Assembly: GCF_004116495.1 (NCBI RefSeq)
Contig: NZ_PDKC01000022.1
Location: 1-50,967 of the forward strand
Source of the DNA: Arcobacter sp. CECT 8985
GTDB taxonomy: Bacteria > Campylobacterota > Campylobacteria > Campylobacterales > Arcobacteraceae
Direction: 5' to 3'
Length of the DNA stretch: 50,967 bases
Shown here: positions 1 to 50,967 of the stretch, in pieces
How positions within the stretch are numbered: the stretch's first letter is position 1
Layout of the letters: the number at the start of each line of letters is the position of its first letter
Made by a program: the position numbers and the translations under genes
The notes under the pieces: generated by a model
Seen by the model: only the letters and a program-made list of their open reading frames with translations
The model's database searches: none
Told to the model about the DNA's origin: nothing

Positions 1-551
1 TTACAGGAGATATAATTGATTGTAAAGTAAAAAAAATAAAAAAGCAACTACAAATATTAAATAATTTAAAAAAAGTATATTTTATTAGTGGTAACCATGA
101 CTTAGTTTATGGAATAAAAGATTTAGAAAAAGTATTAGATAACTTTAATTTTATGGATAATAAAACACTATTTATTAAATATAATAATAAAGACATTGCA
201 TTAGCTGGACTTAGTGATAGGTTTTCTAAATTTTTTAAAATTAAAAGAGATGAAAGAAAAATATTAAATTTTTTAAAACAAAATAATAATTCTATTTTAT
301 TAGCACATCAACCAAAAGATTATTACTTTGCAGTAAATACAAATACCAATCTTTTTTTATGTGGTCATACCCATGGAGGACAAATATTTCCTTTTCATTA
401 TCTCGTGAAATTAGTTCAACCATTTTTAGCAGGACTTTTTTATAAAGCAAGTAGTGCAATATATGTAAATAAAGGTCTTGGGACTTGGGGATTTGACTTT
501 AGATATAAAGCAAACAATGAAATTACACTACTTAAATTAATATATAAATAG
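1..551 (+). CDS. Metallophosphoesterase, 5'-truncated by window edge
   Basis: The reading frame is open from base 3 and continues from outside the window, so only the C-terminal part (about 182 residues) is present. Metallophosphoesterase motifs are visible in order: TGDIID near the window edge, SGNHD, AHQP, and the closing GHTHGGQIFP metal-binding motif. This order and the GGQ following GHTH fit the YkuE-type membrane-associated phosphoesterases, which hydrolyse phosphodiester or pyrophosphate bonds in lipid-related substrates. The internal ATG at 153 lies after the GNHD motif and cannot be the real start. The substrate cannot be told from the sequence. A response-regulator gene follows 63 bases later on the same strand. 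Confidence 0.85.
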   Translation, partial: TGDIIDCKVKKIKKQLQILNNLKKVYFISGNHDLVYGIKDLEKVLDNFNFMDNKTLFIKYNNKDIALAGLSDRFSKFFKIKRDERKILNFLKQNNNSILLAHQPKDYYFAVNTNTNLFLCGHTHGGQIFPFHYLVKLVQPFLAGLFYKASSAIYVNKGLGTWGFDFRYKANNEITLLKLIYK

Positions 552-552
552 A

Positions 553-589
553 TATTCATTTAATATTCATATTGTTTTTATATTATAAT
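553..589 (+). promoter_or_regulatory. Putative promoter with 11-bp-spaced direct repeat
   Basis: Two copies of TATTCAT (553-559 and 564-570) lie exactly 11 bp apart, the one-helical-turn spacing used by OmpR/PhoB-family regulators. A TATAAT match at 584-589 follows, 25 bases before the response-regulator ATG. Autoregulation is an inference. The repeat differs from the ATTAAC repeat in front of the eptA-like gene, so a shared regulator is not proven. Confidence 0.35.
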
Positions 590-614
590 ACATAATCTAA
601 AAACAGAGGTTTTC

Positions 615-1286
615 ATGAAAATTTTAGTAATTGAAGATGATGAAAAAATTATAAATTTTTTAAAAAAGGGATTGGAAGAAGAATCATATATTGTTGATTA
701 TTCTTTAAATGGAGATGAAGGAATTTATCTTGCAACTGTAAATGAATATGATTTAATACTTCTTGATATTATGATTCCTATAAAAGATGGAATAGAAGTT
801 TGTAAAACACTTAGAAATTCAAATATAAATACCCCAATAATAATGTTAACTGCGAAAGATTCCATTGAAGATAAAATAAAAGGTTTAGATATAGGTGCAA
901 ATGATTATTTAGCAAAACCTTTTTCATTTAGTGAATTGCTTGCAAGAATAAGAGTACAACTAAGAACTAACTTTTCAAATCAAACCACAACACTTAAAAT
1001 AGATGATTTAGAATTAAATCTCTTAACAAAAACAGCAACAAGAGCAGGAGATAATATAAATTTAACAGCAAAAGAGTTTGCACTTTTAGAATATCTAATA
1101 AAAAACAAAGATAGAGTTTTATCTGAAAGTGTTATAAGTTCAGCACTTAGTAATATGGATGATACTAATATTAGTAATATTGTAAATGTATATATTTATA
1201 GATTAAGAAACAAAATTGATAAGCCTTATGAAAAAAAACTTATCAAAACACTAAGAGGGTTAGGATTTAAAATAAGTGATGACTAA
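615..1286 (+). CDS. OmpR-family response regulator
   Basis: A 223-residue two-domain regulator. The N-terminal receiver carries the acidic pair near residues 8-10, the phospho-acceptor Asp at residue 51 (LLDIMIP), the Thr of MLTAKD and the Lys of AKPF. The C-terminal half is a winged-helix DNA-binding domain ending in the typical RGLGFKI segment. It overlaps the downstream histidine kinase gene, so the two are a co-translated pair. Gene order (regulator, kinase, phosphoethanolamine transferase, diacylglycerol kinase) resembles the PmrAB/eptA arrangement of Gram-negative envelope-stress loci; the role in envelope modification is inferred from that context. Confidence 0.93.
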   Translation: MKILVIEDDEKIINFLKKGLEEESYIVDYSLNGDEGIYLATVNEYDLILLDIMIPIKDGIEVCKTLRNSNINTPIIMLTAKDSIEDKIKGLDIGANDYLAKPFSFSELLARIRVQLRTNFSNQTTTLKIDDLELNLLTKTATRAGDNINLTAKEFALLEYLIKNKDRVLSESVISSALSNMDDTNISNIVNVYIYRLRNKIDKPYEKKLIKTLRGLGFKISDD

Positions 1287-2649
1287 TTTATCTATTAAAA
1301 AAAAGCTATTAATTTATAATATAATTATACAAACTATAATTTTATTGTTATTCTCTTTTTCATTATATAAAACATTAGAGTCTTCTTCTAAAGATAAACT
1401 TGAAGCAACTTTAAAAGTAATTGTTCTTGATATTGTTGATGATATTGTTGAACATAAAGATAAACTTACTAAAAGAGTTTTTAATGAAGAAAAAGAGTAT
1501 AAATTTAAACCTTTGTATATTAGACTTCTAAAAATAGAAGATAATTATAAAATAATAAACTCAACAACATTTCCAAATGATATAAAAGAAAATATTAAAG
1601 ATTTAAAAAGTATATCTAAAAATAGCATTGTATTTAGATATCAAAAAAACTATATAATTAGTAAAATAAATATATATATAAATAATAAAAGCTATGTTCT
1701 TGAAGTTGCTACTAATTTTGATGCAATAAGTTCTACATTGGATAATATATTATATATACTATTTTTTATAGTTCCAATTATTTTAATAATTTCAATTATT
1801 GCAGGTTATTTTTTGATTCTTAAATCCTTTGCACCAGTAGAAAAAATGTTAAATAATCTAAAAAATATAAATGCTAGTGATTTATCAAAAAGATTAGAAG
1901 CAAAAAATATGAATGATGAGATAGATTTATTAGCAAATGAGATAAATAATCTATTAAAAAGACTTGAAATATCATTTGAAAAAACTTCTCAATTTAGTAG
2001 CGATGCATCCCATGAATTAAAAACCCCACTTACAATTATTAGAGGTGAGATAGAAATTGCATTAAGAAAAGACAGATCAATAAAAGAGTACAAAAATAGT
2101 TTTGAAAACTGCTTAGATGAAATTCTAGTAATCCAACAAACAATTGATGATTTACTATTTTTGGCAAAAGAAGAGTATGAAGTTTTAGAAAATACTAAAG
2201 AGGAAATATATCTTGATGAGGTTACAAATGAAGCATATAAAGAGATGCTTTCATTTTCTAAATTAAAGCAGATAAAACTCTTATGTGAAATAGATGAACC
2301 AATTCAAATAAAAGGTCACCACAAACTACTTAAAATTGCAATAAAAAATATCATTAAAAATGCTATTACTTTTAGTTATAAAAATGAAAATGTATACATA
2401 AAAAATTATAGTGATGATAAGTATTATATTATTAGTATTGAAGATAAAGGAATTGGTATTTCAAAAGATGATCAAAAGAAAATTTTTGAAAAGTTTTTTA
2501 GAACTGATAAAAGCCGTAATAAAGAGTCTGGTGGGACAGGACTTGGGATGTCAATTGTTGAAAAAATAGTAAAAATACATAAAGGAAAAATTGAACTTGA
2601 AAGCCAAGAAAATAAAGGAACTAAAGTATTCTTTAAATTCAAAAAATGA
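1276..2649 (+). CDS. Sensor histidine kinase (HisKA/HATPase)
   Basis: A 457-residue membrane kinase. A first membrane helix (about residues 10-30) and a second (about 155-180) enclose a periplasmic domain of about 125 residues with no recognised motif. A HAMP linker, the phospho-acceptor His near residue 246 (SHELKTPL), an N-box (NIIKNAITFS), and G-boxes (DKGIGIS, GGTGLGMSI) follow. It starts within the 3' end of the response-regulator gene; GTG 1276 and ATG 1279 are both possible, giving an overlap of 11 or 8 bases. It is the likely partner of the preceding regulator. The ligand is unknown; a cationic-peptide or membrane-stress signal would fit the downstream genes but is inference. Confidence 0.93.
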   Translation: MMTNLSIKKKLLIYNIIIQTIILLLFSFSLYKTLESSSKDKLEATLKVIVLDIVDDIVEHKDKLTKRVFNEEKEYKFKPLYIRLLKIEDNYKIINSTTFPNDIKENIKDLKSISKNSIVFRYQKNYIISKINIYINNKSYVLEVATNFDAISSTLDNILYILFFIVPIILIISIIAGYFLILKSFAPVEKMLNNLKNINASDLSKRLEAKNMNDEIDLLANEINNLLKRLEISFEKTSQFSSDASHELKTPLTIIRGEIEIALRKDRSIKEYKNSFENCLDEILVIQQTIDDLLFLAKEEYEVLENTKEEIYLDEVTNEAYKEMLSFSKLKQIKLLCEIDEPIQIKGHHKLLKIAIKNIIKNAITFSYKNENVYIKNYSDDKYYIISIEDKGIGISKDDQKKIFEKFFRTDKSRNKESGGTGLGMSIVEKIVKIHKGKIELESQENKGTKVFFKFKK

Positions 2650-2672
2650 ATATGAATTTTTTTTCATAAAAC

Positions 2673-2700
2673 ATTAAATTTTTATTAACTTTACATTAAC
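2673..2700 (+). promoter_or_regulatory. Triple 11-bp-period repeat, candidate OmpR-family operator
   Basis: ATTAAA (2673), ATTAAC (2684) and ATTAAC (2695) recur with an exact 11-bp period. The last copy ends 21 bp before a TATAAT box at 2722-2727, so the repeats lie where a -35 element would be. This is the typical architecture of promoters activated by OmpR/PhoB/PmrA-like regulators, and such a regulator is encoded two genes upstream. Regulator identity is inferred. Confidence 0.5.
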
Positions 2701-2724
2701 CTAATATTGATGGTTACCCTATAT

Positions 2725-2750
2725 AATTCCTTTAACAATTTAAAGGAATT
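2725..2750 (+). promoter_or_regulatory. Perfect 11-bp palindrome overlapping the SD of the eptA-like gene
   Basis: AATTCCTTTAA (2725-2735) and its exact reverse complement (2740-2750) flank a CAAT loop. The right arm contains the Shine-Dalgarno sequence AAAGGA, and the ATG follows at 2753. In RNA this would be a ribosome-site-masking hairpin. If the TATAAT at 2722-2727 is the -10 box, the left arm would be only partly transcribed, and the element would then be a DNA operator or chance symmetry. Confidence 0.4.
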
Positions 2751-2752
2751 AT

Positions 2753-4363
2753 ATGAAAAAAATATCCCAATATAAACTTATCATTTATGTATCATTACTC
2801 TTTACAGTTTTTTACAATTTTTCATTTTTTAAAAACTTCTTTTTAGCTTATAATTTTACTGGAATTAATATCATTTATACTATTAGTGTTTTCTTTACAC
2901 TATTTTTGTTTATTAGTTTTGTTCTATCTTTATTAAGCTCTAGATACTATGTAAAACCATTTTTAATTATTTTATTAATGGTTTCATCATTTACTGCTTA
3001 TTTTATGGATACATATAATATAGTTGTTGATAAAGAAATGATTAGAAATGCTTTAGAAACAAATCTAAATGAAAGTCTTGATTTATTTAGTTTTCAATTA
3101 GTTTTATATGTTGTTTTTTTAGGAATTATTCCAAGTTTTTTAATTTATAAAACAAATATAGACTATGGCACATTTAAAAAAGAAATTTTAAAAAAATTAA
3201 AAACTCTAATACTAATTTTACTTCTTATTATTATTACACTTTTTAGTACAAGTAAATTTTATACATCATTTTTTAGAGAACATAAAACATTAAAATATTA
3301 TGCAAATCCTACTTATTGGATGTTTGCAATAGTAAACTATACAAATAAAACATATTTTAAAAAGAAGATTGTTATTAAAAAAGTAGGAAAAAATGCCCTT
3401 ATTGATGAATTACCTGAAGATAAAAAAGAATTAATTATTATGGTTGTTGGGGAAGCTACAAGAGCAGATAGATTTTCATTAAATGGTTATAAAAAAGATA
3501 CAAATCCTTTATTAGAAAAAGAAGATATATATAATTTTTCTAATATGTCATCATGTGGAACATCTACTGCGTACTCCGTGCCTTGTATGTTTTCAAAATT
3601 TACTAGAAAAAACTATAGTCATAATAAAGCAATTTCAAATGAAAATGTATTGGATGTATTAAAACATACAAAAGATGTAAATATTTTATGGAGAGATAAC
3701 AACTCTTCATCAAAAGGTGTTGCCTTAAGAGTAAAATATGAAGATTATAAATCACCTAAATTAAATACAATTTGTGAAGATGGTGAATGTAGAGATGAAG
3801 GGATGTTAGTAGGATTAGATAAATTTATAAAAAATAGTGGGAAAAAAGATATTTTAATTATTCTTCATCAAATGGGTAATCATGGACCTGCATATTACAA
3901 AAGATATCCTAAAAGATTTGAAAAATTTAAACCTATTTGTAAAACAAATCAATTAGAAAAATGTACAAAAGAAGAGATTTCAAATGCATATGACAATGCA
4001 ATTTTACATACTGATTATTTCTTATCAAAAGTAATAAATTTTCTAAAACCATATTCTAAAAAATATGAAACTGCAATGTTTTATATGAGTGATCATGGAG
4101 AAAGTCTTGGTGAAAATGGAGTTTATTTACATGGAATGCCTTATTTTATGGCTCCAGTTGAACAAACTCATATTGCTTCACTTATGTGGTTTGGTGATAG
4201 TATGAAAAAAGAATTAAATTTAAAACAACTAAATAAGATAAAAGATAAAAACTTATCTCAAGACAATTTATTTCATACACTTCTTGGATTATTTGAAGTA
4301 AAAACAGATGTTTATGATAAAAACCTAGATATATTATCTACTGTTAGAAAAGAAGAAAAATGA
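2753..4363 (+). CDS. eptA: Phosphoethanolamine transferase (EptA/EptC/MCR family)
   Basis: A 536-residue inner-membrane enzyme with about five N-terminal transmembrane helices (to about residue 175) and a periplasmic alkaline-phosphatase-fold domain. Family residues are present: Glu in VVGEATRADR, the nucleophilic Thr near 270 in SCGTSTAYSVPCMFS, His377 in NHGPAYYKRYP, Asp447-His448 in SDHGES and His460 in LHGMP. The Cys pairs around the active site (SSCGT/VPCMF, ICEDGEC, ICKTN/EKCTK) match the disulfide pattern of the family. It transfers phosphoethanolamine from phosphatidylethanolamine to lipid A or other surface acceptors and releases diacylglycerol. The acceptor cannot be told here; the Campylobacter jejuni relative EptC modifies lipid A, heptose and flagellar rod protein. 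The stop overlaps the start of dgkA. Confidence 0.92.
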   Translation: MKKISQYKLIIYVSLLFTVFYNFSFFKNFFLAYNFTGINIIYTISVFFTLFLFISFVLSLLSSRYYVKPFLIILLMVSSFTAYFMDTYNIVVDKEMIRNALETNLNESLDLFSFQLVLYVVFLGIIPSFLIYKTNIDYGTFKKEILKKLKTLILILLLIIITLFSTSKFYTSFFREHKTLKYYANPTYWMFAIVNYTNKTYFKKKIVIKKVGKNALIDELPEDKKELIIMVVGEATRADRFSLNGYKKDTNPLLEKEDIYNFSNMSSCGTSTAYSVPCMFSKFTRKNYSHNKAISNENVLDVLKHTKDVNILWRDNNSSSKGVALRVKYEDYKSPKLNTICEDGECRDEGMLVGLDKFIKNSGKKDILIILHQMGNHGPAYYKRYPKRFEKFKPICKTNQLEKCTKEEISNAYDNAILHTDYFLSKVINFLKPYSKKYETAMFYMSDHGESLGENGVYLHGMPYFMAPVEQTHIASLMWFGDSMKKELNLKQLNKIKDKNLSQDNLFHTLLGLFEVKTDVYDKNLDILSTVRKEEK

Positions 4364-4716
4364 GAAACCAACCAAAATATAATATATTCAAGAATACTTC
4401 ATATGCAATTGAAGGATTAAAAGATTTAATAAAAAGTGAAAGTTCATTTAAAATTGAACTTTTTCTTTCTGTTATTTTAATTCCTATAATTTTTTTAGTA
4501 GATCAATCACTAACAAATAAATTACTTTTATTTATAACTTTTAGTGGAGTTTTATTAGCTGAAATAATAAATAGTGCAATTGAAAGAACTGTTGATTTAG
4601 TAACTTTAGAATTTCATCATATGGCAAAAAGAGCAAAAGATGTTGGAAGTGCAATTGTTTTTATAAGTATATCTATTTGTACAATTACTTGGCTATGTAT
4701 TCTATTAAATTTATAA
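4360..4716 (+). CDS. dgkA: Diacylglycerol kinase DgkA
   Basis: A 118-residue integral membrane protein of the usual DgkA length with three predicted helices and the signature EIINSAIERTVD around residues 68-79, which supplies the catalytic Glu and metal ligands. It phosphorylates diacylglycerol to phosphatidic acid at the inner membrane. The ATG lies inside the ATGA overlap with the preceding eptA-like gene, implying translational coupling. The pairing makes biochemical sense because phosphoethanolamine transfer from phosphatidylethanolamine leaves diacylglycerol that DgkA recycles. The same neighbour relation is known from mobile mcr-3 loci. Confidence 0.93.
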   Translation: MRNQPKYNIFKNTSYAIEGLKDLIKSESSFKIELFLSVILIPIIFLVDQSLTNKLLLFITFSGVLLAEIINSAIERTVDLVTLEFHHMAKRAKDVGSAIVFISISICTITWLCILLNL

Positions 4717-4904
4717 AACTTCATAAAATATTATTTTTAGGTGCTTTATTTAAAAAAAGTAAAAAAAATTTTACCATATTTAAATACACTTTTATGTTAT
4801 CTTAGTTAATATTCTGCCTTAGATTTGTGTAACAAATTGACATCTTGATTCTTCTTTCAAGTTCTGTCTAAAACTACTTAATTTAACTCTTTGTAGGGGT
4901 ATAT

Positions 4905-6101
4905 ATGAATTTTTGGAAAAATTTCAAAAAAAATTTTTTAGTTAATTTTTGGTCACCAATTCCTGCAGTAATTGCACTTGGTATTTTGTCTGCTTATTAT
5001 TTTGGGATAACAGGAACATATTGGGCTGTTACTGGTGAATTCACTAGATGGGGAGGACATATTTTACAAGCTTTTGGTGTAGATTTATCAACATGGGGTT
5101 ATTATCAAATAATGCACATGGATGGTAACTCATTTACAAGAGTTGATGGGGTTATGATTATTGGTATGTTTGCTGGGTGTATTGCAGCTGCATTTTGGGG
5201 TAATAATATAAAATTAAGAATTCCATCAAGTAAAATTAGAGTATTTCAAGCACTTTTTGGAGGAATTATTGCAGGTTTTGGTGCTAGACTTGGTATGGGT
5301 TGTAATCTTGCAAGTTTTTTTACAGGGATTCCTCAATTTTCTCTTCATGCATGGATTTTTACAATAGCAATGATTATAGGTGTATATTTTGGTGCAAAAT
5401 TTACGCTTTTACCTATGTTTAGATCAAAAATGAAAATGAAAAAAGTATCTTGTGTTAAACCTTTAGAAAAAGATGAAACAAAAGTTAATAATGTATTTAA
5501 ATTAGGAAGTATTGTTTTTATTGCAATAATTTTATGGGCTTTATATTTAATCTTTTTTCAACATAGTACAAAACTTGGTATGGCAATGCTTTTTGGTAGT
5601 GCATTTGGATTAATTATTGCAAAAGCACAAATTTGTTTTACATCAGCTTTTAGAGATTTATTTATTACAGGAAGAAGCCAAATGGCTAAAGCAATTGTAA
5701 TTGGTATGATTGTTGCAACTATTGGTGTATTTTCTTATATTACGCTTGGACAACCACCAAAAATTATGTGGGCAGGACCAAATGCAATTATTGGTGGATT
5801 ACTATTTGGATTTGGTATTGTACTTGCAGGTGGTTGCGAATGTGGTTGGATGTATAGAGCTGTTGAAGGTCAAGTTCACTTTTGGATTGTGGGAATTGGT
5901 AATGTAATTGGTTCAACTCTTTTAGCATTTGTATGGGATGATTTATCATTAAGTTTAGCAACAAGCTGGCCAAAAATAAATTTATTAGAATCATTTGGAA
6001 ATTACGGTGGTTTATTTTTAAATTATGGATTACTATTTTTACTTTTTTTAGCAATTTTAGTTTTAGAAAAAAGATATTTAAATAAATCAATAAATAGATA
6101 A
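4905..6101 (+). CDS. yedE: YeeE/YedE-family membrane transporter (FdhT-like)
   Basis: A 398-residue protein with about ten transmembrane helices. Two inverted halves each carry a conserved small-residue/Cys motif: RLGMGCNLASFFTG in the first half and LAGGCECGWMYRA in the second. Such cysteines in the YeeE/YedE family relay thiosulfate or related sulfur species across the membrane. The next gene, 10 bases downstream, encodes a TusA-like protein with CPYP. The pair matches the fdhT-fdhU arrangement of Campylobacter jejuni, which is needed for selenium-dependent formate dehydrogenase biogenesis, and E. coli yedE-yedF. Sulfur versus selenium transport cannot be decided from sequence. Start ATG follows a GTAGGGG ribosome site. 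Confidence 0.85.
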   Translation: MNFWKNFKKNFLVNFWSPIPAVIALGILSAYYFGITGTYWAVTGEFTRWGGHILQAFGVDLSTWGYYQIMHMDGNSFTRVDGVMIIGMFAGCIAAAFWGNNIKLRIPSSKIRVFQALFGGIIAGFGARLGMGCNLASFFTGIPQFSLHAWIFTIAMIIGVYFGAKFTLLPMFRSKMKMKKVSCVKPLEKDETKVNNVFKLGSIVFIAIILWALYLIFFQHSTKLGMAMLFGSAFGLIIAKAQICFTSAFRDLFITGRSQMAKAIVIGMIVATIGVFSYITLGQPPKIMWAGPNAIIGGLLFGFGIVLAGGCECGWMYRAVEGQVHFWIVGIGNVIGSTLLAFVWDDLSLSLATSWPKINLLESFGNYGGLFLNYGLLFLLFLAILVLEKRYLNKSINR

Positions 6102-6111
6102 AGGAAAGTAG

Positions 6112-6351
6112 ATGAAAATAGAAGAAATTATTCCAGATTTTAGACTTGATATGCAAGGTGAACCTTGTCCTTATCCAGCATTTAATGCACTTGAAGCAAT
6201 GAAAGATTTGCAAAAAGGACAAATTCTTGAAGTAATAAGTGATTGTCCACAAAGTATTAATAATATTCCAGCTGATGCAAAAGCACATGGATATAAAGTA
6301 TTAGATGTTGATAGTAGTGGTCCAACAATTAGATACATAATAAAAAAATAG
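6112..6351 (+). CDS. yedF: TusA/YedF-family sulfurtransferase-like protein (FdhU-like)
   Basis: A 79-residue single-domain SirA/TusA-fold protein. The active Cys lies in GEPCPYPA near residue 20; the CPYP variant is typical of YedF rather than CPEP of TusA. A second conserved segment, ISDCPQSINNIP (about residues 42-53), is characteristic of FdhU/YedF partners of YedE transporters. It probably receives sulfur or selenium from the adjacent membrane protein in the cytoplasm. It is co-transcribed with the preceding gene (10-base gap, AAAGGAAAG ribosome site). Confidence 0.87.
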   Translation: MKIEEIIPDFRLDMQGEPCPYPAFNALEAMKDLQKGQILEVISDCPQSINNIPADAKAHGYKVLDVDSSGPTIRYIIKK

Positions 6352-6405
6352 TCTTTACATTTACAATTTTGTTGTATAATACTGCTCATTTTTTAAGGAT
6401 TATAT

Positions 6406-7326
6406 ATGAATTATCAAAAGATATTAGAAGATATAAAAGAACAGATTCAACCAGAACTAAATAAAGGAAATGTTGCAGATTATATTCCTGCACTTAAAAA
6501 TGTAAAAGAAGATGATTTTGCAATGAGTATAAGACTTTTAGATGGGCAAACATTTAATGTTGGCTGCTTTGATAAGAAATTTTCTATTCAAAGTATTTCT
6601 AAAGTCTTTACTTATTCAATGGCACTTAATATTTATAGCAAAGAACTTTATAATAGAGTTTGGTATGAACCATCAGGTAATCCTTTTAACTCGTTAATTC
6701 AACTTGAATATGAAAAAGGAATACCAAGAAATCCTTTTATAAATGCAGGTGCAATTGTTACAACTGATAGCTTAATAACTCACTTTAAAGATAAAAATAT
6801 TGCAATTAAAAAAATAAATGATTTTATAAATAATCTTTGTGCAGATGAAATATTAATTAATGAAGATATTTATATGTCAGAGTTAAAAACAGGGCATAGA
6901 AATAGAGCATTAGCAAATCTTATGAAAAGTTTTTCAAATATAAAAAATCCTATAAATAGCACACTTGAAACATACTTTAAACACTGTTCATTTATGATGA
7001 ATACTCAACAATTAGCAACTTCAATGATTTTTTTAGCAAATCATGGGAAAAATCCATTAACAAATGAAGAGTATATTACTTCATCAAAAGCAAAAAGAAT
7101 TAACTCTTTGATGCTAACTTGTGGTCATTATGATGCATCAGGAGATTTTGCTTTTCATGTTGGTCTACCAGGTAAAAGTGGTGTAGGAGGAGGAATCGTT
7201 GCAATTGTTCCTAAAAAAATGGCAATTTGTGTATATTCACCAAAATTAAACTCTAAAGGTAACTCTTTAGCAGGAACAAAAGCACTTGAACTTTTTACAA
7301 CAATGACAGGATTATCAATTTTTTAA
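6406..7326 (+). CDS. glsA: Glutaminase
   Basis: A 306-residue serine-dependent glutaminase of normal family length. The catalytic SxxK motif is seen as S63-I-S-K66 in QSISKVFTY; other family segments include PSGNPFNSL, NAGAI, HYDASGDFA and the glycine-rich LPGKSGVGGGIVA near the C terminus. It hydrolyses L-glutamine to glutamate and ammonia in the cytoplasm, which may also aid acid tolerance or nitrogen supply. It has its own ribosome site (AAGGA) and a 54-base gap after the TusA-like gene; a TATAAT sequence at about 6375 could be its promoter. Confidence 0.95.
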   Translation: MNYQKILEDIKEQIQPELNKGNVADYIPALKNVKEDDFAMSIRLLDGQTFNVGCFDKKFSIQSISKVFTYSMALNIYSKELYNRVWYEPSGNPFNSLIQLEYEKGIPRNPFINAGAIVTTDSLITHFKDKNIAIKKINDFINNLCADEILINEDIYMSELKTGHRNRALANLMKSFSNIKNPINSTLETYFKHCSFMMNTQQLATSMIFLANHGKNPLTNEEYITSSKAKRINSLMLTCGHYDASGDFAFHVGLPGKSGVGGGIVAIVPKKMAICVYSPKLNSKGNSLAGTKALELFTTMTGLSIF

Positions 7327-7406
7327 ATGAAAATTTAGTAACATAAAATTCACTTATTATTCATATTTATATTTTATAATTTATTATATTTATAAAGGAA
7401 TATTAG

Positions 7407-8132
7407 ATGAACAAATCATATATTTGGACTCTTCCTACAAGAGTTTTTCATTGGCTTTTTGTAGTTACTATATTAATTGCATTTTTAACAGATGATGATA
7501 AATTGCTTTTTTATCATGCAATAGCTGGATACTGTATATTTATACTTTTAGTTTTTAGATTTTCTTGGGGTTTTATGGGTCCAAAATTCTCTAAATTTAA
7601 AGATTTTGATTTAAATATAAAATCAATGAAAACTTTTATAAAGTCTTTATTTATTAAAAACAGTGAATATTTAGGTCATAATCCAGTGGCATCTTATATA
7701 ATGATAGGTATGTTAATAGTTACTACTTTAATTATCATTACAGGAGCTTTTACATATGGTATTGAAGAAAAAAAAGGTCTTTTTAGTTTTTTAAGTACAG
7801 GAGTATTAAAAGATTTTAAAAGTATGGATAAAATACATGAGTTCTTTGCAAATTTATTACTATTTTTAATAGGTTTACATTTAACAGGAGTTCTATTAGA
7901 CAAATTATTACATAAACAAAAATCTGCACTTATATCTATTTTTAATGGATATAAAATTAGTAAAAGTAAACTAACTATTAAATTAAATCTTATTCAAAAA
8001 ATATTTGCACTTATAATGTTAATTTTACTAATTGCTTTTATATTTTTTAATATCATAAAACCAAATAATACTTTAGTATCATCAAATGACATAAATATAA
8101 ATACAGCTACAATAAGTACTTTTTTTGTATAA
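7407..8132 (+). CDS. Cytochrome b561 family membrane protein
   Basis: A 241-residue protein with four core membrane helices carrying candidate haem-ligand histidines: VFHW (about residue 15), FYHAIAGY (about 37), KIHEFF (about 148) and GLHLTG (about 158). This is the pattern of di-haem b-type cytochromes of the b561/hydrogenase-cytochrome group, which pass electrons between the quinone pool and a periplasmic partner. A fifth hydrophobic helix is near the C terminus (about 196-215). No partner dehydrogenase or cytochrome c lies next to it, so the electron route is unknown. Start ATG follows AAAGGAA. Confidence 0.85.
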   Translation: MNKSYIWTLPTRVFHWLFVVTILIAFLTDDDKLLFYHAIAGYCIFILLVFRFSWGFMGPKFSKFKDFDLNIKSMKTFIKSLFIKNSEYLGHNPVASYIMIGMLIVTTLIIITGAFTYGIEEKKGLFSFLSTGVLKDFKSMDKIHEFFANLLLFLIGLHLTGVLLDKLLHKQKSALISIFNGYKISKSKLTIKLNLIQKIFALIMLILLIAFIFFNIIKPNNTLVSSNDININTATISTFFV

Positions 8133-8157
8133 TTCCAATAAAAATTAAAGGTAAAAA

Positions 8158-8763
8158 ATGAGTGCATTACAATTAGCAGATATTATTGGTATTATATCTT
8201 TTGCACTCAGTGGATTTTTAATAGCAGTTCACTATAAACTAGATATTTTAGGAATATTTATTTCTTCTTTTTTAACTGCACTTGGTGGTGGAATGATAAG
8301 AGATGTTATTTCAAATAAAACTCCTTATATTTTTACTCATACAACACCTATAATTCTTGTTTTAGCAACTATTTTATTATCATTTATTTTTAAACTTCAT
8401 AATATAAATAATTTAGAAGGTAAAATTGCATTTATTGTATCTGATGCCATAGGATTATCTTCCTTTGCAATTACAGGTTCACTTGTGGCAATTGATAATG
8501 ATTTTAATTTATTAGGTATTTTAATGCTTGCATTTTTAACAGCTGTTGGAGGTGGTACAACTAGAGATATTTTGATAAATAATGTACCATTTATTTTAAT
8601 TTCTGAATTCTATGCAACTGTATCAATTATTGTAGGATTAATAACTTATATTTTACATTTTTTTGATTTAGTTAGTATTTTTTCATTAACTTTAGTTTTT
8701 ATCTTTGGTACTAGCCTTAGATTACTTGCATATTATAAAAAATGGCATCTTCCTAAATTATAG
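8158..8763 (+). CDS. Trimeric intracellular cation (TRIC) channel family protein (YadS/YicG type)
   Basis: A 201-residue membrane protein with about seven helices and an internal repeat: ALGGGMIRDVI in the first half and AVGGGTTRDIL in the second. The GGGxxRD pair is the signature of the bacterial UPF0126/TRIC family, whose members form K+-permeable trimers. It follows the cytochrome gene by 25 bases and may be in the same transcript. Its last 11 bases overlap the 3' end of the convergent purN. Confidence 0.9.
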   Translation: MSALQLADIIGIISFALSGFLIAVHYKLDILGIFISSFLTALGGGMIRDVISNKTPYIFTHTTPIILVLATILLSFIFKLHNINNLEGKIAFIVSDAIGLSSFAITGSLVAIDNDFNLLGILMLAFLTAVGGGTTRDILINNVPFILISEFYATVSIIVGLITYILHFFDLVSIFSLTLVFIFGTSLRLLAYYKKWHLPKL

Positions 8764-9325
8764 TTTTTAGCCCTTCTAAAATTGTCTGTTTTTCTAACTG
8801 TTTAATCTTTTTTTCCAAAGAATCTACACTTTCATCATTACTTAATTTTATTGATTTTTGAAGAATATATTCACCTTCATCATAATTTTCATCAATATAG
8901 TGAAGAGTTACCCCTGAACTATTCTCTTTTGCTTTTATTACTGCTTCATGCACATTTCTTCCATACATTCCTTTCCCACCAAATTTTGGTAACAATGCAG
9001 GATGTGTATTTATAATTCTTTTTTCATATGCATTTAATATCTCTTTTCCAATTTTTTTCATATAACCAGATAAAAATATAATATCGCAATCATAATCTTT
9101 TAATATATTTGTAATTATTAAATCTAGATTTTCATTTTCATAAGTTTTACTATTTACTACAAAATTTGCAATATTAAATGATGCTGCTTTTTCTAAAACT
9201 TTTGCATTACTGTTATTTGATATTACTACTACAACTTTTGCATCTAAACTCTTATCTTCACACGCTTTTTGTATATATTCAAATCCACTACCATTATGTG
9301 ATGATAATATTCCAATTTTTTTCAT
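8753..9325 (-). CDS. purN: Phosphoribosylglycinamide formyltransferase (PurN)
   Basis: A 190-residue enzyme of purine synthesis that transfers the formyl group from 10-formyltetrahydrofolate to GAR. Seen are the N-terminal SSHNGSGFEYI loop that binds substrate phosphate, INTHPALLPKFGG with the catalytic Asn-His region, YGRNVHEAV, and SGVTLHYIDENYDEG with the catalytic Asp. Length is normal. The start ATG follows a TTTAGGAAAA ribosome site. It lies downstream of ruvC on the same strand (79-base gap). Confidence 0.94.
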   Translation of the reverse strand: MKKIGILSSHNGSGFEYIQKACEDKSLDAKVVVVISNNSNAKVLEKAASFNIANFVVNSKTYENENLDLIITNILKDYDCDIIFLSGYMKKIGKEILNAYEKRIINTHPALLPKFGGKGMYGRNVHEAVIKAKENSSGVTLHYIDENYDEGEYILQKSIKLSNDESVDSLEKKIKQLEKQTILEGLKTII

Positions 9326-9404
9326 TAATTTTTCCTAAAACTTATTTGATCGCGAATTATATTTAAATTTATAAAAAATTTCAAAATTATAAAATAGTAA
9401 TTTT

Positions 9405-9872
9405 TTATTTTAATCTTTGTGAATGTGTTAATGCAATTGCAATTGCATCTGTAATATCAAGAGGTTTAATCTCTTTTTTTATTCCAAGCATTCTTTTTAC
9501 CATAAAAGCAACCTGTTCTTTTTGTGCTTTTCCATTTCCTGTTACTGCTTGTTTTACTTGAAGAGGTGTATACTCTGCAAAATTACCAAATTCTAACAAT
9601 ACTTTCAAAGATATCGCACCTCTAAATTGTGCTAATTTAATCACAGTTTTAGGATTAAAGGCATAAAACATATCTTCTATTGCAACCTCATCTATATCAA
9701 ACTTTTCAAATATCATATTAAGACCTTCTGTCATCTCAACAATTTGCTCTTGTAATATTTTTGTTTTTATTTTTATTAGCCCTGCTTCTAAAAGCTTAAT
9801 ATCTCTACCATTTTTATCAATTATTGCATATCCACAATTTCTTGTTCCAGGATCTATTCCTAATATTTTCAC
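9405..9872 (-). CDS. ruvC: Holliday junction endonuclease RuvC
   Basis: A 155-residue RNase-H-fold resolvase that cleaves Holliday junctions with RuvAB. The four acidic active-site residues are visible: Asp7 (GIDPGT), Glu in VAIEDMFY (about 66), and the Asp pair in [13 protein letters not shown] (about 140). The start is GTG at 9872 (reverse complement of CAC), giving [16 protein letters not shown] DnaA-box core overlaps this start codon, so the gene abuts the origin. Confidence 0.95.
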
Positions 9873-10107
9873 TACTTATTCACCTTTTATTCATCACATG
9901 TTTTTAAAGTTTTCATGTTTTCACTTTAGTTTAAATCATCTTATTCACATAGTAAAAGTATGGAATAATCGTTAATCTTTTATAAATATTCACTTAAAGT
10001 CAAAAGTTTTTCACTTAAAATTTATAAATTTATTCACTTGTTGATTAATTTTTTTATAATTATTTAGATATAATATTTACCAATTATGAATAAAGAGTAT
10101 ATATTAT
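9873..10107. other. oriC: Replication origin region upstream of dnaA (oriC1)
   Basis: This non-coding stretch between ruvC and dnaA holds clustered TTCAC cores, the minimal DnaA-box core in Campylobacterota: 9868-9872 (inside the ruvC start), 9879-9883, 9920-9924, 9944-9948, 9989-9993, 10010-10014 and 10033-10037. Three have the fuller TTATTCAC form (9876, 9941, 10030), and all are in the same orientation. An AT-only-like stretch from about 10041 to 10107 leads into dnaA and is the best candidate for the unwinding element. Confidence 0.8.
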
Positions 10108-11424
10108 ATGACAAATAAAGAGTTTTTATCAATTATAAAAGAAGAATCAAATTCTATAGATTATAACAGATATTTAAAACAGTTAGTTTATAAAAAAATT
10201 TCATCTGATGAAAAAATAGCTGTATTTGAAGTATCAAATAAATATATTGCATCTTGGATAAAGAGTAAATATAGAAATCTTATTCAACACTGCTTTGAAA
10301 CTATTGACGGAACAAAACCTGAAGTAGAAATAAAAGTTGCTGGTGAAAAAAAGACAAAAAAAGAGATAATAACTGAAAAATTAAAAAATGATACTGCTGA
10401 AAGTACAATTTTAAATCCATCTTATACTTTTGATTCATTTGTAGTTGGTAGTTCCAACCAAATGGCATATAATGCATCTTTAGCAGTATGTAAAAAACCA
10501 GGTATTCAATACAATCCACTATTTATTTATGGTGGAACGGGACTTGGTAAGACTCACCTTTTACAAGCAATTGGAAATGATGCAATTGAACAAGGTAAAA
10601 CTGTAATTTATGTAACAATCGAACAGTTTATGAATGACTTTACATTCTCTATTAAAAATAAAAATATGGAACATTTTAGAAATAAATATAGAAAATGTGA
10701 TGTTTTATTAATTGATGATATTCAATTTTTAAGTGGTAAAGAACAAACTCAAGAGGAATTTTTCCATACTTTTAATGAATTACACAATGCTAAAAAACAA
10801 ATTGTAATGACAAGTGATAGACTTCCATCCCAAATTGCAGGACTTGTTGATAGATTAAAATCTAGATTTGAATGGGGTTTAACAGCTGATATCCAAATTC
10901 CAGGACTTGAAACAAAAATAGCAATTATTGAGAAAAAAAGTGAATTAAATGGTATTCATTTAAGTAGAGAAATTATTAATTTTATTGCAACTAACTTAGA
11001 TAACTCAATTAGGGAAATAGAGGGTGTTTTAATTAGAATTAATGCCAGCGCTTCACTATTAAATCAAGAAATAAACCTAGAACTTGTTCAAGGTTTGTTA
11101 AAAGAACAAATAAAAGAGACTAAAGAGAATATCAAGCTTCCAGATATTATAAATGTGGTAGCAAGTGAATTAAATATTAAACCAAGTGATATTAAGTCAA
11201 GAAAAAGAACTGCAACTGTAGCAAATGCAAGAAGAGTAGTAATTTACCTAGCAAGGGAACTTACACATAACTCTATGCCTGATATTGCTAAATTTTTAGG
11301 AATGAAAGATCACAGTTCTATTTCACATAATATTAGAAAAGCAAATGAGTTAATAGAAAAAGATGAAAACTTTAAATTAATCATCGAAAATTTAAAAAAT
11401 AAAATCATAAATAAGGAGTGGTAA
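10108..11424 (+). CDS. dnaA: Chromosomal replication initiator DnaA
   Basis: A 438-residue initiator with all four domains: a helical N-terminal domain I (to about 80), a short linker, the AAA+ ATPase (Walker A GGTGLGKTH at residues 142-150, Walker B VLLIDDIQFL, sensor motif MTSDRLPS, arginine-finger region VDRLKSRFEWG) and the C-terminal DNA-binding domain with the signature DHSSISHNIRKA. It binds TTCAC-core boxes flanking its own gene and opens the origin. Length and order (dnaA-dnaN-gyrB) are normal for the phylum. Confidence 0.98.
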   Translation: MTNKEFLSIIKEESNSIDYNRYLKQLVYKKISSDEKIAVFEVSNKYIASWIKSKYRNLIQHCFETIDGTKPEVEIKVAGEKKTKKEIITEKLKNDTAESTILNPSYTFDSFVVGSSNQMAYNASLAVCKKPGIQYNPLFIYGGTGLGKTHLLQAIGNDAIEQGKTVIYVTIEQFMNDFTFSIKNKNMEHFRNKYRKCDVLLIDDIQFLSGKEQTQEEFFHTFNELHNAKKQIVMTSDRLPSQIAGLVDRLKSRFEWGLTADIQIPGLETKIAIIEKKSELNGIHLSREIINFIATNLDNSIREIEGVLIRINASASLLNQEINLELVQGLLKEQIKETKENIKLPDIINVVASELNIKPSDIKSRKRTATVANARRVVIYLARELTHNSMPDIAKFLGMKDHSSISHNIRKANELIEKDENFKLIIENLKNKIINKEW

Positions 11425-11583
11425 AAAATAAGTTTTAGAAGCTTGTGTGAAAAGATGTGAATATAAACAATTTATTGTTCACTTTCATTTCGTACGATGA
11501 AATGGAAGTTTACTAAATATTTTCATCTTTTCACACGCTCTACTGCTACCACTACTTAAAAGAAATAATAAGAGGAGATCAAA
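11425..11583. other. oriC: Second origin segment (oriC2) with nested inverted repeats
   Basis: The dnaA-dnaN spacer contains two GTGAA (minus-strand TTCAC) and two TTCAC cores. These lie in nested inverted repeats: AGTGGTA 11417-11423 with TACCACT 11547-11553, GTGTGAAAAGATG 11445-11457 with CATCTTTTCACAC 11524-11536 (13 bp, perfect), and an inner CATTTC/GAAATG pair at 11486-11504 around CGTACG. A bipartite origin around dnaA is known in Helicobacter pylori. Function here is inferred; the structure is seen directly. The AAGAGGAG ribosome site of dnaN lies at its end. Confidence 0.6.
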
Positions 11584-12657
11584 GTGAGATTTATCATCAC
11601 AAAACATATCATTGAAAACATAGTTTCTTCAATGCAACCGTTCTTAGAAAAAAAAGATGCTAGTTCTATTACTTCACATATATATTTAGAAGTAAATAAT
11701 GATAAATTAATTATAAAAGCAACAGATTATGAAATAGGTTTAGAGTCTCAAATCGAAGAACTAAATGAAAGTGTAAATGGTAAAGCTACAGTAAATGGAA
11801 CTAATCTACTTGGAATATTAAAAAGATTAAAAGATTTAGAAATAATTGTAGAAACATCTAATAACAATTTAATTATTAGACAAAATAAATCTACATTTAA
11901 ATTACCAATGTATGATCCAGAAGAGTATCCAACATTACCAAAAGCTTTAGAAAATAGTAAACTAGATATTAGTATGTTAAATTTAATTAACTCAATTAGA
12001 AAAATTACTCCTGCAATTGATAATAACAATCCTAAATTTGAATTAAATGGTGCATTAGTAGATATAAAAAATAGTAAAATAAATTTTGTAGCTACTGATA
12101 CAAGAAGATTAGCAGTATCTCATCTTCAAAATATATCTAATAACACTGAAAATCAATTTATTATTCCTAAAAAAGCAATAATTGAAATTCAAAAACTATT
12201 TTTAGATGATGCAAATATTTCATATGATGAAACTAATTTAATTATTTCAAATGATAAAATGACTTTCTTTACAAAACTAATTAATGGTAAGTTCCCAGAT
12301 TATGATAGAATTATACCTAAGAGTTTAAAATATAATTTTACTCTACCAAAAAACATGCTAATAGAATCAATTAAATTAGTTACTTCACTTTTCTCAAACA
12401 TAAAAATTACATTTAATAATGATAATATTATCTTTGAAAGTTTAGATGAAGATAGTGAATCAAAAACACAAATTGATATTAATTTAAATATTGATAAATC
12501 TTTTTACCTTGCAGTAAATGCAAAATATTTATTAGACTTTTTAAGTTTAACAAACAAAGAAGACATAACTATTGGATTTAATGAATCTAATTTACCATTT
12601 TATTTAGAAGATGAAAAATTCTTCACAATAGTAATGCCAATTGTATTAGAAAAATAA
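11584..12657 (+). CDS. dnaN: DNA polymerase III beta sliding clamp
   Basis: A 357-residue clamp subunit with the three repeated clamp subdomains. Recognisable are the N-terminal segment, VNGTNLLGILKRL, the middle-domain FVATDTRRLAVS, GKFPDYDRIIP and the C-terminal IVMPIVLEK. It encircles DNA and tethers the replicative polymerase. It lies between dnaA and gyrB; the start ATG... is read as GTG at 11584, following AAGAGGAG with good spacing. The 26-base gap to gyrB suggests co-transcription. Confidence 0.96.
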   Translation: MRFIITKHIIENIVSSMQPFLEKKDASSITSHIYLEVNNDKLIIKATDYEIGLESQIEELNESVNGKATVNGTNLLGILKRLKDLEIIVETSNNNLIIRQNKSTFKLPMYDPEEYPTLPKALENSKLDISMLNLINSIRKITPAIDNNNPKFELNGALVDIKNSKINFVATDTRRLAVSHLQNISNNTENQFIIPKKAIIEIQKLFLDDANISYDETNLIISNDKMTFFTKLINGKFPDYDRIIPKSLKYNFTLPKNMLIESIKLVTSLFSNIKITFNNDNIIFESLDEDSESKTQIDINLNIDKSFYLAVNAKYLLDFLSLTNKEDITIGFNESNLPFYLEDEKFFTIVMPIVLEK

Positions 12658-12683
12658 AGTAATTAAAATAAGGATATAGATAA

Positions 12684-14994
<2,311 letters not shown>

Positions 14995-14996
<2 letters not shown>

Positions 14997-15020
14997 AAAA
15001 GAGGATTTATCCTCTTTTTT
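14995..15020 (+). terminator. Rho-independent terminator after gyrB
   Basis: An A-run plus GAGGA pairs with TCCTC plus a T-run around a TTTA loop, right after the gyrB stop codon. The 11-bp stem with trailing T6 is a standard intrinsic terminator. Confidence 0.85.
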
Positions 15021-15060
15021 ACTTTTTAACCTACCCTTTCAAATATAATTTGGAGACTTA

Positions 15061-15582
15061 ATGAGAAAAAAAAGAGGCTTATCTTATGAAGCTAAAGTTA
15101 TTTTAATTATTTTTGCTATATTAGTACTTATTTTTGCACCTATAAATATTTCAGAAGATATTTTATTTACTAAAAACAGTATAAAAGCTTTTTATGAAAA
15201 ATATATAAACATTTATCCATTATATTTACAAATATTTGTAATATTATTACCTTTTATTATCTATTTTATAATAAAACAAATTAGAAAAAATAGATGCTCT
15301 TATAAAGAAGATGTTATTTATAATTTAAAATGGAAATGGGATTGGTCAAAAGATAAAATTGTAAATTTACAGTGTTATTGCCCTTATTGTGCTAATGAAG
15401 TTTATTATGATGATACTATTTCAAATTATGATAAATTAGCAATTAGTAAACTTGAATTTATTTGTGATAATTGCAATAAAGTGGTTGCTTCTCTTCCAAA
15501 TGCTAATAGTACAAAAAGATCTGCAGCTAATATTCAAAATGAGATACAAAGAGTTATTAATATTAGAGTAAGTAAAATGTAA
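15061..15582 (+). CDS. Membrane protein with C-terminal zinc-ribbon-like Cys motif (function unknown)
   Basis: A 173-residue protein not recognised by family. It has two N-terminal hydrophobic segments (about residues 10-28 and 55-80) joined by a short loop, then a soluble domain with CYCPYC (about 103-108) and CDNC (about 139-142). The paired CxxC motifs suggest a structural zinc ribbon on the cytoplasmic side. It stands alone after the gyrB terminator; a GGAG ribosome site precedes the ATG. Its stop lies inside a hairpin shared with the convergent LysE gene. Confidence 0.75.
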   Translation: MRKKRGLSYEAKVILIIFAILVLIFAPINISEDILFTKNSIKAFYEKYINIYPLYLQIFVILLPFIIYFIIKQIRKNRCSYKEDVIYNLKWKWDWSKDKIVNLQCYCPYCANEVYYDDTISNYDKLAISKLEFICDNCNKVVASLPNANSTKRSAANIQNEIQRVINIRVSKM

Positions 15583-15594
15583 ATTTTACTTACT
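15567..15594. terminator. Bidirectional hairpin containing both convergent stop codons
   Basis: AGTAAGTAAAAT (15567-15578) is perfectly complementary to 15583-15594 around a GTAA loop. The two convergent genes end at 15582 and 15586, so the stem contains both 3' ends. There is no long T-run, so termination efficiency is uncertain, but symmetric placement suggests it ends both transcripts. Confidence 0.5.
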
Positions 15595-16227
15595 AAATAT
15601 ATTAATTAAAATAATAACTGCAATAAATAAAAGAATTAATCCAGATATTTTTTCTATTTTATTTGAATATTTTTGAATAAAAACTCTATTTTTTTTATGA
15701 CTTACTAAATATACAATAAAAATATCCCAAAATAAAACAGCAAAAAACATCCATCCTGCATAGAAATATTGATACATTAAATTTATATGTTCATTAGATG
15801 AAATAGAAAACATTGTAAAATAGAATATTGAATTTTTAGGATTTAAAATAGCAGATAAAAACCCTTTAAAAAAGTTATTAAAAAGCTCTTTTTTTCTATG
15901 CTTTTTTGTTTGTATATTTTCAAAAAGCTCTCTTTTTTTTGAATTAATTAAATGATATGAAATATATATTAAATATAAAGAACCTAATAATTTTATACTT
16001 TCAAATAAAAATTGATTATTTGTAATAAACATAATACCAAATAATGCTAGTAAAATATAAATACCGTTTGAAATAGCAATTCCCAAAGCTGTAAGTATTC
16101 CAGCAAGTTTACCTTGTCTTGAAGAAGTAGATAATAGTATAAAAAAATCTGCACCGGGGCTTAATAAAGCAATGAAATGAGCAGTAGCTAAAGGAATAAA
16201 ACCTTGTAAAAAAATATCTAAATTCAT
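15586..16227 (-). CDS. LysE/RhtB-family exporter
   Basis: A 213-residue inner-membrane protein with about six helices. The N-terminal half shows the family signature LLSPGADFFILLSTSSRQGKLAG with the conserved proline-gly-Asp, and AILNPKNSIFYF in the middle. LysE/RhtB proteins export amino acids or related small metabolites. It lies 45 bases downstream of an AraC-type regulator on the same strand, which probably controls it. A second LysE-family gene occurs at 38316. Confidence 0.9.
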   Translation of the reverse strand: MNLDIFLQGFIPLATAHFIALLSPGADFFILLSTSSRQGKLAGILTALGIAISNGIYILLALFGIMFITNNQFLFESIKLLGSLYLIYISYHLINSKKRELFENIQTKKHRKKELFNNFFKGFLSAILNPKNSIFYFTMFSISSNEHINLMYQYFYAGWMFFAVLFWDIFIVYLVSHKKNRVFIQKYSNKIEKISGLILLFIAVIILINIFSK

Positions 16228-16272
16228 AAAACTCCTTTAAAAAAAAGAATTTTATAAAAATTCAAAAATTAA

Positions 16273-17067
16273 TTATTGTACAAAGTTGTCTTTATACTCT
16301 TTGGGAGTTGATGCAGTGATTTTTAAAAAATTTCTATGAAAATGACTTTGATCATAAAAACCACACTCTAAAGCAACTTCAACTATTGTATAGTTTTGTT
16401 TCAATAATTTTTTTGCAAGTTCTATTTTTAAATTTAGAAAAAATGAATAAACAGATATTCCAAACTCTTTTTTAAATAGTTTTATAATATAAAATTTTGA
16501 TAAATCAAATTTTTTTGATAACTCTTCTAATGTTATATCTTTTTTTACATTTTGTTCTAAAAATTTAACTAAATTATCTATTTTTGTACTATTTTTTATT
16601 TTTAAAGGTTTGATATTTGAGTGATTTTCATAAATTTTAGTAATAAAATCAATTAAAATTAACTCTTTTTCTAGATATAGCATATTTGAAAAAATAGCTT
16701 CACAAACATTTATAAACTCATTGAATAGTTCTTTATTTTGAATTAATTCATCTTTAACATTTACAAACTCTTTAAAATCTAAAACATCACAAATCCAGTG
16801 TTTATTTAAATAAAGCATATAATACTCACTATTTTGTAGCTCTTTACAATTACAGCTATGTATTATATTGGGATTTACAATTGCCAAGTCATTTTTAGAA
16901 ATTATATATTTATTATTTTTATTTTTATATTCTCTTTGTCCATTTATAACTGCGCCAATAGAAAAAATATCATGGTGAAAATGCTCTTTATATGATAAAT
17001 TAGAAAAAGAGTATCTTAATTCCAAAAATGGTAAGTTTTTATCTGTATATATTTTTGTTTTTCTCAT
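16273..17067 (-). CDS. AraC-family transcriptional regulator with cupin sensor domain
   Basis: A 264-residue regulator. The N-terminal half is cupin-like (KEHFHHDIFSIG, then ISKNDLAIVNPNIIHSC) and resembles the ligand-binding domain of exporter regulators. The C-terminal 100 residues hold two helix-turn-helix motifs (ITLEELSKKFDLSKFYIIKLFKKEFG and VALECGFYDQSHFHRNFLK, named here by region). The downstream LysE-family gene is the obvious target. Such AraC-LysE pairs often respond to the exported amino acid; that is inference. Confidence 0.9.
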   Translation of the reverse strand: MRKTKIYTDKNLPFLELRYSFSNLSYKEHFHHDIFSIGAVINGQREYKNKNNKYIISKNDLAIVNPNIIHSCNCKELQNSEYYMLYLNKHWICDVLDFKEFVNVKDELIQNKELFNEFINVCEAIFSNMLYLEKELILIDFITKIYENHSNIKPLKIKNSTKIDNLVKFLEQNVKKDITLEELSKKFDLSKFYIIKLFKKEFGISVYSFFLNLKIELAKKLLKQNYTIVEVALECGFYDQSHFHRNFLKITASTPKEYKDNFVQ

Positions 17068-17163
17068 AGTTATTGTATTATATACTAAAGAAGTTTATAT
17101 TGTTATCTTTGTAAGTATTTTTTTGATAAAATGGGCAAAATTTAATATTTAAAAGGTTATTTA

Positions 17164-17547
17164 ATGGAAATGAAATATGGTGAAAAAGAGATTGTTGAAT
17201 TTGATATAAATAGTAGTGAGCACTATTGGCCAAATAACAATGATAAAAGCTATGTAATAAATATTGAACTTCCAGAATTTATGGCGAAATGCCCAAGAAG
17301 TGGATATCCAGATTTTGCTACAATAAAATTAGAATATATACCAAATAAAAAACTTATTGAGTTAAAAGCTATAAAAATTTATATAAATACATTTATGTAT
17401 AGATCAATTTCTCATGAAAACTCAGCAAATGAAATTTTTGATACTCTATACAAAAATTTAGAACCAAAATGGATGAAAGTTGTTGCAGATTTTAAACCAA
17501 GAGGTAATGTACATACTGTAATCGAAATAGATAGCGCAAAAATGTAA
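17164..17547 (+). CDS. queF: NADPH-dependent preQ0 reductase
   Basis: A 127-residue YkvM-type (short) QueF. The catalytic Cys is in FMAKCPRSGYPDFA (about residue 42) and the nucleotide-binding motif is seen as ELKAIKIYINTF, followed by SHENSANEIF. It reduces 7-cyano-7-deazaguanine to preQ1 for queuosine in tRNA. No preQ1 riboswitch-like pseudoknot was recognised in the 96-base leader. It is followed after 9 bases by an HTH protein. Confidence 0.95.
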   Translation: MEMKYGEKEIVEFDINSSEHYWPNNNDKSYVINIELPEFMAKCPRSGYPDFATIKLEYIPNKKLIELKAIKIYINTFMYRSISHENSANEIFDTLYKNLEPKWMKVVADFKPRGNVHTVIEIDSAKM

Positions 17548-17556
17548 GGATGAGTC

Positions 17557-18165
17557 TTGGAGAGATTAGTAACTACATCTCAAGCCGCACAAATATTGGG
17601 CTTATCTCTTCAAGGTGTACACTATAGAATTAAAAATAATCAATTAAAATCAATAAAAAAATCTGGCAAAACTTATGTTTATATTAGTGAACATGTAGAA
17701 GATAAATCAAATGATAAACAACCACAAATAGTGGAAATAAAAGAGATAATTAAAGCAAAAGATGAGCAAATTAATCTACTTAAAAAAAATATGAAATGGA
17801 TGAGAAAACAGTATAATTCAGAAATAAATAGATTAGAAAGAAATCAAAAAAAGATTATTACTGTATTTAATAGAGAAATTGAACTTCTGCAAAGCGCATT
17901 TAATGAGATGCGTTCAATATATAAACCACAAATAGAAAATAAGCAAGAAACTAAAGAAAAAACTTCAAATGAACAAAAAATGAGTGAAGTAAAATATCTT
18001 ACTTTACAACAGTTTGCAAAAATGATGAAAGCATATGGAAAAAATGACTTAGAGATTAAGACTATTATCCTTACAGCTATCAAATCTCAAGATTCTAGGT
18101 TCTTATATAATAAAAAAACAAAAAAGATATTAATAAGAGATACTGATTTTAGGGATTTTTTATAG
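17557..18165 (+). CDS. HTH DNA-binding protein with coiled coil
   Basis: A 202-residue protein. The N terminus (about residues 4-35) is an excisionase/MerR-like helix-turn-helix (TTSQAAQILGLSLQGVHYRI). Residues about 58-130 are charged and heptad-like, predicted coiled coil, and a small C-terminal domain follows. TTG at 17557 is the start, since an in-frame TGA lies 6 bases upstream and AAGGA is well placed. It is probably translated with queF (9-base gap). Function unknown; the layout suggests a dimeric DNA-binding regulator or structural nucleoid protein. Confidence 0.7.
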   Translation: MERLVTTSQAAQILGLSLQGVHYRIKNNQLKSIKKSGKTYVYISEHVEDKSNDKQPQIVEIKEIIKAKDEQINLLKKNMKWMRKQYNSEINRLERNQKKIITVFNREIELLQSAFNEMRSIYKPQIENKQETKEKTSNEQKMSEVKYLTLQQFAKMMKAYGKNDLEIKTIILTAIKSQDSRFLYNKKTKKILIRDTDFRDFL

Positions 18166-18192
18166 AAATTTTAAAATTTTCTTTTTTCACTC

Positions 18193-18222
18193 TTGACATT
18201 TAGTACTAATTAGTAGTATAAT
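18193..18222 (+). promoter_or_regulatory. marR-type gene promoter with palindromic operator
   Basis: TTGACA (18193-18198) and TATAAT (18217-18222) are separated by 18 bp. Between them lies the perfect 12-bp palindrome TACTAATTAGTA (18204-18215), ideally placed for repression by the MarR protein encoded just downstream. A related 10-base match occurs before the next gene (18713-18722). Confidence 0.65.
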
Positions 18223-18240
18223 TTCACAAATGAAAGGAAA

Positions 18241-18696
18241 ATGATGCAAAAAACAAGTCTTAAAAGTTATGGAAAAAGAACTGATAAAGTTATGAAGACA
18301 GTTGTAAGACTAGAAAGAGCAAGTCTTAAACTTCATAATATGACTGTAAATTATTTAGCAAATCACAACCTTACATTCAATCAGTTTAAAGTTTTAGAAG
18401 TATTGTACCATAGAGGTGATTTAAATGTAAGTTCAATTACAAAACTTACAATGAGTACACCAGGTAACATTACAGTAGTAATTAGGAACTTAAAAAGAGA
18501 TGGCTGGATTACTTCAGTTAAAGATCCTAATGATAGTAGAGCTTCTATTTTAACTATTACGTCTAAAGGTAGAGATATAATAAAAAGTGTGTTTCCTTCT
18601 CATGCCCAAAATCTTCATGATTCCCTTGAAGTTTTAGATGATAATGAGTTAAATAGCTTATATGAGCTTCTAAATAAAGTGTATAAAGCAAATTAA
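18241..18696 (+). CDS. MarR-family transcriptional regulator
   Basis: A 151-residue winged-helix regulator. The central domain shows LTFNQFKVLEVLYHRG, the recognition helix region STPGNITVVIRNLKRDGWI and the wing DPNDSRASILTITSKGRDI, all typical of MarR proteins. ATG at 18241 is followed at once by a second ATG (18244); both follow GAAAGGA. It is 40 bases upstream of a YceI gene with a copy of the same palindromic motif, so it probably controls itself and the YceI gene. The effector is unknown. Confidence 0.93.
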   Translation: MMQKTSLKSYGKRTDKVMKTVVRLERASLKLHNMTVNYLANHNLTFNQFKVLEVLYHRGDLNVSSITKLTMSTPGNITVVIRNLKRDGWITSVKDPNDSRASILTITSKGRDIIKSVFPSHAQNLHDSLEVLDDNELNSLYELLNKVYKAN

Positions 18697-18712
18697 AAAT
18701 TTAAATAAAAAT

Positions 18713-18722
18713 TACTAATTAG
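18713..18722. promoter_or_regulatory. Second copy of the MarR-operator-like motif
   Basis: TACTAATTAG repeats ten bases of the palindrome at 18204-18215 and sits just before the AAAGG ribosome site of the YceI gene. The match in front of both genes supports it as a binding site; it could also be chance in AT-rich DNA. Confidence 0.4.
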
Positions 18723-18736
18723 AACAAAGGAAAAAA

Positions 18737-19306
18737 ATGAAAAATTTAGTAAAATTAGGTTTAGTTTCAATAGTAGCAGCAGGTTCATTATTCGCTGGAA
18801 CATATAATGTTGATGCATCGCATTCAAATGTTGGTTTTAAAGTAAAACACTTAATGATTTCAAATGTTACAGGTAAATTTGATAAATTTAGTGGTTCTTT
18901 TGAATATGATGAAAAAACAAAAACATTAAAAAGTTTAACTGGTAATGTAGATGTTGCATCTATTAACACTGAAAATAAAAAAAGAGATGGTCACTTAAAA
19001 TCAAAAGATTTCTTTGATGCAGCGAACTTCCCTAAATTAACTTTTAAATTAAAAAAAGTTGAAGATGATAAAGCATATGGTGTATTAACTATGAAAGGTG
19101 TTTCTAAAGATGTAGTTTTTGATTTTGAAAACAATGGAACTGTTAAAGATCCATGGGGAAATCAAAGAGTTGGTTTAGAATTAAGCGGAAAAATTAATAG
19201 AAAAGACTTTGGATTAAACTGGAATAAAGCACTAGAAGCTGGTGGTGTAATGGTTGGTGAAAACGTTAAATTAAATATCGAATTAGAAGGTATCCAAGCT
19301 AAATAA
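18737..19306 (+). CDS. YceI-family periplasmic protein
   Basis: A 189-residue lipocalin-like protein with a signal peptide (cleavage after SLFAG-like sequence near residue 20), so the mature protein is periplasmic. Family segments are YNVDASHSNVGFKVKHL, the SINTENKKRDGHLKSKDFFD block, FPKLTFKL and VGLELSGKINRKDFGL. YceI proteins bind polyisoprenoid chains and are often induced by stress. A MarR regulator precedes it by 40 bases. Confidence 0.93.
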   Translation: MKNLVKLGLVSIVAAGSLFAGTYNVDASHSNVGFKVKHLMISNVTGKFDKFSGSFEYDEKTKTLKSLTGNVDVASINTENKKRDGHLKSKDFFDAANFPKLTFKLKKVEDDKAYGVLTMKGVSKDVVFDFENNGTVKDPWGNQRVGLELSGKINRKDFGLNWNKALEAGGVMVGENVKLNIELEGIQAK

Positions 19307-19308
19307 TT

Positions 19309-19326
19309 AAAGGGGATTTCCCCTTT
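19309..19326 (+). terminator. Terminator-like hairpin after the YceI gene
   Basis: AAAGGGG and CCCCTTT form a 7-bp stem with an ATTT loop, starting two bases after the YceI stop, followed by ATATTT. The dioxygenase ribosome site (TAGGAG) follows at once, so partial read-through is possible. Confidence 0.6.
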
Positions 19327-19344
19327 ATATTTAGGAGTAAAGCC

Positions 19345-20106
19345 ATGATTCCATCTTTATTTATATCACACGGTGGCCCTAATACAATTTTACACGATAA
19401 CACAACAAAAAAAAGTCTAAAAAATATAACAAACGTTTTAAAAAATCCAAAATATATAGTTATTGTTTCTGCACACTGGTCAACTAGAAGTTTAGAGATA
19501 ATAAGTCCTAATGCAAATAAAATAATGTATGATTTCTATGGCTTTGAAAAAGAGTTATATGAATACAAATATAAAATAAAAAGTGATTTAAAATATACAA
19601 ATAAAGTATTAGATAAATTACAAAGTTTTGATGTTAGATTAAGTAACAAAGATAGCTTTGACCACGGAGTATGGACAGTTTTAGCAATGATGTATAAAAA
19701 ACTTGATATACCTGTAATAAATATTAGTTTGCCACTTGGTTATAGTGCAGAAAAACTATTTTTATTGGGACAAAGTCTAAGAAGTTTAAGAAATGAAGCT
19801 CTACTAATATTTAGTGGTTCAATAACTCATAATTTATATGATTTATACCCAAGTTTAGATGCTCCTGTTAAAAAGTATGCATATACTTTTAATGAAAAAA
19901 TAAAACAAATTTTAAAAACAGGTGACAAAGAGCAGTTATTGAATTATGAAAATATAGAGTACTTTAAGCAAAACCACCCCACTAAAGAGCATTTTCTTCC
20001 AATGCTAATTGCTTTAGGTACTTCAAAAAGCTATAAAGCTAAAAGTTTTAATAGTGAGATTGTTTATTCTAATTTATCAATGGAAAGCTACATTTTCGAA
20101 GATTAA
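19345..20106 (+). CDS. LigB/DODA-type extradiol dioxygenase family protein (YgiD-like)
   Basis: A 253-residue class III extradiol dioxygenase-fold protein. Metal-site candidates are His9 (FISHGGPN), the His in VSAHWST (about 43), the His in SGSITHNLYD (about 160) and the His in TKEHFLPML (about 217), as in bacterial 4,5-DOPA dioxygenase-like YgiD. Physiological substrate unknown. The last 50 bases of the gene and the following terminator are duplicated at 21990-22075, beyond the Doc/HTH pair. Confidence 0.88.
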   Translation: MIPSLFISHGGPNTILHDNTTKKSLKNITNVLKNPKYIVIVSAHWSTRSLEIISPNANKIMYDFYGFEKELYEYKYKIKSDLKYTNKVLDKLQSFDVRLSNKDSFDHGVWTVLAMMYKKLDIPVINISLPLGYSAEKLFLLGQSLRSLRNEALLIFSGSITHNLYDLYPSLDAPVKKYAYTFNEKIKQILKTGDKEQLLNYENIEYFKQNHPTKEHFLPMLIALGTSKSYKAKSFNSEIVYSNLSMESYIFED

Positions 20107-20139
20107 CAGACAAAAAAAAGAGTGCTATAAAGCACTCTT
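20055..20139. repeat. Direct repeat copy A (dioxygenase 3' end plus terminator)
   Basis: This segment recurs at 21990-22075 with two substitutions (in the bases after the stop) and one extra A in the A-run. It covers the last codons and stop of the dioxygenase gene and the AGAGTGCT/AGCACTCT hairpin. The copies enclose the Doc-toxin and HTH genes; the distance between copy starts is 1935 bp. Confidence 0.95.
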
Positions 20140-20140
20140 T
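20117..20140. terminator. Hairpin terminator after the dioxygenase gene
   Basis: AAAGAGTGCT and AGCACTCTTT form a 10-bp stem with an ATAA loop. A-runs precede it, so on the minus strand it ends in a long U-run and can also end the doc transcript. It is part of direct repeat copy A. Confidence 0.75.
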
Positions 20141-20200
20141 AGACTCTTATATAATTTTTATAAGTACTTATAGAAATATTTCTTTTAGAGCACCAAAAAA

Positions 20201-20644
20201 TTAATTTATTTGCCATACAGCTTCAATTATTTTCATTTTAGTTGATTCACTTAATTCATCTTCATTAATAATTGATACTAGAATTTCCAGTAATAATTTA
20301 TCATTTATTTTACCTTCAGCGAGCCAAACTACAATTTCTTCCATATGATACATAAATCTTTTTATACAATAATCATATCCATTAATTTCTAAAAAATATG
20401 CCCCTAGTACTAAACTAGAACGTTTATTTCCATCATTAAATGGATGAAATTTATTTACAGCAATTATTAAATGTTTTAATTTTTCTTCAATTGTAGGATA
20501 ATATAAATCATGTTGAATATGTTCTAAAGCACTTTCAAGTAAATGAATTTCTCTGTTTCCACACAAGCCACCACTTTTTTTTATAATCCAATCATGTACT
20601 TCAATAGCATGTTTTATATCAAAATAAAATATTGTTGAACTCAT
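20201..20644 (-). CDS. doc: Doc-type Fic-fold toxin (death-on-curing family)
   Basis: A 147-residue single-domain Fic/Doc protein. The active-site motif HPFNDGNKR lies at residues 67-75, with Lys before the final Arg as in Doc kinases rather than Gly as in AMPylating Fic enzymes (GNGR). Residues 25-40 (GGLCGNREIHLLESAL) match the conserved Doc helix. P1 Doc phosphorylates EF-Tu and arrests translation; the same activity is likely but unproven here. No inhibitory (S/T)xxxE(G/N) helix was recognised within the protein. It starts one base after the stop of the upstream HTH gene, so the two form an operon. No Phd-like small antitoxin is present. Confidence 0.9.
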   Translation of the reverse strand: MSSTIFYFDIKHAIEVHDWIIKKSGGLCGNREIHLLESALEHIQHDLYYPTIEEKLKHLIIAVNKFHPFNDGNKRSSLVLGAYFLEINGYDYCIKRFMYHMEEIVVWLAEGKINDKLLLEILVSIINEDELSESTKMKIIEAVWQIN

Positions 20645-20645
20645 A

Positions 20646-21662
20646 TTATCTATCTTTTAGTCGTTTTAAAATAGCTAGTGTTTCTGGGTCTGAAAGTCTT
20701 TCTTCTAATGTTTTACTTTTTTCTCCTAAGAATTTATCAAAATCCACTTTAGGAACAGATTCCACGTAATTTTCAAGTTTTTCATGTAATGCATCTCTGA
20801 AGCATAAATCCCGACTTGCCATTTTAGCTCTAGCATCATTAATATGTGGAGTAAGATATGGATTTTTAGCTGCTTTATCAAAAAGGTGATTTAATTCATC
20901 TGTAGATAATTTTCTTCCTAAATCTTCAAATTTTTCTTTCATTTCAGTAGCAATTCCATGTTCAAAAGAGGCAATAGCATTAAGAACTTCTGCATACATA
21001 GTGTCTCTTACACTATCTTTATCTTTTAAAGATAATATTTTTTTATATTCCTTTGCATTTTCTAGAAAAATAATTTGATATATTTTATTTGTATAAGTTG
21101 CATATTTCCATTTACTATTTGAATCTAAATATAAATCTAATGCATCAGTGAATTCTTTTCTATAACTAAATTCTTTATATGCTGAAGGTAGATATGATTC
21201 ATCTCTTTGATTAATGAATTTTGTATGTCCACCTGATTTTTCAGCCATAACATCCAATACAATATCTAATATTTTATTTCTTATTTCTTTTGCTCTTTTA
21301 CTCTCCGTAACTAACATTGCTAAGTTTAATACAGTACGAAAGGTAAATAACCCTAAAGAAGGACTTTGTGATATGTCACCGACACCAATGTCGGAGAGAT
21401 AATTCTTAAAACTTTTAAGTTCTAAACCTTTAAGAACTTTATATCCATTTTTAGTTAGTTCTTCATTATGATTTTCTAAGTATCTTTCAATAGTACGAAC
21501 ATTTACATCTAATATTTCTGCTACTTTAACTTTACTAAAAATAGCTTCATTCTTCCAATATAATCCACCTAAATTTAGGTTTTCTTCTATTTTTTCAATG
21601 GCATAACCGTTATTTAAAATATTTTGTCTATTAGTAGTTGATGAAGTTAAATCTTTTTTCAT
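20646..21662 (-). CDS. HTH protein, putative large antitoxin/partner of Doc
   Basis: A 338-residue protein with no confident family assignment. Residues about 40-65 (FSKVKVAEILDVNVRTIERY) look like a helix-turn-helix, and the following region (to about 140) recalls phage-type antirepressor or RhuM-like domains. The middle (about 170-220) is rich in Tyr/Lys, and the C-terminal third is helical and charged. It is directly upstream of doc (one base between stop and start), the usual position of an antitoxin. It is much larger than Phd (about 73 residues). The antitoxin and autoregulator role is inference from position. Confidence 0.75.
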   Translation of the reverse strand: MKKDLTSSTTNRQNILNNGYAIEKIEENLNLGGLYWKNEAIFSKVKVAEILDVNVRTIERYLENHNEELTKNGYKVLKGLELKSFKNYLSDIGVGDISQSPSLGLFTFRTVLNLAMLVTESKRAKEIRNKILDIVLDVMAEKSGGHTKFINQRDESYLPSAYKEFSYRKEFTDALDLYLDSNSKWKYATYTNKIYQIIFLENAKEYKKILSLKDKDSVRDTMYAEVLNAIASFEHGIATEMKEKFEDLGRKLSTDELNHLFDKAAKNPYLTPHINDARAKMASRDLCFRDALHEKLENYVESVPKVDFDKFLGEKSKTLEERLSDPETLAILKRLKDR

Positions 21663-21989
21663 ATTTTCTCTTTTTATTTTATTAAAAAAACTTTTCTAGA
21701 TTATACCTTTAAGTAGTTTAGATGAATACTTTTTTAATATTATATAATGATAATAATTTATTTTTCAAATTTTAGCTATTGTTCACCGATTAATTCAAAG
21801 TTGTTCTTTTCCCTTTTGTCAGATTGACTTGAACTTGCAAATTTAAATTTTCATAGTTTTTTCCAGAAGGTTTAACAATAATCCATCAACTTCAGTTATT
21901 TAGGCTTGAGATTTTTAAGTTTTATATCTACTAATGTTTTAGAAATTTTTTCATATCATTACATCAATGGTACATTGGATAAAATTAAT
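21663..21989. other. Gene-free stretch of the island, with promoter and possible gene remnant
   Basis: The 327 bases upstream of the HTH gene hold no full gene. The AT-rich part next to 21662 probably carries its promoter (no clear -35/-10 pair chosen). On the minus strand, 21790-21885 is an open 31-codon stretch ending in TAA, read WIIVKPSGKNYE onward, preceded by stop codons. It lacks a start and looks like a decayed C terminus, but it is too short to identify. Confidence 0.4.
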
Positions 21990-22075
21990 TGAGATTGTTT
22001 ATTCTAATTTATCAATGGAAAGCTACATTTTCGAAGATTAGTAGACAAAAAAAAAGAGTGCTATAAAGCACTCTT
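21990..22075. repeat. Direct repeat copy B (abutting ffs)
   Basis: Near-identical to 20055-20139. It again encodes the last residues of the dioxygenase (ending YIFED, here with stop TAG instead of TAA), without the rest of the gene. The terminator part serves the SRP RNA gene on the minus strand. This duplicate marks the right boundary of the Doc/HTH island. Confidence 0.95.
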
Positions 22076-22076
22076 C
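22046..22076 (-). terminator. Terminator of the SRP RNA gene
   Basis: On the minus strand AGAGTGCT, a TTATA loop and AGCACTCT are followed by nine T residues. It lies directly after the 3' end of the SRP RNA and is the second copy of the hairpin found at 20117-20140. Confidence 0.8.
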
Positions 22077-22180
22077 TCCAGATACCCAAGCACACCACTA
22101 AGTAAGGTGCCTTGCTGTGTTCCCACCCTGGGGCGTTGTCTTAAAAAATGATTGCAAGGGTCTAAAGAAGAGCACTCAAA
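22070..22180 (-). ncRNA. ffs: Bacterial small SRP RNA (4.5S-type)
   Basis: Read on the minus strand, the apical domain is CCAGGGUG-GGAA-CACAGCAAGG: a GGAA tetraloop closed by GUG/CAC, with the symmetric loop formed by CAGG on the 5' side and the invariant AGCA on the 3' side, as in E. coli 4.5S RNA. The ends pair as GCUCUUCU with AGAAGAGU. It binds Ffh (not in this window) for co-translational membrane targeting. Exact ends are estimates. A TATAAT promoter box on the minus strand is at 22219-22224, so the primary transcript may carry a leader of about 30 bases. Confidence 0.88.
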
Positions 22181-22218
22181 ATACCTTGATATTTTCAGTG
22201 CTTTTCTTTAAGGAGCGT

Positions 22219-22224
22219 ATTATA
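22219..22224 (-). promoter_or_regulatory. -10 box for ffs
   Basis: A perfect TATAAT on the minus strand predicts transcription start near 22212, about 32 bases upstream of the SRP RNA body. The leader (about 22173-22205) can fold as AGCACU with AGUGCU. Confidence 0.5.
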
Positions 22225-22316
22225 CATCAAAAAACTTAAAACTACTTTTAAATTAAAAAGTAAAATTTAAGAAATTTTAGATATAACTCCATTATAATTT
22301 TATAAAAGAGTAGAAA

Positions 22317-23234
22317 TTGAATACTAAATACAGCTTTATTGGAATAATCTCATTAATTTTTGCAATGTTTATCTGGGGTAGTTCTTTTATTGGATTAAAA
22401 GTTGCCCTTGAATATTATAATCCTTATACAATAATATTTGTTAGAATGGTTTTTGCTTCATTGTGTTTTGTAATTTTTATAAAAGAGTTTATTAAATATG
22501 ATTTTACAAAAAAAGATTTAATGTATATAGTTTTATTATCTTTATTTGAACCTTGTTTATACTTTTTATTTGAAGTAAATGCTTTACAATTAACAACAGC
22601 TTCACAAGCAGGAATGATTACTTCTTTAGTACCTCTAATAACAGGAGTTTTAGCAGTTATATTTTTAAAAGAGTTAGTATCTAAACAATTTATTTTTGGC
22701 TCTTTTTTAGCTGTTTTTGGTTCTATTTGGTTAAGTTTAGAAGCTGTAACTTCTCTTAGTGCACCAAATCCAATATTAGGTAATTTCTTAGAGTTTTTAG
22801 CTATGTGTTGTGCATCGGGATATACAATAGTAGCAAAATATTTAACAAATAAGTTCTCTGCACTTTTTATTACTGCAAGTCAAGCTTTTATTGGTGCAAT
22901 ATTCTTTTTACCATTTGCAACTTATGAAGTTATAAATCATGACTTTGTGTTTAATATGGAAGGCTTTTTATGGATTATTTATTTAGGTGTTATTGTTACT
23001 TTAGGTGGGTATGGTTTATATAATTTTGCATTAACAAAAATAAATGCCTCAAAAGTATCTATTTATATAAATTTAATTCCTGTATTTACTCTTCTTTTAG
23101 CTTATTTTATATTAAAAGAAAAACTTTCATTTCAAGAAATAAGTGCTTCAGCGGTAATTTTATTTGGAGTATTTATATCTCAAATAAAAATTGTAATACC
23201 AAAAAAAATATTTAATTTTTTCAAAAAAATATGA
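22317..23234 (+). CDS. DMT-superfamily permease (EamA repeat protein)
   Basis: A 305-residue inner-membrane transporter with ten helices arranged as two EamA repeats. The first begins with FAMFIWGSSFIGLKVAL, the second with NFLEFLAMCCASGYTIVAKY. The end shows the typical INASKVSIYINLIPVFTLLLAYF-type segment. Substrates of this family are metabolites or amino acids and cannot be predicted here. The start is TTG at 22317 after AAAGAG; there is no nearer ATG that keeps helix 1. Its end overlaps the next gene (ATGA). Confidence 0.88.
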   Translation: MNTKYSFIGIISLIFAMFIWGSSFIGLKVALEYYNPYTIIFVRMVFASLCFVIFIKEFIKYDFTKKDLMYIVLLSLFEPCLYFLFEVNALQLTTASQAGMITSLVPLITGVLAVIFLKELVSKQFIFGSFLAVFGSIWLSLEAVTSLSAPNPILGNFLEFLAMCCASGYTIVAKYLTNKFSALFITASQAFIGAIFFLPFATYEVINHDFVFNMEGFLWIIYLGVIVTLGGYGLYNFALTKINASKVSIYINLIPVFTLLLAYFILKEKLSFQEISASAVILFGVFISQIKIVIPKKIFNFFKKI

Positions 23235-23653
23235 GTACTTATCTTTTATTATTTGTTGTAAGTTTAGTCTCAGCTACACTTTTTCCTATGGGAAGTGAGG
23301 CTTTACTTATATTAAATATAAAAGATGGTTACAATATTTATTTATTATTATTGTTTGCAACAACTGGTAATGTTCTAGGTTCAATAATTAATTACTTTTT
23401 GGGTTTAAAAGGAGAAGAGTTTTTAATTAAAAAAAAGATTTTAGATTCTAAAAAAATAGACAAATACAAAATCTTTTTTGATAAATATGGATTTTATTCT
23501 CTATTTTTATCTTGGGCTCCTATTATTGGTGATCCAATTACTTTAATTGCAGGTGTTTTTAAATATAGTTTCAAAAAATTTCTTTTAATTGTTTTTATAT
23601 CTAAATTTTTGAGATATCTTTTTTTATGTTTACTAACGCTATATTTAAGTTAA
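23231..23653 (+). CDS. YqaA-family small membrane protein (SNARE-associated/DedA-like)
   Basis: A 140-residue membrane protein with about four helices. The YqaA signature is present: LSWAPIIGDPITLIAGVFK (about residues 95-113), preceded by an N-terminal LFPMGSEALL. Related DedA-fold proteins transport lipids or affect envelope homeostasis; the role of YqaA is unproven. It overlaps the DMT permease by four bases and overlaps the convergent kinase gene by nine bases. Confidence 0.85.
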   Translation: MSTYLLLFVVSLVSATLFPMGSEALLILNIKDGYNIYLLLLFATTGNVLGSIINYFLGLKGEEFLIKKKILDSKKIDKYKIFFDKYGFYSLFLSWAPIIGDPITLIAGVFKYSFKKFLLIVFISKFLRYLFLCLLTLYLS

Positions 23654-25540
23654 TGGAATTTTAATTATAAAGTTCGCCCCATAATATTTTTTATTATTTG
23701 CTTCAAACATACTATTTTCTACTAATATTTCACCATTCATATGTTTTTCAATAATCTCTTTACTCATATAAAGACCTATTCCTGTTCCATTATCATTCTT
23801 TTTTGTCGTAAAATATGCATCAAAGATTTTTTCCATTATTTTTAATTTTATTCCTCCAGCATTATCTTTTATGCTAAAAATAATATTATTTTGTTTTTTA
23901 TATGTTTGAATATAGATAATTTTATTTTCAATATTTTTTATCATAAGTTGGTCTCTTGCATTATTTAAAATATTGATTAGTACTTGAATTAGTTCATTTT
24001 CTAATTGTGTTAGCTCTACATTTTCAATTTTTTTAATCAACTTAATATTTTTTGATTTAAATTGTGTAGAAACTAAACTAATACTTTTTTCTAGTATAGA
24101 TGATGTTGTAAATGTTGTTTTATTTTTATTTGGTTTAAAAAAGTTTTTGAAATCATCAATTGTTCTTGATAGATGTAAAGTTGCATCAATTATAATTTTT
24201 ATATCAGAATTAAATTCTTTATCATTTAAAACTCCAAACTCTTTTTGAACTTTTATTCCTGATGCTGCAGTTGATATTAAAGATAAAGGTTGTCTCCATT
24301 GATGAGCTATATTTCCTATCATTTCTCCCATTGTTGCCATTTTTGATTGTTGTGTTAATAGTGTATCTTTTTGTCTATTCTTAGTAATCTCTTCATATAC
24401 TTTCTGTTTATACTCAATAAATATTCTTTTTATTATATTTGACATATATGCAGAAATAATCAATAAAATAACTGTAATTGAAAAACTAATTAGTAATATA
24501 TTAGTAATATATACTTTTTTATATTTTAAAGCTTCTTGTTTTTTCTGTTGTATTAACTTTTCTAATTTTGTTTTATAATATCCCATTCCTATTATCCATT
24601 TCCATTGAGGAATATTTATAATATATGAAGTTTTTTCTTTTAATTTATTTGATGTCATGTGTTCTTTATATGTCAAAAAACCATGTTCTTTCTTTTTTGC
24701 TAAATTAACTATCTTTTTAAATAATTCTTTATTTTTTATTTCATAATTTTTCTTCAATTTTTTAAGGTTTTTATGTCCTAAAACCTTTGCATTGTAGTTA
24801 ATTACAAAAAGATATCTTTCATTTAATTTGTTTATTTTATTTATATATTTTAAAATATCTTCTTTTATAGAGTTTTCAAAATCTGATAAATACTCCCCTG
24901 TTCCAATTGATATATTAAGTGGTTTAAAATATTTGTAAAATGATATTTTCTTATATATCCTTTCTTTTTCTTTTTTTGGTTTGCTCCAATAATATGTATC
25001 GAATGTTTCAGTTTTATTTTTTATAGTATTGATTATTTTTTTTACGAAGTTATAGCCATTTGTATCTTTTAAATGTAGGTAGTTTTTATTTTCAAGATTT
25101 TCATTTAATGGATAAAGTAGATTATTTCCTTTTATATCATGTATAAAGTAATACCCTCTTCCATTATTAAATCTAATCTGCCTTAGTGCATCTTTTATCA
25201 TTTTTAAAATAACAGTTTTATCTTTTGTTTTGTTTTCTAAATATATATTATATGCTATTGTATATGCTTCATCTACTCTATTTTTAAGTTCTTTTCTTAA
25301 CTCATCTTCACTCTTATTTTTTTGATACATTATATACTGATAGAATTTTTTTACTTCTAATTGTATCTCTTCTTTACTTTGTTGAGTGAAAGTTGTCTCT
25401 ATTTTTCTTATTTCTTTTTTATAGTAATTTTGATTATTTAATAAGAGTAAATATGTAATTAACATTGATAATAAAATTATAAAAACAATTGGAGCATATT
25501 TTATAATTTGTAATATTCTTTTTTCATTATTTTTTATCAT
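23645..25540 (-). CDS. Cache-domain sensor histidine kinase
   Basis: A 631-residue kinase with membrane helices at about 12-30 and 348-370 bounding a large periplasmic sensor. The sensor contains Cache-type segments (NNGRGYYFIHDIKGNNLLYP, LNISIGTGEYL, and later IPQWKWIIGMGYY), suggesting tandem Cache domains that bind small molecules such as organic acids or amino acids. The phospho-acceptor His413 is in the Campylobacterota-type box NIAHQWRQPLS; N- and G-boxes are NILNNARDQL, DNAGGIK and GTGIGLYMSKEI. No response regulator is adjacent; it is an orphan kinase here. The core is paralogous to the kinase at 39910. Confidence 0.9.
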   Translation of the reverse strand: MIKNNEKRILQIIKYAPIVFIILLSMLITYLLLLNNQNYYKKEIRKIETTFTQQSKEEIQLEVKKFYQYIMYQKNKSEDELRKELKNRVDEAYTIAYNIYLENKTKDKTVILKMIKDALRQIRFNNGRGYYFIHDIKGNNLLYPLNENLENKNYLHLKDTNGYNFVKKIINTIKNKTETFDTYYWSKPKKEKERIYKKISFYKYFKPLNISIGTGEYLSDFENSIKEDILKYINKINKLNERYLFVINYNAKVLGHKNLKKLKKNYEIKNKELFKKIVNLAKKKEHGFLTYKEHMTSNKLKEKTSYIINIPQWKWIIGMGYYKTKLEKLIQQKKQEALKYKKVYITNILLISFSITVILLIISAYMSNIIKRIFIEYKQKVYEEITKNRQKDTLLTQQSKMATMGEMIGNIAHQWRQPLSLISTAASGIKVQKEFGVLNDKEFNSDIKIIIDATLHLSRTIDDFKNFFKPNKNKTTFTTSSILEKSISLVSTQFKSKNIKLIKKIENVELTQLENELIQVLINILNNARDQLMIKNIENKIIYIQTYKKQNNIIFSIKDNAGGIKLKIMEKIFDAYFTTKKNDNGTGIGLYMSKEIIEKHMNGEILVENSMFEANNKKYYGANFIIKIPLT

Positions 25541-25572
25541 TAAGACTATTATATATAATTATAATTAAAAAT

Positions 25573-26472
25573 TCACATGTTAAAGTGATTTTTTAATAAG
25601 TTATTTTTTGAAAAAATCTTATAAATTCTATTTTTATATGAAAATTCTAAATAATTAGCATGTAACCAAAGTCTATAACTTCCTGTTTTTTGGGCTCTTA
25701 ATTCTTTTTCTAAGGTTTTATTTAAATATCCTTCAGCAATTTCATCTTCAACTCCATAAATAGGATCTCCTACAATTCTATGTCCAATTGAATATAGATG
25801 AACTCTTATTTGATGCTGTCTACCTGTATGAGGAATAGCTTCTACTAATGATATATTCTTTTTTTTATTGTAGCTTATTGGTTTTATATATGTTAAAGAC
25901 TCTTTTCCTTCTTCATATGATGTTGTCATTCTAACCCCAATTTGCTTACCTTCTTTTAAAATTTTACTATCTATTTTTATGGTTTTTTCAATTTTACCTT
26001 CAACAATTGCAAGGTATGATTTTTTATATTTTTTTTCTAAAAACATATTTTTTAATTCTACTTCACTTTTCTTATTTTTTGCAACAATAATAAGTCCAGA
26101 AGTTTCTGCATCTATTCTATGAGCAAGGTTTGCATATTCTCCAAAATGGTATCTTATTTCATCTAATAAAGAGTATTTTGTATTTTTTGAAATTGGATGT
26201 ACCATAAGATTTGATGGTTTATCAAAAAGGGCAAAATCATTAAAATTTAATAATGGATTTAGACCTCTTGTATGTCCTTCAAACTGCGCTATATATATGA
26301 AATCTCCTCTTATTTTTTCTCCAATTTCATATGGGATTTTATTTTCATCAAAAACTCTATGTTTACTTAGATACTTTTGCGATAATTTGGGATTTAAAGA
26401 GATATTTTGTAATAAAAAATATTGTATTTTCTTGCCACTAATTGCGGTATATTTTTTTAAAATAAAAGGCAC
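25573..26472 (-). CDS. RluA-family 23S rRNA pseudouridine synthase
   Basis: A 299-residue enzyme with the catalytic Asp121 in AHRIDAETSGLIIVAK, then VEAIPHTGRQHQIRVHL and VGDPIYG, all classic RluA motifs. The N-terminal 75 residues are extra or S4-like and without clear motif. It converts specific uridines in rRNA or tRNA to pseudouridine; the exact position cannot be told from sequence. Confidence 0.92.
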   Translation of the reverse strand: MPFILKKYTAISGKKIQYFLLQNISLNPKLSQKYLSKHRVFDENKIPYEIGEKIRGDFIYIAQFEGHTRGLNPLLNFNDFALFDKPSNLMVHPISKNTKYSLLDEIRYHFGEYANLAHRIDAETSGLIIVAKNKKSEVELKNMFLEKKYKKSYLAIVEGKIEKTIKIDSKILKEGKQIGVRMTTSYEEGKESLTYIKPISYNKKKNISLVEAIPHTGRQHQIRVHLYSIGHRIVGDPIYGVEDEIAEGYLNKTLEKELRAQKTGSYRLWLHANYLEFSYKNRIYKIFSKNNLLKNHFNM

Positions 26473-26599
26473 AAACTTTTCCTAAAAATTAAGTTTAAAT
26501 TAACCAAATTTTAATAAAAAATTTTGGGTAACTTAGTTAATATATCATACATTAAAAAGCAATAAAAATTGATAAAAAAGAAAACAAGGGACTTACAAT

Positions 26600-27928
26600 A
26601 TGGTTGAAAGATATGCAAGAGAAGAGATGAGTTCAAAATGGACTATGCAAGCAAAATATCAAGCATGGCTAGATGTTGAAAAAGCTGTTGTTAAAGCTTG
26701 GAATAAAATTGGTTTAATTCCTGATGAAGATGCAAAAAAAATCGTAGATAATGCTGGTTTTTCTGTTGAAAGAATAGATGAAATTGAAGCAGTAACTAGA
26801 CATGATTTAATTGCTTTTACAACAAGTGTATCTGAAACACTTGGTGAAGAATCAAGATGGTTTCATTATGGAATGACTTCTTCTGATACTGTTGATACAG
26901 CAGTCGCTTTACAAATGAAAGACTCTTTAGAATTAATCATCAAAGATGTAAAAATGATGATGGAATCTATTAAAAAAAGAGCACAAGAACATAAATTTAC
27001 TTTAATGGTAGGTAGAAGTCATGGTATTCATGGTGAACCTATAACATTTGGACTTGTTCTTGCAGTATGGTATGATGAAATGGCAAGACACTTAGAAAAT
27101 TTAGAACAAACAATGAAAGTTATTAGTGTTGGTCAAATTTCTGGTGCTATGGGTAACTTTGCACATGCTCCTTTAGAACTTGAAGAGTATGCTTGTGAAG
27201 AATTAGGTCTTCAACCAGCTCCTGCGTCAAATCAAGTTATTCAAAGAGATAGATATGCAAGACTTGCTTCAGCACTTGCATTATTAGCTAGTTCAATTGA
27301 AAAATTTGCTATTCAAGTTAGACATTGGCAAAGAACTGAAGTTTATGAGTGCGAAGAGTTTTTTGCAAAAGGTCAAAAAGGATCTTCAGCAATGCCTCAT
27401 AAAAGAAATCCAATTTTAACTGAAAATATTACAGGTCTTGCAAGAATAATCAGAGCATATGCAACTCCTGCAATGGAAAATGTAGCATTATGGCATGAAA
27501 GAGATATATCTCACTCTTCAACTGAAAGATTTTGGTTACCAGATGCGTTTATTACAACAGATTTTATGCTTCACAGAATGAACAATGTTATCTCAAACTT
27601 AACAGTAATGCCAGAAAATATGATGAAAAATCTTAATTTAACTGGTGGATTAGTATTCTCTCAAAGAGTATTACTAGAATTACCAAAAGCAGGTGTAAGT
27701 AGAGAAGATGCATATAAAATCGTACAAAGAAATGCAATGAAAGTTTGGGAAGAAATTCAACATGACAAACCAACAACAAATGATAAAGGTGAGTCTATAT
27801 ATTTAGAACACTTATTATCTGATGAGGATTTAAGAGCTAAATTAAGTGAAGAACAAATTAGAGAATGTTTCAACTATGATTACTATACAAAAAATGTAGA
27901 TGCAATTTTTAACAGAGTTTTTAAATAA
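26600..27928 (+). CDS. purB: Adenylosuccinate lyase
   Basis: A 442-residue fumarase-superfamily lyase acting twice in purine synthesis (SAICAR and adenylosuccinate cleavage). The signature loop GSSAMPHKRNPI begins at residue 261, HYGMTSSDTVDT is near residue 85-95 and VGRSHGIHGEPITFG carries the catalytic His. It is a normal-length homotetramer subunit. It lies 35 bases upstream of nrdA in the same orientation, which links purine synthesis with deoxynucleotide production; co-transcription is possible. Confidence 0.97.
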   Translation: MVERYAREEMSSKWTMQAKYQAWLDVEKAVVKAWNKIGLIPDEDAKKIVDNAGFSVERIDEIEAVTRHDLIAFTTSVSETLGEESRWFHYGMTSSDTVDTAVALQMKDSLELIIKDVKMMMESIKKRAQEHKFTLMVGRSHGIHGEPITFGLVLAVWYDEMARHLENLEQTMKVISVGQISGAMGNFAHAPLELEEYACEELGLQPAPASNQVIQRDRYARLASALALLASSIEKFAIQVRHWQRTEVYECEEFFAKGQKGSSAMPHKRNPILTENITGLARIIRAYATPAMENVALWHERDISHSSTERFWLPDAFITTDFMLHRMNNVISNLTVMPENMMKNLNLTGGLVFSQRVLLELPKAGVSREDAYKIVQRNAMKVWEEIQHDKPTTNDKGESIYLEHLLSDEDLRAKLSEEQIRECFNYDYYTKNVDAIFNRVFK

Positions 27929-27963
27929 TTTATAATAATTCCACACAAAAAAAGGCAACAATA

Positions 27964-30348
27964 ATGACAATAATGATTCAAAAAAGAAATGGTAGAAAAG
28001 AGATCTTAGATATTACTAAGATTCAAAAAATGACAATTGAAGCAACAGAAAATTTAGATGGTGTAAGCCAGAGTGAATTAGAATTAGATGCAAAGATTAA
28101 ATTTGTTGATGGTATGAGTTCATCAGATATTCAAGATGCATTGATAAAAACAGCTGTTGAAAAAATTGATATTGATGTTCCAAATTGGACTTTTGTTGCT
28201 GCAAGATTATTTTTGTTTGATTTATATCATAGAGTTGGTAAAGAGACTCATGGTGTAAAAGGTGATCCTTATTGTCATATTTCAGAATATTTAAAATTTG
28301 GTAAAAAAGCAGAAAGATTACTTCCTGCACTTGGTGAAGGGTATGATTTAGATGATTTAAATGATTATATTGACCCTTCAAGAGACCTTTTATTTAATTA
28401 TCTTGGAATTAAAACACTTTATGATAGATACCTAATTAAAAACAAAAAAGGTGAGCCAATAGAGCTACCACAGCACATGTTTATGGCAATAGCTATGTTC
28501 TTAGCACAAGATGAAGAAGATAAACAACAAAAAGCAAAAGAGTTCTATGACGTAATTTCTAAATTTGAAGTTATGTTAGCAACTCCAACACTATCAAATG
28601 CAAGAACAAATAGACATCAACTTTCATCTTGTTATATTGGTTCAAGTCCAGATAATATTGAAGGTATTTTTGATGGATATAAAGAGATGTCACTACTTTC
28701 TAAATATGGTGGTGGTATTGGTTGGGATTGGAACCAAATCAGAGCTTTAGGTGGAGTAATAGATAACCACAAAAGTGCTGCAGGAGGAATTATTCCTTTC
28801 TTAAAAATTACAAATGACTTAGCAATTGCAGTTGACCAACTAGGAACTAGAAAAGGTGCAATTGCAGTATATGTTGAACCTTGGCATATGGATATTGTTG
28901 ATTTCATTGATTTAAAGAAAAATTCAGGTGAGGAAAGAAGAAGAACACATGACTTATTCCCTGCACTTTGGATAACTGATTTATTTATGGAGAGAATTTT
29001 AGAAGATTCTCACTGGACTTTATTTGATCCATATGAAGTAAAAGATTTAAGTGAACTTCATGGTGAAGAGTTTAAGAAAAAATATTTAGAGTATGAACAA
29101 GATGAGACTTTGACAAAAGATACAATGAAAGCAAAAGATTTATGGAAAAAAATCTTAACTTCATATTTTGAATCGGGAAGTCCATTTTTATGTTTTAAAG
29201 ATAATGCAAATAGAGTAAATCCAAATCAACATGTTGGACATATTAGAAGTTCAAATCTTTGTACAGAAATATTCCAAAATACAAACCCTAACCACTATAA
29301 AATAAAATTAGAGTTTGAAGATGGAACTATTGAAACATATGAAGAAAATGATATTATTAAAGTAGATGCAGGGCAAGAAAAAAAAGCAAATAAAATAACT
29401 GCACTTGATTCTATAAACGGTAAAAAAGTATTTATTGTAGAAAAAGAAAAAATTGATGGAGATACAGCAGTTTGTAATCTTGCTTCAATTAATCTTTCTA
29501 AAATAAATACAAAAGAGGATATTGAAAGAGTTGTACCAACTGCAATTAGAATGCTTGATAATGTAATTGATTTAAACTTTTATCCATTAAGAAAAGTAAA
29601 AGCAACTAACTTAAAATCAAGAAGTATTGGTCTTGGTGTTATGGGTGAAGCACAAATGTTAGCAGAACACCAAATTATGTTTGGTAGTGAGCAACACTTT
29701 AAAAAGATTGATTCAGTAATGGAAGCAATTTCATATAATGCAATTAAATCTTCAAGTGAACTTGCAGCTGAAAAAGGAGTTTATCCTACATTTGAAGGTT
29801 CAAATTGGTCAAAAGGTATTATGCCTCATGATCATGCACCTCAAGCAGTACAAGCTTTAGTAACAAAAGATTTATTTGATGGTGGTTATGATTGGGAGCA
29901 ATTAAGAGAACAAGTTAAAAAAGATGGTATGAGAAATGGTTACCTAATGGCTATTGCTCCAACGTCATCTATTTCTATTCTTGTAGGTACAACTCAAGCA
30001 ATAGAACCAGTTTATAAAAGAAAATGGTATGAAGAGAACTTAAGTGGACTTATTCCCGTTGTTGTTCCAAAACTTAGTCCAGAAACTTGGCAATATTATA
30101 TTCCAGCATATGAAGTTGAACAAACAGATATTATAAAAGCAGCTTCAATTAGACAAAAATGGATAGATCAAGGTCAAAGTACAAATATCTTTATGAGTTT
30201 GGATAAAGCAAGTGGTAAATATCTACATGATATATATACATTAGCTTGGAAACTAGGACTTAAATCTACATATTATCTAAGAAGTCAATCTCCAGAAGCC
30301 AATAATGACGTTGAAGATAGAAGTATGGAGTGTGCAGGTTGTCAATAA
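27964..30348 (+). CDS. nrdA: Ribonucleoside-diphosphate reductase class Ia, alpha subunit
   Basis: A 794-residue large subunit. The N terminus (about 1-90) is an ATP-cone with MIQKRNGRKEI. Catalytic cysteines are Cys223 (LSSCYIG), Cys433 (SNLCTEI, thiyl radical site) and Cys504 (AVCNLASINL), and the C-terminal shuttle pair is ECAGCQ at the end. The spacing between Cys433 and Cys504 is 71 positions instead of 23 in E. coli, because of an insert of about 48 residues (about 440-495) rich in acidic and beta-type residues. It reduces ribonucleotides with NrdB, encoded 81 bases downstream. Confidence 0.96.
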   Translation: MTIMIQKRNGRKEILDITKIQKMTIEATENLDGVSQSELELDAKIKFVDGMSSSDIQDALIKTAVEKIDIDVPNWTFVAARLFLFDLYHRVGKETHGVKGDPYCHISEYLKFGKKAERLLPALGEGYDLDDLNDYIDPSRDLLFNYLGIKTLYDRYLIKNKKGEPIELPQHMFMAIAMFLAQDEEDKQQKAKEFYDVISKFEVMLATPTLSNARTNRHQLSSCYIGSSPDNIEGIFDGYKEMSLLSKYGGGIGWDWNQIRALGGVIDNHKSAAGGIIPFLKITNDLAIAVDQLGTRKGAIAVYVEPWHMDIVDFIDLKKNSGEERRRTHDLFPALWITDLFMERILEDSHWTLFDPYEVKDLSELHGEEFKKKYLEYEQDETLTKDTMKAKDLWKKILTSYFESGSPFLCFKDNANRVNPNQHVGHIRSSNLCTEIFQNTNPNHYKIKLEFEDGTIETYEENDIIKVDAGQEKKANKITALDSINGKKVFIVEKEKIDGDTAVCNLASINLSKINTKEDIERVVPTAIRMLDNVIDLNFYPLRKVKATNLKSRSIGLGVMGEAQMLAEHQIMFGSEQHFKKIDSVMEAISYNAIKSSSELAAEKGVYPTFEGSNWSKGIMPHDHAPQAVQALVTKDLFDGGYDWEQLREQVKKDGMRNGYLMAIAPTSSISILVGTTQAIEPVYKRKWYEENLSGLIPVVVPKLSPETWQYYIPAYEVEQTDIIKAASIRQKWIDQGQSTNIFMSLDKASGKYLHDIYTLAWKLGLKSTYYLRSQSPEANNDVEDRSMECAGCQ

Positions 30349-30429
30349 GATAACCTTACACTTTACAAGTACAAAAGTATAATTAATTGTTATAAGATAA
30401 ACATATTTTAAATTTTAGAGGAAATCCTA

Positions 30430-31461
30430 ATGGATAGAAAAACGATATATAACCCAGACTCAAAAGAGAACTTAACAGATAGAAGAATTTTTGGTGGAAA
30501 TCCAGATGGTATGATTAACTTCACTAAAATGAAATACCAATGGGCATTGAATCTTTGGGATACTATGGAAGCTAATACTTGGTTTCCAAGAGAAGTTCAA
30601 ATGACAAATGATGCTAAAGATTATAAATATCTAAGTCCAGCAGAAAAAAGAATGTATGATTTAGTACTTTCACAACTTATTTTTATGGACTCTTTACAAA
30701 CAAATAATCTAATGGATAATATCAATCCATACATCACTGCACCAGAAGTAAATGCATGCCTTTCAAGACAATCTTATGAAGAGGCAAATCATTCAAAATC
30801 ATACGCAGTAATGGTAGAATCAATTTCTGATAATACAGATGAAATTTATGATATGTGGAAAACAGATCTTAAATTAAGAGAAAAAAACAACTATATTGCA
30901 GATGTATATAAAAGCTTAGCAGCAGGCGATGGAGAGATGATTACAGACGAACAAATAGTATTGGCAATGTTTGCAAATCAAATCTTAGAAGGGTTATATT
31001 TCTATGCAGGATTTGCAGCAATTTATGCTCTTGGTAAATCAGGTAAAATGCTTGGAAGTTCTCAAATGATTAGATTTATTCAAAGAGATGAAGTAACACA
31101 TCTTTTACTTTTCCAAAATATGATTAACTCAACAAGAAAAGAAAGACCAGAATTATTTACTTCTGATTTAGAAGAAAAAGTAAGAAGCATGTTTAAAAAA
31201 GCTGTAGAACTTGAGTCATCTTGGGGAACATATATCACACAAGGACAAATTCTAGGATTTACAGATGCAATTATTACACAATATATTCAACACTTAGCAG
31301 ATAAAAGATTAGAAGCAGTTGGATATAAACCAATGTATAATGTAAAACACCCTATTCCTTGGGTTGATGGCTATGCTTCATTTAATGACCAAAGAACTAA
31401 CTTCTTTGAAGGAAATGTTGTAAACTACTCAAAAGGTTCGATTAATTTTGACGACTTCTAA
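30430..31461 (+). CDS. nrdB: Ribonucleoside-diphosphate reductase, beta subunit
   Basis: A 343-residue ferritin-like subunit that generates the tyrosyl radical. Metal-ligand and radical segments are seen: [10 protein letters not shown] (Asp), [14 protein letters not shown] (Glu, His and the radical Tyr corresponding to E. coli Tyr122), and [12 protein letters not shown] (Glu, His). The C-terminal tail ends in acidic NFDDF, the usual docking peptide for NrdA. It follows nrdA and ends at a terminator hairpin. Confidence 0.96.
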
Positions 31462-31490
31462 AAAAAAGAGTTTTATTAATAGCTCTTTTT
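31462..31490 (+). terminator. Terminator after nrdB
   Basis: An A-run plus GAG pairs with CTC plus a T-run, loop TTTTATTAATAG, starting at the nrdB stop codon. The stem is AT-rich, so strength is uncertain. Confidence 0.55.
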
Positions 31491-31793
31491 AGAAATTTCT
31501 GCGTTATCGCGGAAATTTCATCACTCACTTACAATAGTAAGTTCCTAATAAAATTATCACTCTAGCCTTGAACTTTCAAAAAATAACTATCACTAAAACT
31601 CTTTTAGTTTAATATATAATAAGAAATTAACAATTAGCTGGTTGCTTTTTGTAATACTTTTTTCAATAAAAAAGTATTATTCTTTATAAAATAAGCCATT
31701 TAAATACTCACCTTAACAAAACCATTAAATCAACATAATAATCACTTTAAAAGCTATTTATGTTTAAAATAACACATATTTAAAAGGATATAA
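31491..31793. other. Non-coding stretch with three strong hairpins
   Basis: No gene is found in this 303-base stretch. It contains a 12-bp stem with one G-U pair and TTAT loop (31492-31519, unusually GC-rich around GCG/CGC), a 6-bp stem ACTTAC/GTAAGT (31527-31542), and a perfect 12-bp stem TAATACTTTTTT with loop CAAT (31652-31679). A TATAAT at about 31614 lies before the last hairpin. The function is unknown; an sRNA or a dispersed repeat element is possible. Confidence 0.5.
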
Positions 31794-32051
31794 ATGCTAA
31801 AAGAAAAAACACAAGATTTTTTAAGAGCTCAGATTATGGATTTGAATGATTTTAACTACTCATTTGAAGAAGATGGTGAGTATTTACATGTAATTTTTGA
31901 TGAGATTTTTTCAAAAAAAATACAAAAAGAGTTTACATTTAAACTTGTAAATGATACTTTATATATGCACTCTATTTCTTATGGGTGGAAACCTGTACAA
32001 AAAGGTGCTTCAAATAAATATTTTTGGATAGATTTATTATACGAGGATTAA
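31794..32051 (+). CDS. Small conserved-looking protein of unknown function
   Basis: An 85-residue acidic protein, not recognised. It has no membrane segment or Cys motif; the pattern of alternating hydrophobic residues (YLHVIFDEIF, FTFKLVNDTLYM) suggests a small beta-rich fold. The ATG follows AAAAGGA with ideal spacing, and the gene ends two bases before the nitroreductase start, so the two are a translationally linked pair. Confidence 0.75.
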   Translation: MLKEKTQDFLRAQIMDLNDFNYSFEEDGEYLHVIFDEIFSKKIQKEFTFKLVNDTLYMHSISYGWKPVQKGASNKYFWIDLLYED

Positions 32052-32053
32052 AT

Positions 32054-32812
32054 ATGAATGAAATTATAAAACAGTTATCAAATAGACATTCCATTAGAGA
32101 ATTTACAGGTGAGTCTGTAAGCGATGAAGACTTAAATCTTATATTAAAAACAGCACAAAGATGTCCTACTTCAGTAAATGGACAACAAATTTCAATAGTT
32201 TATACACGAGATAAAGAAAAATTAAAAAAAATAAGTGAACTTTGTGCAAATCAAGAGCATATTAAAAATTGTGATGTATTTTTTATGTTTGTAATTGACT
32301 ACAATAGAATCTCTCATGCTTTAGACTCAATTGGGCAAGAGCAGATGATTCAAAAATCAGCTGAAGGTATTATTGTTGGTTCAGTTGATGCTGGTATTAT
32401 GTTAAGTTCTTTACAAACAGCAGCTGAGTCTTTAGGTTATGCAACTACAGCAATTGGTGCAGTAAGATTAAGTCCAGATGAATTTATAAAGCTTTTGGAT
32501 TTACCTAAAAACACTTATCCATTAGTTGGATCAACTTTAGGTGTTCCTACACAAAGTGCAAAAAATGCACCTCTTAAACCAAGAATTCCACTTGAGTCTT
32601 TTGCTTTTGAAGATAAATATGATGATGAAAAAGCAAAAAAAGGTATTTTTGAGTATGAAAAAATGCTAAAAGATTTTAGACAAGCAAATGGTATGGATTA
32701 TAAAACTTCATACAATCTTGATATGGCAAGATTTTATACTAAAAGTTATACAAGAGATGTACAAAAAACTTTTGAGAAACAAGGTTTCATTTTTGAAGAT
32801 AGTGATAAGTAG
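32054..32812 (+). CDS. NADPH-dependent FMN nitroreductase family protein (NfsA/FRP-like)
   Basis: About 252 residues from ATG 32054. An upstream in-frame ATG at 32024 lies inside the previous gene, while 32054 has GAGG at proper distance and gives MNEIIKQLSNRHSIREF. FMN-binding and dimer-core segments are RHSIREFTGE, RCPTSVNGQQ, and LGYATTAIGAVR. NfsA-like proteins reduce nitro compounds or quinones with NADPH. The gene is coupled to the preceding 85-residue protein. It ends at a short hairpin shared with convergent hcp. Confidence 0.9.
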   Translation: MNEIIKQLSNRHSIREFTGESVSDEDLNLILKTAQRCPTSVNGQQISIVYTRDKEKLKKISELCANQEHIKNCDVFFMFVIDYNRISHALDSIGQEQMIQKSAEGIIVGSVDAGIMLSSLQTAAESLGYATTAIGAVRLSPDEFIKLLDLPKNTYPLVGSTLGVPTQSAKNAPLKPRIPLESFAFEDKYDDEKAKKGIFEYEKMLKDFRQANGMDYKTSYNLDMARFYTKSYTRDVQKTFEKQGFIFEDSDK

Positions 32813-32824
32813 CTTCAAAGCTAC
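32809..32824. terminator. Short hairpin between convergent nitroreductase and hcp genes
   Basis: GTAGCTT, a two-base CA turn and AAGCTAC form a 7-bp stem that overlaps the nitroreductase stop and lies just beyond the hcp stop. Flanking GATA/TATC can extend it. No long T-run. Confidence 0.35.
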
Positions 32825-32831
32825 CTATCTT

Positions 32832-34157
32832 CTAAGCTATTAATAGTTTTTTCAAATCATCTTTTGCATTTGTTGTAAGAGATAGATTAAATGTTTGGCT
32901 TAAAAACTCAAATATATCTTCATTTACAAATTGAGGTGGTTTTGGACCTAAATGAATATTTTTTACTCCAAGTGAGAAAAGTGCAAGTAAAATCACCACT
33001 GCTTTTTGTTCCATCCATGAAAGTACAATAGATATTGGAAGGTCATTTATAGGTGTTTGTAAGGCTTGACTTAATGCTTTTGCTATCTCTACTGCACCAT
33101 TACTATCATTACACTGTCCTAAGTCTAAATATCTAGGAATATCAGTACCTTCAATAGTTCCAAAATCTATATCATTAAATCTAAACTTACCACAGCTAGA
33201 AGTTAAAATTACTGTATCTTTTGGAAGATTTTGTGTTAATTCTCTATAGTATTCTCCTGGTTTACCTGGTGCATCGCAACCTGCAACTACAAAGAACTGT
33301 TTTATTTTTTTAGTTTTAATTGCTTCTAAAATTTGAGGTGCTAATGTTAGTATTGTTTTATAATGGTGTCCTGTAACTAATGAACTATCCTCATTTAAAT
33401 CAATTCCATTTGCATCTTTACATTCAAGTGTTCTTTTGATTAGTTCATCGAAGTTATCATCTTCTATTTTATTTGCACCTTCTACTCCTACAATTTTATA
33501 TGTAAATAATCTATCTAAATAATCGCAGTTTTTCTTTGGAGGAACGATACAATTTGTATTTACTACAAATGTACCTGTAAATTTTTTCATTAATTCTGCT
33601 TGGTCAAACCATGCTTTTCCTACATTTCCTTTTAGGTGTTTATATTTTCTTAGTTGCGGATATCCATGTGCTGGTAACATTTCAGAATGAGTATATATAT
33701 TAATTCCTTTATCCTTTGTAGCTATTAGTAGTTTTTCTAACATATCTAAGTTGTGACCACTAACTAAAATTGCTTTACCTTCAACTTTGTTTTGAGAAAC
33801 TTTTACAGGTGTTGGTATACCAAATCTTGAAGTATGGTTATTTGATAGTTTGTCCATAACTTCAACTGCTGCACTTCCAACTTTCATTAGTTGATTTATA
33901 TGGTCATTAAAATTAAAATTTACATTTGTAAGCGTAAAATATAAAGTTTCACTAATTACATCATCTATTTGTTTTGTTTGTTGGGGATTTAATTCATTTA
34001 AATGCTCTCTATAAGCACTTAATCCTTTAAGTCCAAAAATCATTATATCTTGTAATTTTGATAAGTTTTCATCTTTTCCACAAGTGCCAACAACAGCACC
34101 ACTACTTCCACAGCCATTTTTTTGACTCATCTCACATTGATAACAAAACATACTCAT
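32832..34157 (-). CDS. hcp: Hybrid cluster protein (hydroxylamine reductase), short form
   Basis: A 441-residue Hcp, shorter than the about 550 residues of the E. coli protein, fitting the class that lacks part of the N-terminal helical domain. Cluster cysteines at the N terminus are Cys5, Cys8, Cys16 and Cys26, an unusual CX2CX7CX9C spacing. The hybrid-cluster cysteines appear in VAGCDAPGKPGEY, TSSCGKF and LGQCNDSNGAV. Hcp proteins act in nitrosative stress as NO or hydroxylamine reductases. A perfect FNR-type box lies 53 bases upstream of the start. No Hcr reductase gene is adjacent. Confidence 0.92.
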   Translation of the reverse strand: MSMFCYQCEMSQKNGCGSSGAVVGTCGKDENLSKLQDIMIFGLKGLSAYREHLNELNPQQTKQIDDVISETLYFTLTNVNFNFNDHINQLMKVGSAAVEVMDKLSNNHTSRFGIPTPVKVSQNKVEGKAILVSGHNLDMLEKLLIATKDKGINIYTHSEMLPAHGYPQLRKYKHLKGNVGKAWFDQAELMKKFTGTFVVNTNCIVPPKKNCDYLDRLFTYKIVGVEGANKIEDDNFDELIKRTLECKDANGIDLNEDSSLVTGHHYKTILTLAPQILEAIKTKKIKQFFVVAGCDAPGKPGEYYRELTQNLPKDTVILTSSCGKFRFNDIDFGTIEGTDIPRYLDLGQCNDSNGAVEIAKALSQALQTPINDLPISIVLSWMEQKAVVILLALFSLGVKNIHLGPKPPQFVNEDIFEFLSQTFNLSLTTNAKDDLKKLLIA

Positions 34158-34181
34158 ATTTTTTCCTTAATTTTTTTATTT

Positions 34182-34223
34182 ATTATATTAATTAAGGTAA
34201 ATTAGTGCATTGATTTTAATCAA
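34182..34223 (-). promoter_or_regulatory. FNR/CRP-type box and -10 element for hcp
   Basis: TTGATTTTAATCAA (34210-34223) matches the FNR consensus TTGATNNNNATCAA exactly. On the minus strand TATAAT lies at 34182-34187. With a start point near 34175, the box centre falls at about -41.5, the class II activator position. The protein that binds it is not in this window. Confidence 0.65.
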
Positions 34224-34340
34224 TGACATTTAAAATGTTTATTTTATAATAAAGTAATTTATTAATTTTAGCTCTTGCTTTTACCTCCTCTTAGAAAACT
34301 TAAGATATAATAATTAAATTTCATGGAAAGAGTGGTATAA

Positions 34341-35114
34341 ATGAATTTAGGTAAAAAAATTTTTTTATTAACTTTGTTACTATTATTGCTAATAGTTTCA
34401 TGTGTATATAGACATACTAAAGAGTTTATGGATGAAGGTCTTATAGCCGAGTCTAAAGTTGTAAAAGATCAAACGAATAGTAAGATTCAAACAACTATTC
34501 CTACAGAAAATAAATCAGAAAAGCCACCCCTTTTACAATCTGATAATCAAGAAAAAAATCTAAAAAATAATATTGATGAACAAAAAGTTATTGATGAAAA
34601 ACTAGATAATTCTAGTGAAAAAATAACTAATCAAGACAGTATAAATAAAAAAGAAGAAATTAAAAAACCTGAACCAATACAATTAATTAGAATAGATAAA
34701 GGTTACAGACGTTCAAATGGTGAGTTTTTCTATTATGAACTATCACCAAAGTCAAAAGCAATTCAAGATAAATTATATAATATTATGAGAGATGAAAAAT
34801 TTGTATTTGTAGGAAAAGAGAAGATTGAATATACAAAAAAGAACGATGAGATATTAAATAAAATAATTAAAATAATGAATGATAATCCAAATTTGAAGTT
34901 TGAAATAGCTGGGCATGTATTGATTGACAAAAATAATGAAAAGTACAATAAATATATATCTGTTATGAGAGCAGCAAATATAAAAAAAGAGCTGATTTCA
35001 AGAGGTATTTCAAAAAGGAGAATGAAAGGGCGAGGTTATGGAAGTAAAATACCCTTAATTCAAGATAAAGTCAAATTAATTAATAGAATTGAATTTAATA
35101 TTATAGGAGAATAG
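34341..35114 (+). CDS. OmpA-like lipoprotein
   Basis: A 257-residue protein with an N-terminal lipoprotein signal (hydrophobic stretch followed by IVSC, lipid Cys about residue 21). A long Lys/Glu/Asn-rich linker (about 30-115) follows, then an OmpA-type peptidoglycan-binding domain with FEIAGHVLIDKN, MRAANIKKELISRGI and the RMKGRGYGSKIP motif. It probably links the outer membrane to the cell wall. The usual Asp/Arg pair of the domain is only partly kept (GHVLID). The next gene starts two bases after its stop. Confidence 0.8.
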   Translation: MNLGKKIFLLTLLLLLLIVSCVYRHTKEFMDEGLIAESKVVKDQTNSKIQTTIPTENKSEKPPLLQSDNQEKNLKNNIDEQKVIDEKLDNSSEKITNQDSINKKEEIKKPEPIQLIRIDKGYRRSNGEFFYYELSPKSKAIQDKLYNIMRDEKFVFVGKEKIEYTKKNDEILNKIIKIMNDNPNLKFEIAGHVLIDKNNEKYNKYISVMRAANIKKELISRGISKRRMKGRGYGSKIPLIQDKVKLINRIEFNIIGE

Positions 35115-35116
35115 TT

Positions 35117-35506
35117 GTGATAGAAATAGCTTCAAAAATTGTAATATGTTTAGTTATTGCAGCATTTATAGGTTTTTTAATAGGTTTTTTAATAGGAAAA
35201 GCGACAAGAAGACAAGAGTATGCATCAGTAGATACATCATCTAAAAAAGTTGGAAATATTTATAATAAACCATTGATATTTAGTTGTCCAAGACCAGCTG
35301 GAAAAGATGATTTAAAACAAATAGAAGGGATTGATTCCTTTATTGAAGCACAGTTAAATCATATGGGAATTTTTCATTTTGATCAAATATCAAACTGGAC
35401 AGATAAAAATTGTGAGTGGATTGAAAACTATCTTGATATAAATGATAGAATAAAAGAGGAAAACTGGGTAGAACAAGCTAAAAATTACTCAAAAACAAGT
35501 GTTTGA
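35117..35506 (+). CDS. Membrane-anchored helix-hairpin-helix domain protein
   Basis: A 129-residue protein. One N-terminal helix (about 5-28, with two FLIG repeats) anchors it. The C-terminal domain (about 55-125) has the CPRPAGKDDLKQIEGID start and the HFDQISNW...ENYLDINDRI...NWVEQAK pattern, typical of the H3TH-like domain attached to some NuoE proteins and envelope proteins. GTG at 35117 is the start after GGAGAA. Coupled to the OmpA-like gene; function unknown. Confidence 0.75.
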   Translation: MIEIASKIVICLVIAAFIGFLIGFLIGKATRRQEYASVDTSSKKVGNIYNKPLIFSCPRPAGKDDLKQIEGIDSFIEAQLNHMGIFHFDQISNWTDKNCEWIENYLDINDRIKEENWVEQAKNYSKTSV

Positions 35507-35570
35507 ATGTAACTAAATTGAAATCAGTATAAATTATAATTATATTATCTTTTAAAACGAGGTAAGAGTT

Positions 35571-35669
35571 ATGATAACTGAGTATTCTTATTTGTATATG
35601 GCAACAGCAGGATTTCATTTAGTTGGGTTTTTAACTATTCTTTTTCTTCAAAGATATAATATTATATAA
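35571..35669 (+). CDS. 32-residue small membrane protein (new small ORF)
   Basis: ATG at 35571 follows a strong ribosome site (GAGGTAAG) with 6-base spacing, and a TATAAT-like sequence lies upstream (about 35537). The product (MITEYSYLYMATAGFHLVGF onward) is one hydrophobic helix flanked by Tyr/Arg residues. The stop codon overlaps a perfect 10-bp terminator hairpin. Signals for transcription, translation and termination support a real gene, but it matches no family known to me. A membrane-bound small subunit or regulator is possible. Confidence 0.5.
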   Translation: MITEYSYLYMATAGFHLVGFLTILFLQRYNII

Positions 35670-35691
35670 ACAAAAGTTAACACTTTTGTTT
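35668..35691. terminator. Bidirectional terminator
   Basis: AAACAAAAGT and ACTTTTGTTT form a perfect 10-bp stem around TAAC. It closes the small ORF on the plus strand and the phosphatase gene (stop at 35677-35679) on the minus strand. Confidence 0.65.
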
Positions 35692-36126
35692 AATTAGTTC
35701 CTTCACACAGCAATCTATCATAGAATAAACCTTATCAAATCCTTTAAAATCTTCAAAGAAAAATGGATCAGGTACATCTTCATCGTTAAAACCAAATGAA
35801 CCTAGTTTTACGGGGTTTTTGCACCCTATTCTTTTCAAATCTTTCATATTTTTATCATCAAGTCCAACAACCAAATCATAAACATAGAAGTCTTCAAGTC
35901 TAACTTGTCTTGCTATTTGTCTTGAGATATCAATTCCATTATTTAATGCAACTTTAATTGAGTTATCACAAGGGTTTTCTCCTATATGCCAACTTCCTGT
36001 TCCTGCACTATCAATTATCAAGTCTAAATTATTATCTTTTGCATATTTTTTTGCAATACCTTCTGCTATGGGTGATCTACAAATATTACCTAAGCACACA
36101 AATATTATTGATTTTACTTTTTCCAT
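35677..36126 (-). CDS. Low-molecular-weight protein tyrosine phosphatase
   Basis: A 149-residue phosphatase with the P-loop CLGNICRSP at residues 11-19 (nucleophile Cys11, Arg17) and the catalytic acid in DVPDPFF (about 118). These enzymes remove phosphate from tyrosine kinases or other proteins, often of polysaccharide export. It follows the nitrilase gene with a 4-base gap and the three genes 38219-35677 are probably one operon. Confidence 0.93.
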   Translation of the reverse strand: MEKVKSIIFVCLGNICRSPIAEGIAKKYAKDNNLDLIIDSAGTGSWHIGENPCDNSIKVALNNGIDISRQIARQVRLEDFYVYDLVVGLDDKNMKDLKRIGCKNPVKLGSFGFNDEDVPDPFFFEDFKGFDKVYSMIDCCVKELIKQKC

Positions 36127-36130
36127 AAAT

Positions 36131-36847
36131 TTATATTCCTACATTCAGATATTTTCTCATCTGCTCTATTTTGTATTTATTAAACTCTAAAGATAAAACT
36201 TCTTTAGAATCATCTAATATTGATTCTCCAAAGGGATCTATAATTGCACTACTTTTACAGTAAGCTTTATATGCACTATTTGAAGCCATTACATAGCATT
36301 GATTTGCTATTGCAAGTGCTTTTGTAAGTGTTTCATAATGCTCTTTTCTATCTTTCCCCCACATTGAAGGTACAAGTATTATATCTGCACCTTTTAATCT
36401 ATCCCAATATTTAGTAAATCTAAGTTCAAAACATATAAGAGTGGCTACTTTTAATTCACCAATTTTATATATTTTAATTTTTTTATCATCTTTTGGTTTT
36501 GTAAAGTATTTTGTCTCATTTCCAAGTTCAAATAATCTATATTTATCTTGAAAATATAAAATTTTTGTTTTATAAAAAAGAAAAAATCTATTAAAAAAAT
36601 TGCCATTTTCTTTTACTATTAAAGTAATACCAATTTTTTTATTTGATGATGCTTCAAGTAGTTTCAAAATTGCTTTTTCACTAAAGTTTGCTGCTTTTTC
36701 TAAATTATCATAAGAGTAACCAGTTAAAGCAAGTTCACTTGCAAGAATAAAGTCATTATCCTTACAAGTATTTATTTGTTTTATAATATTTTTTAGATTT
36801 TGTTCAAAATCATCTTTTATATTAGTTTGAAGTGTTACTAAGTTCAT
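36131..36847 (-). CDS. Carbon-nitrogen hydrolase (nitrilase superfamily)
   Basis: A 238-residue nitrilase-fold hydrolase. The catalytic triad is visible as Glu38 (LASELALTGY), Lys102 (FQDKYRLFE) and Cys139 (ICFELRF). Family members hydrolyse amides or nitriles; omega-amidase or N-carbamoyl hydrolase activity is possible but the substrate is not clear. The start lies inside the 3' end of the phosphomannomutase gene (26-base overlap), so they are coupled. Confidence 0.88.
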   Translation of the reverse strand: MNLVTLQTNIKDDFEQNLKNIIKQINTCKDNDFILASELALTGYSYDNLEKAANFSEKAILKLLEASSNKKIGITLIVKENGNFFNRFFLFYKTKILYFQDKYRLFELGNETKYFTKPKDDKKIKIYKIGELKVATLICFELRFTKYWDRLKGADIILVPSMWGKDRKEHYETLTKALAIANQCYVMASNSAYKAYCKSSAIIDPFGESILDDSKEVLSLEFNKYKIEQMRKYLNVGI

Positions 36848-38219
36848 CTTTTGCTTGTTGTATAAGTTTATTTACTTCTTCTTCATATTCAACTGCTGTT
36901 TTTTCATCTGTTGATTCAAATCTTGTTACAAGAACTGGTGTTGTATTTGATGCCCTTACAAGTCCCCACCCATGTCTAAAGTTTATTCTTACACCATCTA
37001 CATCTATAATATCTACAATCTTAGGAAATGTTGCTGGAGGATTTTCAAGTAATTCTTTTATTTTATTTACAAGTGCAAATTTCTCATCTTCAGTTGTTTT
37101 TACTTTTATCTCTTCTGTTGAGTATGTTTTAGGAAGTTTTTCTATCTCTTTGTCTATATTCATTCCATTTTTTAGAAGTTCTAATATTCTAAAAGTTACA
37201 TAAACAGCATCATCAAAACCAAAAAATCTATCATTAAAGAAAATATGTCCTGAAACTTCTGCTGCAAGGTGGGCATTTACTTCTTTTAGTTTTACTTTTA
37301 GATTACTATGTCCAGTTTTGTACATGATGGCTTTTCCCATCTCATTTATTAAATCATACATTACTTGTGTACATTTAACTTCACCAACAACAATAGGATT
37401 TTTCATAGTTTTTGCAAAAAGTAATGCTAAAATATCACCTTTTACATTATATTTTTTAGTTAAAAAAGCTATTCTATCAGCATCTCCATCATAAGCAAAA
37501 CCAAATTTTGCATCACCTTTTAGTACTTCTTGTAAATCTTTTAAATTTTCTTCAACACTTGGGTCTGGGTGGTGATTTGGGAAAGTGCCATCGGGTTTAC
37601 AATATAAACCTTCATAATTTAATTCTAGTTTATCTAATATCTCACATAAAACAGTATTTGCAACTCCATTTCCACAATCAATTGCAAATGGAACATCAAA
37701 ACCTTTTAAATCTTTAAACTCATTTACCATATAGTTTATATATAAAGCTTTGGCATTAATTTTTTCATATTGTTTATGATCTTCTATTTTTAAATCTTGA
37801 TTTTTAATGATTTCATCACCAAGTTTATAAATATCATCTGCAAAGAATGGCTTATTATTTATAGTGATTTTAAAGCCATTATATTCACTAGGATTGTGAC
37901 TTCCTGTTATCATAACAGAAGCATTTGGTCTAATCCCATTAAACTCTTGATAAGATGCAAAATAATTAACTCCAGTTGCAACTAATCCTATTCCTAGAAC
38001 TTTTACTCCAGCTTTATTAAAACCACTTGTTAAATACTCAAATAGTAATGGCGAGTGTGTTCTTGCATCATATCCTATAACTACATAAGGCTTTTCATTT
38101 GTTCTTTTTTTTACTTCTAAACCAAGATAATATCCTATAAGTTTCACACTTTGTTCATTTAATTCTTGATCAACAATTCCTCTAATGTCGTACTCTCTAA
38201 AAATCGATTTTTTTATCAT
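36822..38219 (-). CDS. Phosphomannomutase/phosphoglucomutase
   Basis: A 465-residue alpha-D-phosphohexomutase. The phosphoserine loop is TGSHNPSEYNG (Ser107), the Mg-binding motif is YDGDADRIAF (about 245), the sugar-specificity loop is in EVSGHIFF and the phosphate-binding loop is RASNTTPVLVTRFE. It interconverts mannose-1/6-P or glucose-1/6-P for LPS, capsule or glycan precursors (AlgC/ManB type). It heads a three-gene unit with a nitrilase and a phosphatase. Confidence 0.93.
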   Translation of the reverse strand: MIKKSIFREYDIRGIVDQELNEQSVKLIGYYLGLEVKKRTNEKPYVVIGYDARTHSPLLFEYLTSGFNKAGVKVLGIGLVATGVNYFASYQEFNGIRPNASVMITGSHNPSEYNGFKITINNKPFFADDIYKLGDEIIKNQDLKIEDHKQYEKINAKALYINYMVNEFKDLKGFDVPFAIDCGNGVANTVLCEILDKLELNYEGLYCKPDGTFPNHHPDPSVEENLKDLQEVLKGDAKFGFAYDGDADRIAFLTKKYNVKGDILALLFAKTMKNPIVVGEVKCTQVMYDLINEMGKAIMYKTGHSNLKVKLKEVNAHLAAEVSGHIFFNDRFFGFDDAVYVTFRILELLKNGMNIDKEIEKLPKTYSTEEIKVKTTEDEKFALVNKIKELLENPPATFPKIVDIIDVDGVRINFRHGWGLVRASNTTPVLVTRFESTDEKTAVEYEEEVNKLIQQAKDELSNTSN

Positions 38220-38315
38220 AATGCCCTCAGCAATATTTTTTCATAATTATATCGTTTGAAGCTTTAATAGTAATAACTTTATTTATGATATAATAAATTT
38301 TTTAAAGGAGAAAAA

Positions 38316-38945
38316 ATGATAGAATTATCCAATTTATATATGTTTATATTAGCATCTTTTTTACTGTGTTTAGTGCCAGGTCCTGACAATATTTATGTTA
38401 TAACTCAAGGAATGACAAAATCAAAAAAAGCAGCTGTGGTTACTACTTTAGGATTATGTACAGGACTTATTATTCATACAAGTGCAGCAGCATTTGGAAT
38501 ATCAGTAATTTTTAAAACTTCACAAATTGCTTTTGATATTGTTAAGTATTTAGGTGCTGCGTATTTACTTTATATTGCATATCAAGTATTTATTCATAGA
38601 AATGAACCACTTGATTTAACAGCACATAGTTCCAAAAAAGGATTAAAAGCATTATACTTAAAAGGATTTATTATGAATATCTTAAATCCAAAGGTATCAA
38701 TATTCTTTTTAGCTTTTTTACCACAATTTGTAAGTGTTGAAAATGGAAATGTACCTTTACAGATGATAATCTTGGGATTGATTTTTATGTTACTTACTGT
38801 TATTGTCTTTTCTTGCATAGGAGTTGCTGCAAATATGCTAAGTTCAAAACTGCTTCAAAAACCAAAAATCGTAACTTATATGAATATTGCAACCTCTTTT
38901 GTATTAGTAAGCCTTGGTATAAAATTGGCTCTTACCCATAGATAA
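38316..38945 (+). CDS. LysE/RhtB-family exporter (second copy)
   Basis: A 209-residue membrane exporter with about six helices. Family motifs are CLVPGPDNIYVITQGMTK (about 19-36) and GFIMNILNPKVSIFFLAFLPQF (middle, named by region). The PGPDN form is closer to the threonine/homoserine type than the copy at 15586 (PGADF). ATG follows AAAGGAG. The substrate is not predictable. No regulator lies next to it. Confidence 0.92.
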   Translation: MIELSNLYMFILASFLLCLVPGPDNIYVITQGMTKSKKAAVVTTLGLCTGLIIHTSAAAFGISVIFKTSQIAFDIVKYLGAAYLLYIAYQVFIHRNEPLDLTAHSSKKGLKALYLKGFIMNILNPKVSIFFLAFLPQFVSVENGNVPLQMIILGLIFMLLTVIVFSCIGVAANMLSSKLLQKPKIVTYMNIATSFVLVSLGIKLALTHR

Positions 38946-38995
38946 TGACACTTTTGATACTAGTATTATTATAAAAATTGTGATAAAATAATAAT

Positions 38996-39913
38996 ATGAA
39001 CATTATAATATTATTATTTTTAACAATTTTTTCATTATATCCAAAAGAATTAATTTCACCTATAAAAGTACAGCAAAATTATAATCTACAAAAGGCTCTA
39101 TTAGGAAAAAAATTATTTTTTGATACTAGATTAAGTAAAGATAATACAATATCTTGTGCTTCGTGTCATGATATAGAAAATGGAGGGGATGATAATAGAG
39201 ATTTTTCTATTGGCGTTGGTAATAAAAAAGGAAAAGTAAACTCCCCTACTGTATTAAATAGCAAATATAATTTTACTCAATTTTGGAATGGTAGAGTAAA
39301 AGACTTAAAAGAACAAGTTTCTGCACCTATTCACAATCCAATAGAGATGAATTCATCTTTAAATGACGTAGTAAAAAAGCTAAAAGAAGATAACTATTAT
39401 AATAAACAATTCAATCTACTATTTAAAGATGGTTTAACAAAAAAAAATTTAGTTGATGTTATTGCAGAGTTTGAAAGTGCTTTGGTAACACCTAATTGTA
39501 AATTTGATAGATATTTAAAAGGTGATGAAAAAGCTTTAAGTAAACTAGAGTATGAAGGCTATATACTATTTAAAAATTATGGTTGTATATCTTGTCATAA
39601 TGGAATAAATATTGGTGGAAACCTTTTTCAAAAAATGGGAATTTTAAAAAAGTATAAAACAAAAGATTTAGGAAGATATGAAGTTACAAAAGATATAGAT
39701 GATAAAAACTATTTTAAACTTCCTACATTAAGAAATATAAGTGAAACTGCTCCATATTTCCATGATGCTTCAGCAAAAACTTTAAGAAAAGCAGTATCAA
39801 TAATGATGGAATATCAATTAGGGATAAAACCTAAAAAGAGCGATGTTGATAAAATTGTAAAATTTTTGGATACTTTAACTGGACATAAACCTAAAATAAT
39901 GGATAATAAATGA
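38996..39913 (+). CDS. Di-haem cytochrome c peroxidase (CcpA/MauG family)
   Basis: A 305-residue periplasmic protein with an N-terminal signal helix (about 1-17). Two c-type haem sites are seen: C54ASCH58 and C197ISCH201. Family segments include DTRLSKDNTISC, FWNGRVKDLKEQVSAPI, PIEMN and TLRNISETAPYFHD. It reduces H2O2 using electrons from cytochrome c, or acts as a MauG-like oxidase. Its stop overlaps the start of a sensor kinase by four bases, which is unusual for a peroxidase and suggests a redox-sensing role. Confidence 0.92.
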   Translation: MNIIILLFLTIFSLYPKELISPIKVQQNYNLQKALLGKKLFFDTRLSKDNTISCASCHDIENGGDDNRDFSIGVGNKKGKVNSPTVLNSKYNFTQFWNGRVKDLKEQVSAPIHNPIEMNSSLNDVVKKLKEDNYYNKQFNLLFKDGLTKKNLVDVIAEFESALVTPNCKFDRYLKGDEKALSKLEYEGYILFKNYGCISCHNGINIGGNLFQKMGILKKYKTKDLGRYEVTKDIDDKNYFKLPTLRNISETAPYFHDASAKTLRKAVSIMMEYQLGIKPKKSDVDKIVKFLDTLTGHKPKIMDNK

Positions 39914-41796
39914 AAAAGATATTTTTTATAGTTTCTAGTTTTATATTTTTGTTATTTATATTGATTTTTACAACAATTCATTCAAATAGTAGAATAGATG
40001 ATTTTTTTAAGATGCAAAAAAATATCTCTGATCTTGTTTTGACAAATAAAAATTTTAATATTTTTATGTCAAGTAGTATTTCTTATAATAATTTTGATTT
40101 AATTCAAAAAGATATTTTTAAAATAAAATCAATAATAAAACAGATAAAAAAAAGTGAACTTCTAAACAATGAATTAAACTCTTTAAAACCTGATTTTGAA
40201 CATATAAATAAACTATTTGAAAAGAAAATAATAAATATTGAAAAACTAAAATCTTCAAGTGCTGTTTTAAATAATTCTTATAGATATATTCAAACTATAT
40301 ATGAAAAATCACCAGAAGCTAAATTAAGTAAAATATATACAAAATTAATAGGCTTAGAGCTAAATAGTGAAATAGAGATAAATAAACTTAAAACAAACAT
40401 AGAAAAAATCAAAATTAAAAGTGATTTTGAAAAGATATTTATAGAACATGCTAAAAATATTTTATTTTATTATAACAGATTTAATAAACTAACAACAAAT
40501 ATAAAAAATCTTGAATTAAAATCAAAATTAGAAGAGTTTGAAAAAAAATACAATAATTATTCATATGTATTTATTAATGATTTGAAACTTGTATTATGGA
40601 GTATTATTATAATATTTGCAGTTAGTTTATTGATATTTTTATATTATTATTCAAAAATTGCTTATCAAAAAATTCAATTAAATAGGTTCAAAACAGCAGT
40701 ACAAAATAGTGATAATATTATTATGATAACCGATTATAATAAGATAATAAAGTATGTAAATGATAATTTTGAAAATTATAGTGGATATGAAAGAAGTGAA
40801 ATTATTGGACAAAAAGCTTCAATTCTAAAATCTGGACTACAAAGTAAAAGTTTTTATAAAAATCTAAATGAAACTATATATGCAGGGCATAGATGGATGG
40901 GAGAGTTTATAAATAAAACAAAAAATAAAGAGTTGATTTATGAAAAAGCTTCAATATCTCCTATTTTTGATGAAAAAGGTAATATTCTTGAGTTTTTAGC
41001 TATTAAACTTGATATAACAAATGAAAGAAAAATAGAAAAAGAATTAAAAAACAAAGAACATATCTTGATGCAACAAGCAAAAATGGTAGCTTTGCATGAA
41101 TTACTTGATAGTATATCTCACCAATGGAGACAACCTTTATCAGCTATTTCAACTGCAGCAAGCGGAATAAAATTAAATAAAGAGTTTGATTCTTTAGACG
41201 ATAAGACTTTTAATAAACTTATGGATTCTATTATAGATAATACTCAGTACTTATCAAAAACAATTGATGATTTCAAAAATTTTTTTAAAACAGATAATGA
41301 AAACAGACTATTTAATATCAAAGAGACTATAAATAAAGTATTTAATCTATTAAGTTATAAATTTAATGAAAATAAAATAGAACTTATTAAAAATATAGAA
41401 AATATTAGTATTGAAGGTCTAGAACATGAACTTATACAATCTTTAGTAAATCTTTTTAATAATGCACAAGATGCAACAAAAAGAAACCTAACAAAAGAAA
41501 GTAGAAAGCTAATATTTTTGAATGCTTATGGTGATGATACAAAAAATCTAATTATTAAAATAAAAGATAATGCAAATGGAATTGATGATAAGATAATTGA
41601 TAAAATTTTTGAACCTTATTTTACTACAAAACATCAAAGTCAAGGTACAGGAGTTGGACTTTATATGACTTATGAAATTATTTCAAAACATTTTAATGGA
41701 AAAATATATGTAAAAAATGTATCATATGTATATGAAAATATTGAGTATAAAGGTGCAGAGTTTACTATTAAGATACCTACAAAAATCAAATATTAG
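39910..41796 (+). CDS. Sensor kinase with helical periplasmic domain and PAS domain
   Basis: A 628-residue kinase. One helix at 3-22 and one at 228-248 bound a periplasmic domain that is almost wholly helical, Lys/Asn-rich and Cys-free, resembling a DAHL-type sensor (tentative). A PAS domain follows (about 262-380; AVQNSDNIIMITDYN, ENYSGYERSEIIG). The His404 box is SISHQWRQPLS; N- and G-boxes are NLFNNAQDAT, DNANGID and GTGVGLYMTYEI. The start is inside the peroxidase stop (ATGA), so its signal may be the state of that peroxidase or its haem. Confidence 0.9.
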   Translation: MKKIFFIVSSFIFLLFILIFTTIHSNSRIDDFFKMQKNISDLVLTNKNFNIFMSSSISYNNFDLIQKDIFKIKSIIKQIKKSELLNNELNSLKPDFEHINKLFEKKIINIEKLKSSSAVLNNSYRYIQTIYEKSPEAKLSKIYTKLIGLELNSEIEINKLKTNIEKIKIKSDFEKIFIEHAKNILFYYNRFNKLTTNIKNLELKSKLEEFEKKYNNYSYVFINDLKLVLWSIIIIFAVSLLIFLYYYSKIAYQKIQLNRFKTAVQNSDNIIMITDYNKIIKYVNDNFENYSGYERSEIIGQKASILKSGLQSKSFYKNLNETIYAGHRWMGEFINKTKNKELIYEKASISPIFDEKGNILEFLAIKLDITNERKIEKELKNKEHILMQQAKMVALHELLDSISHQWRQPLSAISTAASGIKLNKEFDSLDDKTFNKLMDSIIDNTQYLSKTIDDFKNFFKTDNENRLFNIKETINKVFNLLSYKFNENKIELIKNIENISIEGLEHELIQSLVNLFNNAQDATKRNLTKESRKLIFLNAYGDDTKNLIIKIKDNANGIDDKIIDKIFEPYFTTKHQSQGTGVGLYMTYEIISKHFNGKIYVKNVSYVYENIEYKGAEFTIKIPTKIKY

Positions 41797-41805
41797 GTAG
41801 TTATA

Positions 41806-42462
41806 TTGAAGATACTTTATGTTGAAGATGATGAAATTGCAAGAGTAAATGCAGTTGAATTTTTAGAAGATTATTTTGAAAGTATATATAGTGCTAAAGA
41901 TGGACTTGAGGCTTTAAGTCTTTATGAAAAATTTCATCCAGATATTATAATCACAGATATTCAGATGCCAAAGATAAATGGCTTAGAGTTTATAAAAAAA
42001 GTAAGAAGATATGATTTAAATACTCAAATCATCATAATAAGTGCTTATAGTACTAAAGATTATCTCCTTCAAGCTGTGGAATTAAGACTTATAAAATATC
42101 TTATTAAACCTGTAAAATTTGATGAATTATTAAAAGCAATAGAAGAATCAAAAGAATTTTTACAAAAAAGTAGTTCAAATATTATTAACTTTTGTGATAA
42201 TTTAACTTTTGATATGTTTAATAAGGTTGTAAAAAAAGACAACACTCTTATAAAAATAACTATAAAAGAGATACTTCTTCTTGAACTACTACTTAAAAAT
42301 AAAAATCGCTATGTTACTTATCAAGAAATAGAAAATTATGTATGGGCAGATGATGTTATGAGTAAAGATGCTTTAAAATCTTTAGTAAAAAGATTAAAAA
42401 ATAGTCTTAATTGTGAGTGTATAACAAATCTTTCTGGATATGGTTATAAAATAGATGTATGA
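41806..42462 (+). CDS. Response regulator with winged-helix output
   Basis: A 218-residue regulator. The receiver has Asp8-Asp9 region (VEDDE), phospho-acceptor Asp51 (TDIQMP), Ser of ISAYS and Lys of IKPVKF. The C-terminal part is an OmpR-type winged helix (about 135-218, ending SGYGYKIDV). TTG at 41806 is the start; no ATG occurs before conserved residues. It lies between two kinase genes and overlaps the second by eight bases, so it may integrate two inputs. Confidence 0.9.
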   Translation: MKILYVEDDEIARVNAVEFLEDYFESIYSAKDGLEALSLYEKFHPDIIITDIQMPKINGLEFIKKVRRYDLNTQIIIISAYSTKDYLLQAVELRLIKYLIKPVKFDELLKAIEESKEFLQKSSSNIINFCDNLTFDMFNKVVKKDNTLIKITIKEILLLELLLKNKNRYVTYQEIENYVWADDVMSKDALKSLVKRLKNSLNCECITNLSGYGYKIDV

Positions 42463-43771
42463 TATAAATATAGTATTAGCTTATGGTATTACATTTGGAA
42501 TACTTATTATGAGTATTTTATATACTTTAGTTAGGTATATTTATCAAAAAGAGTTTTTTTATTTAGCTTATTGTTTTACACAAATATTCTCTTTGGGATT
42601 TATTATAATTTATAGCCATTTTTTTGATATTGCTGATTTTTATAAAGAAATTTGTATTATATTTGCATCTTTTTTTGCATTTGCATTTGCATTTGGATTT
42701 TTTAAAGGGCAAATTTTACCATCTATTGATAGTAAAAAAGAGTTATTTTTAATAAGTTCTTTGACTATTTTTGCGATTGTTATTGTAATTTATCACTATA
42801 TGCTTTTTTCATATCTTCCTTATACAATTATTTATTTATTACTACTATTATCTGTTATTTTTAATAGTAAAGAAAATATAAAAAAATCCCTACTACATAT
42901 CTTTTCATGGTCTTTGGTATGCTTGTTTTTATTTATTTTACAAGTAAAAAGTATCTATATTAAAAGTGGTTATATAGATTTAATTCTTGTAGCTTTTATG
43001 CTTGAAGCTGTTTTATTTACAATAACTTTAGAAAATAGAAATAAAGAGTTAAAAAATATAAATGAAGACTATGAAAATATGCTATTACAGCAAACAAAAC
43101 TTGCAAAAACAGGCTCAATGATAGGTAATATTGCTCATCAATATAGACAACCACTAAATAATATCTCATATATTTTAATAAATTTAAGAAATAAATATGA
43201 AAAAGATAAATTAACAAAAGAGTTCTTTTATACAAAATATAATCAAATAGAAGAACAATTACACTTTATGTCCAAAACAATTGATGATTTTAAAGAGTTC
43301 TATTCTCCAAATAAAGAAAAAGAAAATTTTTTACTAATAGATTCAATTAATCGTGCAGTAAATATACTCCAATCACTTATCAAGCAATATAATGTAGAGC
43401 TAAATATAAATTTTAATACAAGCGAAGGTACAAAAGTATATGGAGTTGCAAATGAGTTCTCACAAGTTATTCTTGTTTTGCTAAAAAATGCAATAGAAGC
43501 TTCAAAAGATGAAATAAGACCTATTATTGATATAAATATCTCTTCTAAAAATGGGTTAATAGAAATTGAAATTATTGATAATGGAAAAGGTATTTCAAAA
43601 ACAACTTTTTCAAAACTTTTTAAACCATATTTTTCTACAAAAAAAGAAGGCTTTGGAATAGGTCTTTATATGGTAAAACTCATAATAGAAAAAAGTTTCA
43701 ATGCAGAAATAAAAGCCTATTCTTTAGAAAAAGGAATGAAATTTACCATTTTTCTAGAGAAAAGCTTTTGA
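42455..43771 (+). CDS. Seven-helix membrane histidine kinase
   Basis: A 438-residue kinase. The first 190 residues are about seven transmembrane helices with short loops and no periplasmic domain, so it probably senses within the membrane. A coiled segment leads to His228 in NIAHQYRQPLN, a variant with Tyr for Trp of the HQWRQPL box. The N-box is VLLKNAIEAS and the G-boxes are DNGKGIS and GFGIGLYMV. It overlaps the response-regulator gene. It ends five bases before the convergent adhesin gene. Confidence 0.9.
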   Translation: MYDINIVLAYGITFGILIMSILYTLVRYIYQKEFFYLAYCFTQIFSLGFIIIYSHFFDIADFYKEICIIFASFFAFAFAFGFFKGQILPSIDSKKELFLISSLTIFAIVIVIYHYMLFSYLPYTIIYLLLLLSVIFNSKENIKKSLLHIFSWSLVCLFLFILQVKSIYIKSGYIDLILVAFMLEAVLFTITLENRNKELKNINEDYENMLLQQTKLAKTGSMIGNIAHQYRQPLNNISYILINLRNKYEKDKLTKEFFYTKYNQIEEQLHFMSKTIDDFKEFYSPNKEKENFLLIDSINRAVNILQSLIKQYNVELNINFNTSEGTKVYGVANEFSQVILVLLKNAIEASKDEIRPIIDINISSKNGLIEIEIIDNGKGISKTTFSKLFKPYFSTKKEGFGIGLYMVKLIIEKSFNAEIKAYSLEKGMKFTIFLEKSF

Positions 43772-43776
43772 TTTAA

Positions 43777-46700
43777 CTACTTTTTATCACTTATATAAAA
43801 TTCTTGTTCAATACCATTTGGTAAATTAATAGCATTGTTAACTAAAGTAATTATAGAGTTATCACTTAGTCTAACTCTAACATCAGTTGATCCACTTTGC
43901 TCTTTTAGTTGTGATAGTGAAACTAATGTTTTATTAGAGTTTGTTTCAACAGCAGATGCGACAACAGTTTTGTTATTAGCTATATTTGCTTGATTAAAAT
44001 TATTAACTTTTACGCTTTGGTTTTTTACTGTATTTGCTATATCTTTTGTGATAGTCTTATTGTTTATTGGTGTTACTATTTTATTTACAGTATTTTGGTT
44101 ATTTGGTGTTGGTTTATTTGGTGTTGGTTTATTTGGTGTTGTTGGTAAAACATACTTCCCTATTGCCCAAGTAGTTACACCATTTTTAGTAATGAGTACT
44201 GGGTAATTTTTTATAGGAAGAGTTTCATCAAGTTTTATATTCCAACCTGCATTTTTAAAGGTATTTATATCTTGCATTTGAGCCGTTTTTAAACCTGTTA
44301 CAGTTTGGTTGTTATTATCATATCCCATACCATTTGTTTGACCAGATGTCTCTATATCCCAAAAAGAGTTAGAGATAGAAGAAGAATTATTAACTCCAAC
44401 CAATCCTCCTACAATATTTCCCTTTCCAGAAACAGAACCAGAGGCATAAGAGTTAGAGATAGATGAAGTTCCATTATTAGAAGAACCATTAACTCCAACC
44501 AATCCTCCTATATTATTCCCCTCTCCAGAAACAGAACCAGAGGCATAAGAGTTTTCAATAGTTGAAGTTCCATTAGAAGCAGAAGCATTCAGTCCAACCA
44601 GTCCTCCTACATAATTTCCCTCTCCAGAAACAGAACCAGAGGCATAAGAGTTTTCAATAGTTGAAGTTCCATTAAAAGATAAATTCTCTCCAACCAGTCC
44701 TCCTACATGAAAATTCCCAGTTATATCAACATTTGTAAGACCAATGTTTTTAATAGTTGAGTTTTCTGTATGTCCAAAAAGACCTACATAATTTTGACTA
44801 GGCCTATTTATAAAAAGCTTATCAATAGTATGACCAAGACCATCAAAGTTTCCTGTAAATTTGTTTGAACTATTTCCAATAGGATTAAACCCTTTATTGC
44901 TCCACATATCTTTTGTAAAAGTAATATCTTTTGCTAAAGTATAGTTTGCAGTTAAATCCATAGCCATAAGTTGAAGTTGGTGGTCATTTGTAATATTTGT
45001 AGAGTATTCACTTCTTAAAAATGGTCTTGTTTCTCCATCTATCATATACCAAGTATTTGTAAAATCAAAACCAGTATAAGTTGATTCAGTGAAAGCATCT
45101 ACTGTAGCGGTTGAACTATGTATTCCTGTACCACCTCCATCAGAAGAAGTTTGACCTGTTGTATCTATATCCCAGTAAGAGTTAGAGATAGATGAAGTTC
45201 CATTAAAAGAAGAATTAGCTCCAACCAATCCTCCTACAGAATATTCCTCTCCAGAAACAGAACCAGAGGCATAAGAGTTAGAGATAGATGAAGTTCCATC
45301 AAAAGAAGAATCATTCTGTCCAACCAGCCCTCCTACATAACCTCCCTTTCCAGAAACAGAACCAGAGGCATAAGAGTTAGAGATAGCTGTAGTTCCATTA
45401 TAATAAGAATCATTCTTTCCAACCAGCCCTCCTACATAACCTCCCTTTCCAGAAACAGAACCAGAGGCATAAGAGTTAGAGATAGATGAATTTCCATTAA
45501 AAGAAGAAGAATTATATCCAACTAGTCCTCCTACATAAGATCTTCCAGTTATATCAACATTTGTAAGACCAATGTTTTTAATAGTTGAGTTTTCGGTATC
45601 TCCAAAAAGACCTACATAATTTTGAGTAGGCCTATTTATAAAAAGCTTATCAATAGTATGCCCAAGACCATCAAAGTTTCCAGTAAAATACCTTGAACTG
45701 TTTCCAATAGGATTAAATCCTGCTTCATTATCCCAATTTTTAGTATCACTAGCATCAATATCAGAACCAAGTTCATATTTCCCCGCAAGAGCAGTATTTA
45801 TCCACTGAAGTTGATTTACATTGTTTACTATAACTTTTCCATTTGTTCCAAATATTACTTTATCAAAATTATTATATGCATTAAAATATACTCCACCATC
45901 TGAAGAGTTTGTATTTTCTATTGCTGCATTTACATATATCTCATCACCAGCAGTTAGTTTAAGTTGCGTAGCATCAGACCAAGTGATATTTTCATTTACT
46001 GTGATATCTTCATCTGCTTGAAGTTCTATATCTGCATTTGTAAGTGCATTTTGTATTGCAGTTGCACTTACACTTGCTCCTGTTAAGTCACTTCCTCCTG
46101 TTGATTCAATAGTCATATTAACTGGGTCAAGTAACCATTTATTTGCAGTAATTAAAGTATTTGAATATACATTTAACTCTTTTCCAGAAGTTTCTATAAA
46201 GCCATCTTTGGCTTCAATTGTTCCACCAACTTGAGCTTCACCACCATGTGCAAATAGTTCAACCTTACCAGTAACATCATCAAGTGAATTAGCTTCAATA
46301 ACACCAGTATTGTTAACAACTCCTTTTAGCAACTCATCAACTGCATTTGTAGTAAGATAAACTTCTCCTCCATCTGCTTTAATATTTCCAGAGTTTTTAA
46401 CAAGTGAATCTAATACACCTTTATCAACTTTTAGATTAACTAAAGAGTTTCCATTTAAGTTGATAGAGTATTCATCTGCACCAACTAAATGTATACTTCC
46501 TCTTACTGCTTCTATGCTCCCAGAGTTTTGTACTTCATTTGCTGCAAAGATAACAGAACCAGAATCTTTGATATTTATAGTTCCTTGATTTATAACAGAA
46601 TCTGTAGAATTACCTTTAAAGTTATAATTTCCAGCTTGAAAATCTAAATCAGATAAGTTTTTAGTAGTAGCAAGTATACCAGCAGTATTTACTTTAGCAT

Positions 46701-47076
46701 TTTTGCCAAATAAAACACCATTTGAATTTAAAATCCAAACTTGACCATTTGCATTAAGTGCACCATTGATAACACTTCTTTCATTTCCTATTACTCTGTT
46801 TAGAGTAATTGAAGTTTTATTTGGTTGATTAAAATTAACAGTTTCATTTGAAGCAATGTTAAATTTGTTCCAGTTAATAGAAGCTTTATTTGTGCTTTGG
46901 TTGATGTTTGTAATATTTCCACTTTGAGAGATATTTGCAGTTCCACTAGTAACAACACCACCAGATGGAGCAGAAAAAAGTGAAGTAGTAGTAAGTAATG
47001 CACTTACTACTAAACTTATCTTCCCTCCTTTTAAGATTCTAAAACTATTTTTTGTGTTTATTATACTTTTCATCAT
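43777..47076 (-). CDS. TPS-type filamentous haemagglutinin-like adhesin with GLUG repeats
   Basis: A 1099-residue secreted protein. A signal peptide (about 1-36, ending LFSA) precedes a haemagglutinin-activity (TpsA) domain: SQSGNITNINQSTNKASINW, FNIASNETVNFNQP, NRVIGNERSVINGAL, and SNGVLFGKNAKVNTAGI. The middle has two copies of a module of about 276 residues (from FTGNFDGLGHTIDKLFINRP), each with three GLUG-type repeats of 33 residues (YASGSVSG...VGGLVG). The tail holds a TPNKP repeat and a Gln/Asn-rich part. TpsA proteins need a TpsB outer-membrane pore; none is in this window. No C-terminal anchor seen. The preceding gene on the same strand is a response regulator. Confidence 0.88.
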   Translation of the reverse strand: MMKSIINTKNSFRILKGGKISLVVSALLTTTSLFSAPSGGVVTSGTANISQSGNITNINQSTNKASINWNKFNIASNETVNFNQPNKTSITLNRVIGNERSVINGALNANGQVWILNSNGVLFGKNAKVNTAGILATTKNLSDLDFQAGNYNFKGNSTDSVINQGTINIKDSGSVIFAANEVQNSGSIEAVRGSIHLVGADEYSINLNGNSLVNLKVDKGVLDSLVKNSGNIKADGGEVYLTTNAVDELLKGVVNNTGVIEANSLDDVTGKVELFAHGGEAQVGGTIEAKDGFIETSGKELNVYSNTLITANKWLLDPVNMTIESTGGSDLTGASVSATAIQNALTNADIELQADEDITVNENITWSDATQLKLTAGDEIYVNAAIENTNSSDGGVYFNAYNNFDKVIFGTNGKVIVNNVNQLQWINTALAGKYELGSDIDASDTKNWDNEAGFNPIGNSSRYFTGNFDGLGHTIDKLFINRPTQNYVGLFGDTENSTIKNIGLTNVDITGRSYVGGLVGYNSSSFNGNSSISNSYASGSVSGKGGYVGGLVGKNDSYYNGTTAISNSYASGSVSGKGGYVGGLVGQNDSSFDGTSSISNSYASGSVSGEEYSVGGLVGANSSFNGTSSISNSYWDIDTTGQTSSDGGGTGIHSSTATVDAFTESTYTGFDFTNTWYMIDGETRPFLRSEYSTNITNDHQLQLMAMDLTANYTLAKDITFTKDMWSNKGFNPIGNSSNKFTGNFDGLGHTIDKLFINRPSQNYVGLFGHTENSTIKNIGLTNVDITGNFHVGGLVGENLSFNGTSTIENSYASGSVSGEGNYVGGLVGLNASASNGTSTIENSYASGSVSGEGNNIGGLVGVNGSSNNGTSSISNSYASGSVSGKGNIVGGLVGVNNSSSISNSFWDIETSGQTNGMGYDNNNQTVTGLKTAQMQDINTFKNAGWNIKLDETLPIKNYPVLITKNGVTTWAIGKYVLPTTPNKPTPNKPTPNNQNTVNKIVTPINNKTITKDIANTVKNQSVKVNNFNQANIANNKTVVASAVETNSNKTLVSLSQLKEQSGSTDVRVRLSDNSIITLVNNAINLPNGIEQEFYISDKK
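44102..44140 (-). repeat. 15-bp tandem repeat (TPNKP linker)
   Basis: The unit GGTGTTGGTTTATTT (plus strand) is repeated nearly three times and encodes a Pro-rich TPNKP linker in the adhesin. In-frame gain or loss of units would change linker length without a frameshift. Confidence 0.8.
44426..44722 (-). repeat. 99-bp repeat array 1 in adhesin
   Basis: The sequence CCAGAAACAGAACCAGAGGC starts at 44426, 44525 and 44624, exactly 99 bp apart, so each unit is 33 codons. Units are nearly identical over about 45 bases and vary elsewhere. Confidence 0.9.
45251..45547 (-). repeat. 99-bp repeat array 2 in adhesin
   Basis: The same 20-base start recurs at 45251, 45350 and 45449, again 99 bp apart. 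The arrays and their flanks (for example ATTTGTAAGACC at 44731 and 45559) are offset by 828 bp, showing an older duplication of a whole 276-codon module. Confidence 0.9.
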
Positions 47077-47167
47077 TTACTCAATTCTTATATTTAGTTT
47101 AATTAAGTAGAATTGTATAACAGGATTGTTAGAAAGGTGTGAGAAGTAAATTAAAATTAGCTTAAAG

Positions 47168-47839
47168 TTACTTTTCAATTAGAGTATAACCTATGTTCGT
47201 GATATTATTAATTTTAAGTTTGTTTAGTTTTCTTCTAAGCCTAGAAATAAGCTCTCGTAGGGATTTTTTGGTTTCATCATTTATATCTTCCCATGTTGCA
47301 TTTATTAATGTTTCACGAGAAACATAATTACCACAATTTTTTAATAAAATTTCAAAACAAATGACTTCTTTATCACTTAAAGATATAATTTTTTTATTAT
47401 TTCTTAATATTTTTGTTTTTTTATCAAATATATAATCTCCAATAAATAACTCATTTTTCTCTTTTGGTTTTTCTTCTATTGTTGATTCGCATACCATTAA
47501 AATTGCATCTAAGTGTTCTTGAGTTATTGGTTTGATTAAGTATCCATTTGGCTTAGACTCTTTTGCTTCTTGGATAGTTTGAGTATCTTTGTATGAAGTG
47601 ATAAATACAATTTTTATATTATTATCTTCTTCTCTTAGTTTCTTTGCTACTTTGATACCATCAATTTCACCTTTTATCATTATATCTACAAAGATTAAAT
47701 CGATTTTTTCTTTTTTTATGAATTCAAAGATTTTATTTGCATTACTAAACATAGCTTTTACATCATGACCCCTTTTTTCTAAGGTATCTTTTAAAAACAT
47801 TGCCATAATTGCTTCATCTTCTAAAATTACAATATTCAT
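47168..47839 (-). CDS. Response regulator with winged-helix output
   Basis: A 223-residue regulator. The receiver has ILEDE, the phospho-acceptor Asp52 (IFVDIMIKG), Thr of FITSYKD and the Lys of LIKPITQ. The C-terminal winged helix (about 140-223) contains LSDKEVICFEILL and LRELISRLRRKLNK. It is divergent from a 7TM-DISM kinase (106-base gap) and lies 91 bases upstream of the adhesin gene on the same strand. It is likely the kinase's partner and may control the adhesin, inferred from position. Confidence 0.9.
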   Translation of the reverse strand: MNIVILEDEAIMAMFLKDTLEKRGHDVKAMFSNANKIFEFIKKEKIDLIFVDIMIKGEIDGIKVAKKLREEDNNIKIVFITSYKDTQTIQEAKESKPNGYLIKPITQEHLDAILMVCESTIEEKPKEKNELFIGDYIFDKKTKILRNNKKIISLSDKEVICFEILLKNCGNYVSRETLINATWEDINDETKKSLRELISRLRRKLNKLKINNITNIGYTLIEK

Positions 47840-47945
47840 TTACTCTATCTTTTCTTTTTATAAAACAAATTAGTGTATTATACTTAAACAAATATAATTG
47901 AACTCATTATTAGTATTTTATTATTTAATATCTTAAAGGTAAATT

Positions 47946-49796
47946 TTGAAAATTTTTTTATTTATTCTTATATCATTTTTTTGTAGTAAATCTCTTTTGG
48001 GAAACTCTATTGATTTATCAAAAGATAGTATTAAATATATTGGTGAATATAGTACTTTTATTGAAGATAAATCTTCCAAATACAGTATAGATGAAGTTTC
48101 AAAACTTAAAGATAGCAGTTTCTCTAGATTAAAAAATGATGTATTTATATCTTTTTTTACAGATTCAACTTATTGGTTTAAATATAAAGTAGTAAACAAT
48201 ACAACTAGTGAATTAAAAAGATATTTTGTAAGTGATACTCCTTGGATTGATACTATAAATATCTATATTTATGATAATAAAAATAGATTAACAATGTATA
48301 AAATAGGAAATACATTGCCTTTTCATCAAAGAAGTATGAAAATAAATCTTTTAAATCAAGTACATACTTTTTCAAAAGGTAAATCAACTGTTTATATACA
48401 AGTAAAAACAAAAGATCCTTTTATTTTGCCTTTATCAATTTTAAGTGAAGTTTCATTTTATAAGAAATTACGAAAAATGTCTTTTGTAGAAACTGCTACT
48501 TATAGTATAATTATAGCTATATTAATATTTAATCTTCTTATTTTTATTATTACTAGATTTAAACCATATTTTTATTATTGTTTGTATCTTCTGTCATATC
48601 TTACTATGAGTTTAGGTTATGATAGTTATACTTTTAAGTATATTTTTTATAATTATCCTGATATTCAAAGTTGGATGCAATCTATACCTATACTTTTATA
48701 CTTGTTGTTTGGACTACTTTTTGCGAAGTCATTTTTGGAGTTAAAAGACAAACAACCATTAATAAATAAATACACAAATTTATTTATATATGTACATTGT
48801 TTTTTAATCATCATAACTGTGCTTTTAGGGTATAAATATACTATTTTTTATGCAAGTTGCATTACACCTTTTGTTAATACATATATGGTTTTTCTTGGTG
48901 TTTATTCTTATATAAAAGGAAATAAAAATGCATCTTTTTATATTTTAGCAACTCTTTTTGGTTGTATTGGTGCATTTTTGACAGCTTCTACAGCTCTTTC
49001 TATTATAGATTATAATTGGTATTTGTTTAAAGGAGTTGATATTGGTATTGTTGTTGATTCTATTTTATTCTCAATTGCATTAGCTTATAGATATACATCT
49101 TTAACTAAAGAGATAAAAAATACAAGAGATGAACTAATAAAATTAAATCATAATTTAGAAGATAAAGTAAAACAAAGAACTAATAAATTAGATATTGAAT
49201 TAGAAAATAAAAATGTCTTATTAAAAGAGCTATCTCATAGGGTTAAAAATAATTTGCAAATAATAAGTGCATTATTATCTATGGATAAAAACAAAATCAA
49301 AGATGAATATGATAAAGAACTTATTGATATAAATATAAAAAGAATAAAATCAATGTCAATTTTATATGAAAATTTTTTGGAAATTGAATCAGATAGTAAT
49401 ATTTATTTAAAGCAGTATTTATTTAAAGTTGTAGAAGAGTTTGATAATAGTTTGACCTCTATTAAACTTAAGTATGAAATAGACGTTGAAGATGATTTAT
49501 TTTTTGAACAAACAAATCTAATACCAATTGGACTTGTTTTAAATGAGCTACTATTAAATAGTATAAAATATGCTTTTTCAAAAGATAAAAATGCAAAAAT
49601 AACAATATCTTTTATAAAAAGTGATAATAAAATCTATTTTAAATATAAAGACAATGGAAGAGGTACAGATATAAGAAAATTAAAACAAGGTTTTGGGTTT
49701 AGTCTGATTGATGCATTAATCTCTCATCAACTAAATGGTGAAGTTATATGTAAAAATAATAATGGTTTACAATATGATATTATTCTTCCACTATAG
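47946..49796 (+). CDS. 7TM-DISM sensor histidine kinase (HisKA_2 type)
   Basis: A 616-residue kinase. A signal peptide (about 1-20) is followed by a periplasmic 7TMR-DISMED2-like beta domain (about 25-175; FTDSTYWFKYKVVNN), seven helices (about 183-385), a coiled coil (about 395-425) and a HisKA_2 box with His431 in LKELSHRVKNNLQIISALLSM-type sequence. The ATPase shows LVLNELLLNSIKYAF and DNGRGTDI. TTG at 47946 is the start (AAAGG upstream). The DISM domain may bind carbohydrates. It is divergent from the response regulator. Confidence 0.9.
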   Translation: MKIFLFILISFFCSKSLLGNSIDLSKDSIKYIGEYSTFIEDKSSKYSIDEVSKLKDSSFSRLKNDVFISFFTDSTYWFKYKVVNNTTSELKRYFVSDTPWIDTINIYIYDNKNRLTMYKIGNTLPFHQRSMKINLLNQVHTFSKGKSTVYIQVKTKDPFILPLSILSEVSFYKKLRKMSFVETATYSIIIAILIFNLLIFIITRFKPYFYYCLYLLSYLTMSLGYDSYTFKYIFYNYPDIQSWMQSIPILLYLLFGLLFAKSFLELKDKQPLINKYTNLFIYVHCFLIIITVLLGYKYTIFYASCITPFVNTYMVFLGVYSYIKGNKNASFYILATLFGCIGAFLTASTALSIIDYNWYLFKGVDIGIVVDSILFSIALAYRYTSLTKEIKNTRDELIKLNHNLEDKVKQRTNKLDIELENKNVLLKELSHRVKNNLQIISALLSMDKNKIKDEYDKELIDINIKRIKSMSILYENFLEIESDSNIYLKQYLFKVVEEFDNSLTSIKLKYEIDVEDDLFFEQTNLIPIGLVLNELLLNSIKYAFSKDKNAKITISFIKSDNKIYFKYKDNGRGTDIRKLKQGFGFSLIDALISHQLNGEVICKNNNGLQYDIILPL

Positions 49797-49798
49797 AG

Positions 49799-50644
49799 TC
49801 ATTTATTGTTTTTTATAGCTTCATATGCAACAAGTACTTTTTTTCTTTCAACTCCCCATCTATAACCTGTCATAGCCCCTGATTTTCCAAGAACTCTATG
49901 ACAAGGTATTAAGTATCCAATAGGGTTTGAGCCAATAGCATTTGCCACTGCTCTTACTGCTTTTGGATTATCTAAATACTTAGCAACATCTTCATATGTG
50001 GTAATAGATCCATCAGGAATATTTATAAGTGCTTTCCATACATTTATTTGAAAATTTGTACCTTTTACATATAGATTAAATTTTTTATCTTTTTTGATAA
50101 AAATACTATCTAAGATTGAGTTGGCTTTTTCATCATCTTTTATAACTTTTGCATTTGCCCAAATCTCTTTAAATCTTCTATAAACACTATCTTTTTCTTT
50201 ATCATAAAAACCAAGAAAACATATACCTCTTTTTGTAGTAGCAATTAAAGCATTTCCAAAAGGTGTATATCCATAACCATATGTTATTTCAACATTTTGT
50301 CCCAAATCTTTATACTCTTTTGGCGTTACTCCAATAATATTTACAAACAAGTCATGTAGTCTACTTGGACTTGATAGACCTAAATCAAGAGAACTTTCAA
50401 GTAGTGATGTTGATTCTTTTAGATGTTCTTTTGCATAGTTTAGTGTAACAGATTGTAAAAACTGTATAGGAGTCACTCCTACATACTCTTTAAATACTCT
50501 TATGAAGTGATATTTACTCATACCAATATGTTTTGCAATAATATCAATGGATGGTTGTTCTTTAAAATTTTCGTCTATATATTTTATAGCTTTGACAATT
50601 TTATTATAGTTTTCATTTTGTAAATATAGTTTTTCTTGACTCAT
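49799..50644 (-). CDS. Ada-like AraC-fused O6-alkylguanine-DNA alkyltransferase
   Basis: A 281-residue fusion. Residues 10-112 are an AraC-type double HTH (IDIIAKHIGMSKYHFIRVF and SLDLGLSSPSRLHDLF). Residues 120-281 are an alkyltransferase domain with active Cys248 in IPCHRVLGKSG and the preceding NPIGYL. It moves alkyl groups from O6-guanine to Cys248. The N-terminal Zn-Cys phosphotriester domain of E. coli Ada is missing, so the usual methyl-sensing switch is absent. It ends two bases after the convergent kinase stop. Confidence 0.92.
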   Translation of the reverse strand: MSQEKLYLQNENYNKIVKAIKYIDENFKEQPSIDIIAKHIGMSKYHFIRVFKEYVGVTPIQFLQSVTLNYAKEHLKESTSLLESSLDLGLSSPSRLHDLFVNIIGVTPKEYKDLGQNVEITYGYGYTPFGNALIATTKRGICFLGFYDKEKDSVYRRFKEIWANAKVIKDDEKANSILDSIFIKKDKKFNLYVKGTNFQINVWKALINIPDGSITTYEDVAKYLDNPKAVRAVANAIGSNPIGYLIPCHRVLGKSGAMTGYRWGVERKKVLVAYEAIKNNK

Positions 50645-50663
50645 CTTATATCTTATATAAAAG

Positions 50664-50695
50664 GGTTTAAGTGTAAGAAGTATACCACTTAAACC
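50664..50695 (-). terminator. Terminator of glyA
   Basis: On the minus strand GGTTTAAGTG and CACTTAAACC form a 10-bp stem with a 12-base loop, followed by CTTTTATAT. It lies 20 bases beyond the glyA stop. Confidence 0.6.
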
Positions 50696-50716
50696 TTAAA
50701 TATATTATTGATAATT

Positions 50717-50967
50717 TTAGTAAGTAGATTGAGAGTAAATAACAAAGTTAGAAGCAAGTTCTTCAAGTTCTTTGTTAACGCTAACTTGAAGATCACTATT
50801 TTCAATGTCATCTAAAACATCACAAATTTTATTTGCAATAAATTCAAACTCTTTTTCTTTCATTCCTCTAGCAGTTAAAGCAGGACTTCCTATTCTAATA
50901 CCAGAAGTAACAAATGGAGATCTTGTTTCACCAGGAACTGTATTTTTATTAACTGTAATACCTGCAT
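50717..50967 (-). CDS. glyA: Serine hydroxymethyltransferase, C-terminal part (truncated by window edge)
   Basis: The minus strand is open from the window edge to TAA at 50717-50719. The 82 or so residues visible include [22 protein letters not shown], the conserved GlyA segment with the substrate-binding Arg, and a C-terminal helical end. It converts serine and tetrahydrofolate to glycine and methylene-THF. It probably extends further right outside the window. Confidence 0.93.

Follow-up and report, generated by a model that had tools for sequence, protein, structure and literature searches.

A secreted di-haem cytochrome c peroxidase homologue (CCP) and the sensor kinase encoded directly after it (kinase 1) are proposed to form one two-protein receptor, in which the CCP would be the haem co-receptor of the kinase's periplasmic DAHL domain (PF19443), probably for peroxide. 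We give this reading a probability of roughly 0.6. The window (the whole 50 967 nt stretch of Arcobacter sp. CECT 8985 DNA analysed here) carries the two genes at the head of a locus spanning 38996-43771, where CCP, kinase 1, a response regulator and a second kinase (kinase 2) all lie on the + strand (Table 1). Coordinates and domain matches confirm the four-gene module described in the sequence-only reading: CCP and kinase 1 overlap by 4 nt (ATGA), 9 nt separate kinase 1 from the regulator gene, and the regulator and kinase 2 genes overlap by 8 nt. The conserved unit is not this four-gene set, but the di-haem CCP together with a receptor that has a periplasmic DAHL domain.

The four-gene layout is local. 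All 6 congeners sampled share its order, as does one further genus (genome G009); elsewhere in Campylobacterota the CCP-DAHL pair is conserved instead. LysE (38316-38945) was rejected as a module member, since G009 and other genera do not have it upstream. A scan for terminators and promoters returned no terminator and no promoter excess, and the GTGACAC-n-GTGATA-like element upstream of the CCP gene might at most be a regulator site.

Table 1. Features of the four-gene locus in the window
Feature	Coordinates	Strand	Basis
Intergenic promoter region, conserved GTGACAC-n-GTGATA-like element	38943..38995	+	6-congener alignment
Di-haem CCP, 305 aa, secreted; proposed haem co-receptor	38996..39913	+	PF03150 2e-56; 1iqc relative
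First c-haem motif CASCH (residues 54-58; C54/C57/H58), peroxidatic haem	39155..39169	+	sequence
Val74, site of distal haem ligand His in classical CCPs	39215..39217	+	
Span with catalytic set Trp97, Gln107, Glu117	39284..39346	+	conservation in linked CCPs
Second c-haem motif CISCH (residues 197-201; C197/C200/H201)	39584..39598	+	sequence
Met270, second-haem axial ligand, CCP-like, not MauG-like Tyr	39803..39805	+	
Sensor histidine kinase 1, DAHL-PAS-HisKA-HATPase, 628 aa, phospho-His404	39910..41796	+	ATGA overlap with CCP
Periplasmic DAHL domain (residues 23-223), predicted all-helical, possibly TorS/McpS-like	39976..40578	+	PF19443 and model
Asp63, near-invariant in linked DAHL domains	40096..40098	+	210/212
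His180, typical of CCP-linked DAHL	40447..40449	+	171/212 linked vs 1/7 unlinked
PAS domain	40717..41019	+	PF13426 1.6e-13
OmpR-type response regulator, Asp51, TTG start	41806..42462	+	PF00072 and PF00486
Sensor histidine kinase 2, seven TM helices, phospho-His228; presumed cognate partner of the regulator	42455..43771	+	

Among 249 Campylobacterota genomes, 72 of the 80 DAHL domains above the Pfam cut-off lie directly downstream of such a CCP, and the other eight adjoin a diverged, broken or neighbouring (tandem) one; conversely, a Pfam DAHL match lies alongside 73 of 75 such CCPs. The pairing was found at all 29 DAHL loci sampled in Pseudomonadota. Other records gave it in 12/12 genomes, Oscillatoria and Poribacteria among them, and common environmental bacteria, for example Comamonas, have it too. 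The paired genes overlap or abut in 137 of 166 cases, with an overlap of exactly 4 nt in 76. Since gene overlap recurs across phyla, the arrangement is far beyond chance. As controls, no DAHL gene lay downstream of a classical CCP at 20 loci, and 14 control genomes gave no DAHL match. CCP and DAHL are also co-inherited (distance-matrix r 0.78; maximum of 300 permutations 0.09).

Exceptions are few. Some DAHL proteins lack an adjoining CCP (L181-L183, L334-L336), at least one member of the linked-CCP clade (L270), and perhaps a second (L228), lacks a DAHL partner, and two Campylobacter-like genomes (L174, L176) retain a DAHL chemoreceptor beside a broken CCP, so that DAHL can work alone. No natural fusion of CCP and receptor was found among the loci examined; two long CCP frames (L226, L267) were rejected as fusions, being GC-rich stop-to-stop frames. 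As for peroxidases without the kinases, this CCP clade is nearly always beside a DAHL receptor, although many of these receptors have an output other than a kinase.

The outputs behind DAHL include the histidine kinase of the window, hybrid kinases with Hpt, GGDEF/EAL proteins, chemoreceptors (MCP) and adenylate/guanylate cyclases, and about 12 output changes fall on the CCP tree. Because the pairing spans unrelated bacteria whatever the output, the CCP is suggested to be the sensing partner of the receptor.

The window CCP has a signal peptide and two CxxCH motifs, matches PF03150 at 191 bits (cut-off 25.6), and has N. europaea CCP (1iqc, E 3.4e-82) as its closest solved relative. The earlier MauG/CcpA label thus stands for the CCP family and falls for MauG, since the NCBIfam TTQ_mauG score, 145.6 bits, is short of the 443.85 cut-off and Met270 stands in place of Tyr. 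In its distal ligand it also departs from classical, reductively activated CcpA, having Val74 at the position of the His. Paired CCPs form their own clade apart from the classical ones (support 0.996). All 169 DAHL-linked CCPs retain the C/C/H of the first haem, and most retain the catalytic Trp97 (the inter-haem Trp; 163), Gln107 (164) and Glu117 (162) and the second-haem axial Met (158/169). The distal His is found in none of the 169 (Ile/Val in 149), as against 27/30 classical CCPs. Because this ligand is missing, the peroxidatic haem of the linked CCPs is probably permanently open. His loss is no proof of a sensory role, since the quinol peroxidase YhjA of E. coli falls inside the clade (weak support). 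The CCP model has pLDDT 77, and below 50 in the haem region, and was set aside.

In kinase 1, two TM helices (residues 4-22 and 224-242) flank the periplasmic domain and are followed by PAS, HisKA and HATPase. The all-helical periplasmic domain and PAS domain noted earlier were both borne out, the former by PF19443 (43.9 bits, cut-off 38) and an all-helical AlphaFold model (pLDDT 94.8), the latter by PF13426. Structure comparison of the model gave a list headed by TorS, both by itself and in its TorS-TorT entries, and by McpS; the match to TorS 3i9w (VIA-align Z 13.4, 2.4 A, 192 residues) is near the helical-bundle background, which reaches about 13. Foldseek with the model returned nothing with E below 0.001, and no solved structure matched DAHL convincingly in a sequence search.

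The proposed receptor would work as follows. The secreted CCP, with its open peroxidatic haem, would react with or bind a periplasmic oxidant or other haem ligand, most likely H2O2, and would dock on the DAHL domain, whose predicted fold is possibly TorS-like. The helical bundle would then respond to the haem or redox state of the CCP, and the change would pass through TM2 and PAS to the kinase. Elsewhere the same front end is paired with c-di-GMP enzymes, chemoreceptors, hybrid kinases and a cyclase; in this genus it may have been placed before a pre-existing system of regulator and seven-TM kinase. Gene linkage, fold and loss of the haem-gating His strongly support the sequence-only proposal, in which kinase 1 has the peroxidase as its periplasmic receptor component.

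The CCP could instead be an enzyme that oxidises a DAHL residue, as MauG or MbnH would, or that makes the ligand of DAHL, the receptor reading the product and not the CCP. MauG and MbnH, of a neighbouring family, modify partner proteins, the catalytic Trp, Gln and Glu are retained, and in DAHL Asp63 is fixed and His180 goes with the CCP; Tlp10, the C. jejuni DAHL chemoreceptor, reportedly binds small molecules including malate (cited in PMC9796306), which also speaks against the co-receptor reading. Set against this, the second haem has the Met of CCPs and not the Tyr of MauG, and DAHL has no Trp that stands out among its top conserved positions, while Tyr126 and Tyr62 are retained in only about 60%. 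We consider this enzymatic role improbable.

Still less probable, in our view, is a peroxidase role for the CCP in protecting or insulating the receptor, or as part of the response, with DAHL sensing something unrelated. Sensor and target genes are often adjacent, and six genomes from two genera have a sister layout (regulator, CCP, DAHL kinase, classical CCP) with a classical CCP after the module; there a conserved 17-nt element, with no match in the window, precedes the classical CCP gene. This layout is counted in favour of the two-protein receptor too. But the linked CCP gene precedes and overlaps the receptor gene even where the output is chemotaxis or c-di-GMP, which needs no transcriptional target, and classical CCPs are unlinked to DAHL. 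In C. jejuni 81-176, moreover, neither CCP confers H2O2 resistance (PMC4518328).

In the sequence-only reading, both kinases also signal to the single regulator, and the CCP provides the input of kinase 1. This is weakened and now appears unlikely. In its favour are the four-gene order in the congeners and G009, the lack of any other regulator gene adjoining kinase 1, and the overlapping or near-overlapping genes, which suggest a single transcript. Yet the regulator and kinase 2 genes overlap and stand by themselves in about 60 of 101 genomes of the family, as they do in most genomes that have them, and kinase 1 is found elsewhere without a regulator gene beside it. Dual input is further disfavoured because the kinases differ in their DHp specificity residues at +7/+11/+12 (S/T/A in kinase 1, N/Y/I in kinase 2, fixed per group among close relatives), by a rule derived from EnvZ and used here by analogy. 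By gene context and sequence, the regulator and kinase 2 appear to be a separate, common two-component system, and any target of kinase 1 is a putative one. Kinase 2 has seven hydrophobic helices within residues 4-192 and scores 19.8 bits with 7TMR-DISM_7TM (cut-off 29). A duplication origin of the two kinases was rejected, kinase 1 being 36th of the 40 kinases of the genome in similarity to kinase 2. The half of this reading that has both kinases feed the regulator could hold alongside the two-protein receptor.

We slightly favour a broader claim, that DAHL domains as a family serve mainly to dock a di-haem peroxidase dedicated to them as co-receptor. The two would make up a general front end for sensing oxidants in the periplasm, fitted to kinases, chemoreceptors, cyclic-di-GMP enzymes and cyclases, and DocA would be the missing co-receptor of Tlp10/DocB. 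If so, the receptors of a whole Pfam family would acquire a definite partner in the periplasm and a probable signal, and an enzyme family regarded as removing peroxide would have a branch that reports it. Ligand assays run on the DAHL domain by itself may then overlook the true partner. It would also explain why C. jejuni DocA, a peroxidase homologue needed for chick colonisation, gives no peroxide protection and is encoded beside DocB/Tlp10, which has its own colonisation phenotype.

Classical CcpA (P. aeruginosa, N. europaea CCP) shares with the linked CCPs the fold family, two c-haems, catalytic Gln/Glu/Trp and second-haem Met, but has a distal His loop (H-K-W) and a free gene, whereas the linked CCPs lack the loop, sit in a separate clade and are nearly always coupled to a receptor gene. 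YhjA and the tri-haem quinol peroxidases fall on the same side of the tree, with Val replacing the distal His; they have an additional N-terminal region and haem, and a respiratory role (Khademian and Imlay 2017, cited in PMC6682613).

The sequence-only statement that no such system had been described is not quite right, since the docA-docB gene pair is already known. C. jejuni docA (Cj0020c) lies directly upstream of docB/tlp10 (Cj0019c), and both matter in colonisation (PMC3156733, PMC4518328). As in the window, a di-haem CCP of the non-classical clade is encoded immediately upstream of a DAHL receptor; the output is a chemoreceptor in DocB and a PAS histidine kinase here. DocA is described as distinct from the classical CCP Cj0358 and nearer the tri-haem quinol peroxidases (PMC5656828), in agreement with our CCP tree. 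The DAHL chemoreceptor of L174 has the neighbours expected for docB (DsbB-like, QueC, FAA hydrolase, pseudouridine synthase, adenylosuccinate lyase). Our literature search found no paper linking CCP to DAHL and, among the papers that could be read, none naming DocA a co-receptor of DocB. In TorT-TorS, LuxP-LuxQ and XylFII-LytS the sensor domain of the membrane-bound kinase is the docking site of a periplasmic protein (PMC6321045), and the same is proposed for CCP-DAHL; among kinase folds the TorS sensor domain comes nearest to the DAHL model, at a Z near background. The TorT-type partner is a bilobal solute-binding protein, whereas here it would be a di-haem redox enzyme, and CCP-DAHL outputs, unlike those of the TorT-TorS type, extend past kinases.

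The four genes noted at this locus by the sequence-only reading are real: a secreted di-haem cytochrome c peroxidase homologue (CCP), sensor kinase 1, an OmpR-type response regulator and kinase 2, a seven-TM-helix sensor kinase. The CCP and kinase 1 genes are joined by an ATGA overlap, and the regulator and kinase 2 genes by an 8-nt overlap. Kinase 1 has a periplasmic region between two TM helices, followed by PAS, HisKA and HATPase domains; the periplasmic region matches the DAHL domain (PF19443) at 43.9 bits (cut-off 38). The 2.79-Mb Arcobacteraceae-like genome encodes a second CCP, of the classical CcpA type, elsewhere. Before the CCP gene is a GTGACAC-n-GTGATA-like repeat with a -10-like box, kept in six congeners and possibly a regulator site.

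Features of the window and of fetched loci (L handles) from other genomes
Feature	Location	Strand
Gap before the CCP gene, holding the repeat and -10-like box	38943-38995	
CCP	38996-39913	+
Kinase 1	39910-41796	+
OmpR-type regulator	41806-42462	+
Kinase 2	42455-43771	+
Two-partner-secretion exoprotein (TPS domain, GLUG repeats), directly 3′ of kinase 2, convergent	43777-47076	-
7TMR-DISM receptor carrying HisKA_2-type kinase domain	47946-49796	+
Regulator / DAHL-linked CCP / DAHL kinase / classical CCP layout	L101, L108-L111, L113	
CCP-linked DAHL protein with cyclase output	L265:7034-8746	
Split docA-like CCP, intact DAHL chemoreceptor	L174:7286-8186	

The suggestion that both kinases feed the one regulator is weak. 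The regulator is directly upstream of kinase 2 in all 30 fetched kinase 2 loci, and kinase 2 occurs in about 60 of the 101 family genomes, mostly far from any CCP-DAHL kinase; regulator and kinase 2 are an overlapping pair of their own. The joint four-gene layout was found in all six sampled congeners and in one other genome (G009); G008 and G026, two genomes from another genus, have the CCP-DAHL half ~3 kb from the regulator-kinase 2 half. At DHp positions +7/+11/+12, counted from the His, kinase 1 has S/T/A and kinase 2 has N/Y/I, fixed per group among close relatives; if an EnvZ-derived rule extends to this kinase family, the difference would argue against shared phosphotransfer.

The proposal that the peroxidase is the receptor part of kinase 1 is well supported by CCP-DAHL linkage across phyla, and the idea is far more general than first put forward; contact, ligand and signalling direction are predicted. 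In the 101 family genomes a CCP adjoins nearly all relatives of the kinase 1 periplasmic domain. At 60 fetched family CCP loci a long same-strand membrane protein is encoded 3′ of the CCP, except at contig ends, and Pfam architectures of the partners in family loci are DAHL-PAS-kinase, DAHL-PAS-GGDEF-EAL, DAHL-PAS-GGDEF, DAHL-GGDEF-EAL and DAHL-kinase (some family DAHL domains score below the Pfam cut-off and were picked up by a profile built here). Of the 80 over-cut-off DAHL matches in a set of 249 Campylobacterota genomes, 72 begin 93-198 nt 3′ of a CCP match, and a Pfam DAHL match adjoins 73 of 75 such CCPs. The remaining eight comprise five with a diverged CCP directly upstream (L171, L172, L173, L175, L177), two with a fragmented CCP (L174, L176) and an extra DAHL gene just 5′ of a CCP-DAHL pair (L170). 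The DAHL profile matched no neighbour at 20 classical-CCP control loci.

A CCP-alignment search of genome contigs yielded 80 loci, many from Comamonas, Polaromonas, Pseudomonas, Thiodiazotropha, Oscillatoria and Poribacteria; 77 have a DAHL-profile partner 3′ of the CCP, a 78th (L234) was confirmed by Pfam, L228 is ambiguous, and L270 has no DAHL partner behind its CCP. These loci were picked by likeness to a linked CCP, so a DAHL-first test weighs more: searching 397 Pseudomonadota genomes with the DAHL profile only, we found a CCP directly upstream in 29/29 newly fetched loci, the best-scoring new ones of the search. Each of 12 genomes outside Campylobacterota has a CCP-linked DAHL gene; three additional DAHL genes there (L334-L336) have no CCP. 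Further outputs outside the phylum are a hybrid kinase with Hpt and an adenylate/guanylate cyclase, the latter an unusual combination (L265).

CCP and DAHL genes are tightly coupled: of 166 pairs, 137 overlap or abut, among them 76 that share exactly 4 nt, and 162 are within 30 nt. The distance matrices of the two proteins have a correlation of r 0.78, against a maximum of 0.09 in permutations, and the closest CCP relative is within the three closest DAHL relatives for 141/166 pairs, which shows co-inheritance as one unit and is not evidence of contact. Output type changes ~12 times on the CCP tree versus 43 with shuffled labels; therefore outputs are occasionally exchanged while the front CCP-DAHL pair stays.

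A tree built from 200 CCPs and three of solved structure separates cleanly (support 0.996) into a classical side, which includes the N. europaea and Shewanella CCPs, and a DAHL-linked side. The distal haem ligand column holds His in 27/30 classical versus 0/169 linked CCPs, which have Ile/Val there in 149/169 and also lack the remainder of the H-K-W loop, while Trp97, Gln107, Glu117 and Met270 are retained in 93-97% of the 169. In this family a peroxidatic haem that lacks the distal His is open and needs no reductive activation, and linked CCPs would probably have such a haem. E. coli YhjA, a respiratory peroxidase, is weakly nested on the linked side, suggesting recent ancestry shared with the paired CCPs; an open haem site alone is therefore no proof of sensing.

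AlphaFold, run on the DAHL region with 55 relatives, gave an all-helical model (pLDDT 94.8). Closest to it in structure are the ligand domain of McpS and the sensor domain of TorS, with entries of the TorS-TorT complex among them (Z 12-13.7; TorS 3i9w, 2.4 Å over 192 residues). Since Foldseek gave this model no hit at E < 0.001 and background Z values are high among helical bundles, the likeness supports, and does not prove, a docking mode common to DAHL and TorS. Asp63 is kept in 210/212 and His180 in 171/212 linked DAHL domains; seven unlinked ones, a small, partly related and in part poorly aligned set, have the Asp in 5/7 and the His in 1/7, the sole His-bearer (L184) being at a contig end, so that a CCP may lie beyond view. 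DAHL kinases without a CCP in genus g11 (L181, L182, L183) have also lost the conserved His, with Asn/Asp instead.

Six genomes from two other Arcobacteraceae genera have the order regulator, linked CCP, DAHL kinase, classical CCP, the last 88-93 nt 3′ of the kinase. The gap before the classical CCP gene contains AATTTCCACATTTTTTT in 6/6 genomes (one with one mismatch), and this sequence is absent elsewhere in 2.9 Mb of fetched sequence. The simplest reading of the layout is a peroxide-responsive circuit that controls a real peroxidase, though the shared sequence may equally be no more than a promoter.

At two Campylobacter-like loci (L174, L176) a docA-like CCP is split into separate reading frames and the DAHL chemoreceptor is intact. 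In L174 the chemoreceptor has 592 aa and the neighbours are DsbB-like, QueC, FAA hydrolase, pseudouridine synthase and adenylosuccinate lyase, in agreement with the gene order of C. jejuni. According to reviews, docA of C. jejuni is immediately upstream of docB, which encodes Tlp10; mutants in either gene are poor colonisers, and neither CCP has a part in the H2O2 resistance of 81-176 (PMC3156733, PMC4518328). DAHL has been cited as a new domain with reference to Tlp10 (PMC9796306). Our literature search found no proposal of DocA as a co-receptor, although the two primary studies were outside its coverage and novelty is not certain. By an independent observation, Cj0020 (DocA) is nearer to tri-haem quinol peroxidases than it is to the classical Cj0358 (PMC5656828).
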